Origin: Macrophomina tecta
Lineage: Eukaryota; Ascomycota; Dothideomycetes; Botryosphaeriales; Botryosphaeriaceae
Direction of reading: 5' to 3'
Length of the DNA stretch: 64,000 nt
Assembly (NCBI GenBank): GCA_024180945.1
Contig: JAKSGN010000036.1
Coordinates: 2,108,001-2,172,000, forward strand
The position numbers were made by a program, and so were the translations under genes. The notes beneath the pieces are model-generated. The model had not been told where the DNA came from. It ran no database searches and saw only the letters and a list, made by a program, of their open reading frames with translations. Each line of letters opens with the position of its first letter. The first letter of the stretch is position 1. Below, piece by piece: positions 1 to 64,000 of this stretch.

Positions 1-222
1 AATATACTCGTTAGGTAGTACTTTAATCTTTATAGTTAACTTAAAGTTCTAATACAACCCTATTAGAGGTAATAAGCCTAACGCGTATCGCGTACTAATA
101 TATTACGTAATTACTACTATTATTCTAATTCTTTACCCTTCTCTTATTCTTTAAGGTAAACCATTTAGCTACCTAACCCTACTAGGTAATTCTAAAGCCT
201 AGTAGAAGAGGCTACCGTTATA
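1..222 (+). repeat. 5' LTR of element A, 3' part only
   Basis: The segment matches 7602-7824 almost base for base apart from C/T and G/A differences of the RIP type. It ends in CCGTTATA where the other copy ends in CTATTACA, so the original terminus was probably TTACA. The start of this LTR lies before the window. Confidence 0.85.
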
Positions 223-3200
223 CTTTAACTACTATTCTTATAAGAGAAGGTAGTTCCGAGAAAAGAAATATTTAATGATAAAGTAGTATTATCCGACACT
301 TAACGCTAACTAAGTAATATAATAAACGACGTTAATATAAATAATAATGGTTTCTTATAGCCAACTATAGCCGACCTCTTTTAGATTATTTAAGACATAT
401 AAGGCCAGATTAACGAACTACGTAGATAACTCTAGAAGTAGACTAACAAGAACACCTAGCTCTATTAATAAATAGGCGAACTTCGCAACTAAGCTATTTC
501 GATAACCCCTACCCTAGTACCCGTTTATACTTCTATATTAACAACGACTTAACCTCCTAACAAAAGCACGAAAACGGCTAAGCTAGATCTATTCTATAAT
601 AACTAAAAGAAGCTCTAGACCTTTCTCTTATAACTTAACCTATACTTCTTCTTTAACTCTAGAGACTTCCCTACCGATAATAAAAAGATAATATTCGCAG
701 CTACCTACCTCCGCGATATTATAGTATAGTAGTTTAAGCCCTACCTTAGAGACCGAATAGAGAAGAAACTAAAAGTACGTAAAAAGAATACTAAGAAAGT
801 CTTTAGTAGCTATAAGTACTTCGTAACTTAAATTAAGCAAAGCTTCGGAGATCTCGACGAGGTTAATAAGGCCCGACGAGCCGTTATAAACATTTACTAG
901 AAGACCTTAGTAGTAGACTATACTATAGAATTCTAAAAGACCGTAGCGTACCTAGATAACTAGTCTAACTACGCCCTTATAAACTACTACTACCGAGGAC
1001 TTAAGAAAAGAGTTAAAGACCAACTTATAATATAGAACGATTCTAAGACCCTAGATAAGCTTATTAAGCTAGCTATTAAATACGATAACCGCCTCTTCGA
1101 GCGCCAGTCCGAGAAGTATAAGGTAAACTATAAAGCTAATATTTCGCGCCTAGCGCGCCCTAGATATACTTAGAAAGAAGAAGATACTATAGAGCTAGAT
1201 AATATTAACCGCCAAAACAACCTACTAAAAAGAGACAACTACTATAGGAAAAAAAACAACGGCTATAAGAAAAAACAACGTAAAGAATAAATCCTAGAGC
1301 AAAAATAAAGATATAAAAAAGAACTATACGTCTACTATAATAAGACTTAGGAAAAGACACACTACTACCTTAAAAAGAATAAATAAGTCTTAGCTATAAC
1401 GTAAGAACCGAAAAGCTAAGAAGTCTCTACGGTTACTAAGTAAGAAAACCCCTTCGCCGAATTTAATAAGCAATACGAAGAAAGCTAGAGCCCTAAGTAT
1501 TAGAGGCTTAGCTAGATAGCCTACTATAATAATAACTATACTACTTACTAGAGCGACAAGGACGCTATAGGCTAGTACCCTAAAGAGCTATAATATATTA
1601 ATACGACCCTAAGAATAGAGAAAGAGCTTATTAAAGCCTTTCCTAATAATAAGGATCTAGTCGACAACGACACGGGGGAACTATATAATAGCACCCTAGA
1701 GTTAAGCACGACCGATAATAAGTAATAGTAGAATGAAGCTATACTTATAAAAATAACCAAATACCTAACCTAATACGGAGAGATACGCCGCATTACTAAT
1801 AGCCTAGAGCCTACGGTTACCTAGATTCCAGGCCCTATAATTAACCTCGGGACGCAGCAATACAAGGTATAGTAAGAAAAGATATACGCACGTATATAGT
1901 AAGACGACACCTAGAACCCCTAGAAAAAATTACTACTTGAGATAGCTAACGAACTCGCATCCTAGCTAGAGAACGAGGCACGAGGAGTATAATAACGCTA
2001 AGACCTATAGTATCTCCGCGATATAGCCTATACCCTCTATTAGTACGGTATAGCGACTAGGGACAGAAGCACCTTATAATAGATACCCTACGAAAAATAC
2101 GACATACCTACCTTCTAGTATTAGGTTCGAAACGGGTGGATCTACTAGAGGCGACTAATTAAACACAATAGATAGATATAATAGAAAGATACCCTAGTCC
2201 TAGTTAAGAAATAAGACGAATATATCTATTATAAAATAACGGAACGATCTATATTAAAAAACTAGACGGCTTCCCTAGATAGAAATCCTAGAAGGGGCCG
2301 TTAGACAGGTTCCTTAACTAGATTATACGTATAACGAACGGAATTATACCTATTAGATTAAACTTATATCGACTTTTACATATCCTAGTTATATTCTACG
2401 GGAAAAAGGTAATAGCTATAATCGATAGCGGCGTATAAGGCGTATTCGTCGACCCTAAGTTTATCGTTAAGAACTAACTACCCTAGTAAGCTAAGAATTA
2501 TTCTTATCGGCTAAGTACGGTAGACGGCTCCCTAGCAAAATACGAAAATAGCTAGATACGAATTAAGATAGAAGAAGTACCCCTTACCATTAGAAATTAC
2601 TAAGAACGGATTAACCTCGACGTAATAATAATCCCCGGACACGATATTATCCTCGGGATATTATAGCTAAAGACCTACGAGCCGTATATTAGCTAGAGAA
2701 TAAAGACTATTACGTTTCCTAACGAATACTATAGACGCCACCTCGCAACGGTAAGAGAAAGCTAATAAAGCTAAAAAAAAGCGCTAAAGCCTAAGAGCTA
2801 GAGCGAAACCTCCGAGCTAAGATAGTGGAATAATAACGTATCTATAGATATTAAGACTATTAGCTACCGAGCGCTAAAACTTATAACAAGACGAGGAGAA
2901 AAGGCCTATATAATTTACGTAAAACCTAATAAGGACGCCGAGTAGAAGACTCTTACTTATATGAAACGGGGCCTTACGGATAAGAATAAGAATAGCCTAA
3001 AGCTAGTCGAAAAAGACTACCCCTAGAGGCTTAATAGATAGTACGGCTACTTAAATAAAGTAGGTACTAGTCCCCTCGGGTATAAGAGTTATAACGATAA
3101 AGGTATTTCGGCAGCCGAGGTTAGTATAGACCTTAGCAAAATTATAAGGCCTACTACGAATAAGCTAGTACCTATACCGAAATTAGAGATAGTCCTATAG

Positions 3201-6190
3201 AAGTTCTAGAATATACTAAGAATATTCTAGAAAAGAGGTAAAGAATAACTACTAGAGTATTAGCTATAGAATTATAAAATACCCCTACTCCCGGGAATAT
3301 AACCTACTTTTAAGCCTATTTACTCCTTGTCTAAGACAGAGGCCGAAGCATTACGAAAATATATTAATAAAAACCTAGAACGAGAATATATATGACCCTT
3401 ATAGTTACTAGTAGAATATTCTATTCTATTAGTTTCTAAGAAGAATAGTAAGCTCCGCCTCTACGTTAACTATAGATAGCTAAATAATATTATAGTAAAA
3501 AACCGATACCTACTACCTCGTATTAACGAATTATAAGATAAGCTTCGCAATGCCTAGTTCTTTATAAAACTAGACCTTTAAGAAGGTTACCACCTAGTCT
3601 ATATTAAGAAAAGTAAAGAATAGAAAATAGCGTTCTAAACGTAATTCGGGTATTACGAGTATACGGTAATACTTTTTAGGCTTACTAACGCACCGGCTAC
3701 CTTCTAGAGCTTAGTTAACGATACCCTACGTCCGTATTTAGATATATTTACTTTAGCTTACCTAGACGATATCCTAATATACTCGGAGACGCTCGAGAAA
3801 CACACCGAGTACGTAAAAAAAGTTCTAAAGGCCTTAGACGAGCGAAACCTCTAAATAGCCCTAGAAAAAAGCGAGTAGTATACCTAAAAGATAGAATACC
3901 TAGGGTTTATTATTACCCTAGGATATATTAGTATAGACGACAAGAAACTAGTCGCAATTAAAGACTAGCCGATATCGTAAATCGTTAGAAAAGTATAATT
4001 CTTTCTCGAATTTACTAACTTTTACCGAAAGTTTATTATAAACTATGCTAGAATAGCGGCACCTCTAACCGACATTACTAAGAAGAAATATAGGTTTATA
4101 TAGAAAGAAAGATAACAACAAGCGTTTAACTTATTAAAGCAGATATTTATAGAAGCACCGGTTCTAGAGCTCTATAACCCGAATCTACTAATTACGATAG
4201 AAACCGACACTTTAGACTACGCTATAGAAGCCGTACTTAGTTAGCTAGATAAAGAAAATAGACTATACTCTATCGCCTACTACTTAAGAAAAATAATACC
4301 TACTAAGAAGAACTATAACGTCTATAATAAAGAACTCTTAGCTATAGTTACGGCTTTTAAAGAATAGAGATACTATCTTAAAGGCGCTAAATACTAGGTT
4401 ATAGTCTACTACGACTATAAGAACCTTTCGTACTTTACTACTACTAAGAAATTAAACCGTCGATAGATTTAATAGGCTAAAGAGCTAGCGTCTTATAATA
4501 TAAAGATTACCTATAGAAAGGGATCTAAGAACGCTCGCGTAGACGCGCTAAGTAGACGAGCCAACTATATTAAAGAAAAGCTAGGTCTATAACCTATAAT
4601 ACTTAATACGTAGGAGAACGGGTCTTTTATACCCGCTAGCCGTAGCCGCTAGATTACAGCTATTTATAGCCTAGGATAAACGTAGCTTAAGAAAGAACTA
4701 GACAACTCGCTTATCTTAATTAGACTATTCGCCCTAGCGATACGCCTTAAAGGTAACGAATAGGAGCAGAAGATCTAAGAAGCCTACGTAGATAACGTAA
4801 TAGCTTAAGAAATTAGAGAACTCGATAACGACCCCCGAGTAACTAGAAACGTAGATAGTATAATTCTATTTTTAGAATTAGTCTACGTTCCGGTTAAACT
4901 ACGGGAAGAGCTCGTAAAAGATATATATAAAGCCCTAGCACACGGTTATTAAGAAATAAATAAGACGATAGAGCGAATTATAAAAAGCTACTACTTTCTA
5001 AAGCTAAGAAGAATCGTTTAACGAGTAGTCTCGTAATACGATCTTTATATTAGAAGTAAAGCTGCGAAGTACGTATTCTACGAACTACTTTAGCCGCTAC
5101 CGGCACCGAAGCGCCCTTAGTAATTTATCTCGCTAGACTTTATTACGGACCTACCTAAGTTAGAAGAACCGCTTACTAAGATTAAATATAACTTAATCCT
5201 AGTTATTATTAATAAAATAATAAAGTACGTATATTACCTACCATATCTTAAGATGGTAAATACGGAAGAACTCGCCTATACGTTCCTTAAAATAATTCTT
5301 GGTAACTACGGGTTACTAGAAGAGCTCGTATTAGATAAAGATTAGCTATTTATATCTTAATTCTAGTAGACTTTTACTCGCTAGCTTAGAGCTAAGTATA
5401 AGCTCTTAACTATAGTACACCCTTAAACAGACGGATAGATAGAACAAACGAATTAAACGCTAGAATAGTACCTACACTACTATCTTAATTACGCGTAAGA
5501 TAATTAGGTCGAGCTACTACCGCTCGTATAGTTCGCGTATAATAGCTTAAAAGCGTTAGCTATATAAGAATCCCCGTTCTACGCTAATTACGGTTACGAG
5601 CCCACAGCTTATAAAGAGCCTATACTAAGCGAATTTCTAGTCTAAAAAGAAATCCTTAAAGTAGACTAGCTAAAGGCACTCTATAAATAACTATACCTAG
5701 ACCTTAAATTCGTAGCCCTATAAATAGGTAAATACTACAATAGACGGCACTAGGAGGCACTAAAGCTAAAAGAGGGAGACAAAGTTTACCTCCTTAGAAA
5801 AAATATTAAGATAAAACGGCCGAATAATAAACTAGACTTTAAGAAAATCGGACCGTTCGAAATTAAAGAATAGATTAGAAAGGTTAATTTCCGCCTTAGA
5901 CTACCTAATACTATACGAATATACCTTATATTCCACGTCTTACTTCTTAAACCGGCACCAGAAAACGCGACGCCATTACGCTAAACGGAAGAAATGCTAC
6001 CGAAAAATCTAAACGCCGACGAAAATATAGACTAAAATATAGAATAAGTCCTAGACAGCGGCTATATTAACGGTTAATTCCGATACCTCTTTAAATAGAA
6101 AGGAGACTAGAATAATACCTAGAAACCACCGAAACTATACGACTATTAAGAACTTATTAATAAGTTCTATCGCTAAAACCCAGATCGACT
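223..6190 (+). pseudogene. gag-pol of element A, inactivated by RIP
   Basis: Domains can be followed through many stops. A zinc knuckle at about 1324-1380 has Tyr codons where Cys is expected. An aspartic protease DSG triad is at 2424-2432. Reverse transcriptase runs about 3400-3990, with the YLDD catalytic motif intact at 3759-3770. An RNase H start (ETDTLDYAIEAVLS) is near 4198. An integrase H2C2-like region begins near 4930 and a DDE-type core spans about 5120-5480. A chromodomain at about 6022-6182 includes VLDSGYING and the FYR-NP ending. Chromodomains direct integration of such elements to heterochromatin. Nearly every domain has in-frame TAG or TAA codons, so no product is expected. 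Confidence 0.9.
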
Positions 6191-6255
6191 AATACCGCCG
6201 ACTCGTTATACACGAAGGACCCGAAATTAAAATTAATAAACGAAGACAACCGCGC

Positions 6256-6931
6256 CTAATTAACTAAACTAAAACCCTTAAAAGGCGTAGAACCCGAACT
6301 AACGCTAGAAAACCCAATAGACTAGAACAACTCTATAGCGTTATTAGCTAAGGCATCGCCGCGTAAACGCTTTAGCGATCGCTCCTCCTTAGTATTTTCG
6401 GGGTTAATAGAATTCCTAGCCTTACGGGCCGCCTCTAAACGATTTAGCTCCTTAAGGTCCTTAATAGATTATACCTTCTTATTTAATATTAGACCCCTAT
6501 AACGCTGTAATAAAACCTTTTACTTACAAGAACGTTCTAAACGAGACAAAGCAGTATAAAGTTTAGACGTTAATTTTAAAATAGTATTTAGAGCCTCTAC
6601 CTTATCCGCGGTAACCTTCGCAATAGCACGCTCTAGACGAATAACTAAGAAGAAATTAGAATAAGCTAAGCGAAAGTAATAAAAATTTATAATTACCCTC
6701 CTCCGCACTACTAGTATTATAATAGATATTACTACGATGAGCGCACTCCCCGTAACGCGAATACCTAAAAATAATATAATATACTATACTCTTACCCTTC
6801 TCTTCTAGTAAAAGACATCGTATATAAGGAACTAGCATATCGAGGTCTAAAAGCACGTATAAAGAATTAATCTTTATACCTAGAAACTTACGCTTAGCTT
6901 ATTATTTATCGCGCTTACGTTTAGGAGGCAT
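6256..6931 (-). pseudogene. Antisense spliced gene of element A, RIP-damaged
   Basis: On the strand opposite gag-pol an ATG at 6931, 105 bp inside the 3' LTR boundary, opens a frame beginning MPPKRKRDK, a basic stretch like a nuclear localisation signal. Exon 1 is 6697-6931. A 52-nt intron at 6645-6696 has GTAATT at its 5' end, TTCTAAT as a possible branch point and TTAG at its 3' end. Exon 2 continues in frame with a charged, probably helical region (LERAIAKVTADKVEAL) and a KRLR motif, to a stop at 6256-6258. That stop may itself be RIP-made. A few other stops interrupt it. It matches the gene at 12712-13447 in start, RYG-C, IY-NT, LER-CK, NP---K and LKRLR, and in intron position and phase. 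The function is unknown. Confidence 0.65.
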
Positions 6932-7035
6932 CGTGGAAAAAACTTATAGAAGAATAAAGAGAAAAGATAGTAAGAACCTAAGATATAGGTAAATAAATAA
7001 ATCTTTAGGCCGAAGATTCTTAAAGGGGGGGATAG

Positions 7036-7824
7036 TATTACGAACCCTAGAGAAATAAGGGCTTTATAGCCCCACGGGTAGAAAGCCCGCACGGGAAAAA
7101 GTACCGTAGAGGCTAAGAACCCGTAAGAATAATAAAGCCGTAACGTTAGCGCGCCCGTATAAAAAAAACAGCCTCGAGGAAGGACGGCGCGTATAAACCT
7201 AGATAAGATAGTAGCGGAAGCCCGTATAAGAACGACGCCCATATGATATAGTAAGACTACGGAAATACCGACTAGGTCGAACTCCCGCAGGAAAAAAATA
7301 TCTCTAAAGAAAGAATTATAAATCCTAAAAACTAACTTTAAGCTAAGAGAAACGAATGAAAGAAAGTTAAATAACTTATATAATCTAAGAAATAATAGTC
7401 TAACAGTAGAATACTCTCTTAACTAATATAAAAGTCGGATTTTAGGAAATAGGCTTTAGCGCCTATATTACGTAAGGTCTATATAACCTACTTATAGATT
7501 AAAAGCCTTAGCATTAATCTAACTCTTAGATTAATCTAATATTACGACTAATCTAATAGTTATCCTAATTTCTAGATTATTATAGCTTTTCTATAGTATA
7601 TAGAATATACTTGTTAGGTAGTACTTTAACCTTTATAGTTAACTTAAAGTTCTAATATAACCCTATTAGAGGTAATAAGCCTAACGCGCATCGCGCACCG
7701 ATATATTACGTAATTACTACTATCGTTTTAATTCTTTACCCTTCTCTTATTCTTTAAGGTAAACCCTTTAGCTACCTAACCCTACTAGGCGATTTTAAAG
7801 CCTAGTAGAAGAGGCCGCTATTAC
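7036..7824 (+). repeat. 3' LTR of element A
   Basis: The LTR begins with TATTACGAACC (TG read as TA after RIP) directly after the purine run AAAGGGGGGGATAG. It ends CTATTACA. Its last 220 bases duplicate the start of the window. Length is about 789 bp. The left boundary is inferred from the purine tract and from the same arrangement in element B. Confidence 0.8.
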
Positions 7825-10800
7825 ATATAGTAACTAGAAATAAAGAAGTTATTAAAGCCGACGATATTATTAATAGCTTCCCCTTAGACGAGGAACTTAT
7901 AAATAGCGAGACTGAAGAACTATACGACTTAATAAATAGCGAAGTAGAAGCTATACTAGATTCTATAGCTCTTTTAAAACTTAAGCGCCTTATAGCTAAG
8001 TATAGAATTAGCGTAGAAATAATAAACGAGAACGATTAACTCGCCTAGATAATCTAGATTTTCTACGAGAGAGGATTAGCCCTTATAGTACTATAGATAT
8101 AGCGCTAAGGAACTCTCTAGAAAACCTAAATTAAGTAAGATAGAAAGAAGTATGAACTTATTATTATAAAGAAAACCGTACTTATAACGCTCTATTATTA
8201 AGAAATAACTACTTAATAGTAAGTAGACTATAACTCTCTTTAAGAGTTAGTAAGGATTCTTTATTAGTATAATACGATAACTATCTAGAACCGTACGCTT
8301 TAGTAGATACTAGACGAGAAACTTAATATACTAACCTTCTAATACTAGGTGCGAAAGAATATAGTCTACTAACGAAAATAGTTACGTACTAATAAATAGA
8401 CTAGCTAGAAGTAAGTATACCTTTAAGTTAACGAATAGAAAGACTATATATATAGTAAAGTCTACGGCTATTTAAAGCTAAAAAACTAGACGGCCCTATA
8501 GTATTAGAATCGATCTAGGAACTATAGTCTAGGTCCCTTTATATAGTATTATATATATTGGAAACAGAAACTCTTACTAGAAAGAAACTTTAGAAATAAT
8601 TTAAAATTACCGGAGTTCTACGAGAACGTATAATCTTAATACTAGTCGATAGCGGATTAAGCGAAGACTTTATCTATAATAAACTAGTATAAGAATTAAA
8701 TATTTCTTATTAAAAGAAGAAAGAACCCTACTCTCTTAGTAGATTTAATAAAAGAAACGCTAACTATAGAGAAGAATAGATACGTATTAAAATAGAAGAA
8801 GTCTTACTAGAAATTAATAAATATCCTAATTAGATTACTCTTAATATCTAGAGAATTTCGAAATACGACGTTATTCTTAAAATACCTTAGCTTAGGACTC
8901 GCAACCCCCTTATTAACTAGGCGAGCGATATACTCTTCCTACGATAGAATATCTAGAATATTATCGAAAACCTAGAAAGTAGTTATAAGAATATTAAATA
9001 GAAACTACTAGATATCTTCTAAGGATATATTTTTAGTATAAAACGAGAAGTAGCTAGTATAAGGCCTAAACGTAGTAACTATATAGGCAACTTCGATAAT
9101 AGTATAAGTTAGAACTAGAACTACGACGTAGAAGGTAAAGCCTTTTTAGTAAAATATAATTCTATTATAGGAATAAGCCCTACTAAGCGAAACGATACCC
9201 TCAAATTATTAGAAGAAACGTAAGACTTAAATAATAGCGTAAGGCCTAGTAACGGTAGTATTAACGGTAACCTTAAGAAAGGCCTAAGATAGGACTAGGA
9301 CTATAGCGTACGGAACACCGCCTTTTTAGTAAAATATAGCGCCTTAAGCGGAGTAAGCCCTACCGAGTTAAGTATTCTCGAAAATTAGATATAATACTTA
9401 TTATAAAGAACTACGCGGAGAAAGTATAAGGCTAAAAGTAAGGCTTCGCGAAAGTAATTAGTAGCTATAAAATCTCCCGTAAACGTCTAGATAATCTTAA
9501 GAGAGGTATTTAGGCGTATATAATACTAAGAATAATAGGTCTGCCTTATATATATTAAACCCTTACCGGCGGTATAATAGAGAGTATTAGCTAGGGCCTA
9601 ATAAGAAAGACTAAAAAATAAAGACTACCTAACTCCTATTAAAGAAGATAATCCTACGAGAATTAAGAGAGAATAATATAGTAGTTTAGAGATATAGTAG
9701 TAACTATAAGAAATACCTCTAATACCGAAAATAGAAACGGTACCTAACGAGTATTAGAACTTAGTTATCGTTTACTAAGAAAGAGAAAAGGGAGACTTAC
9801 TAAAGTACTAACTATAAAACTATAAGATTTCGCTTAAGCTAGGAATAAAACCGGCTTATAAGCCTATCTACTTCTTATTAAAGAAGAAAATAGAGGCTTT
9901 AAAGAAATATATTAAGAAGAACCTCGAACGAGAATATATTTGGCTATTAATATTATTAGCCGGATATCTAATCCTCTTCGTTTCTAAGAAGAATAGTAAG
10001 TTACGCCTCTATATCGACTATCGATAGCTTAATAATATTACGATTAAGAACTAATACCCGCTTCTATATATTAACGAGCTCTAGGATAAGTTAGAGAATA
10101 TAAAGTACTTTACGAAGCTAGACTTACGGGATAGATACTACTTAGTTAAAATTAAAGAAGGGAAAGAATAGAAGATAGCCTTTAAAACGAGGCTAGGACT
10201 CTACGAGTATACGATAATACTATTTAGACTTACTAACGCGCTAGTAATATTCTAGTCGCTCGTTAACGATATACTACGCGAATACTTAGATATCTTCTAC
10301 CTAGCTTACCTCGACGATATTCTTATCTTCTTAGAAACACTCGAAAAATATAAGAAGTATATTAAAAAAGTTCTAGAAATCCTCTAAGCTAAGAATCTAA
10401 CCATCGCGCCCGATAAGTATAAATAGCACGTTTAGAGAATAGAATTCTTAGGTTTTATTATTACTCCTAGATATATCGGTATAGACGACTTAAAACTAGA
10501 TTCTATTAGAGAATAGCTAGTACTAAAGATAATTAAGAAAGTATAATTCTTTCTTAGATTCGTAAACTTCTATAGAAAGTTTATCTAGAACTATTTAAAG
10601 ATTACGAAACCTTTAACGCGACTTACTTAGAAGAAGTATAGTTTCTAATAGAGAGACGATTAGTAGCAAGCCTTTAATTCGCTAAAATAAATATTTTATA
10701 AAGTACCTATCTTAGGGATATACGATTCCGATAAACTAATCGAAGTAGAAACTAATACGTTAGGATTCGCTCTAGAAGTATATTTTAGCTAGCCTAATAA

Positions 10801-12660
10801 TAAAGGTAGATAGTATCTAATCGCGTTCTACTTAAGAAAGTTTACCCTAGTAAAGCTTAACTATAATACTTATAATAAGAAACTCTTAGCTATCGTCTTA
10901 GTATTTAAGTACTAGAGATACTACCTAGAAGAAGTAGACTAATAAATAATAGTATATTATAACTATTAGAATCTTACGTGCTTTACTACGACTAAGAAGC
11001 TAAACTAACGATAGGTTCGCTAGTTATAAGAATTAGTATTCTATAATTTTAAGATTACGTATAGAAAAGATATAGATAACGCCGCTACTAACGCGCTTAA
11101 TAGAAGGATAGACTATATAAAAAAAAAAATCGAGCCGCAATCTATAGTATTATAGTAGATAAGTAATAGATCGCTTATTCTTACTAGATAGTCTTTTCTA
11201 ATGCTTCGCATCGAGTTAAACCCGTGGTATTAGAAGATTTAAGAAGTATATACTTAGAACTTCTTCGCGTAGAAACTTTTAGCGCTTAAGAACGACCCGC
11301 GTATTACTTAAGATAGAAAAGAAACGCTTCTCTTTAAAGAATTAATCTATATTCTAATAAGACTACGAGAAGTACTCGTTAAGGATATATACGTAGTACC
11401 CACGCATAGATATTAGAGTATTAATAAAACGACCGAGAGGATTATATAAAACTTCTACTTCCTAGGATTACGAAAGATAGTCTAGCGTATAGTTTCGTAA
11501 TACAACCTTTATATCTAAAGTAAAGCCGTAATATACGCTCCATACGAACAACTATAACCCCTAGAAGTACTAGAACGACTATAGTAATAGGTTACGCTAG
11601 ACTTTATTATAAAGCTACTAGAGTCTAGAGATCCACTTATAAAAGTTAAATACGACTCGATTCTAGTCTTTATCGATAGACTTATAAAGTACGTATACTT
11701 TTTACCCTACCTAGAAGTATTAAATATAGAATAGCTAGCCTATACGTTTCTTCGATATATCTTCGCGGATTACGAAATGCCGAAAGTATTAGTTTTAAAT
11801 AAAAATAAGCTAATAAGATCTAAATTTTAGTAAACGCTTATACGCTAGCTTAGAGTAAAGAATAAACTCTCTATAATAGTATATGCGTAAACCGACGGCT
11901 AGATAAAATAAATAAACCGAACTCTCGAATAATATCTCCGCTATTATATTAACTACCTATAGAATAACTAGGCTATATAGCTATCTATAGTATAATTTCG
12001 CCTATAACAGCGCTAAATAAGAGTTAACCAACGTATTACCGTTCTTTACTAACTACGGGTTTAAACTAGATGCGTATAGAAAAACTATTCTAAGTAGAAA
12101 ATTAGCCTAAAAAAGCGTCCTTAAGGCCGAGTAGCTAAGAGAATTATATAAAGCTATTAGTCTTAACCTCGAATATATACGAATTATAATATCTAAATAC
12201 TATAATAGACGGCACCAGGCGGCACTAAACCTTAAAAAGAGAAATAAAGTATACCTCCTTATAAAAAATATTAAATCGAAACGACTAAGCGATAAATTAG
12301 ATTTTAAGAAAATTAGTCTATTCGAAATTATAAAAAAACTTGGAGAAGTTACGTATTAACTTAAATTACCTAATACATGGATAAATTCTATCTTTTACGT
12401 AGTATTACTCGAGCTAGCACTAGAAAACGCCACCATCCTAGAAACTTAGAAAGAAATTATACTAGAAAACCCTAACGCCGAAGAAGACTAGTACCTAGTC
12501 GAGAAGATTCTAGACTATAAACGGTTTAGTCGTTAGCTTAAATATCTCGTTAAATAGAAAGGTTACGGGAACGAAGATAACTAGTAGATACTAAAGAACG
12601 ATATATACCTAGACCTTATTACAGAATTCTATCGCTAGAACCCTAACCTCTCGCGGAAAT
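7825..12660 (+). pseudogene. gag-pol of element B, inactivated by RIP
   Basis: The frame is broken by many TAG and TAA codons, but it can be followed. The protease reads LVDSGLSEDFIYN near 8645. Reverse transcriptase includes FVSKKNSKLRLYIDYR near 9979 and AYLDDILIF near 10303. RNase H and integrase blocks follow. A chromodomain at about 12497-12660 includes VEKILDYKRFSR and ends EFYR-NP. The N-terminal gag portion is either cut by element A or unrecognisable. Stop codons fall where Gln or Trp is normal, as expected of C-to-T RIP changes. No product is expected. Confidence 0.88.
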
Positions 12661-12711
12661 AAGGCCGTCCTCGAGCGAGAATAACGGAAGACCCTCGAGA
12701 GCCGTAATATC

Positions 12712-13447
12712 CTATACTAGGAACAGTAACAAACGAGCAGAATTTACCGACCTAGAAGAACGCGAAGACCTCGCGCTAGTAGGCTTACTAGCAAACTCGG
12801 CTAGTATAGCCTCCTACGGCGTAGTAAACCCCACCGTCGCGTAACGTAGCCGTTTTAACGCGGACGGACCCTTAGAATCTTTAGGGTTAGAATCGTCCTT
12901 CTTATTCGCTGCTAACGCTACTAGAAGCTCCTCCACCTTACAACGATTATACTCGCTTAGCGTATCTAGACTACCCGACTTAGAAAAAAGAGCCTTATAA
13001 CTACGCTTCTCTAATAGTCGCTAATTCTTACATAACCGCTCTAGCTAGGTAGCGGTAGTACCTAACTCTTTCTACTAATAGCTTAACGCCTCTTATAAAT
13101 AATTTAGCTTAGCTAGGGAAGCAAGAAACTTCTCGTACGCCTCGGCCTCTTTAGTTTTTAACTTTTCTTACTCCCGCCGAAGACTTAAGGCTAGCGACAA
13201 TTAGCAAAAATCTAACTAATAAAATAAAAAGAAACGTACCCCCGGAGAGCGATATCTTCTTTGTATTATATATCGTTGCACTCTTCGCAATACAAGCCCC
13301 GTAACGATTATAGTTCGGAGTAACCTTATAAACCGTACCGTTCAACTTATAATCGAAATAAGAACGCGATAAAGGTAAGGAAACCAACTCTACTAAGGCT
13401 ACTAAACGATAGCGCTTCTTAGTTATATCCCGCTTCCGTTTAGACAT
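12712..13447 (-). pseudogene. Antisense spliced gene of element B, RIP-damaged
   Basis: On the strand opposite gag-pol an ATG at 13447, 99 bp inside the LTR boundary, opens MSKRKRDITKKRYR, rich in basic residues. Exon 1 is 13240-13447 and includes YNRYGACIAKSATIYNT. A 49-nt intron at 13191-13239 has donor GTACGT, branch-like GCTAAT and acceptor CTAG, all good fungal signals. Exon 2 continues in frame with a predicted helical region (KEAEAYEKFLASLAKLNYL), LERLCKN, and SNPKDSK followed by ALKRLR. It reaches a TAG at 12712, about 50 bp past the convergent end of pol. Internal stops look RIP-made. The same gene with the same intron phase (1) is in element A. Function is unknown; a nuclear role is only a guess from the basic N-terminus. 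Confidence 0.68.
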
Positions 13448-13545
13448 GGCGGACTTACGGAAAGAAAGCAATCCCAGAAGAAAATATAGGAAAATAGGCA
13501 ACACGGATAAATCTTCGGGCCGAAGATCCTTAAGGGGGGGAATAG

Positions 13546-13990
13546 TGTTACGGCGCAGCCTATATAGGGTAATAAAGGTAGAAATAGCCCCGCCGAAGGC
13601 GAGTAGAACCGAAGAGATATAGGTTAGGGATTACGTAACTCCCGCGATTAGTTAGACCCACTCGCCTAGAAATTAAGTAGGTTAACCCAACCGCTTAGTA
13701 GGACGGTCGCGATTAGTTACTAAGCGCAACACCTTTACTAAGTATATAGATTATATGCATTTCCTACTAGTATATAAACTATACTCTTTAGATAGCTTTA
13801 ACCTCCGTGGTTAACTTTAATAATAATCCGTATATTGTTAGTAACACGGCCTTCGCACGCAGTACTTAGTCTTATTACGTATTCGACTTGCTCTCACCCT
13901 CTTCTTATACCCACTTAAGGAAAACCCCCTCGATAGGTTTTCTTCCTCTTTGGTGTTCGGATCCTTAGAGGCAGAGGCCCGCTCGTTATA
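13546..13990 (+). repeat. 3' LTR of element B
   Basis: It begins TGTTACGGCGCAGCCT after the purine run AAGGGGGGGAATAG and ends CGCTCGTTATA, about 445 bp. Its start and the block from about 13770 to 13990 are shared with the solo LTR at 45682-46111, including CTTAGAGGCAGAGGC near the end. Confidence 0.85.
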
Positions 13991-16449
13991 TAAGGTCGGC
14001 ATACCGAGCTAGCTAAATACTTACTTTTTAATTCATAATACACAGCTTACTTTATCCGCTATATAAAGATATCTTCTACGATTAGTTAAAGTCCTTATTT
14101 CTGCTTAAGCCACGTGTCGATATTTAGGCGGACTATTTCTATTACTTTATTGGGTACTTCTAGATACGTTTTTATATCCCACTTCGGTATGCCTTTCCAC
14201 ACCCTTTCGTCGAAGTGCGAAATCTTCCTCGTTTAGCGCTAGGAATAATTCTTATAGTTCTAAGTCTCGACATCTTTGACATGTCACGGTAATCTTATAA
14301 GAAACTTTACCTAACTTCTTCTTTCCCACCCTAGTTGTTCTACGGCCTGTGCCTTTAGGGCATTGGTATTAATAGGCTCCATCACTGGGGTATCGAGACT
14401 TCTAACGAAGAGGGAGATGATTAAGAAGAAAATAGTAACTATTTCTAACTTAGTATGGACTTCTGCAGTAAGGAATCCCCACTGGATGGACTTCGAATCT
14501 TAGACCCAGATATGGCCTTGTAAGATGGCAAGCGCCGGAGAGAACGAAAGAATGGGATGATTGCTGTGAGGGTGGCTGCGCGATTTTACATCGGGCAGTC
14601 TCCACAGTGACCAGGCTCGCGGCCGCGAGAGCCGAAAAACCGAGAAAACCAGCCCCCCGATTGGCCTTCCTCTGCGCAAAGTCATTATCAGCCAACCATC
14701 CTGTGCATACGTAGGGGGCGCTGTAGTTAATTGCGAGCGCGGGGCCTGGCAGCCAAGGGATCTAGTAATATACTAGTGTCGTTGCACAGCTCCTTTTTGC
14801 CAGCCGTCTGACGATGCGGCATTCGTCCGTCCGTCCAAGATATAAGCGTGTACATCTAATAGCAGTGGGGTTCATCGGTGACCTATAACCTAAAAGGACC
14901 GAGACAATGAATGACGTGGCAGGCATTAGTCGCTAGGCGACATCCCCACAGTTGCTGCATACAAGCTATGTATCGCCCGGGTAGCGCTATCTCGGCGGAC
15001 CGCTCTAGCCCTAGCCATTAGAGGGTACTTAGCCTGGATACGCTAATCTAGCTTCGCCCATCCTTTCCCCCCCTTCTCCGCCCTTTTCTTTTGGCCTAGC
15101 TCTTGGTCCCGCTCAGCCCGTAAACGCTTACGAAAACGCTCCATGTTATAGACCCTCCTAATCAATAGCGTATCGCAGCATCTATCTATGGTCTTCTCTA
15201 TAAATCTCTACTTATATCCTATACCGCTATGCGAAGTTCGCACCTAGGTACCGAACCCCTTTATTTATTAGTCTTCTACTCGTCCGCTTCACTATTCGGA
15301 CGTATAGCCGGTGTGGCCTCTTTTATACATCGATACTATATTTTAAGCCAGCTTAGCAGCGGCCCCGTTACCTACACAGCCCCCCGGGGTTAGTGCCTTC
15401 CTAAACCGACGATATGCCCTACAGCCAAGCTAGTATGTGCTTTTCGTCCCTAAATTACCTATATACTAGTTAAGCGAGAGGTCGGAGACCCCGCTCATTA
15501 GAAGCGTATCGGCCTTTAGGATACACTCCCCATATAACTTAAGAGAAGACCGCTTAGGTTAGGGACTACGTTGTCATCTAGGGCGACACCAGTAGAGTCC
15601 ATATGGTTCGGCAGGATGGTAGGGTAGTCAAGGAGCCCTTCCCGCCCAGTAAACGCCGCTGCCGCCAAGCCAGCAGACGCAGGCACTACTCCGATACCTG
15701 CCCAAGGCAGATCTTAGGGCAGCCGCAGTCGGGCTGGCCGTAGCAACGGCTGAATTAGTATCCGCGGATGACGGACAAGGCTTGCCTGTACTAATCGTGG
15801 CATAGATACGGAGCCGTGTGGTCCAACTGCGGCTGTGGCGCTACGAGGGCCGGGATGAGGTCAGTGCGACGAGGAGGAGGGCGAGGCTTCCCTGCCCGAT
15901 GTCTTCATGCGCACTACTCCTCATCGCATCCGGAACGTCGAGCTACTGGGGGTTTTCGCGCGCCCGTTGAATTATTGGGTCAACAGGATCTCCTTCTTGC
16001 GCCAGTTCCTGCTGCGATTGGAAGGCGTCCTTGCGCCAACGGACAAGTTCGATTTATAGACCGGTATGTCGGGATTTATAGTGGTGTTGACGGAGTTGCC
16101 ATTAGAAGAAAGGCGCCGTTTTCGGGACGCCTGGCTCGACCGGTATGGCTGAGTTCCAGCCATGGGTGGTTGGAGGAATGAGGCAGGGTGCAGTTAATGT
16201 ACCTGGTGTTGTTTTAGGAAATTATTCTTAATATTAATTGCGATAGCATGCACTAGGAGACCATTCATCACTTAGGTAGTAAGACGGAAATAGAAATATG
16301 GTTGAAGTAGCCGTCTAGTAGAAAGACACGCGCTACGGATCTGGCTACCCACTACTGTGTTGAGAGAACGTTAGGGTTTGCATAGTAAATCCTGACAATT
16401 TCTAAATTTCTGCTGAAATTATAATAATCCTTAAGATAGTAGATTAATC
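13991..16449. other. No intact gene; RIP-mutated relic, then ordinary DNA
   Basis: The first 450 bases remain AT-rich. About 14450-14760 has normal composition but no recognisable gene. About 14980-15560 is again TpA-rich. On the minus strand it shows a coding-like frame interrupted by TAG/TAA, including NMERFRKRLRAERDQELGQ near 15145, which may be a RIP-mutated transposon or gene remnant. From 15600 to 16449 open frames on both strands are short and unconvincing. Confidence 0.5.
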
Positions 16450-18072
16450 CTAGCCTTCTTCCGCGTAGCTGTAGCGGAAGTTCGGGTCTGGAACAGCAAC
16501 GAGCTCCCAATCCACACCGCGGTACTTTCTTACTCCGCTATCATTCTGATCTTCGGATTTAGCGTAAGCTTCGGGCTTGAATGCCAGCGTATCCGCGTAG
16601 TTACGGATTAGGCGGCGCCAGTAACACGCTTCGGCTGCAGGAGTCATGTAACGGTCCCGGAAGGTGTGAACGGAGTTGTTTACGATGCGTTCGGCGACCG
16701 ATGGATTTCTGCGGTAGAATTCCATCTTCTCGGCGAGATCAGACCAGTCGTTTGCGACACTGATGTAATTCTGTTTTACACAAGGGGCAAATGTACGTTA
16801 TTAGAAGGTTCTTCGTCCTTATCGCAAGCTTGAGGAAGTGCGTTATGCTCTTACCTGGTCTGGACCTTGGGATACGAGCATGTCATAGAAATGGGCCTGA
16901 TATTTCAGAGGCTGGTGGATGACGCTAATAGAATTACAGTTTACCAAGTAGCGGAGCCTGCCACTCCAGGTGTTGCCTTCGGTATGAGCCAGAAATTGGT
17001 ACTTGCAGAGCTCGGAAACGTGCATACTGTTTTGTGCTGTCGTTTCCTGGACGTCTGCCCATTCCTTGCCGGTAGTCGCATTTATAAGAGCAAATCGCAC
17101 CTCATTGTTCATACTCCCGCGCCAAACAATCCTTCGGTCCTTATCCTTGAAGGGCCTCTCAACGAGAGGTAGGCGCTCGCGAAACGAAACATATGAGCCG
17201 ATAAAGCTTCTTGGAGACTGAAAACATCCGTGTTAGTGCCGGTTATTCTTGCAGGGGGATGACAGTGTTTCGTACCGCCCAGCCATAGAAATTAGGGATG
17301 ACCCAGGTGTTGAGGTTGTCTATGGGCCTGTTCCACGTCCACACAATGCGATCGTCCGGCATGTCTTCCGTTGGAGCATCTTCAACGTCCATAATGAACT
17401 CGACATCTGGGATAGTAGTAGGGTCAGGCATAGCAGTAATTGCCCTGTATAGGTTTGAGAGACCCGCAAGACCGCGAGCGCGATCGCAAGCGCCTTTGAA
17501 CTCATCGATAACGTATATCTTAGCCACCTGTTAGCGAATGCTTGACACAAACAAGACGCCATATTGCTTTTTCTTTTGAGGGAGAAAGGGGGAGGGGAGG
17601 GGGTTGGTTTGCCTCACCTGTCCGTTGAAGATCAGGATGTGGAACTGACCATGGGGAAAAGGTTTTGTCTGGCGGTTGATCCTGATGCGGTCGCGAGTAA
17701 GGGAATTAGGACCAAGGTGGTCACGGATGCGGTCCAGTTCAGTGTAGAGTTTAGGAAAGGCAATCTAATGCATGGGTATTAGTGCAATGAGGATGAGTAT
17801 GCTAAAATCGAGTGAACACAGACATTGCACTGCTCGTCAGAGAGCCCAAGGTTTCTAGAGTCCTTGGTTGGGTCAAAGCGCCATTTCATGTTAGAGTCTG
17901 TAAATGGTTCGGATATTATAGGTTCTGGGCGTAGTTTGGTAGGTAGTAAGCTTCGATGGAAGCCGCTGGTAAAGATGAAAAATGAGATGACAATAATGCT
18001 AAAGGCAAGCACGATGTAGAAAACTTGAGATCTCCGCCCACGCAGCCACGCAGGCCTACTAGATGTAAACAT
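16450..18072 (-). CDS. Glycosyltransferase family 90 (CAP10-like), five exons
   Basis: The protein resembles fungal CAP10/GT90 glycosyltransferases, O-glycosyl or capsule-xylosyl type enzymes of the secretory pathway. Exons read as complement 17824-18072, 17618-17764, 17276-17527, 16855-17217 and 16450-16770. Introns are 58-90 nt, all in phase 0, giving 443 residues, normal for the family. Residues about 16-37 form a signal-anchor helix (VFYIVLAFSIIVISFFIF), so a type II Golgi or ER membrane protein is likely. Family landmarks are LSDEQCN followed by AFPKLYTELD, the HTEGNTWSGRLRYLVNC core in exon 4, and DRYMTPAAEACYWRRLIR near the C-terminus. The ATG at 18072 was chosen because the upstream in-frame stretch lacks family similarity. 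The exon-1 donor (GTCTGT) is the weakest splice site. The substrate cannot be told. Confidence 0.88.
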
Positions 18073-19215
18073 GTCGAACCACGCCCCGCAACGAGACGGA
18101 TTGACAAGAACACAAGGCTTGAGATGCAGGAAAGGGATAGCTCTGCCTTGATTAAAAAATAGCGTTGATGGGCTTAGAGGAGGGCTTTGGATGAGGAGGA
18201 GGTCGAACGAGGAACGTGAGCGAGTAAGCGGAAATGGCGGAATATTTTTGGTAGTTCCAGCTCGCAACGATAAAGGGCGAATCTGTAATTGAACTTTAGA
18301 CAGTTACGCTCAGCCGGCCCTTAGCCCATATTGTTTCACTGCTGTTTCATGTGTCTGAACTAACTCGGTCGTATCTAGTTAACCGTCTGATCACGAATTT
18401 AAGGTTTCGGGAGCTTGCGGGTCAGGCAAGAAAATCAGTAGACCGGTGATACGAGAGAGCCATGGAAGTCAGGCAGCTGTCACGGTGGGCCTCTTCTATT
18501 AGGCTTCGGAGACGCCTGCAGGCGGAATCGATGGTAGAGCGCGATGGCGGCGGCGGCGGGGGCTTGGGCGATAGCGCTGTCTTCGGGCTCGCCGTCGCGC
18601 TTGAACTCGATGGCGAGCAAGAGGCAGAGCGCGCTGCTCTTGACGTGACGGTCTGCACCTGGAACGAGTACATTACTCTGCAATCGGGTCGCACGTCGCC
18701 AGGCCAAGCGCACCAGCAGCAGCAACTTTTCCCAGCCCAGCACCGTCTTCCGGGAGCAACGCGGGGGAATTCGCCACATGCCGTCGCCCGGCGGGGAAAC
18801 GGGCTGGGCCATGCGATGGGCGCGCAGCATCGCGTCTTCCGCCACCCGCACCGCCCGCCGCTGGCCGCGGAAGAAGCAGCACTTGCCAAAGGGTGGCGAA
18901 CTCGGCCCTGCAGCCTCATCTCTCGGCGACAGGTCCTTACGCCCTACTCGTGTGTGAACGAGAGAAGAGTCGATTTAAACTGTAGACGCATCATGTGCTC
19001 CAACAAGCCCCGGGCGAATTTCGTCCTCGCGAACCCAGCTCTTATGCTCGGCCCCATAGCATGCTAGCCGATAAGCTAGTCTAGATGTTTGGCCCGGGGC
19101 GGTCTCTTCTCGTAACTATTGGCCGCTAGCTCCCTCTAGCCTAGCCTACCGACCCTAAGTCTACGAATACTAGTAGAGCCTAGCTGAGATAAACGACCGG
19201 CTTTCCATCTATTAT

Positions 19216-19255
19216 AGCGGCGTCTAGGAGACGCTAGAGCGTCTCTATAGCCGCT
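19216..19255. repeat. 40-bp imperfect palindrome
   Basis: AGCGGC and GAGACGCT on the left pair with AGCGTCTC and GCCGCT on the right around a CTAGAG-like centre; the arms differ by a few bases. It lies in a TpA-rich patch between two GC-rich stretches. Confidence 0.55.
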
Positions 19256-19401
19256 CGAGTGTGACCCTCCATCGTGTCTTGCTTTACCAGCACCCCGCTG
19301 CCGTCTTCCTACCCCCCCTAGCCCGTCCTCGTTGTCGCCTGCTGCGGAGCGAGCGAATCGTCGGCTGCGGTGCCGGGTGCAGCGGAGGGCGAGGAGAAGA
19401 G

Positions 19402-19403
<2 letters not shown>

Positions 19404-19433
<30 letters not shown>
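19404..19433 (+). repeat. (CTG)10 trinucleotide repeat
   Basis: Ten uninterrupted CTG units are followed by CCG CCG. On the minus strand this would read as ten Gln inside a 90-residue open frame (19284-19556). No domain flanks the polyQ, so a gene is not called. Confidence 0.9.
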
Positions 19434-19435
<2 letters not shown>

Positions 19436-20449
19436 GCCGGAATGACAGCGAGCCTGCCAACTTCGGCGGGCGCAGCATCACCAGCCATCGCCCGCCGTCA
19501 CCACCGCCCCCTACGGCATTGGTCCCTTCCCGTATACCGAAAATCAGCAAAGCCACGACCGCTTGGATTTGATGCGTTGATGGTTCGCAAAAGACCCAAG
19601 ATTCTCGTGGGCCAGCTCAACTCGACACCTGATTGAAGGCGCCAGAGCGGGGAACTAACGAATGTCCCGTGCAAGAACGCAAAACGGCCCGTCACTGCTC
19701 GAAATCCCACACGCGCATGCCGATCAATGACCGCGATCCTCGCTGTGGCCCCCTTCTATATGATACACTGTTTCCACGTGTCACCATGCGCAATCGACTG
19801 TCAGAAACTCACTCTGGACTGCTACATGCGGTCCGCTCCGACGAATCTGGTGCGCATGAGGATGTGACTTCCCGGTCCATCTCCCCGCACGGGATTTAAT
19901 CGGCCGGTCCACTGGTGCATGGGGTCGCCGGGACGCAACTGTCATGGATGAGTGCCAACTCGCCATACTTGCAGTTTTAATGGCGGATCTCTCACGTCTG
20001 GACATACCAGGAGCGTTGCAAATGAGTCACTGTTTTCGTACAGTGGCAGACGCACGGCATGGCGCAGCCGGCCGTGGACGGCACCGATTTGCACTCAGTT
20101 ACATTCCCGCGAGCGATGTATGTCCAGCCTTGAAATTATGGGCCAGACGTTCTTGGCCTAATTTGGGTAGGATTTCATTTCGGATCCATGGACGCGCATA
20201 TTTCTTTAGATCCACATATTTCCCAAGACAAGAATGGAGAGCAGGCTAGAGAGTAACCACGGTGCCATTCGGTCATATTCTTTGTTCTTCTCGTGAACTA
20301 GCCACGACGCTAATTTTAACCCAACCAGATTACTCCCTCCCCAGTCTAGGAGTCCCCTCACCCTGGAGTTTTTGTTCTAGCTTTTAAGGGAGACCTTACA
20401 TCCGTGCTTCTAGCCCGTCTCGAAAAGGCCCTTGCGTTCGAGCTTTGAG

Positions 20450-20459
20450 GATATAAATA
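20450..20459 (+). promoter_or_regulatory. TATA-like box upstream of the PLC-like gene
   Basis: GATATAAATA lies about 90 bp before the ATG at 20548, a usual distance for a fungal core promoter once a short leader is allowed. Function is inferred from position only. Confidence 0.4.
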
Positions 20460-20547
20460 TTGCTCGCCGCAACGCTTCTTGCGGGGGAACAAGGCACATT
20501 GAGCTACACTTTTCGATCCCTGATACCACCTGTGGACCACTGCGAGA

Positions 20548-21996
20548 ATGGGGTCTGGCGGACATCTCGCATTGATCAATGGCACTGAGTATGTCTGGAG
20601 GCTCGAGACGAGTGACGCTATTACCCATCAAATAAAGGGCGCGGACTTTCCACAGACCTTGGCCCCAGGTAAGTCATGCAGTGGGGTCACCTCGCCACAC
20701 ACACACAGCCCTCTATCTGACTATCGCCAAGGCCAAACGAGCCGAGTGTACATAGAATTCGAACAGACGCTCTTCACGCCCCGTACCGACACGGGAGCCC
20801 ACCGTAGGTATATCCTCGAGGGCACCGACGATTGCGCCTTTGACATACTCATCACCGACGAGCCACCGCGCATCCGGGCCAAGTTCGACAACTTTTCAAC
20901 GCCTGGGAACCCGGATGGCGTCGGTTTTGACCTTGGATGGGTCCACGACGGCTCCGTGAATTTCATCTTATCCGGGAAGCAAGGCTACTTCTCATCCAAC
21001 AATGCCCCGGTCGACTGGATGCAGAAGAGCTTGAGGAAGATTGGATCCCGGCCTTTGTCGCAGCTCTGCTTCCCAGGCACGCACGAGGCCGGCATGTCCT
21101 GGGACGCTCTCATAGACAGTTCTCTGTCCCCCACCGAGTTTACTCCGTGGACCCTGCGGCAGTCGAGGAATGTCTACGGCCAGCTGCTGGATGGGTCGCG
21201 GTACCTCGACATCCGCCCCGTCATTGTCGATGGCCATTTGCTGACGGGCAAATTCTATCTATACCACCAATCGTTCCGATTCGGAGGCTGCGGACAAGGC
21301 ATCTTAGAGATCGTGAACGACATCAATCGCTTCACAGCTGCACACAAGGAGCTGGTCCTCGTCAATCTCTCCCACGCGGTCAACGTGGATGCTCGTTACC
21401 GGGATCTGAATCAAGAGGAATGGAATACCGTCTTTGAGCATTTCAGCCGTGTTCATGACCGCTTCGTCGTGTCGTGTGCAGAAGAGGCGCGATGCCTCAC
21501 TAAACAGCCACTGAATCGTTTTATCGGCCAGGGCCGAGCAGCAGTCGTCGTCATGGTCAACGCTCCGGGGATACGGTTCGGCAAGTACGAACAAGGCTTC
21601 TTCGCCCCTTCTAACGTCGGCGTACGCTATGAAGGCCTGAAGACTCATGACTGGGTTGAGATGAGCCAAGGCCAATTGAGTAAACTCGACATTCTGAACT
21701 CCACGGCCGATCCTCGGCTTTATCGCTTGTCGTGGATTCTGAGCCCAGAGATTTCGGAGATTGTGTCGGGCGCCGGTGCGTTGGAAGTTGTTGCCAACGG
21801 CGCTTGTGTCAAGAGTACCCCCAAGGCATTAGCATACTCGGCAAACAAGGCTCTATTCACCGAGTGTCTACCGCGCTGTCACGCGAAGAATATACCCAAC
21901 ATTCTGTTCGTGGACTATTTAGAAGGAAGGGACCTCGCCGCACTTGCCATGGCTATAAATGATCGGTGCTTTCCTATTACAAAGCCGCGCCTTTGA
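20548..21996 (+). CDS. PLC-like phosphodiesterase (PI-PLC X-type TIM barrel)
   Basis: The C-terminal two thirds match PLC-like phosphodiesterases, enzymes of the PI-PLC X fold that cleave phosphodiester bonds of inositol lipids or related substrates. Visible landmarks are LSQLCFPGTHEAGMSWD (first catalytic His), YLDIRPV and LYHQSF (second His). An N-terminal beta-rich region precedes the barrel. The unspliced frame is 482 residues. A likely intron at 20669-20731 (63 nt, donor GTAAGT, acceptor CCAAG) joins LAPG to QTSRVYIEF and gives 461 residues. The intron is a multiple of three and has no stop, so either form is translatable. No signal peptide is evident, so a cytosolic place is possible. 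The true substrate is unknown. Confidence 0.85.
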   Translation: MGSGGHLALINGTEYVWRLETSDAITHQIKGADFPQTLAPGKSCSGVTSPHTHSPLSDYRQGQTSRVYIEFEQTLFTPRTDTGAHRRYILEGTDDCAFDILITDEPPRIRAKFDNFSTPGNPDGVGFDLGWVHDGSVNFILSGKQGYFSSNNAPVDWMQKSLRKIGSRPLSQLCFPGTHEAGMSWDALIDSSLSPTEFTPWTLRQSRNVYGQLLDGSRYLDIRPVIVDGHLLTGKFYLYHQSFRFGGCGQGILEIVNDINRFTAAHKELVLVNLSHAVNVDARYRDLNQEEWNTVFEHFSRVHDRFVVSCAEEARCLTKQPLNRFIGQGRAAVVVMVNAPGIRFGKYEQGFFAPSNVGVRYEGLKTHDWVEMSQGQLSKLDILNSTADPRLYRLSWILSPEISEIVSGAGALEVVANGACVKSTPKALAYSANKALFTECLPRCHAKNIPNILFVDYLEGRDLAALAMAINDRCFPITKPRL

Positions 21997-22409
21997 ATAA
22001 AATCACCACGTCCTTGCTAGCACGGTTTATTTTTATTGTATCATGCAGAGTCTAGTTCAATACAGTATCTTTATTCTTCCCTCGTAGCTGGTGTCGTTCT
22101 TGCCGCCTAGACTACGCCAAAGTTCCGCATCGGAGAACTCTTCTGATTTGAAAAGACGTGGAATCCGTCCCGGTAGCCCGGAGTGGTGTCCCAGGACGGA
22201 CTGCATCTGATATTTGTCGCTGGCTACTAAGAGTAGAAACGACTAGAGTCCGCTCGTCGGCTAATCTTCGGCGCCCACCCCCGCCGCGTCCCCCGCTCGC
22301 TCCGATCTCGGCCGCACCGACGCGCGACGCGTCGCCCCGAACTCCACCTCTTCAACACTATCCGTGATCCCTCGCCCCCTCGCCCCCTCCGCGCCATCAT
22401 CCGTCCGCC
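21997..22409. other. Intergenic spacer
   Basis: The first half is the AT-richer 3' flank of the PLC-like gene. The second half is very C-rich, with short repeats of CGCCCCCT just before 22400, probably the promoter and leader of the chromodomain gene. No other feature is seen. Confidence 0.4.
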
Positions 22410-23110
22410 ATGGCCCGTCCCGCCCGCTCCGCCTCCCGCCTGCCCGCGAAGCCCGGCCGCCGCCCGGCCGCGCCGTCGTCGGCCTGGCACGCCGCCCGCT
22501 CCATTCTCGACGCGTCCGCTACGCACTACCTAATCGCATGGGAGGGCAACGACCCCGCCACCGGCGCCCCGTTCGAGCCGTCGTGGCAGCCCAAGCGCAA
22601 CGCCAATGCCGCGCTCGTGCGCACGTGGAAGCGCACCACCGATCCGGCGGGACACAGCCGGCAGAAACAAGAGAGGCGGCGGCGGCAGCAGCGGCTGAGA
22701 GGAAAGCAGGAAAGAGAGAAGGAGACGACGTCCTCGCGGTATAGTACTCTAGCGTTTCCCGCGCTCGTTCTGCTAACACAGCGCCTGCAACCAGACTCGC
22801 CCCGATCGAGCCGCAGACGCCCAGTGCACCCTCCGGACTGGAAGAGCGCCGGGAGAAAGAGCTGATTCCAGAAAACGGGCCGACGCCTGACATTGTGGTT
22901 GGCCGGTCCGCGCTGGGGAATGCCCCCGCCTCCCGGGTCAACGAGAACCGTGGGCTCGCTGTGCCACGCCGGGTGCGGCTGACCAAGGCCGCTGCTCTCT
23001 CGGCTGAGGAGAACCTCTCGCCCTTCTGGGATCCCACCTGCCGCCCCCGCTCGGGGAAGGTTATCCAGTACGGCGCTAAGAAGAACTGGTCCGCCATTCT
23101 CCGACGGTAA
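22410..23110 (+). CDS. Small chromodomain-like protein, two exons
   Basis: Residues about 28-75 look like a chromodomain, a methyl-lysine reader fold: ILDASATHYLIAWEGND, then FEPSWQPK and a final helix ending VRTWKR. Aromatic residues Tyr40, Trp44 and Trp59 sit where a methyl-lysine cage would form. Exon 1 is 22410-22738. An intron at 22739-22794 (56 nt, GTATAG donor, CTGCTAACAC branch point, CCAG acceptor) restores the frame; exon 2 is 22795-23110, giving 214 residues. A highly basic stretch (KQERRRRQQRLRGKQE) follows the domain, and exon 2 is Pro/Arg-rich with no recognised domain. It is not part of a retrotransposon pol here. The GTATAG donor is unusual, and long minus-strand frames overlap, so the exon structure is less certain than the domain. 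Confidence 0.55.
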
Positions 23111-24740
23111 TCCGACAAGGTCCAGCCGGCGCTCGGCCTTCCTTCTCTCGTAACATGTTCGCTTACCACCGCTGCATTTACTCCTCACCGCTCTCTGCCT
23201 ATAAGAGAACACAAGACCGGCATTCCGCTAGTCTCGACTGCCTTGTTCTTGTTGCCGCGGCCGACAATCCAAGTCAACCCACGTCCAAGATCTGCTCGAC
23301 GCCCTGCAGCCATGCTGCGGGGGTTTCGCTTCAAAAGCGCCTCGTTGCCATGCACCCATCGTCCTGTGTGAACGAGCTGCCGGCACCATGCACGAGAATC
23401 TTGGAGTGTCTACCCTCAATTCCATTCGGCGCTCTGTGAGGACGGCGGCCATAACCCAAAAGCGCGAACGTGATATACCGCTCGCCTATTCCCAGCCGTC
23501 TCCCGCTTACCCGATCCAGGTGACCGAGCGCTGGTACTCGGCCCGGGAAGAGGCGCGTCGTGATGAGACTTGCCGCGGTGACGGGTCGGTACTGATGGCC
23601 GAGTCTTTTGCATGAACTGTCCTTGCCGTTGTGCGCCAGATAGATCAGCCTGCGGGGGCAGGGCTCGAGGCGCCGGCGGTGATGCTAGCGAGCCGGCGCT
23701 TTGATGCAGTGCTTCCAGTTGTCCGCCACACTTGTTCTTCGGTTGATTTTGATCGTCATGCGGATTGCGTGCTTGGAACCGCACAAATGACGTCTCTGTC
23801 GCCACAAGCAACCCCCCTTGTCACACAGCTGCCCGGCACGGCTTAGATTCCTCGGCTGCGTGCCAAGGCGTATGCCCAGCGCTAAGTAGGCGGCTGTATC
23901 TACCCGCCGCGCCTCTCCTTTATACTCTTTTCCTTTTCTCTTCGTACATGGACTCTTGGTTGCGAGCGGCGGAGTCGAGACGAGAGGTAGCAGGCTTAAG
24001 TAAGTAGTTGGCGGCGGAGGCTAAGGAGTCTCGGGCCGACAATAATAGACCGTGTGTCCCCAGTGTCCTACCAGATAGTCAGGACTAATAGCAGTATTTT
24101 AGAGGGCCAGCAGCGCCCATCCTCGCCCGCGCTGTTCAACATTCCTCCCATTTTCCATTGTCTTCATTTAATGGTACCTTACGAACGCTAGGCCAAGAGA
24201 AGCCCCAAGTGGAGGAAAGCAGAAGCGCCATAATGTAGGCAGTAGAAGGAATCCAAAAAGAAATCTCAAAGATGTACAACAGACGCAACTATAGTCCCAC
24301 GTCAGCTGCGCTTCTCTCTTCGCTTTTTGATGTTGACTTCTTTTCTTCTCTCTGCAACTCTGACGGCTGCTACCACCTTGAGAAGGAATGTAGAACTACG
24401 AGGAAACCGCCCACCCCAGTAAGCGGTAGCGGAGCTGCGGATCAAATACCAGTCCGAGGAAACGAATGCCCTGCCCGACAAGTCGGTCTGTATGCTCGGA
24501 AGAAGACCCAGCGGTTATGGACGATTGAGCCATACTCAACATGAGTATAGCCAATGATTGCATAGTGGTAAGAAATGCTACAATATTTTTTCTACACTAC
24601 AATATTTCCTTGCCTCTGTAAAAATCACCTGTCTATCGATTACTCCCAGTTCCTGCACCTACAACTCAACTTCTCATCCTCAAACATCGACTGCCTCCGC
24701 TACCTCCACAACACATTCGAAGACTCTTTAATCTACCAAC
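23111..24740. other. No convincing gene
   Basis: Composition stays GC-rich to about 23900. Short frames such as 23388-23615 (+) and 23416-23811 (-) overlap with no recognised motif; they may be remains of a gene once continuous with the chromodomain gene, but I cannot show it. From 23900 to 24740 the DNA is AT-richer and shows no feature. Confidence 0.35.
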
Positions 24741-25567
24741 ATGGCGAGTCTCCCAGCACTGATAATGCTCAGAGATACCTTATTCTCCCTAAATGGAACA
24801 GCCCAAGGGGTAGTCAAAGCTCTCTGTCGTCGCATCCGCATCTCTATTCCTAGATCTCTGGTCCAGCAAACCATCGGCTGGGACGACCTTCCGGTGGAAA
24901 CAAGGAACTTGATCTACACTCATGGACTCCTGGCCAAGAAGCCAATCCACCTTCACGCTAACATGGCTGGCGGCGGAGTCTAACGCGATGGAGATGCTGA
25001 CGCCCAAGTCACACTGGCGCTGCTCCTCGTCAACGGGAAGACGTACTCCGAAGTCGCCTAGTTCCTCTTCCGCAACCACATCCGCTTCGCCGACCCTCGA
25101 GCCTTGCACCTCTTCGTGGCCCGCACGCGGACTTCGCGGACCGCATGGTGGAAGACCATCACGCTGCAGTACGACCCCCGGCTGTACCAAGAGTTCATGG
25201 ACTGGCTCCATCCCTCCGTCCCCCCCTCCCCCCTCTCCCCAACCACTCGCGTGTCGACATCGGCTATCCGTTCTTTATCGCGGCAACAGGCCTGAAGAAG
25301 GCAATTACCGAACCGACGGACTATATCTAGCTCTACGGCAACCTCGGCGCCGTCTTCTCCGCCGCGTTCGAGCGGTACCGCGGAGAACGCTGGCTGCGCG
25401 GCCAGCGAGTGGCTCAGATCGACGCGCTGTTTCGCCTCGATATAGACGTGACTTTCGTGCTGGTGCTTCGGAGTCTGCGTTGGCGCGATCCGTTCTTGAG
25501 GGAGGCGAGTGTGGACAACATCGAGAATATGTTCCGTCGGCTTCTGCGTGAGCTTGTGCGGCCGTAG
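24741..25567 (+). pseudogene. F-box-like/2EXR-type fungal gene, decayed
   Basis: The frame opens with an ATG at 24741. It contains WDDLPVETRNLIYTHGL, like the start of fungal F-box-like or 2EXR domains, and later KTYSEVA and FLFRNHIRF, common to that family. Two in-frame stops interrupt it, TAA at 24981 and TAG at 25059. Past a C-rich run at about 25213-25240 the coding-like reading continues in another frame, with PFFIAATGLKKAITEP. A further TAG follows, then AAFERYRGERWLRGQRV to a stop at 25565-25567. Three stops and a frameshift make a functional product unlikely. The stops could be RIP-type, the frameshift slippage in the C run. F-box-like genes of this type are numerous and fast-evolving in ascomycetes. 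Confidence 0.7.
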
Positions 25568-25879
25568 GATGACGACTTCGTTTACAACAGGGACCTCCGT
25601 AATTGGCTGTTGTAGAGATGTTGTCAAGGAAAGGGACCAGGGCGGATAAACCGATGCTTTTGGTCGGACGGCGTTTATGGTTGACCGAAATTTCTCGCAC
25701 TTGTACTCACAGACGCTTTTATATTAATTGGAGGAAGCGCATGCTAGGCGCCGAAGTGCCTTCAAGATCGTATAGTAGGTCCTAATGAAGTACTGATAAT
25801 CTGGGCCCATGTCTGCAAAGTGAATACATTCATGAATCCATACTCCTCTTCCAGCCCGTATTCCTCGTCTTCCAGCCTT

Positions 25880-27212
25880 TCAACCAAACCTTTCCTCGTT
25901 ATGAGCCTCTGACAATTTCCCGCTTGGTAGCCTGCGCCGCCGATCCTGCGGATTTTCCGGGTTCACATATGCCCCTTGCTCACTTGTCTGGGCGTTCGGT
26001 TCCTCTGTCGCACCAGTCCCTTCTGCTGTAGCCGCATCGCTCGGATGTTCGATAGTAACGGGTGGTGGCACTGGATCCGGGAAGGGTTCGTTTCGAAAGT
26101 CCCGGAAGTATCGAGGGTCGCGAGTTTCTAGTGGAATCGCAAGAAGCTCCTCAATGGCGTGGCCGGACTCGTCAACCACATCCGGCGGCGGGCCTGGAAG
26201 ACCCGCGTCACTGCTCGTCTTGGCACTTGAGTTCAGATGTGGCGCTATTGGAAGAGGAGAAGGACCTTGGGATGGCGGCCTCGCTTCCATAGGGCTGGAA
26301 GGACCGGTTGGACCTTGAGGAGGGCGGCGTGTACTGCCCTCATCTGGGGTCGGAGGCTGTCCTGAATTACGCCACGATGAGCTACGCCGGGATGCGGACT
26401 CTCCGTGCCGTTGGCTTGTCTCTTGCCGCACCCGCTTGTTGACAATGCCAGACACCACGCGCATGCTCTCGTTAAGCTGCTCTGACAAGTCCAAATTTTC
26501 CGGGAGGAGGTTCAGCCGGCGCACTTCCTGTGCAGCGAGCCTGCACGAGCACCGCGCCGCTTTCACTTCCTTCTTGAGCTCGCGCCTATATTGCAATTCA
26601 GAATAGCTCAATGCAGCTGGTAGCCAGTGGTTTCACTTACGCGTAATGTCTTGCACGTTCGTACTCAGCTTCCAGCCGGGCAATTTCGTCCTCGGAGCCG
26701 GGACTACACTCCTGTCGCAGCTTTTCAATCGCCTCCCATAGCCGTTCGAGCTCCAGCAGCACGGAATTTAACCCAGCAGAGCTTATAAAAGCCATGATGG
26801 ACATCTTCACCTGGTTGAATTGGACGCACAGCGCCAGCGCTTCCTTCTTGCGGCGGTACCACCGAAACTTGGCCCTCGTGCGCCGCCACCCGGACTTCAA
26901 CTCCCGATGGTTGAGGAATCCGACGTCCTCCAGCAAGCCCTTCATCTCGCGGATGAGCAGTTTTCCCTTGTTGATGACGGGGTCCCGCATGTGCGCGTGG
27001 CGGTTGAGCTGCGCTCCGTGGGATGGCTTCGACGACACCACCTGATCGAACTGCACGAGGAGGTGGCCAAAGGTGGTGAGTTCCATTTGCGTGACGTGCA
27101 CGTCGTGGTCTGCGATGCGCATCGTGCGGATGCAGTGTCCCAGCTCTTTGCCGGCAGCGCAGAAGACGCCGGCCAGACCGACAACAGCGCCGACCGTGCC
27201 GACGATTTCCAT
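25880..27212 (-). CDS. Protein with STAND/NACHT-type N-terminal domain, two exons
   Basis: Exon 1 (26641-27212) begins MEIVGTVGAVVGLAGVFCAA, a short hydrophobic helix followed by a helical region, like the N-terminal domain that precedes NACHT or other STAND modules in many fungal proteins. Exon 2 (25880-26585) joins in frame through a probable 55-nt intron (26586-26640, GTAAGT donor, ATATAG acceptor; a nearer TGAG acceptor would give only 34 nt). The product is 425 residues. Exon 2 begins with a charged helix and becomes a Pro/Ser-rich, probably disordered tail with no NTPase. In STAND receptors such N-termini act as effector or adaptor domains in non-self recognition and cell death. A role here is inference. 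An unrelated membrane-associated protein is possible. Confidence 0.6.
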
Positions 27213-28611
27213 TTGCGAGGCGAATTTTGTTCTCTTTTCCCGGCGAACGACCGACCTCGGTCCAGGCTGGACGAGGCCGGCCTTTATGCTTTGTCGCAGT
27301 CACGCAAGGCTGGGTTTCAGCCTGACGATAGAAGCTCAAGCGCAGCTGGATCCGCAGTGCGGCGCGGCGGGGAAGATGTCGGATATTCGCGGCGAACACA
27401 GACTATTGGGCGTGAAGACAGCAGGATATGTGCACGGCTGAATAGAGAATCCGCTTTGCAGACCCCATGTGCGGGCAGGGGACTGTTTGGTCACTCAAGC
27501 GAGCAGTGAGATGGATCCGACGTATGAAGTCCGAGCTATCAATGCGGCGCTAATGCATGGAGTATAATATCGCATGTGCATCTAGCGGCTGCCGTTGAGA
27601 CTGTCATATATCTTTCGATGTGGCAGCGAAGTCACCTTGCGACGAGTCAGAGAGGTCCTAAAAGCGGTTATTATTAGTCCTTCCCTCTAAAATTACTCTA
27701 CGCTTAGCCAGATAGACTGATTGGAAGGTGCTCCATGCTATCAATTTAGCCATAGTTACTAGGGAGAGTCGTCATAGAGGGAAAATGTTCTATCTTAATA
27801 CCTTCTAAACTCGGCTATCCCACTCGTTATATTTAGTCCGCTAAACTTATGGACGGATAAATGCCGGGTTCGCCGCCTGCTGTCGATTCATGCTTCATCA
27901 ACTGTGCACGCTAGAACTCCTAGATTTCAAGTAAAATTCGGCAAAGGGGGTTGATCGTCTATCAAGCACAGAGCGGTGGCAAAGTGGCGTGAAGGATAGA
28001 GGTGAGCTAGTGACCAGTCGAGGTTGTTTTGGTAATACCCGCGCGCTCGGCAAAAAAGTGCCTCTTTATGTGCAAAGAGGCAATCTTTTGCCGAGGGTGC
28101 CATCCGTACGGAACAGGCTTAGGTTATCTCAGCCGTCTTAGCGCCCGCAGTAAAACACACCTAGCCAAAATACAGTTTAGCTTCAATAGATCAGGAGTTA
28201 ATTAGCGTAAAGGATAAATGTAAAACATCAAGCTTTACAGGGCTATCCATGGGTCAAAAGCACAACACTGTGATATAAAGGGGATCCTCCCCTATTCCTG
28301 GTTATACTCTTCAGCGGCATCATTAATTTACTCTCTACTCATCAAAAGTTCAATATTACGTGCTGTCAGACAACGTCTTCTCCGATTTCTACATTACTTT
28401 CTTAACCTAATCTAACCCAACCTCTCTTTCCCCTAAAGGTGGTGATTCAATTGGCTACTAAATCCTCATCTTTCTGAGACAACCTTTACCTCAAGCAAAC
28501 GTCGGCTTTCGGCCTTGCAAGCGTATTAATGCCAGCATACTGGGCTAATTCACGAGCGATTTGGGATCTACCTTCACAGTCTTGCCCCTCTACGGCCGGG
28601 TTCAATCTGCA
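27213..28611. other. Intergenic; RIP-like patch
   Basis: About 27650-27880 is TpA-rich like the RIP-mutated repeats and may be a short transposon relic. A strong hairpin at 28046-28095 is listed separately. The rest probably holds promoters of the flanking genes; nothing else is recognised. Confidence 0.4.
28046..28095. repeat. Inverted repeat with 22-bp arms (hairpin)
   Basis: CTCGGCAAAAAAGTGCCTC and its near reverse complement GAGGCAATCTTTTGCCGAG face each other across a loop of about six bases (ATGTGC). Only about two positions of the arms fail to pair. No ORF or terminal repeats surround it. It could form a structured RNA or be the remnant of a MITE or foldback element. Confidence 0.65.
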
Positions 28612-28869
28612 ATGGAGGCTTCTACAGTCGAAACAACTTACTTCGATCCCGTTGGCGACATGCACCTCCTCATTCAGGATAATACTGTCGTTGAAAAAGT
28701 CCTTGTGGTCTCATCCAAGGCAATGATGATGGTCTGTGATGCTTGGAACAGGATGTTGGCGCCAGACAGCCTATTCAAAGAAGCTCAAATCACCGGTGGA
28801 CCAAGGACAATACCTCTTCCGGATGATGATTCCACCGCCTTATCCATACTATTGAACATCGCCTTCTAG
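28612..28869 (+). pseudogene. BTB/POZ-domain gene, truncated
   Basis: The ATG at 28612 opens a frame with FDPVGDMHLLIQDNTVVEK, VVSSKAMMMVCDAWNRML, and PLPDDDSTALSILLNIAF. This is the layout of the fungal BTB/POZ fold (FDPxGDxxL, a conserved helix, then LPDDDxxAxxxLL). A TAG at 28867 cuts it at about 85 residues, where the family normally runs on for at least another helix pair. The DNA after the stop is TpA-rich, so RIP-like decay may have made the stop. BTB proteins are dimerising adaptors. This copy is probably not functional, though a short BTB-only protein cannot be excluded. Confidence 0.6.
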
Positions 28870-30051
28870 TTATTACTATACGATTGCTTTAAGGAAATCT
28901 AGGCTAGAGTTCTCTGCGCGTCTTTATTAGCGTGTGTCACGTGTAACTAAAGGGGAAGACTAATATGCCCGTTAATCGCACTCTAGCTTACATCGATCTT
29001 GGAACACCTATTCTTGGCTCGTTACCGACCCGACTGCGAAGCTTTGGTTCCGAAAATCTTTCCCATTACCATTAGTATACACGAGCGGGCCAGTGGACGT
29101 AGGCCCTCTAGACCTACATAGTAGAGAGCACCTATCTGCTTGAAAGCTTTTGACAGTAGACTGCTCTGGTAAGCGGCTGCCTTCGAGACTGTCGTAATCT
29201 CAAGTCGCGAGGATGTGAATGGAGCGGTACGATTTTTTTATTTTTATTTTTTTTTTTTTGTTTTGGGAGAGATTTCCTTAGAAAGCTCGATGGCTTGAAT
29301 CTGGCATCAAGCATCCACGCCACGGAATTCATTGAACTGGTGCGTTCGCAGTTCGTTGTCCTATATTAAAATAAGTTTAATCGAAAAGCTTCATGATCTG
29401 TAAACCCTTCGCCTCTGGGGCAAATGTCGCGTAGTCTGTCCACGCAGCGGGGTCCTGCGAAACACTTACCTAGCGTTGCTACTTTTGGTACTTGGCGGAG
29501 TGGAAAGCCCCACATCGATGTTTTCTTTGTTTTGCTTCAGGAATAGGCATCTACATGTTAATCTCGAACTGCCTTGAAAGGCTAGGGCCCGATTCAAGCC
29601 TTTCCCAAATAGACTGATCGTTCTTGATGTGGGACGGTGGCTTCCACGCCTGGTCGGGGGACCTTGCCAACCTTTGAGGAGATGTGCAAATCCACGGTCT
29701 AGATTCTGCCATGTCTCACAAGTTTTGCTTTCATGACGAGAGACTTTTTGCGGGCCGCTTCTCTAGCACCCCTTTGGTGTAACACGATAGTGGGCGCCTG
29801 AACTGTACCATGTGGACACAGAGAGCACAATCGCCAGTCGCAGAGTAGTGCGATGAGCACTAGGTGAAGCAAAAGAATTGTAGGCGTTTGACGCTTTTGA
29901 AGACCTTCTGGGCCGTCATGGGGTGGCCTCATGGCATGGCACTGACTGTACCAGTGGCTGATAAACAGTGCGCGAACCCGCTGAGTTGAACAATCATCAA
30001 GCCAACAGCGCTTCAGCTCGATTGTCACTTCCTTCTCAGCCCTCCTCAATC
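28870..30051. other. No recognised gene
   Basis: After the broken BTB gene come TpA-rich DNA, a T-rich low-complexity run at about 29234-29262, and ordinary sequence. The minus-strand frame 29699-30049 (116 residues) has no family likeness. The last hundred bases are the probable promoter of the secreted-protein gene. Confidence 0.35.
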
Positions 30052-30500
30052 ATGCATTTCCTCACTCTTCTCACGAGTGCCGGCATTGCGGCTGGCGCAG
30101 CCGTCGCGGCCCCTCAGATCACCGATGCTCGCCACTCAGCCGTCATGCGCATTCTCGTTTGATTGAAGAGAAGACCATCCGACAGTACCTCTTCAATGAG
30201 TTTGGACAGCTGAGGGTGGAGACTTATCAGCCATGCTATATTCACGTAGGATCTCGGAATGTCAAGGACGTCCCCAGGCACAGGTTTATGACTGTCACTC
30301 TGCGTTTCAAGCCCTCTAAAGCACAGTTCCAGCTACCAGGGCTTGAAAAGCTAAACATTAAACTTAATGCGACTACTTTCTACCGTGCCAAGCCGTTGAA
30401 GCACATCCCGGCCGTGCAACCATTCCCGAACGACCTCAGCCAAAGGCGGTTTTCCAAGAGATTGTTCCTTGCAGCACATTCACTACAAAATGTTCAATGA
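30052..30500 (+). pseudogene. Small secreted protein gene with frameshift
   Basis: An ATG at 30052 begins MHFLTLLTSAGIAAGAAVAA, a clear secretion signal with an Ala-rich cleavage region, and runs to a TGA at 30160-30162. A coding-like frame one base apart starts there at once (EEKTIRQYLFNEFGQLRVET) and continues to a stop at 30498-30500. No intron of normal length joins them. The sequence CTCGTTTGATTG at the junction would read through if one T were absent, so a one-base insertion is likely. The joined product would be about 148 residues with a basic mature part. No family is recognised; small secreted proteins of unknown function are often effector candidates. Confidence 0.5.
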
Positions 30501-31196
30501 GTGGAGCACGATGGCAGAGACAGTTCTCGCAATACTGCTTCTTTAACGCAAAACAGTCTCGGGGAGTCAAAGGATTTGCGTTGTTTACCATCCACCAAAG
30601 GAGGCTCTCATTATCTTTTACATTGGCTCTTACTGTACTGCTGAAGTGCAAATACCCATTGAACTCCCTTCTGGCAATGTATTTTGTACCGACTTTCCAC
30701 CCCTGCTCAGTTTCCGAAGTTCACCGTACTGAAAAGCCTGTTCCGCTCCGACAAACCCAATTGTAGGCCAAATACGGAAAAGATGCCCGAAGATCGGACG
30801 ATATGCCACATCTCCGAAACAAATTGTACCTGGTATTCCTCCTCTCTTCTCCGGCTTTTCCTGCCGTATCTTCGCCCTCCTGCTTGTGAGATCGGCGCGC
30901 TAGCCGCCGCATTTCTCCCAGTCTCCCGAGCGTCGCCCTCTTCTTTCCGTCCACATCCGCACATGTCGCCTGGGTGCCACATTTCCATTGAGTTAAAGAA
31001 GCTTATACTTTCTGCCAAGTCGGTGTGACTTTTCGTCCGCTTAGTGGGGTAAATGGTGATTGCGACTTAAGTCCACCATCATCTACGATTAAGAGAAATC
31101 ACGAAATGGAATTGTTTTCATGCCTTCTCCATTAACAGCATCAAAATCATTCAACGCTAGTCATTCTAAAAACATCTTGGCTTCTCCGACCGTACG
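30501..31196. other. Intergenic, no recognised gene
   Basis: Short frames on both strands overlap (for example 30684-31028 + and 30707-31018 -) without motifs. The final 150 bases are the likely promoter of the reductase gene. Confidence 0.4.
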
Positions 31197-32323
31197 ATGG
31201 CTCGCGTCTTACTGACTGGCGGCAGCGGCTTTATCGCCGCGCACGTGCTTGATGTCCTCCTCCGCCGCGGGTAAGTACGCTCAGTCTCGACAAGGGAGGC
31301 CAGTCACTGAGCCCAAGCAGCCACTCGGTGGTCACCACCGTGCGAAGCGAGGAGAAGGCCGACAAGATCAGGAAGGCTCACCCTGCATACGGCAAAGACA
31401 AGCTCGACTTCGCCATAGTCAAGGACATTGCCGTGGAGGGCGCCTTCGACGACGCCGTCAGGTCGGACCGACCGTTCAACGCCGTGATCCACACCGCGAG
31501 CCCATTCCATTTCAACGTCACGGACATCCAGGCGGAACTGCTGGACCCCGCCGTCATCGGCACGACCGGCATCCTCAAGTCGATCCAGAAGGGCGCGCCC
31601 ACCGTGAAGCGGGTCGTCATCACCTCCTCCTTCGCCGCCGTCATGGACGTGACCAAGGGCGCTTGGCCGGAGCACACATACTCCGAGGCCGACTGGAATC
31701 CCATGACGCTCGAGGTGGCGCTGTCGAGCCCCCCCGCCGGCTACGCAGGTACGCTTGACACGCCCGCACCCGTCACCTGACATCGGACTAACGACGTCGT
31801 AGCCAGCAAGCTCTTCGCTGAGCGCGCGGCGTGGGAGTTTATGGAGAAGGAGAAGCCCGGCTTCACCCTCGCGACGCTGGCGCCGCCCTTCGTCTTCGGG
31901 CCCGTCATGCACGACCTGGGCTCGCTGAGCGCGCTCAACACGTCGAACCAGGTCATCAGCGCGTTCCTCGAGGGCAAGTGCAAGTCGGGCGCGCCGGACA
32001 ACATGGCCTTCATCTGGGTCGACGTGCGCGACCTGGCGCTCGGCCACGTGCTCGCCGTCGAGAAGGCAGAGGCCGGCGGGAAGAGGTTCCTCTTCACGGC
32101 CGGCCACTTCACCAACAAGGAGATAGCCGAGATCATCAGGAAGAACTTCCCCGAGTATGAGGACGTGCTTCCGCCCGCGGATGCGCCGAGTGGCGGCTTG
32201 CCGGAGGGAGGGGTGTACCAGGTTGACAACTCCCGGGCGAGAGGGCTTCTGGGTTCTGACTTCATTTCGTTCGAAAAGTGCGTTGTGGACACGGTAAACT
32301 CCCTCAAAGCCCTTGGTGCTTGA
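31197..32323 (+). CDS. NADPH-dependent reductase, extended SDR (dihydroflavonol-reductase/aldehyde-reductase type)
   Basis: This is an extended short-chain dehydrogenase of the DFR/aldehyde reductase II type, which reduces aldehydes or ketones with NADPH. Exons are 31197-31270, 31321-31748 and 31803-32323; introns of 50 and 54 nt have GTAAGT/GTACGC donors, the second with a GACTAAC branch point. The product is 340 residues, the usual length. The nucleotide-binding motif TGGSGFIAAHVLDVLLRRG is split by intron 1 at its end. The catalytic set is visible as VVITSSFAAV (Ser) and PPAGYAASKLFAE (YxxxK), with YxxxK spanning intron 2. There is no signal peptide, so it is probably cytosolic. It could serve secondary metabolism or detoxification; the substrate is not readable. 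A solo LTR follows 31 bp after the stop. Confidence 0.9.
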
Positions 32324-32353
32324 GGCTCCTTTGGTCGGGATTTCCAGCGAAGG

Positions 32354-32562
32354 TGTTGGAAAGAGTCTAATTGACGACCCAGTGTAGTTGATGAAGACAA
32401 ATTAGCATATCTTATTGAGAATGTCCGTACGGGCTCCTGTTATACCTTTCCTACCTACTAGGGTAAGACAGTAGTGTAACTTACTCGCTTTCCAAAGCGG
32501 GTGCGTAATGAACTCAAGACGCCTAGGAATCCTCAAACACTACTAAATCAGATATCCCAACA
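32354..32562. repeat. Solo LTR of a Ty1/copia-type family, copy 1
   Basis: It begins TGTTGGAAAGAG and ends GATATCCCAACA, the usual TGTTGG...CCAACA ends of copia LTRs. It is flanked on both sides by the perfect 5-bp duplication GAAGG (32349-32353 and 32563-32567). Length is 209 bp. It is TpA-rich and shares several blocks with copies 2 and 3. Confidence 0.88.
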
Positions 32563-34541
32563 GAAGGATCTGGGGCTTCTACATATTGTTCGCGGGGACC
32601 GCTGAGCTTGGTATTGAGGGGATCCCCGAATGTTTCCAGCGGTCCGACCGTCAGGAAGAGATCAAGGTTTATGTTCGCTTCCCCTTAACTTTGGTGGGAC
32701 GTAGTTGCACAGGACACTCAAGCCTCACGAGATAATTCGGCAGTCTATAGAGTCTGAGAATAGACTGATATTGGATAGGAGAATTAGGAATGAACAGGAT
32801 ACTGGATGCACGCATTTTCATCCATCGAACTGTGGACTCATCATCATTCAGTTCTCTCGATCGACTTCCTTTGCCACGACATTGAACACCGGCATATCGA
32901 AAATGATGGGGATTCTGGCAGCGGTGATGGCGGAACACCCTTGCCACATAAACAAACCTCCCTTTAGACATTTTTCACTAACTTGAGGCCAGGTGCTGTC
33001 CCTCGCATGAGTACGGGCGCCTCCGTGCTGAAGGTCTGGGGGTCCTCCTGCAGCTTTTTTCCACCCCCGGTGTCTCCCCAGCCGGCGAAGGCCTCGTCGC
33101 TGACGAACTCAATATCCCACTATAGAGCGAACGACGCGTCGTCTAGGAAGCTATACACTTTGAGGTCTAGCACGCTCTCTGGACGAAGTTCCATCGCTAT
33201 TGGCATATGCTTCTTCGCACAGCAATCGGCACCGAAGATGGAGCCCTTCGGATAGAGGACCTAAGGTTGATAAGTCTGAGATTAAGAGATGGCAACGTGA
33301 AACTTCGCTTAAAGTACCTTTAACGCCGGGCCTTCTAATTGGCTAAAACGAGTAAGGCATCTATCTCCGTTCTACACTAAGAGTAAAGAGAAAATTACCG
33401 TAGAACAGTCTCGCCATCTAACATTGGGCTTCTCTGTTTTGCTCATTGGCGTTGATCTAAGTGCTCGGCGACCTGAATGCAAAGGGCCGGTATGCCCGTT
33501 TTAGATTGTTTGCCTGGCCCAATTAGCTCTATAGTGCCCTCAGGCAACAGCGGTCACACAAAATTGGAAAGCACCGGGAAAGGTAGACGGCAGTTACAAG
33601 AAGCGGCGCAGCCCACTACGAGCTTGCTTCGGCCGCTGGATCCTCCTGGTCAACTTCAGACCTGGCCCTCCCCTACAGCGCCCCAGGCACACTCTTCGAC
33701 GTAACAGAAGGCTGCATACGAAGGCACGTAGAAGACCATGGCCGGAGCCTTGCTATCACAGCTGAAAATGCATCAAACACCAGATTTGGAAGTGGTGTCC
33801 CAGGGTGTACAGCTGCGCAGAGACGGGCATTACCGTCATGGCCCCGGAATTTCCTACTAGGTTTTGGAAGGAGGTAGAAGGAATTAAGCTAGACTCGTGG
33901 CTGACGCAGAGAATGCGTCAGCGGCGTGCATAAGCGCCATACTTCTGCAGCAGCAGTAACGGACTAAGCTATTTTAGGCGAAGAATCAACGAACTTGTTA
34001 GCATTTGGCTCCAACAACCACTGCTAGTTACACGCCACGCTCCACTCCGTCGTATTGTGACTGCATACACCCGCATCTTATAGCAGTGGGATCGCATGAT
34101 AATGCGACATTTTCCAAGCCAGTCCCGCTCTAAGCGATAGCGTAGTTGCCTTTTTTTTTTCTTTTCTTTTTTTTTCACAGCAGCGCGACCTGGGGCTGCA
34201 CTCTGATTTTCGAACGTACCAAATGCCCCAAGAGTTCCCTAGAGCATAGATGCACGGCTACGATGTAGCGAAAACATCGACTATCTTATACTCGATGGCC
34301 TTGGCACGAAACTCCGCTGCAAATCCCTAGAATGGGCGAGCAGCCCGACCGGCGGTGGCGCCAGGGGCTAGCGCCTTGTATCCTTAAAATTTGTTGCGCT
34401 CGCAGGTCGGGACAAATAAATACAAAGGCGGTGTTTAAAGCAAGACTTAAAAGCTTTTCTCGGATAGAGAGGAAGGGATAGGCCTCCGTTGGACACAGTT
34501 AATCCCCGCTAAAATCCACTTCTTTGCACATTATAAGTACC
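32563..34541. other. Intergenic, no intact gene
   Basis: From 32570 to 33250 only short frames occur. About 33260-33440 is TpA-rich, RIP-like. From 33600 to 33890 one + frame stays open (DVTEGCIRRHVEDHGRSLAI) without a known family; it may be a gene remnant. Pyrimidine runs at about 34149-34175 are low complexity. Confidence 0.35.
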
Positions 34542-34784
34542 TGTTGGAAAATGACTAATTGACAGCCTTAGTGCAACAGATGAAGATGAGTTGGCATATC
34601 TCGTAGAGGGAGGCCGTATGGGCTCTTCTTTATACCTATTTTACCCACTAGGGTAAAATTGGTGGCGTAGTTGACTAACTTGGCAGGATTACTAGGCAAT
34701 AAACTATCGATGCCCAGGAATTCTCTAATAGAACTAAAGACGCCTTAGGAATCCTCTACTATAACTTGCTTAGTTATCCCAACA
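34542..34784. repeat. Solo LTR of the same copia-type family, copy 2
   Basis: It begins TGTTGGAAAATGAC and ends TTATCCCAACA, 243 bp, flanked by the perfect 5-bp duplication GTACC (34537-34541 and 34785-34789). Blocks such as GATGAAGATGAGTTGGCAT, GAGGGAGGCC and CCCACTAGGGTAA recur in copy 1 with RIP-type differences. Confidence 0.88.
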
Positions 34785-36437
34785 GTACCCTTTATACGTT
34801 CCGGTGATGCCCATATGGTCCAAAAGCTAGTTTGAGCGCGCTTACTAGTCCGCGAACTCCTTCGGGAGCAAGTTAAAGTAGGGATTTAGGACTATAATAA
34901 CTACCAGTAGGTTAGATACACCAAAGTAGTTAAATTCGACCGGCGGGCTACCTACGCCAACCGTTGTTAGAAATGCCAAAAGTATGTGTTCCTGTAGAAG
35001 CTAAACTCCTTTCTATATAAGCACAGGTTCTGCCAGATATATAGAGGTAAGCCGATGTTAAAATAATAGAGATTAGACCCTAATATCTACAGAATAGGTA
35101 GCCTGTTCCAGTTATAGACTAAGCTTTAACTGGCTATTAGAGATTATCGCATATAGAGCCGATAAGCACGAGAACCACAGGGTGCAATAGCCGGAGGCTA
35201 TCTACTCATACTATCAAATGCCGAAAAAGGTGCCTAAGTTACCGACACGGTCGTTAAAGTATCCATTAAGGCCTTTAAGAAGATCAATCTCGAGGGAATA
35301 GTAGCATTTATACTTATGAAAGTCGTGCGGGCCTTCGAGGCCTTCATTCATCCGCACTCGTATCTAACGCAGATTGCCGCGGAACAGTCAAAAGAACCAG
35401 AAGATTGTAAGAACTTTTAGCTTTTCGTTTACGCTATAAGAACTTGATTCCTGTATAATTCTGCTACTTCACGTAGATTGCCACTATAGCCTAGAAATAA
35501 TATTACTTATAATATACACTGCTCTTCTATGCTTTGCGTGCGTTTCCTCTACCCAGTCCGAGGTTAAAGATATCTCTAGTCGTTGTGACAACGGAACTCT
35601 CGTTAGAGATCTAAGATATGCTTAGGGCTTAGTAAAGTCCCTTATAGGTGGTCCGCGCTAAAGGCTAATAACCGTAGTCCCTTAGGTTATTCTAGTAGAC
35701 GCTGGCTTTTATGCCGAAGGGCGACTTTAACGATATTACTATCGAATACCGCACTCCTCCGGACGATCACGACGGCCGCATAATATACCCAACGGATCGG
35801 ATCTATAAACATACCTAACGCACTATTAATTAAACCGAAGACTACGCCATACTGCAAGCGAAATCCGGCGGTAAGGCCCCTTTAAGGTATTAAGGGAACG
35901 GCTATGTGACGCTCCTCGAGAGCTCCAGCAGGACATTATCTACTTACTTTTTGCCAACCACCATCACAATTTGCCGTCCTTGCTTGCCGTTATAGTTTGC
36001 TTTTTATAACCACAGTTTCATATACTTGAAATCACCTCATCACTGAACCATCAGCACCTGAGCGCTCATGGTCCTCATTCGTGTATATATTTGATAGCTT
36101 TAGCATAGTTCACTGAAGCAGCAGTGAACCTTGATTTCTCACTGTTCAACATTAGGTTTGGTGTTCCGAACCTTCCATATAATTTCGTACTGAAACCACT
36201 CACCACATGTGCTGACGTGCCGCAGATAAGGATATAGTAGTTAGGTCCCTTGTGGCCCACTTGTCCGGTGAATTGAACACATATTGTTACGGAAATCCCT
36301 CCCCCGCCTACACACGTATTCCTCCTGGACGGGGGCTAGAAAGCCCGTGCAGCCGATACCAGACGATACGCCTAAACTTCCCCAGAACAAGCCCTCGGCT
36401 TATCACATTACCATCACCAGCTTGCCTAAATAATCTG
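34785..36437. other. RIP-mutated relic, then spacer
   Basis: About 34790-35930 is TpA-rich and looks like a RIP-damaged sequence. Near 35710-35815 one + frame reads coding-like (MPKGDFNDITIEYRTPPDD) before stops; another coding-like patch is near 34960-35040. I cannot assign a family. From 35930 to 36437 composition is normal and nothing is recognised. Confidence 0.4.
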
Positions 36438-37523
36438 TTACGAGACTCGTAGTCCCCCGTACTGCGCCTGTGTGTCTGTGCTACCTCTTTCTCCAAGGTC
36501 ACTCATCTGGGCGTGGTACCGTAACAGCTCAATGCTTTCCGTCTCCACTAGCTCTCTATGCATATTGACGCAGGCGGTTTCCGCGCTCTGTTCAGGGGGT
36601 TCCGGCAGCGGCATGCTGCACGGATTGAGTTTGGCAGTGGAGGGAGGTTTGATATCCGTATGGTCGCTAGAGCTCTGGATGGCCGTGCTAGTCAAGCCGT
36701 TAGAACGGTAGAGCGTTGGCGTGGCGATAGCATAGCAGCATGATCCCCTGCAACAGGAGCGGGTGCCCGAGCGGTCTTGGATGATAGAGAGCAGGCGGTT
36801 GAGGACGATGAATTCCATCTTGAGCTTGATGCTGTAGACGACGGGTTTGTAGGTCGTCTGGATGTCGAAGTGGTTGGTGTACTCCGTGGCGACCAGGCTA
36901 ACGTCCAATAGCACGACGAGCCCGTTGACGAAGACTAGATGCCAGATCACCGTACGTTCCCGAGGGCCCTTGATGGTCAGCACGGGCCTTAGCACGTGTA
37001 TCGTCTCCCAGATGTACAAGGCGGAGATGATGGATTCCTGGATGCAGAAACCCATAAGCTGGATCTTTTCGTAGACGATGAACGGCTTAACAAAGGGCTT
37101 TGGACTCGCCAGGTTACTACCGAAGAATAAGACTGTCGTTGGAAAGTGCAGGATGCAGACGTTTGTAATGATCATAAAGAGCACGCAGCGGATCATGCGC
37201 TCGTTGCTGGTGACGAGGTGCAATCGCGAGTAGAGCATCACGGACTGCCCTGTTACCATCGCCCACCATCCCGCGACCGTGACTACGCACATCGGGAAGT
37301 TTGGTGCTAGTCGGAAGTAGCGCAGCAGTTGCGCGACGGCGTGCACGAGGATGCCGCACGACGCTACGACCATGCTCCAGAAGTACAGGCTGCGATGTCG
37401 TTTGAAGGTATAGTAGATCATGACGAAAATCTCAATCGTGTTGTAGCAGGAGATTGCGAAGAACCCGGCCATTGTCATGGCGATCGGGAGCGAGACGTGG
37501 AAGGGTCCTGTCTCGCCTGCCAT
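36438..37523 (-). CDS. Polytopic membrane protein with about seven helices
   Basis: A single-exon gene of 361 residues from the ATG at 37523. The frame extends 35 residues further upstream, but that part is basic and unlike a membrane N-terminus. Hydrophobic segments begin with LPIAMTMAGFFAISCYN and continue through the pattern TGQSVMLYSRLHLV, FPTTVLFFG and VIWHLVFVNGLVVLLDV, giving about seven membrane helices. A Ser/Pro-rich cytoplasmic tail starts near residue 265 and carries a Cys-rich patch (RSCCRGSCCYA). The layout resembles a widespread, uncharacterised ascomycete seven-helix family (DUF7703-like). Receptor function is only an inference from topology. A TATA-like box lies about 120 bp upstream. 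Confidence 0.78.
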   Translation of the reverse strand: MAGETGPFHVSLPIAMTMAGFFAISCYNTIEIFVMIYYTFKRHRSLYFWSMVVASCGILVHAVAQLLRYFRLAPNFPMCVVTVAGWWAMVTGQSVMLYSRLHLVTSNERMIRCVLFMIITNVCILHFPTTVLFFGSNLASPKPFVKPFIVYEKIQLMGFCIQESIISALYIWETIHVLRPVLTIKGPRERTVIWHLVFVNGLVVLLDVSLVATEYTNHFDIQTTYKPVVYSIKLKMEFIVLNRLLSIIQDRSGTRSCCRGSCCYAIATPTLYRSNGLTSTAIQSSSDHTDIKPPSTAKLNPCSMPLPEPPEQSAETACVNMHRELVETESIELLRYHAQMSDLGERGSTDTQAQYGGLRVS

Positions 37524-37643
37524 GTTCGCGTGTGGAATATGGGAACGCAAAAAGGAAGAGATAAATCGAAGCGCCCGTGTGTATATTAGATGGCACAGGC
37601 AAGGTCTATTTAAGTTAACAATCGCCAAACGCGGAGCTTTCCA

Positions 37644-37655
37644 GTTATATAAAAG
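37644..37655 (-). promoter_or_regulatory. TATA-like box of the membrane protein gene
   Basis: The minus strand reads CCTTTTATATAA here, about 120 bp before the ATG at 37523. Assigned by motif and position only. Confidence 0.35.
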
Positions 37656-38453
37656 GCTTGGGGCTACTGCAGCCCTCTAAGCTCGAACCGTACTAGGTCG
37701 AAGCCACAAAACCACGCGGTATCTGCCGTACTATTGGTCGGAGGGTGATCGACGTAGTTACGCGGGGAAGGAAACCCGATCGCCTCGTGGAGAAAAAAAG
37801 AATATGGCTCCTTGCCTCAACATCCGATTGGCTACTAGTCTAATGAAAATTGGCTAGCCATTCTACTAAGATTGCCCTCGTTGGTAAAGGCTGGAAATGC
37901 TAGGCCTAATAATTTGACGTAACTAAGCACTAATTGCGCGAAAGAAGTAGGTGGTGCTAAGGGTTAGAAGTACTCTCATGCAAGGAAGTTTCAATTAAAT
38001 ATAAAGAATTGCTGGTGATCTCAGAAGGTCAGTACTTTTCTTAAAATAATAAAGTCAGTATAGTTTTCTTTCTAGATGCATATTTGACTTTTACGCGATG
38101 GCGTTGAAGTGGGATACTAGCGTAGGTTGGAGTCTTACACCGCACATAGTTCCTTCGCTTCAGCAGCGAGAGAGAGACCATTAAAGATAGTAGACGGCGC
38201 GTCCAAAATCAGGAGCGTCTTAATCGAGACATTAGACTATTTGCTCTTTTCCTAATTGAATTAATTACCGGCTAGGTGTTGCTTTCCGCGGCTCTCGTTC
38301 GACGTTGCTAGCTAACGCCTCACGTTTTGATCTCCTTGTAGTCTTTCAATCGCCTTACTACCTCCAGGCTCTTCCGATGCTTTTCGTCAGCATCGCAATG
38401 TCTATGCGACCTAATACCGGGCTGGTTTAGGAGTCTGCAATGCTTAATCTCGC
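37656..38453. other. Spacer, no gene seen
   Basis: Moderately AT-rich DNA upstream of the membrane protein gene. No frame, repeat or RNA gene is recognised. Confidence 0.4.
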
Positions 38454-38927
38454 CTACATCGGCATCAACATTGCTAGAACTACTTTAACTTGCGCCATCG
38501 AACAATGTGTCGAGCATCTTCCCCGCCGGTGCGCACTGTCATAGGTTATGTAAGCCATAGGTTGGAGACAGGCCGATCTCTCCATAGTAAAGGTCATATC
38601 CACTGCTTTGCCAATCACCTCTTCTTGAAAGCTGCCAATCCTATTGTTGAAATTGCGCTTGGCGGTCTTGGTTTGAACCAGCACCAGCCACGTTTTACGA
38701 AGAGCAAAATCCAGTGAGTCTATTGGCGTCAGGTACGTACCGGAGAGAGTGGCAAGGAATATTGTCACCAAAATGATACCGTGTGCGAGCGGCGTTGCCA
38801 TTCGAGCATGCAATTCGGCTTTTGAACAGGAGGACTGTATCGGACCCACGTTCACATCACCGGTATCGAGCGGCGGCGAATAAACAGGAAGAGCAAGGAA
38901 CTGATTGATGTTATAAGAGCCAGTCAA
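38454..38927 (-). CDS. Hypothetical protein, possible remnant
   Basis: An open frame of 157 residues with a hydrophobic segment (LAHGIILVTIFLATLSGTYL) followed by SLDFALRKTWLVLVQ and KRNFNNRIGSFQEEV. The middle part looks coding, but no family is recognised and the C-terminus is Met-rich and odd. A second minus-strand frame just upstream (38924-39127) could be an earlier exon or unrelated. It may be a degraded membrane protein gene. Confidence 0.3.
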   Translation of the reverse strand: MTGSYNINQFLALPVYSPPLDTGDVNVGPIQSSCSKAELHARMATPLAHGIILVTIFLATLSGTYLTPIDSLDFALRKTWLVLVQTKTAKRNFNNRIGSFQEEVIGKAVDMTFTMERSACLQPMAYITYDSAHRRGRCSTHCSMAQVKVVLAMLMPM

Positions 38928-39127
38928 GCACCAGGGCGGAATCCATGAGCCACGAAGAGCATCATGGCGAAAAGACTCAGGCTGTGGACATTGGAAGTGC
39001 GAGGTGCTGTATTTCTAACGAGATCAAGCGGTATGAACTCATGCTCAAAATAGACTAAACATTCTTGTAAATAAAAGAGTTCCAGGCTGGCACTACGTCC
39101 TGCGCGGTTGTGCCAAATGAAGTCCAA

Positions 39128-40610
39128 TTACATACAAGAATGCTACAATATGTGGAAGCGAAGCTGACTCAACGCTATACTGCTCCCCATTACGTTAAAT
39201 AGTATTTTGCACCATGGAGCTTGCTTAGGTGCATGTTCAGTCAACTGCGCAAAGCTTTCAGGCAACCAGGGCATCCAGGCAACCATGTCCTGCCTGGGTA
39301 ACGTATTTAGGGACTGGACGAAGATGGAGAACTCAGCGCCTCGGACAATTGCTCGGATTACGGCTTCGAAGATGAGGTTGAGAGCGGCGAGAGCCTGAAT
39401 CCGACGGCTCTGACCGATCTGTGCGAGTACCCGGCTGAGTGCCAGACCGATCTGGCCGCGCTCCTGCAGTCAATCGAGGGCATGGAAGATGGAGAGGAAT
39501 AAAGCTGTTGGGGTGAGGCGATTTGAAGAGGAAGTGTCTTTTACTACAAGAGTGTAGTATTTTCGTTTCTCATCTCTTCTCCATTATAGGCAGAGGTTCG
39601 TAGGTTTCTCCTTCGATGGTGCTAGCACATAGAGCCCTCATTTTCACTAAATAGGATCAGTGTTGGGGGTTGGTGGCTGGGCTTGTGGGGGCGGAGGAAG
39701 AGATGAAATGACGTGGCAAAGGCAGGCGGTTATAGGGTCGGATCGGAGATAATTATCAGCATCATATGTTCTACAATGTAGATCGCGCTTAACGAATGGA
39801 TCTTATATTCTCTCATGTTACGCTCTGCCTGGGGACTAAAGGGAAACAAGAGGTCGGGAGGCGTCGGGGGGCCGCGGTCACAATGCCAAGGCCTGACTGT
39901 ACAACCTGACCACCGGGACCATCGCGGTCACCGCCAGCGGCCAAAACCACTATCTCCTATAGTATATAGATCCCACTCGTTCATAGTAGATAGGACCCTC
40001 GTGGTTAACTTGTCGATTGATTCTTACCCCCATATTGTGTACGAACCTCCCCTGTCTACTGCAACAGCCCCTAGAAAGCCTAAGCTACCCGACGATACGC
40101 TTGACCTCCCCCAGGGAGAGCGTCGGCGTAACAGTGGTTATAAAATACTTGTCCTCTATTATTCGCAACACTAATAACCTATATTATCGTTGGCTAGGAT
40201 TCTACGAATTATCGAAGGGACCGTGCATGTAATTCTACATTCACTGACTGGATAGAATCGACGTACTAATTAGAGACACGGTTGATTGGCCGCCTAAAGA
40301 GCGGGTGTAGAGCAAGGAAATACATAGGGTCTCCCAGCGCTAAAGCAGAAGCGGAAGGAGCAAGTATGCAGAAATATATGAGTTATCCACGTATTTGCCT
40401 ATCATTTACCCCTTTCGTACTTTCCGATTCATGCCATCATTCGCCACTATTTCCCGTCGCTTGCCGCCATTTCCCGTTGTTTCCCGGCTTATTTATTCTA
40501 TAGTCAGTCTATGTAAATATATACACCCACTACTCTGCCGGCCAAAATCCACAGTACAACAGCTACTATACTTAAAAAGCATTTTGAAATTCTTCACTTC
40601 ATTACACTAC
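39128..40610. other. Spacer with one acidic coding-like patch
   Basis: At about 39318-39501 one + frame reads as a very acidic tail (SDYGFEDEVESGESLNPTAL) ending in EDGEE and a TAA. Stops lie just upstream and no start or exon can be assigned, so it may be the last exon of a decayed gene. The rest shows only short frames. The last 200 bases form the P450 promoter. Confidence 0.35.
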
Positions 40611-42115
40611 ATGGTTTTGACTCTGGTGCATACGACAGCGGCAATTCTAATGCCCTCGTTTGCCTTCTTTCTTGCGATTCTTGGAACTTTGGTATGTCTT
40701 CCAATACCGGTGAAGAATAGATTCATCTCTAATCTGACCGACTTACCATAGTCGATCGGCTACGCTGCAGTGCAAGCTGCTTATAATGTTTTCCTCCACC
40801 CTCTACGCGCATTTCCGGGTCCCAAGCTGTGGGCTGCCACGGCGATGCCTGCAGCACTGAACCTCATGGGCGGAAAGCCTCACAAAAAATTACTGGAGCT
40901 GCACCAGCAGTACGGCGATGTTGTCCGCATTGGCCCGAACGAGCTGGCATTTGCACATACCGATGCATGGAGGGAGATCTGCGGGCATCTTAAACAAGGT
41001 CAGCCCGAGAATGGAAAGGATCCCAAGTATCTTGACGAGGAGTCAAATAAAAGCGTCATTGCTGCCTCACGCGAGAGACATGGGCCGTTGCGGCGGATGC
41101 TGTCACATGCTTTCTCGGCGCGGGCTATGGCCGAGCAGCAGCCACTGATTAACAGGTACATTGACTTGCTAATGCAGAGGCTGCGTGAACGTGGCGAGAA
41201 CGGTATGAAGGCCCTGGATATGGTCGAGTGGTACAACTGGACAACGTTTGACATTATTGGGGACTTGGCCTTCGGCGAGTCGTTTGGATGCCTTGAAAAT
41301 TCCAAGTCACACCCGTGGGTAGACATCCTCTTCGACTCCATGAAGTACTATCCTATCATGCAGGCTCTATATGACTTCCCCATGTTCAAGGTTCTTAAGC
41401 CTATTCTACTAGCTTTGTTCATGCCGCGAGATCTGTTGAGGAAGCGACAAACAAGCGTGGAATTCAGTCGGGAGACCTTACATAAGCGGATCAACCTGGG
41501 AACAGAGCGACCAGATTTTGTGGAGGCTATGCTTAAGAAGCGCGACGGCTATGTAAGTCTCTGGCTATTTTATGCCACTATCTGTTTGCTGACCGTTTCA
41601 TGATGGAGACCATGACGGATTTAGAGATGATAGACAATAGCGTACTTCTCACCACTGCGGGCTCAGAAACAACGGCTACAACGCTCGCGGCAACGACATA
41701 CCTGCTCTGTTCTCACCCCAACATATGGGATAAGCTGAAAGTCGAAGTTCGATCAACTTTTAAGGGCGTGGATGAGATCGACCTTAATAGCGTGCAGCAA
41801 CTAAGGTATATGCTCGCAGTTCTAAAGGAGGCAATGCGCGTGCATCCCGCAGTGCCTATAGCATTGGCGCGCAGATCACCTCCGGGTGGAACACACATTG
41901 CTGGAAAATATGTAGCCGGAGGAGTAAGTGAAGCCGGACAGTGTATAGTGATTACTAGGCTGACTAGTTGGGTCTAGACTACTCTGGATATCTGGCAATA
42001 TGCCCTCTACCACAGCCCCAAGAACTTCACCTGCCCCGATAGTTTTATTCCGGACCGTTGGCTGGGCGATGAGCGCTTCGCCAATGACCGCAAAGACTTG
42101 CATCAACCCTTTTCC

Positions 42116-42128
42116 TACGGACCGCGCA
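42116..42128 (+). repeat. Target-site duplication, left copy
   Basis: TACGGACCGCGCA, 13 bp, identical to 42687-42699 on the other side of the LINE insert. It is part of the P450 haem-motif codons. Confidence 0.95.
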
Positions 42129-42686
42129 GTAAGGGAAACAGCTTCCTCCTTCTACCAGCTGAAGATTGGACACGGGTACTTCAAGTCCTATCTCTACCGT
42201 TTTAACCATGTAGAGGATGATAGATGCTACTGCTCTGGTACGGCAAAGCAAACACCGAGACATCTCCTCTTAGACTGTTATTTATATAGAGCTGAAAGGC
42301 TCTCTATAAAAGACGCTCTGGAGAAACCTATTCTTAATCTTACGGACCTATTCACTACAAATAAAGGCGCTCAAGCAACAGCTGAGTTTCTTAGAAAAAC
42401 CAAGATATCTACGCGCCGGTGGATTCTTAACAACACGCCCGACGGGGTTTAAATACGTCCGACGCTTACACTCCTTTGTTTTCTATTACTATTCTCTTAT
42501 ACTATCTCCTTAGAGGCCTGCCTCTCGTTTGGCTTTTAAGTCTACTATTCCTTGTGCTCTCCTAGAATGCTTCTTTTACAAGGAGCCTCTAGAAAATGTA
42601 TAACTAGAAACGGCTTCTAAAGCCCGTCTTTGATAGTCTCTGACTCAAGAAGGACGTTAAACTAAATAAATAAATAAATAAATAAA
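42129..42686 (+). mobile_element. 5'-truncated non-LTR retrotransposon (Tad1/I-type LINE), 558 bp
   Basis: The insert opens in mid-ORF with a frame of about 107 residues ending in a TAA at 42450. It shows FYQLKIGHGYFKSYLYRFNH and a CYCSGTAKQTPRHLLLDC zinc-knuckle-like block, the usual C-terminal part of ORF2 in fungal Tad1/I-clade LINEs. About 200 bp of 3' untranslated DNA and a tail of AAAT units (from about 42664) follow. A 13-bp duplication flanks it. Truncation at the 5' end, a simple-repeat tail and a duplication of this size are the marks of target-primed reverse transcription. The ORF fragment has no stops and keeps CpA, so it shows no RIP. Confidence 0.9.
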
Positions 42687-42699
42687 TACGGACCGCGCA
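42687..42699 (+). repeat. Target-site duplication, right copy
   Basis: TACGGACCGCGCA, identical to 42116-42128. The P450 haem motif resumes straight after it with codons for Asn-Cys-Ile-Gly. Confidence 0.95.
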
Positions 42700-42953
42700 A
42701 CTGTATTGGCATGAAGTGCGTATTGCCCCTCCCTCTGCTCTACTTTGCAAGCCCGCGTTGGAATTGTTTAGTCAGACTGATAGGTTTTAGTCTCGCATAC
42801 ACCGAGATGCAATTAATTCTTGCCCGCATCATTTGGGACTTTGACTTGGAGTTGGCAGCAGATTCTGCGGAGTGGGCAAAAGACCAAGACGTACATTTTT
42901 TCTGGGACAAACCTCCATTGCACGTTTACCTGAAGCCGCGGAAAACGGAATGA

Positions 42954-44068
42954 GATTTGTCTCGCTAGCTGCAGAGGGAATTTAGAGGGCCCAGCTGCGA
43001 CGCTTTGTGTTCCGCCGTTTCGCGTAGATGTCCTTCAGAGCCAGCGGTATGTGTGGCTCAAATTATCTAGGTTCCGGAAACTTGGCGATTGAGGTCACCG
43101 CCATTAGCGAATGGCATGAAAATCTTCCAAAAATTGAGGCGACTTTCCCCGAAACTTTCGTTGTGATGCATTGACGGCAACATGAGACACATTGAAATGG
43201 TTAGGAGAAAACGTATAATTAAACGTTTTCATACTCTGTTCATCGGGATAGTCTTAATATTATTACTACTGTATACGTCTTTAAGTATTCGACTAAATTT
43301 CCTCTCGCATCGGTTCCGTGCGCTTTAGCTTCGCTTGTAGTTTTAAAGTTTTGCGTTGGTTGCCACTCGTTACTGGCTCCGACCGCTCCTATCCGGTACC
43401 CTCCCTACCAAAGTCTTTATTCACACGCCTGGACCTAATTTTGCTTCCTGGCACAGTAGTAGTGATCGCTAAAATGGGCGCGAAATTATTCCGATGGTGC
43501 TGGTTGTGCGCGTGTCCTTCTTGTTAATGATCACTGGACTAATTTTCAGCCTACAAAATGTCCTCTTACTCTACCCTAAGCCTGTCACGGGCCAGGCACC
43601 TTGGGGGAAGGGCCCTCGCGTGCTCACCGCTCTTAATAAGTACCCCCACGACCCGCTAGCAGCAATACGAAATGCAAGCGATGGGAAGAATATTAGAAAA
43701 AGTCGGTTAAAGGGAAGCATCTCCGCAGCTTCTCTACGGCGTACCAGAGCTTTTGTTGAAATGGCGCTAGCTTCAAGTGTTTGCGCATATATAATATAGC
43801 TTTAGCCTGCCGCTACTGGCCTGATGACGTAGCTCTAGTGCTGATTGCGTCGACTTGAGTCCCTACTTTTTGGGGTTTCGCTCCAAAAGCTTGTTATGGA
43901 GCCAGAGGGGGGTTTACCAGGGGAAAGCTGTGACACTACGTGACGACTCCCCTTTTGCCGATTAGATACAGGTCGTATTCCCCGATATAGCCTCTTGGCC
44001 ATCGCGTCGTTTTCAGAACAAGAGAAAATCGTGCCTTGCCCACAAACTCATGAAGTCCTTGCACCTAG
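42954..44068. other. Spacer, no recognised gene
   Basis: A small palindrome (AAACGTATAATTAAACGTTT) lies at about 43209-43228. The + frame 43494-43799 (101 residues) has one hydrophobic stretch but no family. Nothing else is seen. Confidence 0.4.
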
Positions 44069-45681
44069 ATGATGTCTGCGGCCCTTGATGGAGTCACTTC
44101 AAGTCGACCTGCAGGATCAGCTCGGTGGCGACCGTCGGGTTACTTCGGCGGTGGCTGCGCTCTACTTGTTTCTCTGGCGCCTGACCGGAACAAGCCGTAC
44201 ATAATCGAGTCCCACCCAGACATTGCTGGGATAGGCGTATGTATTCAAAGTCTACCTTTTTTGCACCGTAAGCTGGTTTCACCCAGGTTCTGCTTGCCCT
44301 TTTGATTACTGCCCATGTCACACTAATTTTCACAATCTGCGCATACTGGTACGGCATTGTCCCTGATGAGCTTCTCAATGCCATCGACAAGGAAATCTTC
44401 GGTGCAAGGTTAGAACGCCATCCAGGATAGAGCGACGCTTATGGGAAGCGTATCGAAGCCTTTAGCGACAAGTAGGTAGTCACCGGCATCGCCCTGTTCG
44501 CATCTGCGTACGCCACAATCGACACGATCTCCGTCTACCACTGTCGCACCGTCGTGTATCTTGCTTGGATGTCACTAAATCTACATCGCCGTGTTGCGCC
44601 GCATGCTTCAGACGAATAGCGCGGCACGCACGTTAAGGCTCTCTGGCATGTTAGTGCTTGTCATGCGAATTGCATCTGCTCTTATCCCTACAGCTTCCAA
44701 TGGCTTTAGCAATACGCCGACAAGTATTCTACTAGGCTACGGCCTAGGCACATTTTTTCATTGTCCTCTACGTCGCCAATCTTTGGTTTCCTTGACTCTT
44801 TTGCCGCGTGTATGCATATTGTCTTTATATCGCTCGCCTGGGGTACGACCAATCTCCTCGTCTCATAAATTTGCCTGCACGGGGACCTTGACGATGGCGA
44901 TAATGTGTGGACCGTCGGGCAATACCTGCCACTTCTCTTGGTCCCACTCCCCGTCATGTCTTTAATCGAAGAATCTTCAGGTATGTCATATTCTTTTAAT
45001 CCCAGACCTTGATCTTTGCCTTCCCCTTCGGCTGTTGCATAACTTTCTTCGTTGGAAATCAATCTTACACATTAACATCCTTTTTTCAGTCCGAAAAGGC
45101 AAATCCGAACTAACCTTTCCCCACACATGTATCCCAACCGCAAGGTCCACCACCGGCTCCGACTTGCTCGAGCTGCTTAGCCAATGCAGCTGGTCTGCCG
45201 CTACCCCTTGCCGCACCGAAACCCAAGCTAGCAGCAGCAGCATGCACTTCAGCACCTGCTACTGCTCCAGGGAGCTTGATGCGCCACCCGGTAGCGCGCA
45301 CATCCGCAACCGCTCCCGCGAAATTCACATCGCTGAGCCCGAATGCAAGCCCGCGGCCCGCTACAGCCAGATCGGCGTCAACACACTTCCTGTCACGAAC
45401 GTTAAAAGACCAGTAGGAAAAGTGCCGACAGGGCTTGAGCGGTGGCAGGACGAGGGACTTTACGCGTCGCAGTTCGTCCGGCCGCTGGTGTGGCTGGCGG
45501 TCGTCGGCATCTTCCTCGCCGCGGTGAACGTGTTCTTCGGCCTTTTCTCCGGCGTCATCAATGCCTCTACGGATGGTCGCGTTACGGAAACTGTTAGACG
45601 GGCGCTGACCATAGTTACCGTAGTGACTATGTCGTGGGTGGCGCTCGGGTTGTTGTGCAGTAGGGTTTCTTTGAGGCACAC
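44069..45681 (+). pseudogene. Polytopic membrane protein gene, decayed and cut by an LTR
   Basis: Exon 1 (to 44236) ends HPDIAGIG. An intron at 44237-44286 (GTATGT donor, CACCCAG acceptor) leads to LLALLITAHVTLIFTICAYW and LLNAIDKEIFGARLERHPG. Then come in-frame TAG codons at 44428 and 44473, and CRTVVYLAWMSLNLH. A one-base shift near 44583 leads to TNSAARTLRLSGMLVLVM, and WTVGQYLPLLLVPLPVMSL follows near 44920. These blocks, in this order, recur in a large ascomycete family of uncharacterised integral membrane proteins. A further hydrophobic, coding-like frame (RPLVWLAVVGIFLAAVNVFF) at about 45435-45681 runs straight into an LTR. Stops, frameshift and the LTR junction show it is not functional. 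Whether the last part belongs to the same gene is uncertain. Confidence 0.6.
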
Positions 45682-46111
45682 TGTTACGGCGCAGCCTGCA
45701 CAGAGGGGATGCTGCTATAGAAAGAGGCAGCGAGTGGATCGCGGACGGCGCGAAGCCGCCCGAGGCAGACCTATGGTCACGTGAGAAACACCTGCTCGCT
45801 CCACCATAGGTAGATAAAGAATAGAATCTACCTATCTTCTACTACAGAAGTAGACCACCCACGCGGTCTACCTAGACTATATTATTTTCTATATGTATAA
45901 ACTATACTCCTTAAATACCTTTAACCTCCGTAGTTAACTTTTAATGATAGAAATTAGACTTTATTAGTAATACGACCTTTAAACGTACCGCTTCGTCCAT
46001 TATATTTACGAATTGCTCCTACCCTCTTCTTTACCCACTCAAGGAAACTCGTTAATAGGTTTTCTTCCTTTTTAGTATTTAGATCCTTAGAGGCAGAGGC
46101 TCGCCGTTACA
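45682..46111 (+). repeat. Solo LTR of the element-B family
   Basis: It starts TGTTACGGCGCAGCCT, identical to the start of the element-B LTR at 13546. It ends GGCTCGCCGTTACA, 430 bp. The last 250 bases follow 13770-13990 closely with RIP-type changes. The ends form an imperfect inverted repeat (TGTTACGGCG/CGCCGTTACA). No 5-bp duplication is visible (CACAC left, AGGGG right), so the flanks may have rearranged. Confidence 0.85.
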
Positions 46112-46860
46112 AGGGGGTGGTGGGGTTATTAGAAGCCAGAAAAAAAAAGATGACCGCTAGAGAACGCTTGGAGAAGCCTTGACGCGATTCGTCCTATACT
46201 GAACAAAGCAATTACGAGATTGCTGATGTCCGAGTCGACTTCTTCGCACGACGCTCGCGATGCAAAGATAGGACTTACGCACTACACCCTCGAACAAAGC
46301 CACACCGATGGAAAAGACCGGCAATCAGGCAGAGAAAAGTAGCCGCATTCCACTAACAGTTAGCGGCGTCTCTACAGTGGATTGTTGCGCACAGGGTAAG
46401 TAATGTCCCCGAGACACAAGCTGTACACTTAGTCTTGGCATTGGGTCCGAGGTCGGCTCTTGCCGAGTGTCCATGCTCGCTCGTGCCGCAAACTACCGCA
46501 TACCACCGTAAACGCCGGTTGTTGAATCAAGATAGCACTCTCTATTACGCGAGACATAGTATTCTTGCAGCAAACATACGAACGGCGGGGCTGTCAGCTG
46601 CTCCCGATGGAGATGACGGTGCTAACAAATGGCGCGCCTTAGATGCCTTGCAGGCGCTCAAGCCAAGAGTCTCGACCCATGTGGCTGCGTTTACGCGCAT
46701 CGCAACATCATCCTCAGGCCAAGGTAGCGACGCCACTACACCGAGCTCTCGTATCATGCATCTCCGTGCACGCGTATGGCGGGGACCTAAGATTGTCTAG
46801 GATAGGAGAAATGCAATGGAATCTCGGAACACCACTCACAGTATCTACCAGATGAGACTG
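46112..46860. other. Spacer and tyrosinase promoter region
   Basis: The + frame 46435-46800 has no recognised family. No repeat is seen. The last part lies upstream of the TATA-like box. Confidence 0.4.
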
Positions 46861-46869
46861 GTATATAAG
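46861..46869 (+). promoter_or_regulatory. TATA box upstream of the tyrosinase gene
   Basis: GTATATAAG lies about 85 bp before the ATG at 46949, in a good position for a core promoter. Confidence 0.5.
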
Positions 46870-46948
46870 ATACAACATCGTCCCGGTCCTTTCTGAAGAC
46901 CAGCAAAGAATCTACTTCTCTACAAGCTTAGCTGCCTGACTTCTCACC

Positions 46949-48163
46949 ATGTACCCCTTTCGGAACGCGGCGTTTTTCGCCACCTTGATTACCGCTCTCC
47001 CATTGCTAGTGGACTCTGCCACGTCTGACGGGCTGGTTGTTCGAAAGGAATGGTAAGTGATGCTCGTACTACGCCCTTGCAGTGCTAACAACGTGACAGG
47101 CGATCTCTGACCACAGTGGAAAAATCGTCGTACATTGATGCCGTGAAGTGCATGCTACGAAAACCACCTCTTACTTCGAAGAGTGTACTTCCCGGGGTGC
47201 AAAACAGGTTTGAAGATTTCTTGGGCGACCATATCCAGCAAGCAAACCTCACACATTTTGTCGTAAGATCGGCCCTCGCCACGAGCATCATTCCCTTACT
47301 GACCAGTCCTCCTTTGAGGGTCACTTTTACCCCTTCCATCGTCTGCTTCTTTGGGCGTACGAGCGAGAAATTCGGGCGTGTGGCTTCGACGGCGGGCAGC
47401 CTTACTGGGACTGGAGCCTCGATGCCAACTCCACAGAAGACTTCCTCAACTCCGAGATGTGGGACCCTGACACAGGTTTTGGCGGAAATGGCGCATACAT
47501 TGCTGGCACCCAAGACGATCCTGCGCCGGGAGTGCCGGTGACGGCAGCTAGTTTCCCGTTCAATCTGTCTGATCACACAGGAGGGGGATGCATTCCCGAT
47601 GGGCCATTTGCAAACATGACCATCCACATGGGCCCAGGGCCTAGCACGGAGTTCAATGAGTGGTGCGTGCGACGGGATTTCGTACCGTCGCAGTTCTTGC
47701 TCTCTGCCAATTCGACTTCGGTGGCCGCCGCGATGGACCATCCGAACTTTGGCTGGTTCAGTCAGCAGAGCGAGATGACGACGCACAACGCTGGCCACGT
47801 CGGCATCGGAGGGGTTTACGGCGTCCTGACAGATGTGTGGGCAAGTCGTAAGTCACAATCGCCTCCCTTAAAGATAAGCTGGCGTCGCTCATATCATTTA
47901 CAGCTGGAGACCCGCTGTTCTTCCTTCATCACGCAAATATAGACCGACTCTGGTGGTCATGGCAGTCGAAAAACCTTTCTACCAGGCTGACGGATATATC
48001 TGGTCCCGTGGTGCCCCAGGACTGGTCAAATAAGAGCGGAGGCAACGTAACACTAGACTTCGAGGTCCACGTGGGCGCGGCTGGGAATCTAACGAGGCGG
48101 ATTAGAGACCTCATGGATATTCGTCAACCTACATTAGGTTACGTTTACGAGAGTCTATATTAA
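46949..48163 (+). CDS. Secreted tyrosinase-type copper oxidase, four exons
   Basis: This is a type-3 copper protein of the tyrosinase/catechol oxidase family, which oxidises phenols to quinones, for example in pigment formation. Exons are 46949-47052, 47100-47262, 47319-47847 and 47904-48163; introns are 47-56 nt with GTAAG donors. The product is 351 residues, normal for short ascomycete tyrosinases. A signal peptide is clear (FFATLITALPLLVDSATS). The CuA region reads THFV then GHFYPFHRLLLWAYE, and GGQPYWDWSLDA follows. The CuB region shows TTHNAGHVGIGG and GDPLFFLHHANIDRLWW with its His pair. Several N-glycosylation sites (NLS, NMT, NKS, NVT) fit secretion. No C-terminal extension is seen. 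The substrate is not readable. A RIP-type AT-rich block begins just after the stop. Confidence 0.9.
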
Positions 48164-50386
48164 GTCCTAACGGCCTATTTATAGTACTCTATCCCTGGAG
48201 GTGTTACGCCGACACTCTTTTCTGGAAGTCAAGCGTATCGTCCGGGTAGCTGCGAGTAGAAGAAAGGGGGAGAAACAACATACACACTCTTAGCGTGCAA
48301 TATAGCACTTTATATACTTGTATTATAAGATGTATACTATTAACTCTACCCTTAGCTCTTACTTATATCTATCTATTAAATTCTTTATAAATATCCTAGT
48401 AATCTCTTTTATTATTAAACAGTTAAAGATTTTAAACTTAAATCATACTCTAGAACGTTATAAAGAAGAGTAATTAGTTAAAAATAAATTCCCTATACTT
48501 CTATTTTAAAATACTAACTTAAACTTCTAATAAATTCTTTTTAACTATTCTTATTCTTCTAACCCTAAAGAAGATGCTAAATTTCTATATCTTAGTAAGC
48601 TATTTATATATTACTTTATTGTAGTAGAGATATTTAAGAAAAGATTATATTTCTTAGTAAAATAGGTGTATATTTCGCTACGTAAGTGTGCAAAGTGTTA
48701 TATTACACCCTAAGAGTATACATGTTGTATTATCCCGTAGAAGAAATACCTACATCTTACTAGTATTAAGTACAAGTACTAAGTTAAGGCTTTTACTATG
48801 ATAAGCACTGCTATGCTACTTGCAGATTCCATTACCGCGGCAGACACGACTTCCATACTAAGTTCGGTAATGGGGACTCTGAAATTATTTTGACGAGCTA
48901 CGAACCCGCTATGCTCATTCCTAAAGAAAAGGATTTCAATTGTAGATTTTGCGTCTATTCATTCTCGAATTGGCTCCAACGGTGTGAACACGTTGCCTTT
49001 TACTACCAGAGTGGCGCTAAGAAAAAAAAAAGTCAATGGAGTCTCTTAAACTTTATCAAAGGTTTGTGTTGGATTTTGTAGTGATACCATCAAATGAGAA
49101 TGAGTGGCATGAGGACTAAGAGGGACGCTTAAGGGGAGCCTCTTATCCGTCCTCTTCCGTGACTAAGACAAAGTTTATTGTACACACACATGGTATTCCA
49201 ACATTCCATTATACGGAGCGGCAAGCTTTGGCACCATCGTCCAGAACAATCCGCTTTCATTGAGCCGCAAAGATCGACGAAGTGAGATGCCTCTTGTGGG
49301 TAAATTCAGCAGCAGTGTGCTGATAGACTGCGAGAATATTGTGGTGCTGCCAAAGTTCCAGTTGCTTAGTGATTCGCTTGTTATCAGTGTTTCTCCAATT
49401 GCCTCTCCAGCGCACGAAGAAACACGAAAGCGAAAGCGAAAGCGTTAGCATACGGATTTTCTTCGGTGATAGGCATATTACGGCTCCCTTCCAGAGATCC
49501 GCCGCTGCGCCAATGAGCAGTCAGAATGACACGCATCCACCCTTACTTTGATTAGTTATTAGTATATGAAAGGTGTCGAACTCTCTTGGAAAGCAGCTTG
49601 CGAAACTTTCCTAAAAGAATATTACATTTGCCTATAATCATTCTTCCGCAATTGTGCATGATATACCCGCTTATGAATTAGTCCAGTGACTACGAATATC
49701 CCCTGACCAAGACTTAGTAGCTTTTCAGGATGCATTTATGGTTTTAAACGTGGGTCCTACGTCCGCATAGGGCGTGCCAGGGCGTCCACCCTATCAGCTA
49801 AGACCGACGTGGAAAATCCTTCTTAGCCGTTCCTGCATATTTCTATGTACCGTACGGTTCAATATCTGGTAGGGAGCCCGCAGAGAAACAAAACATGAGG
49901 GGCAGATGTGATGGATGGAGCGTGATACAAGCCATGCTGCTAGCACCTCGACCCATTATCCAGGCTACTAGTCCGATGCCAATGTGCTTGAACGCATATG
50001 TTGCTATCGCCAACAAAGAATACTAATATTCAAAATCCGCTATATTGCTTCATGCACGTAGTCCATTCTCTATATGCTTAAAATGTCTTATAACGGTGGA
50101 GACCTAGACCTTCAGCAAGCACTTTGACCCCTCTGGGCTATGAGCAGCACCATCGACATGAATTGAGATTAATAGAAACTGGGCATGAACTGTCTGTTAT
50201 GTAATAATGGCCTGAGTAAATGACCGTGCACGAGCTCCACTAATCAGCGAGAGGACGTGTCTTTCGCACAGTATACGAGCGTCAGAAGCTGAATAATTGA
50301 ACGGAGACCTACCCAAGCCCCATCAAGCAGGCCGCTGAACACCACAGCCACCTCGAACGGGTTTTTATACTTTGCGTGCAGAAGTA
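48164..50386. other. AT-rich RIP-like block, then spacer
   Basis: About 48170-48810 is very AT-rich with almost no CpA, probably a RIP-mutated repeat whose family is no longer readable. From 48830 to 50380 composition is ordinary and only short frames occur. No gene, RNA or repeat is recognised there. Confidence 0.45.
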
Positions 50387-51292
50387 ATGCGAGTGGGCTT
50401 TCTCGGCCTCGGCGTCATGGGCGTGCCCAGTACGTGTCCTCTTTCCGTTCCTCACCCTCCGACGCAACTAACGCTTTGTTTCCCTTCTTGCCGCCTTGAA
50501 GTGGCACTGAACCTCTCCCGAGCCTTCCCTCTCACCGTCTGGAACCGCAACCCCGCCAAGTATGCCCTCCTTGCCGGAGCTGCCGCTACCGTCGGCGCCT
50601 CCCCCGCCGACGTCGCCGCCCGCCCCGAAGTCATCATCTCCATGCTCTACGATGCCGCCGCCATCCGCTCCACCATCCTCGCCGATGCAGAGTTCCTGCG
50701 CGCCATCGCCGGCAAGACGCTGATTAACACGAGCTCCGTGCCGGCCGCATTTAGTATCGAGCTCGCCGACGCGGTTTCAAAATCCGGCGGAAACTTCATC
50801 GAGATGCCTGTTAGCGGCAGTAGGGTGCCGGCAGAGCGAGGAGAGCTGGTGGGGATGCTGGCCGGAGACCAAAACGTGGTGGAGAGGGTCCGGGGAGTCT
50901 TTGAGGCGTTCACCAGCAAAGCGGTATACTGCGGCCAGGTGGGTAGCGCGCTGCGGATGAAGTATGCGGTCAATTTGTGGAATATTACGATGACTGCGGG
51001 ATTGGCCGAAGCGATGCGGTTGACAAGGGCGCAGGGATTGGACACGCGAGCGTTCGCGGAGGTCCTGAATGCTGGGTCGATGGCGTCGCCGTATTCAAGG
51101 GTGAAGGTTGGGAAGATGCTGAGGATGGATTGGGAGGGGCAGGCGCTGGTGAGAGATTGTTATAATAGCACGCAGTTGATTACGGCGGCGGGGAAGGAGG
51201 CTGGTGTTGAACTGCCGTTAATTGAGGTTTGTGCGGAGCTGCATAGGCAGGCAAAGGAGGAGGACATGAGTGCTCTGGCTAAGCTAAATTAG
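50387..51292 (+). CDS. NADP-binding beta-hydroxyacid dehydrogenase (6PGDH/3-hydroxyisobutyrate dehydrogenase type)
   Basis: The enzyme belongs to the beta-hydroxyacid dehydrogenases, which oxidise 3-hydroxyisobutyrate, tartronate semialdehyde or similar acids, or reduce imines. Exon 1 (50387-50429) holds the Rossmann motif VGFLGLGVMG. A 72-nt intron (50430-50501, GTACGT donor, CAACTAACG branch, GAAG acceptor) joins MGVP to MALNLS, the family's MGxxMAxNL. Exon 2 is 50502-51292; the product is 277 residues. PVSGSRVPAERGELVGMLAGD is the substrate-loop block, and the catalytic Lys lies in GSALRMKYAVNLWN. The unspliced frame also stays open. There is no targeting signal. The substrate is not readable. 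Confidence 0.88.
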   Translation: MRVGFLGLGVMGVPSTCPLSVPHPPTQLTLCFPSCRLEVALNLSRAFPLTVWNRNPAKYALLAGAAATVGASPADVAARPEVIISMLYDAAAIRSTILADAEFLRAIAGKTLINTSSVPAAFSIELADAVSKSGGNFIEMPVSGSRVPAERGELVGMLAGDQNVVERVRGVFEAFTSKAVYCGQVGSALRMKYAVNLWNITMTAGLAEAMRLTRAQGLDTRAFAEVLNAGSMASPYSRVKVGKMLRMDWEGQALVRDCYNSTQLITAAGKEAGVELPLIEVCAELHRQAKEEDMSALAKLN

Positions 51293-53167
51293 CCCCGCGC
51301 CACGGGGAAGAACAGTCAGAGCCACGCAAGTTAACTTTCTGAATGTAGCTCATAACAGGAGTGCCCCTCCACCTTTGTTTGCCTTCAGGCTAGTGATCTC
51401 ATTGCTCTTTTTTTTTTTTTTTTTCCTTCAGAAATCGAGATGAAAGCTGTAGTGCCCCGAATGGCTATACATATTGAAATTAGGAAATAAGAGTGCACAC
51501 CGACATACTTAACGATCAGTTTGCTGTTCTCTTGTATATTCGCCACCCCAGGCTCAGAGCGCAGAACGTAGACAATCATGTAGGAGGGTAATATATCGTG
51601 TCTAGGATTCAAGCTTAAAGCCAAATAGCGTGATTTCAGTTGCAGAACACCAAGAGTGACGAGTACACAATCGTGTCATCTTTAATCCCGAGCTCGGCAA
51701 ATCCTATCGCCGCCTGCTCATCTATTACGACACTTCTTCCAATGGATACCTCCGCCGCATCCGCTCATTGACAACGTCTACGCCGACTCTCTAATTTTAC
51801 CCAGCCGATGGCTGAGGCGCCGCTGCTTTGCGCCACGATTATCAAAATTGCCTCCCATTATGCACAGCACCGGGTAGGTGCCTCGTCCTGACGCGCCGCT
51901 GAAGTCCATGACGTCTGCGCAGACGCCTGCAGTCAAACGTCCAGCGCGGGATGTGCGCATCTACCTGCAGCCTCAACGAAATTGCCACCGCGCAAACTAC
52001 CTTGAGCTTTCATAAGAGCGTTGTGCTAATCGTGGAGCAGCGTTCACGCTCGCTCGCCCTGGATACGCCAGCCGCGGGCGTTGCAGGCCATTACACGCTT
52101 TAATCATGCGGATAACAAAGACGGCTAACGCAGCGGCGAGCCGAGTGGAGGATACGACGAGACAGAGAACGTGCCCTTGCTGGAGGCCGGGGCACGGCGC
52201 GGTTGGAACGTTCTCGAGTCGATGAAAGTCACGTCGCGGCGCCAGCTCTGCTTGGCCAGGGTGATAGGTTATGCTTGTTCATATGATCAAATGGCTCGAC
52301 GTAGTAAGAAAAAGTTAGAGCGTAGACCGTAACTAAACTCTTTCAATATATATTAGAAAGTCATTCTGTTCGATAGCGCGAGAAATAGAAGCCACTGCCA
52401 GCCCTCTCCACTAATACTATCTATGCTGGCTATATAGGAGGATAAAAGGGGGATACTTGTGTGTTTTAAAGGGCCCCGTAGTGTAGAGGTGTTATATAGT
52501 CCGATCGTGTTGGGTTTCAGTCGGTGCTGTGAAGCTATTCGGCCAACTTCACATCAACTGGCCACTTTCAGTCGATAAAAGGTATAGCGATAAGCAGCCC
52601 AGTTGCTGGTCAGTCGCAACAACTCTATATATAGAGGCGTGTTCGGTAGCAAGAGTTAGTTGATCCTGCTTTCCTTTTGTTACATTCCCGGCGAGAAAGG
52701 TCTCCGGCTTGCTTGCCTATGGCATTGACATATGTTGAACTTGGTGAAGATGATATTCTTGGTGATGAGCAGGAGCAGGAGGAAGGGGGGGTGGGGGGGT
52801 GGCGCCCTCTTATACCTGCTACTGCCAAGCTACAGTACTGAACCTTAAATACACGAAAGTTCTAACAACATAATTATGGGAGACTATAACGAAAGCTTAC
52901 GCCTTCTTCGAAAACTTCCCGCCACCGCCCTATAGAAAAAAGTGCCACCTTTATCTAGGTGTAGGTTGGGTCTATGACATCGGTTTCCTGTGTTCTTCAG
53001 ATTCCCGTGTAGCTTCTACGGCCCTATGGTCTTTTGGTCCTTGCGTTGCTTTGTCGCGTGTGGGCTCTCTACACTGAGGGTTATAAAGCCCCATCTACGC
53101 TGGGCTCCGTAACGATACGCCAACGACCCATCCACACGCAGAAGCTATTGATGCTTACTGATTCTTC
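51293..53167. other. Spacer, possible gene remnants
   Basis: A T run is at about 51408-51424. Around 52110-52270 a + frame looks coding (ENVPLLEAGARRGWNVLES) but has a stop just before it and no start. A G-rich run is at about 52782-52799. Nothing is assignable. Confidence 0.35.
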
Positions 53168-53314
53168 TGTTGGGAAGTGTGCAGTGACAGCTTACTCAGT
53201 GATGATGGAATGAATTGGCATGTTGCTGGAAGAGGGAGGCCATGGAGTGGCCTTTTATCCTCTTCTGAATAGACTAGACTTGGCAGCAAGCTAAATACAC
53301 GTGATAATCCAACA
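53168..53314. repeat. Solo LTR of the copia-type family, short copy 3
   Basis: It begins TGTTGGGAAGTG and ends GATAATCCAACA, 147 bp, flanked by the perfect 5-bp duplication TCTTC (53163-53167 and 53315-53319). GAATTGGCATGTTGC, GAGGGAGGCC and GACTTGGCAG correspond to blocks of copies 1 and 2. It is less AT-rich and shows little RIP. Confidence 0.85.
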
Positions 53315-53534
53315 TCTTCTATTTGGCGCACCCGTCAATTGGAAGTCAATGAAGCAATTAACTATTATAACCGTAACGGTATAAGCAGATCCCCTCGATT
53401 TGATAAAACCGCTAAGCAAGGCTATTAGTAGGAGGATTCCTTTTTACAAAATATACATACGGGTAGTCTACTGGTGTTACAGTCGTGCACAAAAATATGA
53501 ATTTCGAACGGGGGATGGCCGCTTAGAACCCAGT

Positions 53535-54685
53535 CTAGGATAAAAAGAAAGAAAGAAGACCTAGAACACCTCCAATCGTTGCCATGCCCACGCTAAATGT
53601 TGCAGCAGAAGACGCGTCAGTCGAAGAAGCAGCCGGCGCACTAGTGCCTGATGCGCTTGCAGTAGTTTGCGTCCCCGATGCACCTGCGGCAGTTTGCGTC
53701 CCCGATGCGCTTGCGGCGGTCTGCGTCGACGAAGCGGAGGCGAAAGTAGAATTGACAGAAGGTTTGGCATCCTGACTATCGGACTCATCTGAATCGTCAC
53801 CAGCCACGCATTTGAACGTCTGGTCGCCGGTGGCCAAGTCGGCGAACTGCTCGGTAAAGGCATCGCAATCGAAGTCCTTGGCACCCTTCATGTAGATGCT
53901 TCCTCCCACATGAGTAAGCAGCGGCAGGTCCACGCTCGTAAAGTCTCCCTCTAGCCACAGCGAACTATAGATCAACTGCAGTTTCGGAAGCGACAGGTTG
54001 GTGAGGCCGGTGTTGCTGATGGTTAGGGCGCCGCTGTCCATGATGCGAGTGAACTCTGGGGCCGAAAGGTCGGTGAGCTTGGGCAGATCCTGCAGGATAA
54101 GGCCGCCCATGACTTCGCGGAAGGCCGGCAGCTCGAGGGTCTCGAGGTTCCCGCCGTAGATGTGGAGTGCGCCGCGCGGAAGGGACTCGAGGGCGGAGAG
54201 GTCGATGGCCGAGGCGTTCGCGATCTCGATATCGACTGCTTCCTTAAGATGCGGGAAGGAGATCTTAGCGTCGTCGCTGTTCTCGCCGATGGTGATGGTG
54301 CTCGCGTGGGTGCCCTCGATGGTGATATCCTCGAGGTCTTTGTTCGAGTAGACGTTGACGTCCTCCAGCACTCCGTTCGACGAACCGCCTTCGAGTGACG
54401 AGATCTGCGTGTTGCCGATTTCATACGTGCTGCGTTCGATCTCCAGACTGAGGTCGCCAGAGGTTCCTGTAGCCACAGAAACGGTTCCCGAGTATGTCTT
54501 ACAAGCCTTAGCCAAAGATGTTGCGGCGGCTTGGCTGTCAATTGTAGTAGTTCCGGAGCAATTGTCTATTAGAGTCAGTATCGGCCTTGGTCAAAGCGAG
54601 GAACTTGAAGAAACTTACCAGCAGCAGCAAGGCCGAGGCAGAATCCCGACACGACCGCCGCGCGCAACCAATTACGACCCTCCAT
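53535..54685 (-). CDS. Ecm33-like GPI-anchored cell-wall protein
   Basis: Exon 1 (54619-54685) encodes the signal peptide (VVSGFCLGLAAA). A 53-nt intron (54566-54618, GTAAGT donor, CTCTAATAG end) leads to exon 2 (53535-54565). The product is 365 residues, near the usual 350-430. The mature part starts CSGTTTIDSQAAATSLAKAC and holds receptor-L-like leucine-rich blocks (LPKLTDLSAPEFTRI, LSLPKLQLIYSSLWLEG), as in the yeast Sps2/Ecm33 family of proteins needed for cell-wall organisation. A Ser/Thr/Ala-rich stalk with a 9-residue tandem repeat (GTQTAASAS type) precedes a C-terminal hydrophobic GPI signal (GMATIGGVLGLLSFFLS). It should sit at the plasma membrane or in the wall. The minus-strand start at 54685 is fixed by the signal peptide. 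Confidence 0.92.
53650..53730 (-). repeat. 27-bp tandem repeat, three units, within the GPI protein gene
   Basis: Three imperfect 27-bp units (53650-53676, 53677-53703, 53704-53730) encode a 9-residue motif GTQTAASAS, GTQTAAGAS, GTQTTASAS in the glycosylatable stalk. The unit length is a multiple of three, so copy-number change would keep the frame. Confidence 0.85.
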
Positions 54686-55756
54686 TGTGAAGTATTAACG
54701 GAATGCGAGTAGGCAGCAATCAACGGACGATTGTGCGGAGGAAGCGGTGGCGAGGAAGATAGTTATCTCTCGTTCATTCAAAGACACGATTCATCCGTAA
54801 TTTTATAATGGCTGATACGGACGTCTCCACTGTATCCTTAGGCGATCCTTCTCTTACGGGTCCACTAGGTCCGCAGGATCCGCTGCCAAGGAGATGTGTC
54901 ACGTCTAAAAATAGACTACGAACACGGCCGAATCAGAACATGTTATTTAGGCAGAGTAATGTTGGAAGGATGGCACAGCCCAGGGGCTATGGGCCTCAGA
55001 AACTCTGCCTTCTTTTGAAGGCGAAATACGGAAGTGTGCCGCACGTCAGCTCACCCACCTACCGAAGAGCGCGAGCGGTGGCCACGAATGTAATTCATGC
55101 TAAAATCCAGGCAGGCCCTTCTGCGCCCGGATCAATTGGCGCGTGCGACACTAAAATTTTCACGAAGATAACACGGTATGCTTTATACACGTGTTCGATG
55201 GAGGATTATAGAACTATTAGGCGATTACAGATACACACATACTCTGCCAGCGCAAGATGCTACCGCAGGAAGGCTGGCAAATAGCAGTGTTGTTGGTGCG
55301 CCAAGCATTTCATCAGCAGCTGTCCTCCGGTTTGGGTGAGATGGCGCGATGCCTTAGTACTAATGCGTAGCCGCTAGATAGCAATACGAGTGCAGCTGGG
55401 CCGACTAACGGCGCCAGCGCGGCCTTTCTTCGGTTGGAGGACGCTGAGGTTGAGGCACAAACACGGAGCTCGATGATGTAATGGTAGGCTCCTTCCACTG
55501 AGCGTTGGAGTCGCTTGACAGGCGGAATGAGCTGATGAGTGTAGCTTGAGTTGAGCGAAGTTAAATTCATTTACTCTGGTCCACGGCCCTAAGCTACATG
55601 CTGGCTATAACTGTTCAACTTGATTTCCAATCGTAATTCTCGTCATCCCCTACTTCTCGTTAGCGTGCTATAACACCTCGATAACTAGCAAACTGCCGTA
55701 CTCTAAGACTTTCCTCTTCACTACGATAATGCTTAGAAACTCACGCTTAGACTGAA
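54686..55756. other. Intergenic; unsupported ORFs
   Basis: The + frame 54808-55284 (158 residues) and the - frame 55313-55570 (85 residues) are open but show no motif, and the first would overlap the likely promoter of the wall-protein gene. Neither is called. No repeat is seen. Confidence 0.35.
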
Positions 55757-58700
55757 TTAGAGAAACCAGATCCCGTGCATAACGTATCCGGCCCAGCAAT
55801 ACAAGTCGCTCTCTCCCCCAGCCCGCCTCAATCCTCTAACGGCATCGGTAAATGGCACGGCCAGGTTGACTGGGCTTGATGGACCGCCCGCTCCCGCATC
55901 CGATTCGCCCAGTTGCTCCCGCAGCCTGTCGTAGAAGATTGCCGCAAACCGCCTCCCATCCGCGCTATCCACCGGCCACAGAGTACTGACCGTCGTAACA
56001 GCTCCCGCGTAAAAGAGGGCCGACAGAAGCCCAAGCGGCTCATCTCCAGGCGCAAGGTCTTGGACGCCCGATCCGCATGCGATTAGAGTCACGAGGGAGG
56101 GCATCAGCCGCATGGAGAAGACTTCGCGAACCGTAACGCGGTCCTGGTGCGCTCGTATCTCCTGGTGGGTCCTCGGAAGCACCTGCTGCTTATCCTCGGT
56201 GTACATCGTTCGCCCATCGCTCAGGACGAGTGCATGCGACAGCACATTGTTGTGCGGCATCATATGGCCATGGTAGTGGAGAATGTCAGCGTTCCGGACC
56301 GCTTCCAGGAAATTTCGTCTGTTCGCCTCGGGCCCGAGTTTGGGCTCGACGCCGTACTTCGCCGCAATATCTGTGAGGCAGCCGAAGATCTTGTCGCGCT
56401 CCTTCTTGTGGCCCTCCTCCTCATACGCCGCCAGGAAAGCAGCCCGCGGTGCAGCGGGCCGAGCGGCTACCTTTTCCCTGTATCCGTCATACCACTGCTG
56501 CAGCAGCGTTATACTCGGCGTGTACACCACAAAGTTTCGTTCGATGAGCACTTTCCCGCCAACTTTGAGCGCATGAAGGGGAATACCGTGGAGAGCACTC
56601 GACGGACAGAGGAGTAGCAGATCGTCGCGGTGCGTATGGTTTTCCAGGCCGCTGACCAGCCCCTGAAGCAGGTTTCGGGTTTGCAAGGCCTTACGGTCGC
56701 TCAATGGTTTTTCTTTCCCTTCAAGATGGTTCCACTTCCAAAACAACACCTCATGCAGCGTTATGTCAAGGGGATTCAGCTTCGGTATGAGATCCTTGTC
56801 AACAATCAGCATGACGATGGCCTCACCGACTACCACCCATTCAACGACGACTACTCGCGAGTCTGGAGGCAGTCCGCGGGCCTGTGGAGGATCAAAAATC
56901 CAAGCCTGCCGCTCAAGTTCCACTTCACCATCGGCTGCACTGAGAATATCACTCAGGGTTGATCGGATATCCTCCTCGTTGGCATCCGCGCGGCGCTTGT
57001 TTGGAAGGTTCTGCTGCCGCAGCGCGGTGCTCTCGGACTCTGCCCCCTTTGGCTGGTGTAAGTCGACACCCTTGCCGAAATTGATGTGGTCGTCGGCGGT
57101 CGACTCCAGCTGCGTTGCGGAACCTATCTGCGAGGCCACCATGTCCGATAGCGCTCTCGCCTTCGACTTTTGGGCCCAGCGCCAAGTCAGTTCGGCATCA
57201 CCAAGCGCAAGGCATATCGCCAAGGCTGTCGCGTAGATCTCTTGATGTAATTTATGGGAGACTATCGCGCGCTTCTGCTGCAAAGACGCTAGGCCAGAGG
57301 AGCTCGAAAGATCTAGCCGCATACTCGTGCAGATGCTTTCCGCCATTTCAAGATACCCTAGGGCTTTGTGGTACAGCTCGGTCGTTTGGGTGCTGTCGTA
57401 CGGTGCGAGCGTCTGGAATGCCTGCGCAGCTTCAATGGCGAAAGAAATCGGAATACTGTGGGGCCCAAGTCGCTCGAAAGCTTTGACGGCTCTCTCGCCC
57501 TGAGACATGATGTTCGTAATGGCGTCGGCGTCAGGCGCTCCGGCTCTGCTGACTGAACACATGTAGGAGAAGCGCATGTGCTGGATCTGTGCATCTGTGG
57601 AAGGGGTCGGCTGCGTGGCATGCTTATCCATGGCCGACTTCATCCACTTGCCAGCCTGCCTAAGATCCTCATCCGCAAGGCAGCGCTTGAATGACTCCAT
57701 GAGGTCAGTATTGGCCATTTCTACTCCGATTGCCTCGCGCATGCACTTCCAATGCTTTTCTCTGGATTCATGCGTCGCCAAGGCGTCATGGTCATCAGCC
57801 CACCTGTGTGCTAGCTTCCCCTCGAGTGATGCCAGCTGGTCGAGCTTCTCGGCTTGGCCTTGGAGGTAGTTGTGGCCTTGATCCGCTTTCAAAGAATTTT
57901 GCAAGAGATTGAGGGCGTCCATGTGGTCCTGGAAGGCATTCCCGGCGGCCAGAACGCGTGCCAGCCCTGACGTTGCGTCGGATAGTAATTCGTGCTTCCA
58001 CGTCTGCCTCAAGCATTCCCTGGAAAGGTTTGCATACTTCAAGCTCTTCTCGCGGTCGCCAACCGCAAGGTAGACTTGTGAAAGGCGCATTCCGGCCATG
58101 CCCGCGCTTGCTGGCATTTGATCTGATGCAGTTTCGAAACAGCGCTGTAAGCCTTCAATTACTTTCCCCACGTTCGAAGGGTTTGAGCTCAGGGCTGAGA
58201 ACACCTTGAGCCCCTCTCGGAGTAGCTGTAAATCGTTGCCAGTGGCCCTGGCGATGCCTGCCAGTTCTTCATAGTAGGTCAGAGTTAGCCCTCCGTTGGC
58301 GGCGATCTCGGATGCCGTTGACGCGGCTGCAGAGAGCGCCCTCAGCTCCCCGTCAGGGTACCCCAGATCTCGGAACTCTTGTTTCAATTGGACGAACCCA
58401 AAGAGTCCGTTAAGGTTCACAGGGCGAACTGCCTGGTTCCGGATCAGCCGCGATTCCAATCGACATGTTCCAGATCCACGGGCACCAAAGCATTCCTCTG
58501 CTCGTCTCAGCGCTGTCCACGCATTCTCTTCATCCCCATATCGCGTCAAAATGGCGGCAAACTTCAAGAGAACCCGAGCTTCACTGCTGGGGTCGGCAAT
58601 TGATCGCGTGAGGAAAGGTCGAAGACATGTCAGCCTCTCTTCTCGAGTATCCGAGCATTCGCACCGGACTACTTCAAAAAGCGCAGCTTCCATAGTCCTT

Positions 58701-60083
58701 CCACTGCCATGGAGGAAATCCACAATCGCTGTCAAACGCTGTCGGACCAGCGGCTTGAAGACTTGTTCGTCTATGAGCCCCTCCTTGAAGGCCTCTTGGA
58801 TTAGCTTATGATTCCAATATTCGGCTACAATCTGCTGTCTAGTCAGTAAAGATCCCTTTATCTTTAGGCACTCCAGCCGTATTTGGCCGTCTTACCTGCG
58901 CATCTGGAAGATTCTCCATCGTTGTTGGGCTGCTCCCGAGGGAGCGGATGGACCACGTCGCTTCAAAAACCGTCTTCAGTTCGCACCGGCACACAACACG
59001 ACAATACGCTCTCAGAAGCCGTAGAGCTGCCACTAACGGCCTTTCTCCCCAGGATGCTTTCCACCGCTGCCAGGAGCGGTCTGTCACATCGAGTGCTCTT
59101 TGAGGATACCCTTGCTCGATAAGATTCCAGCCAATGTGGATCGCGATCTCTGGTTGTAACTGCTCTTCCGCAGACAGCGACATTATGAGGCTTCCAGATT
59201 CTTGCCACTCGCCGCGGGATCGATATTCTTTAAGTAGACGCACTTCGCGTCTCTCAGTTTCGCCACCTTCGGAAGGATGGCTTCCGATATGCACCGGGAC
59301 CTCTCTTTCCAAATGACGCTGACTGCGACCGGAATGCTCTGAAACACCTGTCACCTCCGGAATAATATCCGAGGTTGCACTCTTTAGAGCCGATCTCTCT
59401 AACCGGTGTGCAGCAGGACTTTGCTCGCTCTGCTCTTTGATTGCTTCCTGCTGGAAGAGCGCGTCCAGTTGCGCGAGCATGCCCGCGCCATACTCATGCA
59501 AGATGTGGGGCCGCATTGGCTCAACGATTTGCCACAGTTCAGCGGTCTTCTTCCCAGGATTGTTGATGGCCTCCTCTGCGGCAGACAATGCGGCGTTCTG
59601 TGTCTTTGTCATTTGGAGGAGCGACTGTTTCAAGCTCTCTACCTCGGCTGTGCTGCTTGGCTGGTTGAACCTGGTTTCCACCTCCTTAAGGATGTCTTTG
59701 CCCCTCCTGCGGGCTGCCTGCATAAGTTGAATCTTATATGCCATCTGCTCCTCCCTATTCATTTTCTTGTACTTTTCCAAATCCCATTCCACATCGAACA
59801 GATCTTTAGCGTATCCCTCATGTGACCTGTCAGTGGCTGGACGGATCGAACTCGTGTTTGTGTAGAACTGGTGTAGCCCGAAGTCGAACGCGGAGGAAAC
59901 GGCTGGGCTGCTCTCCGAGCCCGCCCCAGGGCTGCTGTGGACCGCATGCACGTGTTGGGGATCCGTGGATGGACCGGGTTTTTGGCGTGTAGGATTATTT
60001 GCTGCCATTGCGACGGGGCTAGTGGGTTTATTTAGTCTCGTGCCACACGAGAAAGGAAGGACTGATCTGCGACTTACGAGCAA
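55757..60083 (-). CDS. Large TPR-CHAT domain protein (caspase-like peptidase fold), two exons
   Basis: Exon 1 (58896-60083) and exon 2 (55757-58831) join through a 64-nt intron (58832-58895, GTAAGA donor, TTTACTGAC branch, CAGCAG end) in phase 0. The product is 1420 residues from 60083, or 1395 from the Met at 60008. The N-terminus is low-complexity; a charged helical part follows near residues 90-210. A long helical middle holds TPR-like repeats (residues about 430-850). A C-terminal CHAT domain ends the protein. CHAT is a caspase-like cysteine-peptidase fold. The putative catalytic His is in ILHYHGHMMPHN (His1250) and Cys in LIACGSGVQD (Cys1315); GDEPLGLLSALFYAGAVTT and STLWPVDSADG are typical of the fold. 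In other CHAT systems the TPR part senses a partner and triggers cleavage. It is divergent from the gene at 61278. No membrane segment is seen. Confidence 0.9.
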
Positions 60084-61277
60084 TAGGAGTAATTCTCGGA
60101 GCTGTCAGTACTTTTTTGGGGCTGGACGGAGCATTTACGAAGCCGGCGTGAACGGAGTTCAAACAGCAGGTTTGTGGGAACGAAGCTTTGTGATCATCGG
60201 AAGGACCGAAGCGTAAGGGACGGCAGATATGCTGTGCGCGCGGACCCCGGACACGCGATGAGGGTGCGTTGGATTCAAGCGGTGCATTTGACTTGGGTGT
60301 CTTCTATGGCGATAAAAGAGCTGGCCGTACATTGGTCCGCCTTTCACTCTTGGCTGCTTTGACTCACGTCTCAGCTCAAATCGGTTCAATCGTCATGCGA
60401 CGTCTGCTGCGATGCGCTGCCAGCCGTGTCTCGGCCGGACAAGCGACCAATCAATTTCAGGATTTGAAAACCATCGCCTCGACCACCTTCATCCGGCCTC
60501 GACTGCTCATTTGGCCTACACGCAGCAATGCTCCAGCTTAAATTCCCTCGCGTGAAAGTCGGCTTGCAATGGCGCGCTTATATGCGCGCCCATCCAATCA
60601 GGCGAGCCGGGCTCTTCTTGAGAACGGAACTCACCGAACCAACCGGACACCCTCCCACCTAGCGACACAGCCAAACTGTCCATCCATCATCAGCAGCGCT
60701 CAGTTCAGCTCTTCGCTAGCTATTTTCTTACATGCCTGTGCCGCCCTGCAGCCTCTATTCTTATTTCGCCAAAAGAAGGGTCCTAATGCATCCTCGCCTC
60801 CAGCTGGCCTATCAAACGAGAGTGAGTCAAGATCGGCTGAGTGCCATAAAACTTCCCCTCTGTAGCTGGGACCGCCTAGTGATAAGTTACAGCGACTTAT
60901 TATTAGTGGTACATCGGAGCATGGCGGACTCAGTCATGCTTAACCCAAAAGGCTTAGAGGCGAGTGATTTTCTAGCAAGGGCTTGCAGTAGATAATCCCT
61001 GCACTGTCGCAATCTTCCAAGAAGGCGTAGAAGCAGGCTCCGTGATCGGTTTCTATAAGGCGGATGAGCGAAATCCTAATGGCGCTACAGGTTGCTTCTT
61101 TTTGTTGATTATTCGGCGCAGCTCTTTGCCAAGCCGACAGCCCTATTTATGCAACAGTTCAGCTGGAAATCCATAAGTTCACCTGAGGCGTCTGGAGTCT
61201 GCCGTGCTTCTCCACATTACATTCTACTGGCTTCTTGATTCCCTCTTAGCTGCTGCATCAGTCTCGCGACCGCCGCC
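60084..61277. other. Bidirectional intergenic region
   Basis: About 1.2 kb separates the CHAT gene from the divergent gene at 61278 and should hold both promoters. Short + frames (60269-60541, 60569-60865) show no motif. No TATA box, repeat or RNA gene is clear. Confidence 0.4.
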
Positions 61278-62153
61278 ATGGACCATCTCAACGACATTCG
61301 ACTCGAGTTCGAGGTTCCGGAGGAAGAAGCTCGACTTGGTCGAACACAACCGCTCTCTCCGGATCGATCCCTAGTCACTCAACAGAGAGTGGGCGACACG
61401 GTGGTCAAGGCCACCGTCAATCGCGTCCAGTACGGCACCTACAGTGGCAAGCCAGCTTGTATTGTTGGGTTGACTTTTTTCTTCGGCTTCAACGGCGACA
61501 CGCATGGGCGCTTCAAGTCCGCAGGCATTGAAGTATGCTTCAGCCGAGCCCATGGTGCTCATGAGCCCGAGGAAGACAGTCACCGGATTCATATTGCCCA
61601 GCTTGGCCCACGAGAAGTGTGGGGTGCTCCTACCGCAACGGAGATCGAGCAAACAACGGGCGTCACGATGACAGTCGGCGGCCAGGCTCCTGCGGGAGGC
61701 CTCAGTGCCAGTATTGACCCGAATATTCAGCGCGTTTACAGGACTACCGTCTTCAAATACAGAAGTATTGAGGGATACACAACCAGCTCCCACGACTCAG
61801 ACGAGGAGAACGTTGCGGTTTGGAAGCTCAAAGAGAATGCCGCTCAAAAGGACGGCATCTTCCCCGAGTTCCAGGGTGCGGCGATCATCCTCTTACCTGA
61901 AACCGGGGTTGGAGCGGAGGCTGTTCTGCACGTAACTCCTAAGGTTGCTTTCTCCCTAAATCCTCTCACGTACTTCAAGCTAAAGCAACGGCGGCGTGAC
62001 CCTATACGGTTCGATGGGAAAACATCCAAGGGAGAACCAGTGGACCAGGGGAAGGACTTTGCAGAGAAGGACTTCAGTTGGCCTCGATTTTTCCAGGTGC
62101 CAACTGAGTATCAGGTAGGAGCCTCTTGGTCACTGAGTCAATATAGATACTAA
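61278..62153 (+). CDS. Unrecognised, apparently beta-rich protein divergent from the CHAT gene
   Basis: An open frame of 291 residues. An alternative 3' intron at 62115-62158 (GTAGGA donor, GATACTAAAAC branch, CAG acceptor) would change the last residues and end the protein at 62173 with 283 residues. No known domain is recognised with certainty. The sequence reads as alternating beta strands with conserved-looking blocks: GKPACIVGLTFFFGFNGD, GRFKSAGIEVCFSRAHG, REVWGAPTATEIEQTTG, VAVWKLKENAAQKDGIFP and AAIILLPETG. Similar blocks occur, as I recall, in an uncharacterised family common in ascomycetes. There is no signal peptide. A basic stretch (KLKQRRRDPIRF) lies near residue 240. Its position opposite a CHAT protein suggests it could be a partner or substrate, but this is inference. 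Confidence 0.7.
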   Translation: MDHLNDIRLEFEVPEEEARLGRTQPLSPDRSLVTQQRVGDTVVKATVNRVQYGTYSGKPACIVGLTFFFGFNGDTHGRFKSAGIEVCFSRAHGAHEPEEDSHRIHIAQLGPREVWGAPTATEIEQTTGVTMTVGGQAPAGGLSASIDPNIQRVYRTTVFKYRSIEGYTTSSHDSDEENVAVWKLKENAAQKDGIFPEFQGAAIILLPETGVGAEAVLHVTPKVAFSLNPLTYFKLKQRRRDPIRFDGKTSKGEPVDQGKDFAEKDFSWPRFFQVPTEYQVGASWSLSQYRY

Positions 62154-64000
62154 AACAGGAGCAGAACCGTTGATTTCTCTATTGAAAAGAGAGAGGTTTG
62201 TCTGTATCACACCTGAGCTAGGACACTGGCTTACTTTGGGTGGGCTTATTTGCCAGAATCAAGCGAGCTCGAAACAAATCTTGGTTCAGCCTGTTTTCTA
62301 GCGGGAGGTCGATGAGTGTTCTTAAGTACAATTACTGCTCGCTTCTAATTATCCATTCCACTGACGTTGCTTATAGAAATAGTGCTCTAACCTTTTATCC
62401 CCTTTTACATTTAGCATTTGTTCGTGATCTCCTAACCTAATCTGACGTGCATCTCGCATAAAGCACATCCCGTGCCATTCAGGCCCCGTCTAAAATTTCC
62501 GCTTCTGAGTTCCCCCCCACGTAATATGTTGATGGCTCCTAGATATCGTGGCTATTTGGCGAACTGCATGTCTCATAACCTCGGTTACCCCGCAAACCTC
62601 CAGCTGAACTCGAAGTTAGCGCCTGTAGTTGTATAGGAACGAAATCCAGCGTGTGGCGTCACTCTTCGTTTTGTTCATCCTCAATGGGTTCGGTGTCCCT
62701 GGCCCAGCTAAGAAGTGCACGCTTTCTTCTCTTCCTATTTGTTTTCTTGCCGGCCTTCTAGACTATCTGATCTTGCTTTTTGTGCTTGAAGATGCTCGTC
62801 GGCACCCTTTAGCTATCCGCATACGTGACAGTTAATCCCCCCGGGCGATGTTCTATCTCGCACTCGAGCATGGATGGTATATAGCGGCTAGAACAGTCCA
62901 CCGTCTTTATACATAAAACTTGCAGTTTCATCTCTTAAGAGATTCCTAAGCAGCCTTTTACATCTACAATTCTACGGTGATTTGGCCAACATCCCCAATC
63001 CGATCTCAGAGATGGGGACCCTCCTCCCCCACGCTAATAAAAAGCAACATAGCGTGTTTACGTAATTGCCCGTCAGATATGGCTTGCCTCACGGCTGCTC
63101 GTATATCTTGGTAGACCGAACTTTCGTGACGTTGTTTACAAGCTCGTCAGCTCGCCAGTTATGTCAATCAGTGCGGGGTCCCTCACCGCGCTACCTGTTC
63201 TCTGGCTTTTGCTATGACTGATAAGGCTGCCCGTGAGGTGGGGACTTTGGAAGCGCCATGCAAGCCACGCCTGCCGTCCCGCTTGCATTCCATCTCATCT
63301 GACCGCTCGGCTCAGCCAGCGCTACCCAATCACTTGGCATTGCCGCGCTGGTTCCCGCTGCTGCTGGTCACGCACGCCTACATATCTATTTTCAGCTAAA
63401 ATTCCTGCTTGGGGGCACATCGTGCTGCTTTCTGGGCCGGTCGATACTAAATGCAGGACGTGCTGCCTATCGCAACTCACGGTGCAGGCGCGCATTTGGT
63501 CCGCAGTCTATAGCACCTGGGTTGTCTTCCTTGCAACGGGTTTGTTTGCCTAATTTGCTTTTCGTTCTGCGAATTATTACCACCGCTACAGACGTCTTCA
63601 AGGCTACAACAAATGCACCAAATCGGGTATACGATTTCTTTCCCACAGAACTTGTAATGATCATAGGATTTTAATTGCGCAAGGCTGTCTACGTCAAGCT
63701 ATTTTCCGGATGCTTGAAAAGCGACATCATCGCTACCATTAGTTCCAAGAATATATTATGCAACTGCTATAAAGCTTGCCCTGGTGTCTTAGCGCTATAT
63801 TAACACTATAAGGCCGGTAGGATACGCGCACGGCCGCTAAAGGTGCGTATTTCCGAAGCCGCGCTGCCAGGCGCGGTTCTTTTTGTGAGCCCAAAAATCG
63901 TGGCCAATTGTGTTTTCTGTTGTACGGTCTGACAGATCGCTTTCAGAGACTACTGTCCGATTGACTTACCACTCAACCGCCCGTTTAGGTCGAAGGAGAA
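62154..64000. other. Spacer to window end, no recognised gene
   Basis: Short frames (62629-62835 +, 63233-63553 +, 63467-63664 -) have no motif. Composition is ordinary with AT-richer patches near 62880-62960 and 63710-63850. No repeat boundary or RNA gene is seen. Confidence 0.4.

What the first reader, a model, noticed from the sequence alone, without database searches (positions are those of the whole stretch)
6256..13447. A spliced antisense gene conserved in two different chromoviruses
Both Ty3/gypsy elements carry, opposite gag-pol and about 100 bp inside the 3' LTR, a gene starting M(P)-S/PKRKRD. It shares RYG-C, IY-NT, LER-CK, NP---K and LKRLR between the elements (6256-6931 and 12712-13447, minus strand). 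Each has an intron at the same place and in the same phase 1: 6645-6696 (52 nt) and 13191-13239 (49 nt), with fungal donor, branch and acceptor signals. Without these introns both frames break at the same point. The elements differ in LTR and are divergent in pol, so common ancestry under selection is likelier than chance. A spliced gene transcribed against the element is not a standard Ty3/gypsy part; antisense ORFs are known from some plant LTR elements. A basic N-terminus suggests nuclear entry; control of the element is only a guess.
Basis: partly seen in the sequence, partly recalled or inferred. Interest (0 to 1): 0.85.

Follow-up and report, generated by a model that had tools for sequence, protein, structure and literature searches.

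The report
Backward zinc-protein gene in retrotransposons
Two decayed fungal jumping elements each carry, written backwards against their own genes, a small spliced gene for a regulator-like zinc protein; intact relatives show that evolution has kept this protein, a distant cousin of the Botrytis protein BRTN, whose job in the element is still unknown.

Summary
Both elements carry a minus-strand, two-exon gene between pol and the 3' LTR; both window copies are dead (7 and 9 in-frame stops). The same genome holds open copies of six families with the gene and a phase-1 intron. The protein is under purifying selection (F2a-F2b dN/dS 0.035 in exon 1, 0.28 in exon 2); between families the antisense product beats the sense product in 21 of 21 pairs.

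The gene is homologous to brtn, the antisense gene of Botrytis Boty elements, so the class is known. What I did not find in print: BRTN resembles a GAL4-type Zn2Cys6 cluster plus coiled coil. In the window copies most of these cysteines read as tyrosine. The sense pol frame stays stop-free across the antisense gene in 7 of 8 models, against about 22 stops expected in those seven. A CGG-N-CCG palindrome lies between gene and polypurine tract in 8 of 8 natural copies.

Best reading: a nuclear, dimeric, regulator-like accessory protein, working like HTLV HBZ. DNA binding is untested.

The parts
6154..6931 (-). Antisense gene of element 1 (family F1), decayed copy with 7 in-frame stops
   Evidence: open relatives L087-L091
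6697..6931 (-). Exon 1 of element 1: basic N-terminus and six-cysteine region (4 of 6 Cys read as Tyr here); down to 6691 if the inner donor is used
6645..6696 (-).
6154..6644 (-). Exon 2 of element 1: coiled coil, basic KRLR stretch, C-terminal tail overlapping the end of pol
12619..13447 (-). Antisense gene of element 2 (family F2), decayed copy with 9 in-frame stops
   Evidence: open relatives L017, L056-L058
13240..13447 (-). Exon 1 of element 2: KRKRD N-terminus and six-cysteine region (CX2CX6CX8CX2CX7C in open copies)
13191..13239 (-). Intron of element 2 (49 nt, phase 1; TGCTAAT-type branch site in the open F2 copies)
12619..13190 (-). Exon 2 of element 2: coiled coil, KRxR stretch, C-terminal tail
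7001..7017 (.). CGG-N-CCG palindrome of element 1, decayed in this copy
13511..13527 (.). CGG-N-CCG palindrome ATCTTCGGGCCGAAGAT of element 2, intact
7022..7032 (+). Polypurine tract of element 1
13532..13542 (+). Polypurine tract of element 2
7033..7831 (+). 3' LTR of element 1, borders approximate (5' LTR starts about 575 nt before the window; 88% identical)
13545..13990 (+). 3' LTR of element 2, borders approximate (its 5' LTR starts about 8.8 kb before the window and is interrupted by another insertion)

Best explanation
These are RIP-decayed copies of a real accessory gene, homologous to Botrytis brtn, carried antisense between pol and the 3' LTR of chromodomain Ty3/gypsy elements. SHOWN by computation: open copies in several families, a conserved phase-1 intron, purifying selection on the protein, homology to BRTN, six-cysteine cluster plus coiled coil plus basic stretches, a CGG-N-CCG palindrome between gene and polypurine tract, and a sense pol frame with fewer stops across the gene than shuffles give. 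INFERRED: the gene is transcribed backwards from in or near the 3' LTR; the mRNA is spliced, while the sense genomic RNA carries the intron in reverse and so preserves it through retrotransposition; the protein dimerises through its coiled coil, enters the nucleus and acts on chromatin or DNA, probably to tune transcription of the element from its LTRs. In outline it works like HTLV HBZ, with a zinc-cluster-like domain in place of bZIP. The sense frame is probably kept open so that ribosomes on gag-pol mRNA run to the LTR, avoiding a long 3' untranslated region that could trigger decay.
For: Open copies: F1 (5 with open exon 2, 2 modelled with intron), F2a (3), F2b (1), F3 (13 by search, 2 read, 1 modelled), F4 (2 read, 1 modelled), F5 (3), F6 (5 by search, 2 modelled). 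dN/dS F2a-F2b: exon 1 0.035 (19 synonymous, 3 non-synonymous), exon 2 0.281 (51, 53); sense pol frame 0.132 and 0.937. Five other codon-aligned pairs: 0.13-0.33 in exon 1 (one of five saturated) and 0.40-0.74 in exon 2. Antisense products score above sense products in 21 of 21 pairs. BRTN homology: F4 residues 1-130 to P0017 E 1.3e-7, P0017 to P0054 'Putative BRTN' E 1.3e-24, profile to profile 99.7%, E 1.6e-26. Zinc cluster: full spacing in 58 of 85 relatives; Zn_clus the commonest Pfam family (38 of 77 at E up to 1, best 0.001); GAL4 1d66 the top PDB profile hit, E 0.18; AF2 model of P0054 mean pLDDT 86.5; 9 of 11 structural rows from Zn2Cys6 proteins, e.g. 1cld rmsd 1.8 over 33 of 33 residues (family of each chain partly recalled). 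Pol frame: 0 stops in F1, F2a, F2b, F3, F4, F5, F6 where shuffles give means of 4.7, 2.2, 3.3, 2.4, 2.8, 2.9, 4.1. Chromodomain E 5e-12 and integrase H2C2 in the L017 pol. Zn2Cys6 proteins typically bind CGG pairs as coiled-coil dimers (passages of PMC5559640, PMC4245848).
Confidence: 0.6

Rival explanations
1. The protein is a structural helper of the element's own particle or integration complex (nuclear import, chromatin tethering, chaperone), and its zinc cluster binds protein or nucleic acid without sequence choice.
For: Basic stretches near both ends of the open proteins, long coiled coil, GAL4 contact lysines mostly missing; nuclear localisation is reported for the plant antisense product of Grande (PMC7264820, passage).
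Against: Would not need an oppositely transcribed unit; the preserved cysteine pairs and GAL4-like layout are more than a basic tail needs.
Confidence: 0.22
2. The protein protects the element from host silencing or RIP, as a counter-defence factor.
For: The copies are heavily RIPed, yet near-identical open copies of several families exist.
Against: 59 of the 63 further copies compared carry stops although they carry the gene; no similarity to a silencing factor was found.
Confidence: 0.1
3. The antisense RNA is what matters (dsRNA that limits the element), and the frame is secondary.
For: Antisense transcripts may feed siRNA (argument in PMC7264820, passage).
Against: Purifying selection on protein and frame and protein homology across fungal classes.
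Confidence: 0.05
4. Artefact: an open antisense frame forced by sense coding, or chance in RIPed A+T-rich DNA.
For: The sense pol frame is also open here, so dual coding had to be considered.
Against: Sense product near neutral in exon 2 (0.937) while antisense is 0.281; antisense beats sense in 21 of 21 pairs; no Pfam domain in the sense extension of L017; homologs in other fungi.
Confidence: 0.03

Closest known systems
brtn / BRTN of Boty-like Ty3/gypsy elements (Botrytis cinerea; Zhao et al. 2011, not held, known here from passages of citing papers)
   Same: Antisense between pol and 3' LTR; homologous protein; same order of cysteine cluster, coiled coil and tail.
   Different: Here an intron parts the two regions in all seven models; Leotiomycete-type relatives predicted on short contigs run straight through, which suggests no intron there (inference). 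First long gap of the cluster is larger in F1, F5 and F6. Whether brtn itself has an intron could not be read.
HBZ of HTLV-1 and its relatives (PMC3185765, passages)
   Same: Antisense to gag-pol, starting in the 3' LTR, spliced, small nuclear dimerising regulator; in HTLV it damps LTR activity.
   Different: Sequence kinship neither expected nor tested; bZIP there, zinc-cluster-like here; promoter and function here are inferred.
Fungal Zn2Cys6 (GAL4-type) transcription factors
   Same: Cysteine spacing in F2, F3, F4 and 58 of 85 relatives; following coiled coil; weak fold matches.
   Different: Below Pfam's cut-off; GAL4 contact lysines mostly missing; borne by a retrotransposon; F1, F5, F6 off-spacing.
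Plant antisense ORFs (Grande gene23, RIRE2, Retand, PvRetro13; PMC7264820, passages)
   Same: Same place and orientation; unknown function; Grande product nuclear.
   Different: No similarity searched against these sequences here; no zinc cluster named in the passages that I saw.

Membership tests
brtn family | Antisense gene between pol and 3' LTR | tested here: met
brtn family | Protein homology to BRTN | tested here: met
brtn family | Host element is a chromodomain Ty3/gypsy element | tested here: met
   Chromo and integrase domains in pol pieces of L017 (F2b); chromodomain-like stretch by eye in F1, F3, F4
brtn family | Gene structure (intron or none) as in Botrytis | not testable with these tools
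   Original paper not held; Botrytis DNA not available
Zn2Cys6 (PF00172) | CX2CX6CX5-12CX2CX6-8C (general form recalled; one example in PMC4245848) | tested here: inconclusive
   Met in F2a, F2b, F3, F4; first long gap is 11, 15, 11 in F1, F5, F6; met in 58 of 85 relatives
Zn2Cys6 (PF00172) | Score above Pfam's curated cut-off | tested here: not met
   P0054 13.7 bits against 21; no match for the 5 members of A1
Zn2Cys6 (PF00172) | Fold of the cluster | tested here: inconclusive
Zn2Cys6 (PF00172) | Zinc binding and CGG recognition | not testable with these tools
   Needs purified protein; contact lysines mostly absent
HBZ-type retroviral antisense factors | bZIP domain | tested here: not met
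   No bZIP family among the Pfam matches; only the way of working is compared

The most novel reading that the evidence does not exclude
Fungal chromoviruses carry an ancient, antisense, spliced, GAL4-like zinc-cluster regulator that binds the CGG-N-CCG palindrome beside the polypurine tract and 3' LTR border and controls both its own backward promoter and the element, a fungal counterpart of HBZ, while the same DNA is kept readable in the forward pol frame by selection against stops: double-strand coding inside a retrotransposon.
Probability: 0.22. Interest if true: 0.88.

Novelty: new variant of a known kind. Interest (0 to 1): 0.66.

Why it matters
Antisense accessory genes of LTR retrotransposons are known in plants and in Boty, without a known function (PMC7264820, passages). 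A domain reading (zinc cluster plus coiled coil), a candidate DNA site, and open natural copies in one genome make the question directly testable. The kinship between Botryosphaeriales and Leotiomycetes families suggests that the gene is an old part of this element lineage, not a stray capture. The forward frame kept open across the backward gene would be a rare case of measurable constraint on both strands.

Tried and rejected
Chance or RIP artefact: rejected by open copies and dN/dS. Shared sense coding as the source of the similarity: rejected in 21 of 21 pairs, although the sense frame is open. Pfam scans of the window-type proteins found nothing meaningful (Macoilin 3.5e-4 in one of 5 members is taken as coiled coil). 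PDB profile search with the window families gave only weak rows, mostly coiled coils, best E 0.046. IMG/VR scan: 82 pattern stretches, none confirmed. Foldseek alone gave two rows, LEU3 at E 4.2 and VIPP1 at 8.1. VIA on the P0010 model listed two channel chains and no Zn2Cys6 chain. Paper searches: the listings (titles and abstract starts) and the passages opened hold no statement that BRTN is a zinc-cluster protein; the library covers open licences only and the brtn paper is not in it. UniRef's automatic name for two Sclerotinia relatives already reads Zn(2)-C6 fungal-type. The nearness of palindrome and gene (42 of the 50 places listed lie within 1 kb of a gene match; 8 do not) was counted by eye, on 50 of 165 places.
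Full report
WHAT IS THERE. The window lies in a 54.1 Mb assembly, fungal by its contents. Two Ty3/gypsy elements follow each other because one sits inside the other: element 1 has LTRs at about -575..225 and 7033-7831 (88% identical), and element 2 runs from an LTR about 8.8 kb before the window to an LTR at about 13545-13990. Spliced translation confirms the motifs and both phase-1 introns. Both copies are dead, with 7 and 9 in-frame stops when read to the end that relatives show, 6154 and 12619.

OPEN COPIES. Searches of the same genome with the two gene regions gave 40 scored matches each, of 221 and 78 candidates. I compared 39 further F1-type and 24 further F2-type copies: all 39 F1 copies carry stops (3-18), exon lengths are constant in 38 of 39, and 4 of the 24 F2 copies have no stop. 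Wider searches (lists are capped) gave further families. Single-intron models on natural DNA give open proteins of 229-260 residues for F1 (L087; intron 49 or 55 nt), F2a (L057), F2b (L017), F3 (L099), F4 (L101), F5 (L108) and F6 (L113), all seven introns in phase 1 and 46-55 nt long, six of seven with a branch site like TGCTAAT or CTGAC by eye. F5 uses a GTTAGT donor. F2a copies are 100% alike in the stretch searched; sets of matches with equal or nearly equal scores (13 for F3, 5 for F1, 5 for F6, 3 for F5) also suggest recent activity.

SELECTION. Between F2a and F2b the antisense frame shows dN/dS 0.035 in exon 1 and 0.281 in exon 2, the sense pol frame 0.132 and 0.937; the exon 1 sense value may follow from shared wobble positions (inference). 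Five further codon-aligned pairs give 0.13-0.33 in exon 1 (one of five saturated, no value) and 0.40-0.74 in exon 2. In the 5' part, where DNA has diverged, antisense products score above sense products in 21 of 21 pairs; for the 12 pairs between the clades F1/F5/F6 and F2/F3/F4 antisense E-values run from 3e-7 to 9e-23, sense E-values are 5e-4 or weaker except F1-F2b (6e-7), and DNA E-values are 1e-7 or weaker.

THE FORWARD FRAME. Unexpectedly the pol frame has no stop across the whole antisense gene in F1, F2a, F2b, F3, F4, F5 and F6, and ends 128 to 518 nt inside the LTR in the six whose locus is long enough. Synonymous shuffling of the antisense codons gives 22.5 expected stops in that frame for the seven together and P(0) of 0.0006, 0.06, 0.014, 0.045, 0.036, 0.013 and 0.004, whereas the other two sense frames show 97 stops against 98.7 expected (sums mine). 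Related families are not independent. An eighth model, L105, has one stop in its best sense frame. The sense extension of L017 has no Pfam match. My inference is selection for openness, not for sequence, for instance to avoid a long 3' untranslated region.

THE PALINDROME. The eight natural upstream regions compared all keep the block GATCTTCGGCCCGAAGATT between start codon and polypurine tract; element 2 of the window keeps it, element 1 has lost it. In the genome ATCTTCGGNCCGAAGAT occurs at 165 places, the backward control at none, and 146 match rows (places with several G-run ends counted more than once) lie beside a G tract. In F4 the sense reading through it differs, yet the DNA is the same. 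CGG pairs are the typical targets of coiled-coil Zn2Cys6 dimers (PMC5559640, passage). It may equally be part of the priming signal.

HOW IT PROBABLY WORKS. A backward promoter near the 3' LTR makes a short spliced mRNA; its protein dimerises, enters the nucleus and acts on DNA or chromatin of the element. Every step after 'open, selected gene with a conserved intron' is inferred. The closest working parallel is HBZ (PMC3185765, passages). Because replication copies the sense RNA, in which the intron is reversed, the intron survives retrotransposition; its presence in all seven models fits that (inference).

KNOWN OR NEW. An antisense gene of this family is known since 2011 (brtn; original not held). 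I found no text that reads BRTN as a zinc-cluster protein, describes an intron in it, or reports the open pol frame (listings; passages), within an open-licence library. UniRef's automatic naming had the zinc hint.

Noticed in passing
window 1-13990 and L066 (10 kb upstream): Nested insertions: element 1 inside element 2, a third LTR element with 216-nt LTRs inside the 5' LTR of element 2, and an inverted stretch matching a whole element 1 LTR.
   Followed up: partly
L087, L057, L017, L099, L101, L108, L113: Sense pol frame open across the whole antisense gene, ending 128-518 nt inside the LTR in the six loci long enough, with fewer stops than shuffles give.
   Followed up: yes
window 13511-13527; 165 places in the genome: 17-nt perfect palindrome with one central base beside the polypurine tract, present in the eight natural copies compared.
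   Followed up: partly
protein P0008 (Botryosphaeria dothidea SLS57_006002): Annotated protein that joins an NAD-binding-like N-terminus (Pfam domains listed) to a BRTN-like C-terminus: insertion into a host gene or a gene-model error.
   Followed up: no
protein P0015 (Aplosporella prunicola): Homolog whose annotated form lacks the cysteine cluster but keeps coiled coil and tail; gene-model error or a shortened form.
   Followed up: no
window 9140-9183 and 9320-9363: 44-nt direct repeat, 80% identical, 180 nt apart, in the 5' half of element 2 as seen in the window.
   Followed up: no
G000: F4 matches a Macrophomina phaseolina MS6 protein at 97% (P0016), and P0004 of the same fungus reads almost like L103 by eye: the host may be Macrophomina or a near relative.
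   Followed up: no
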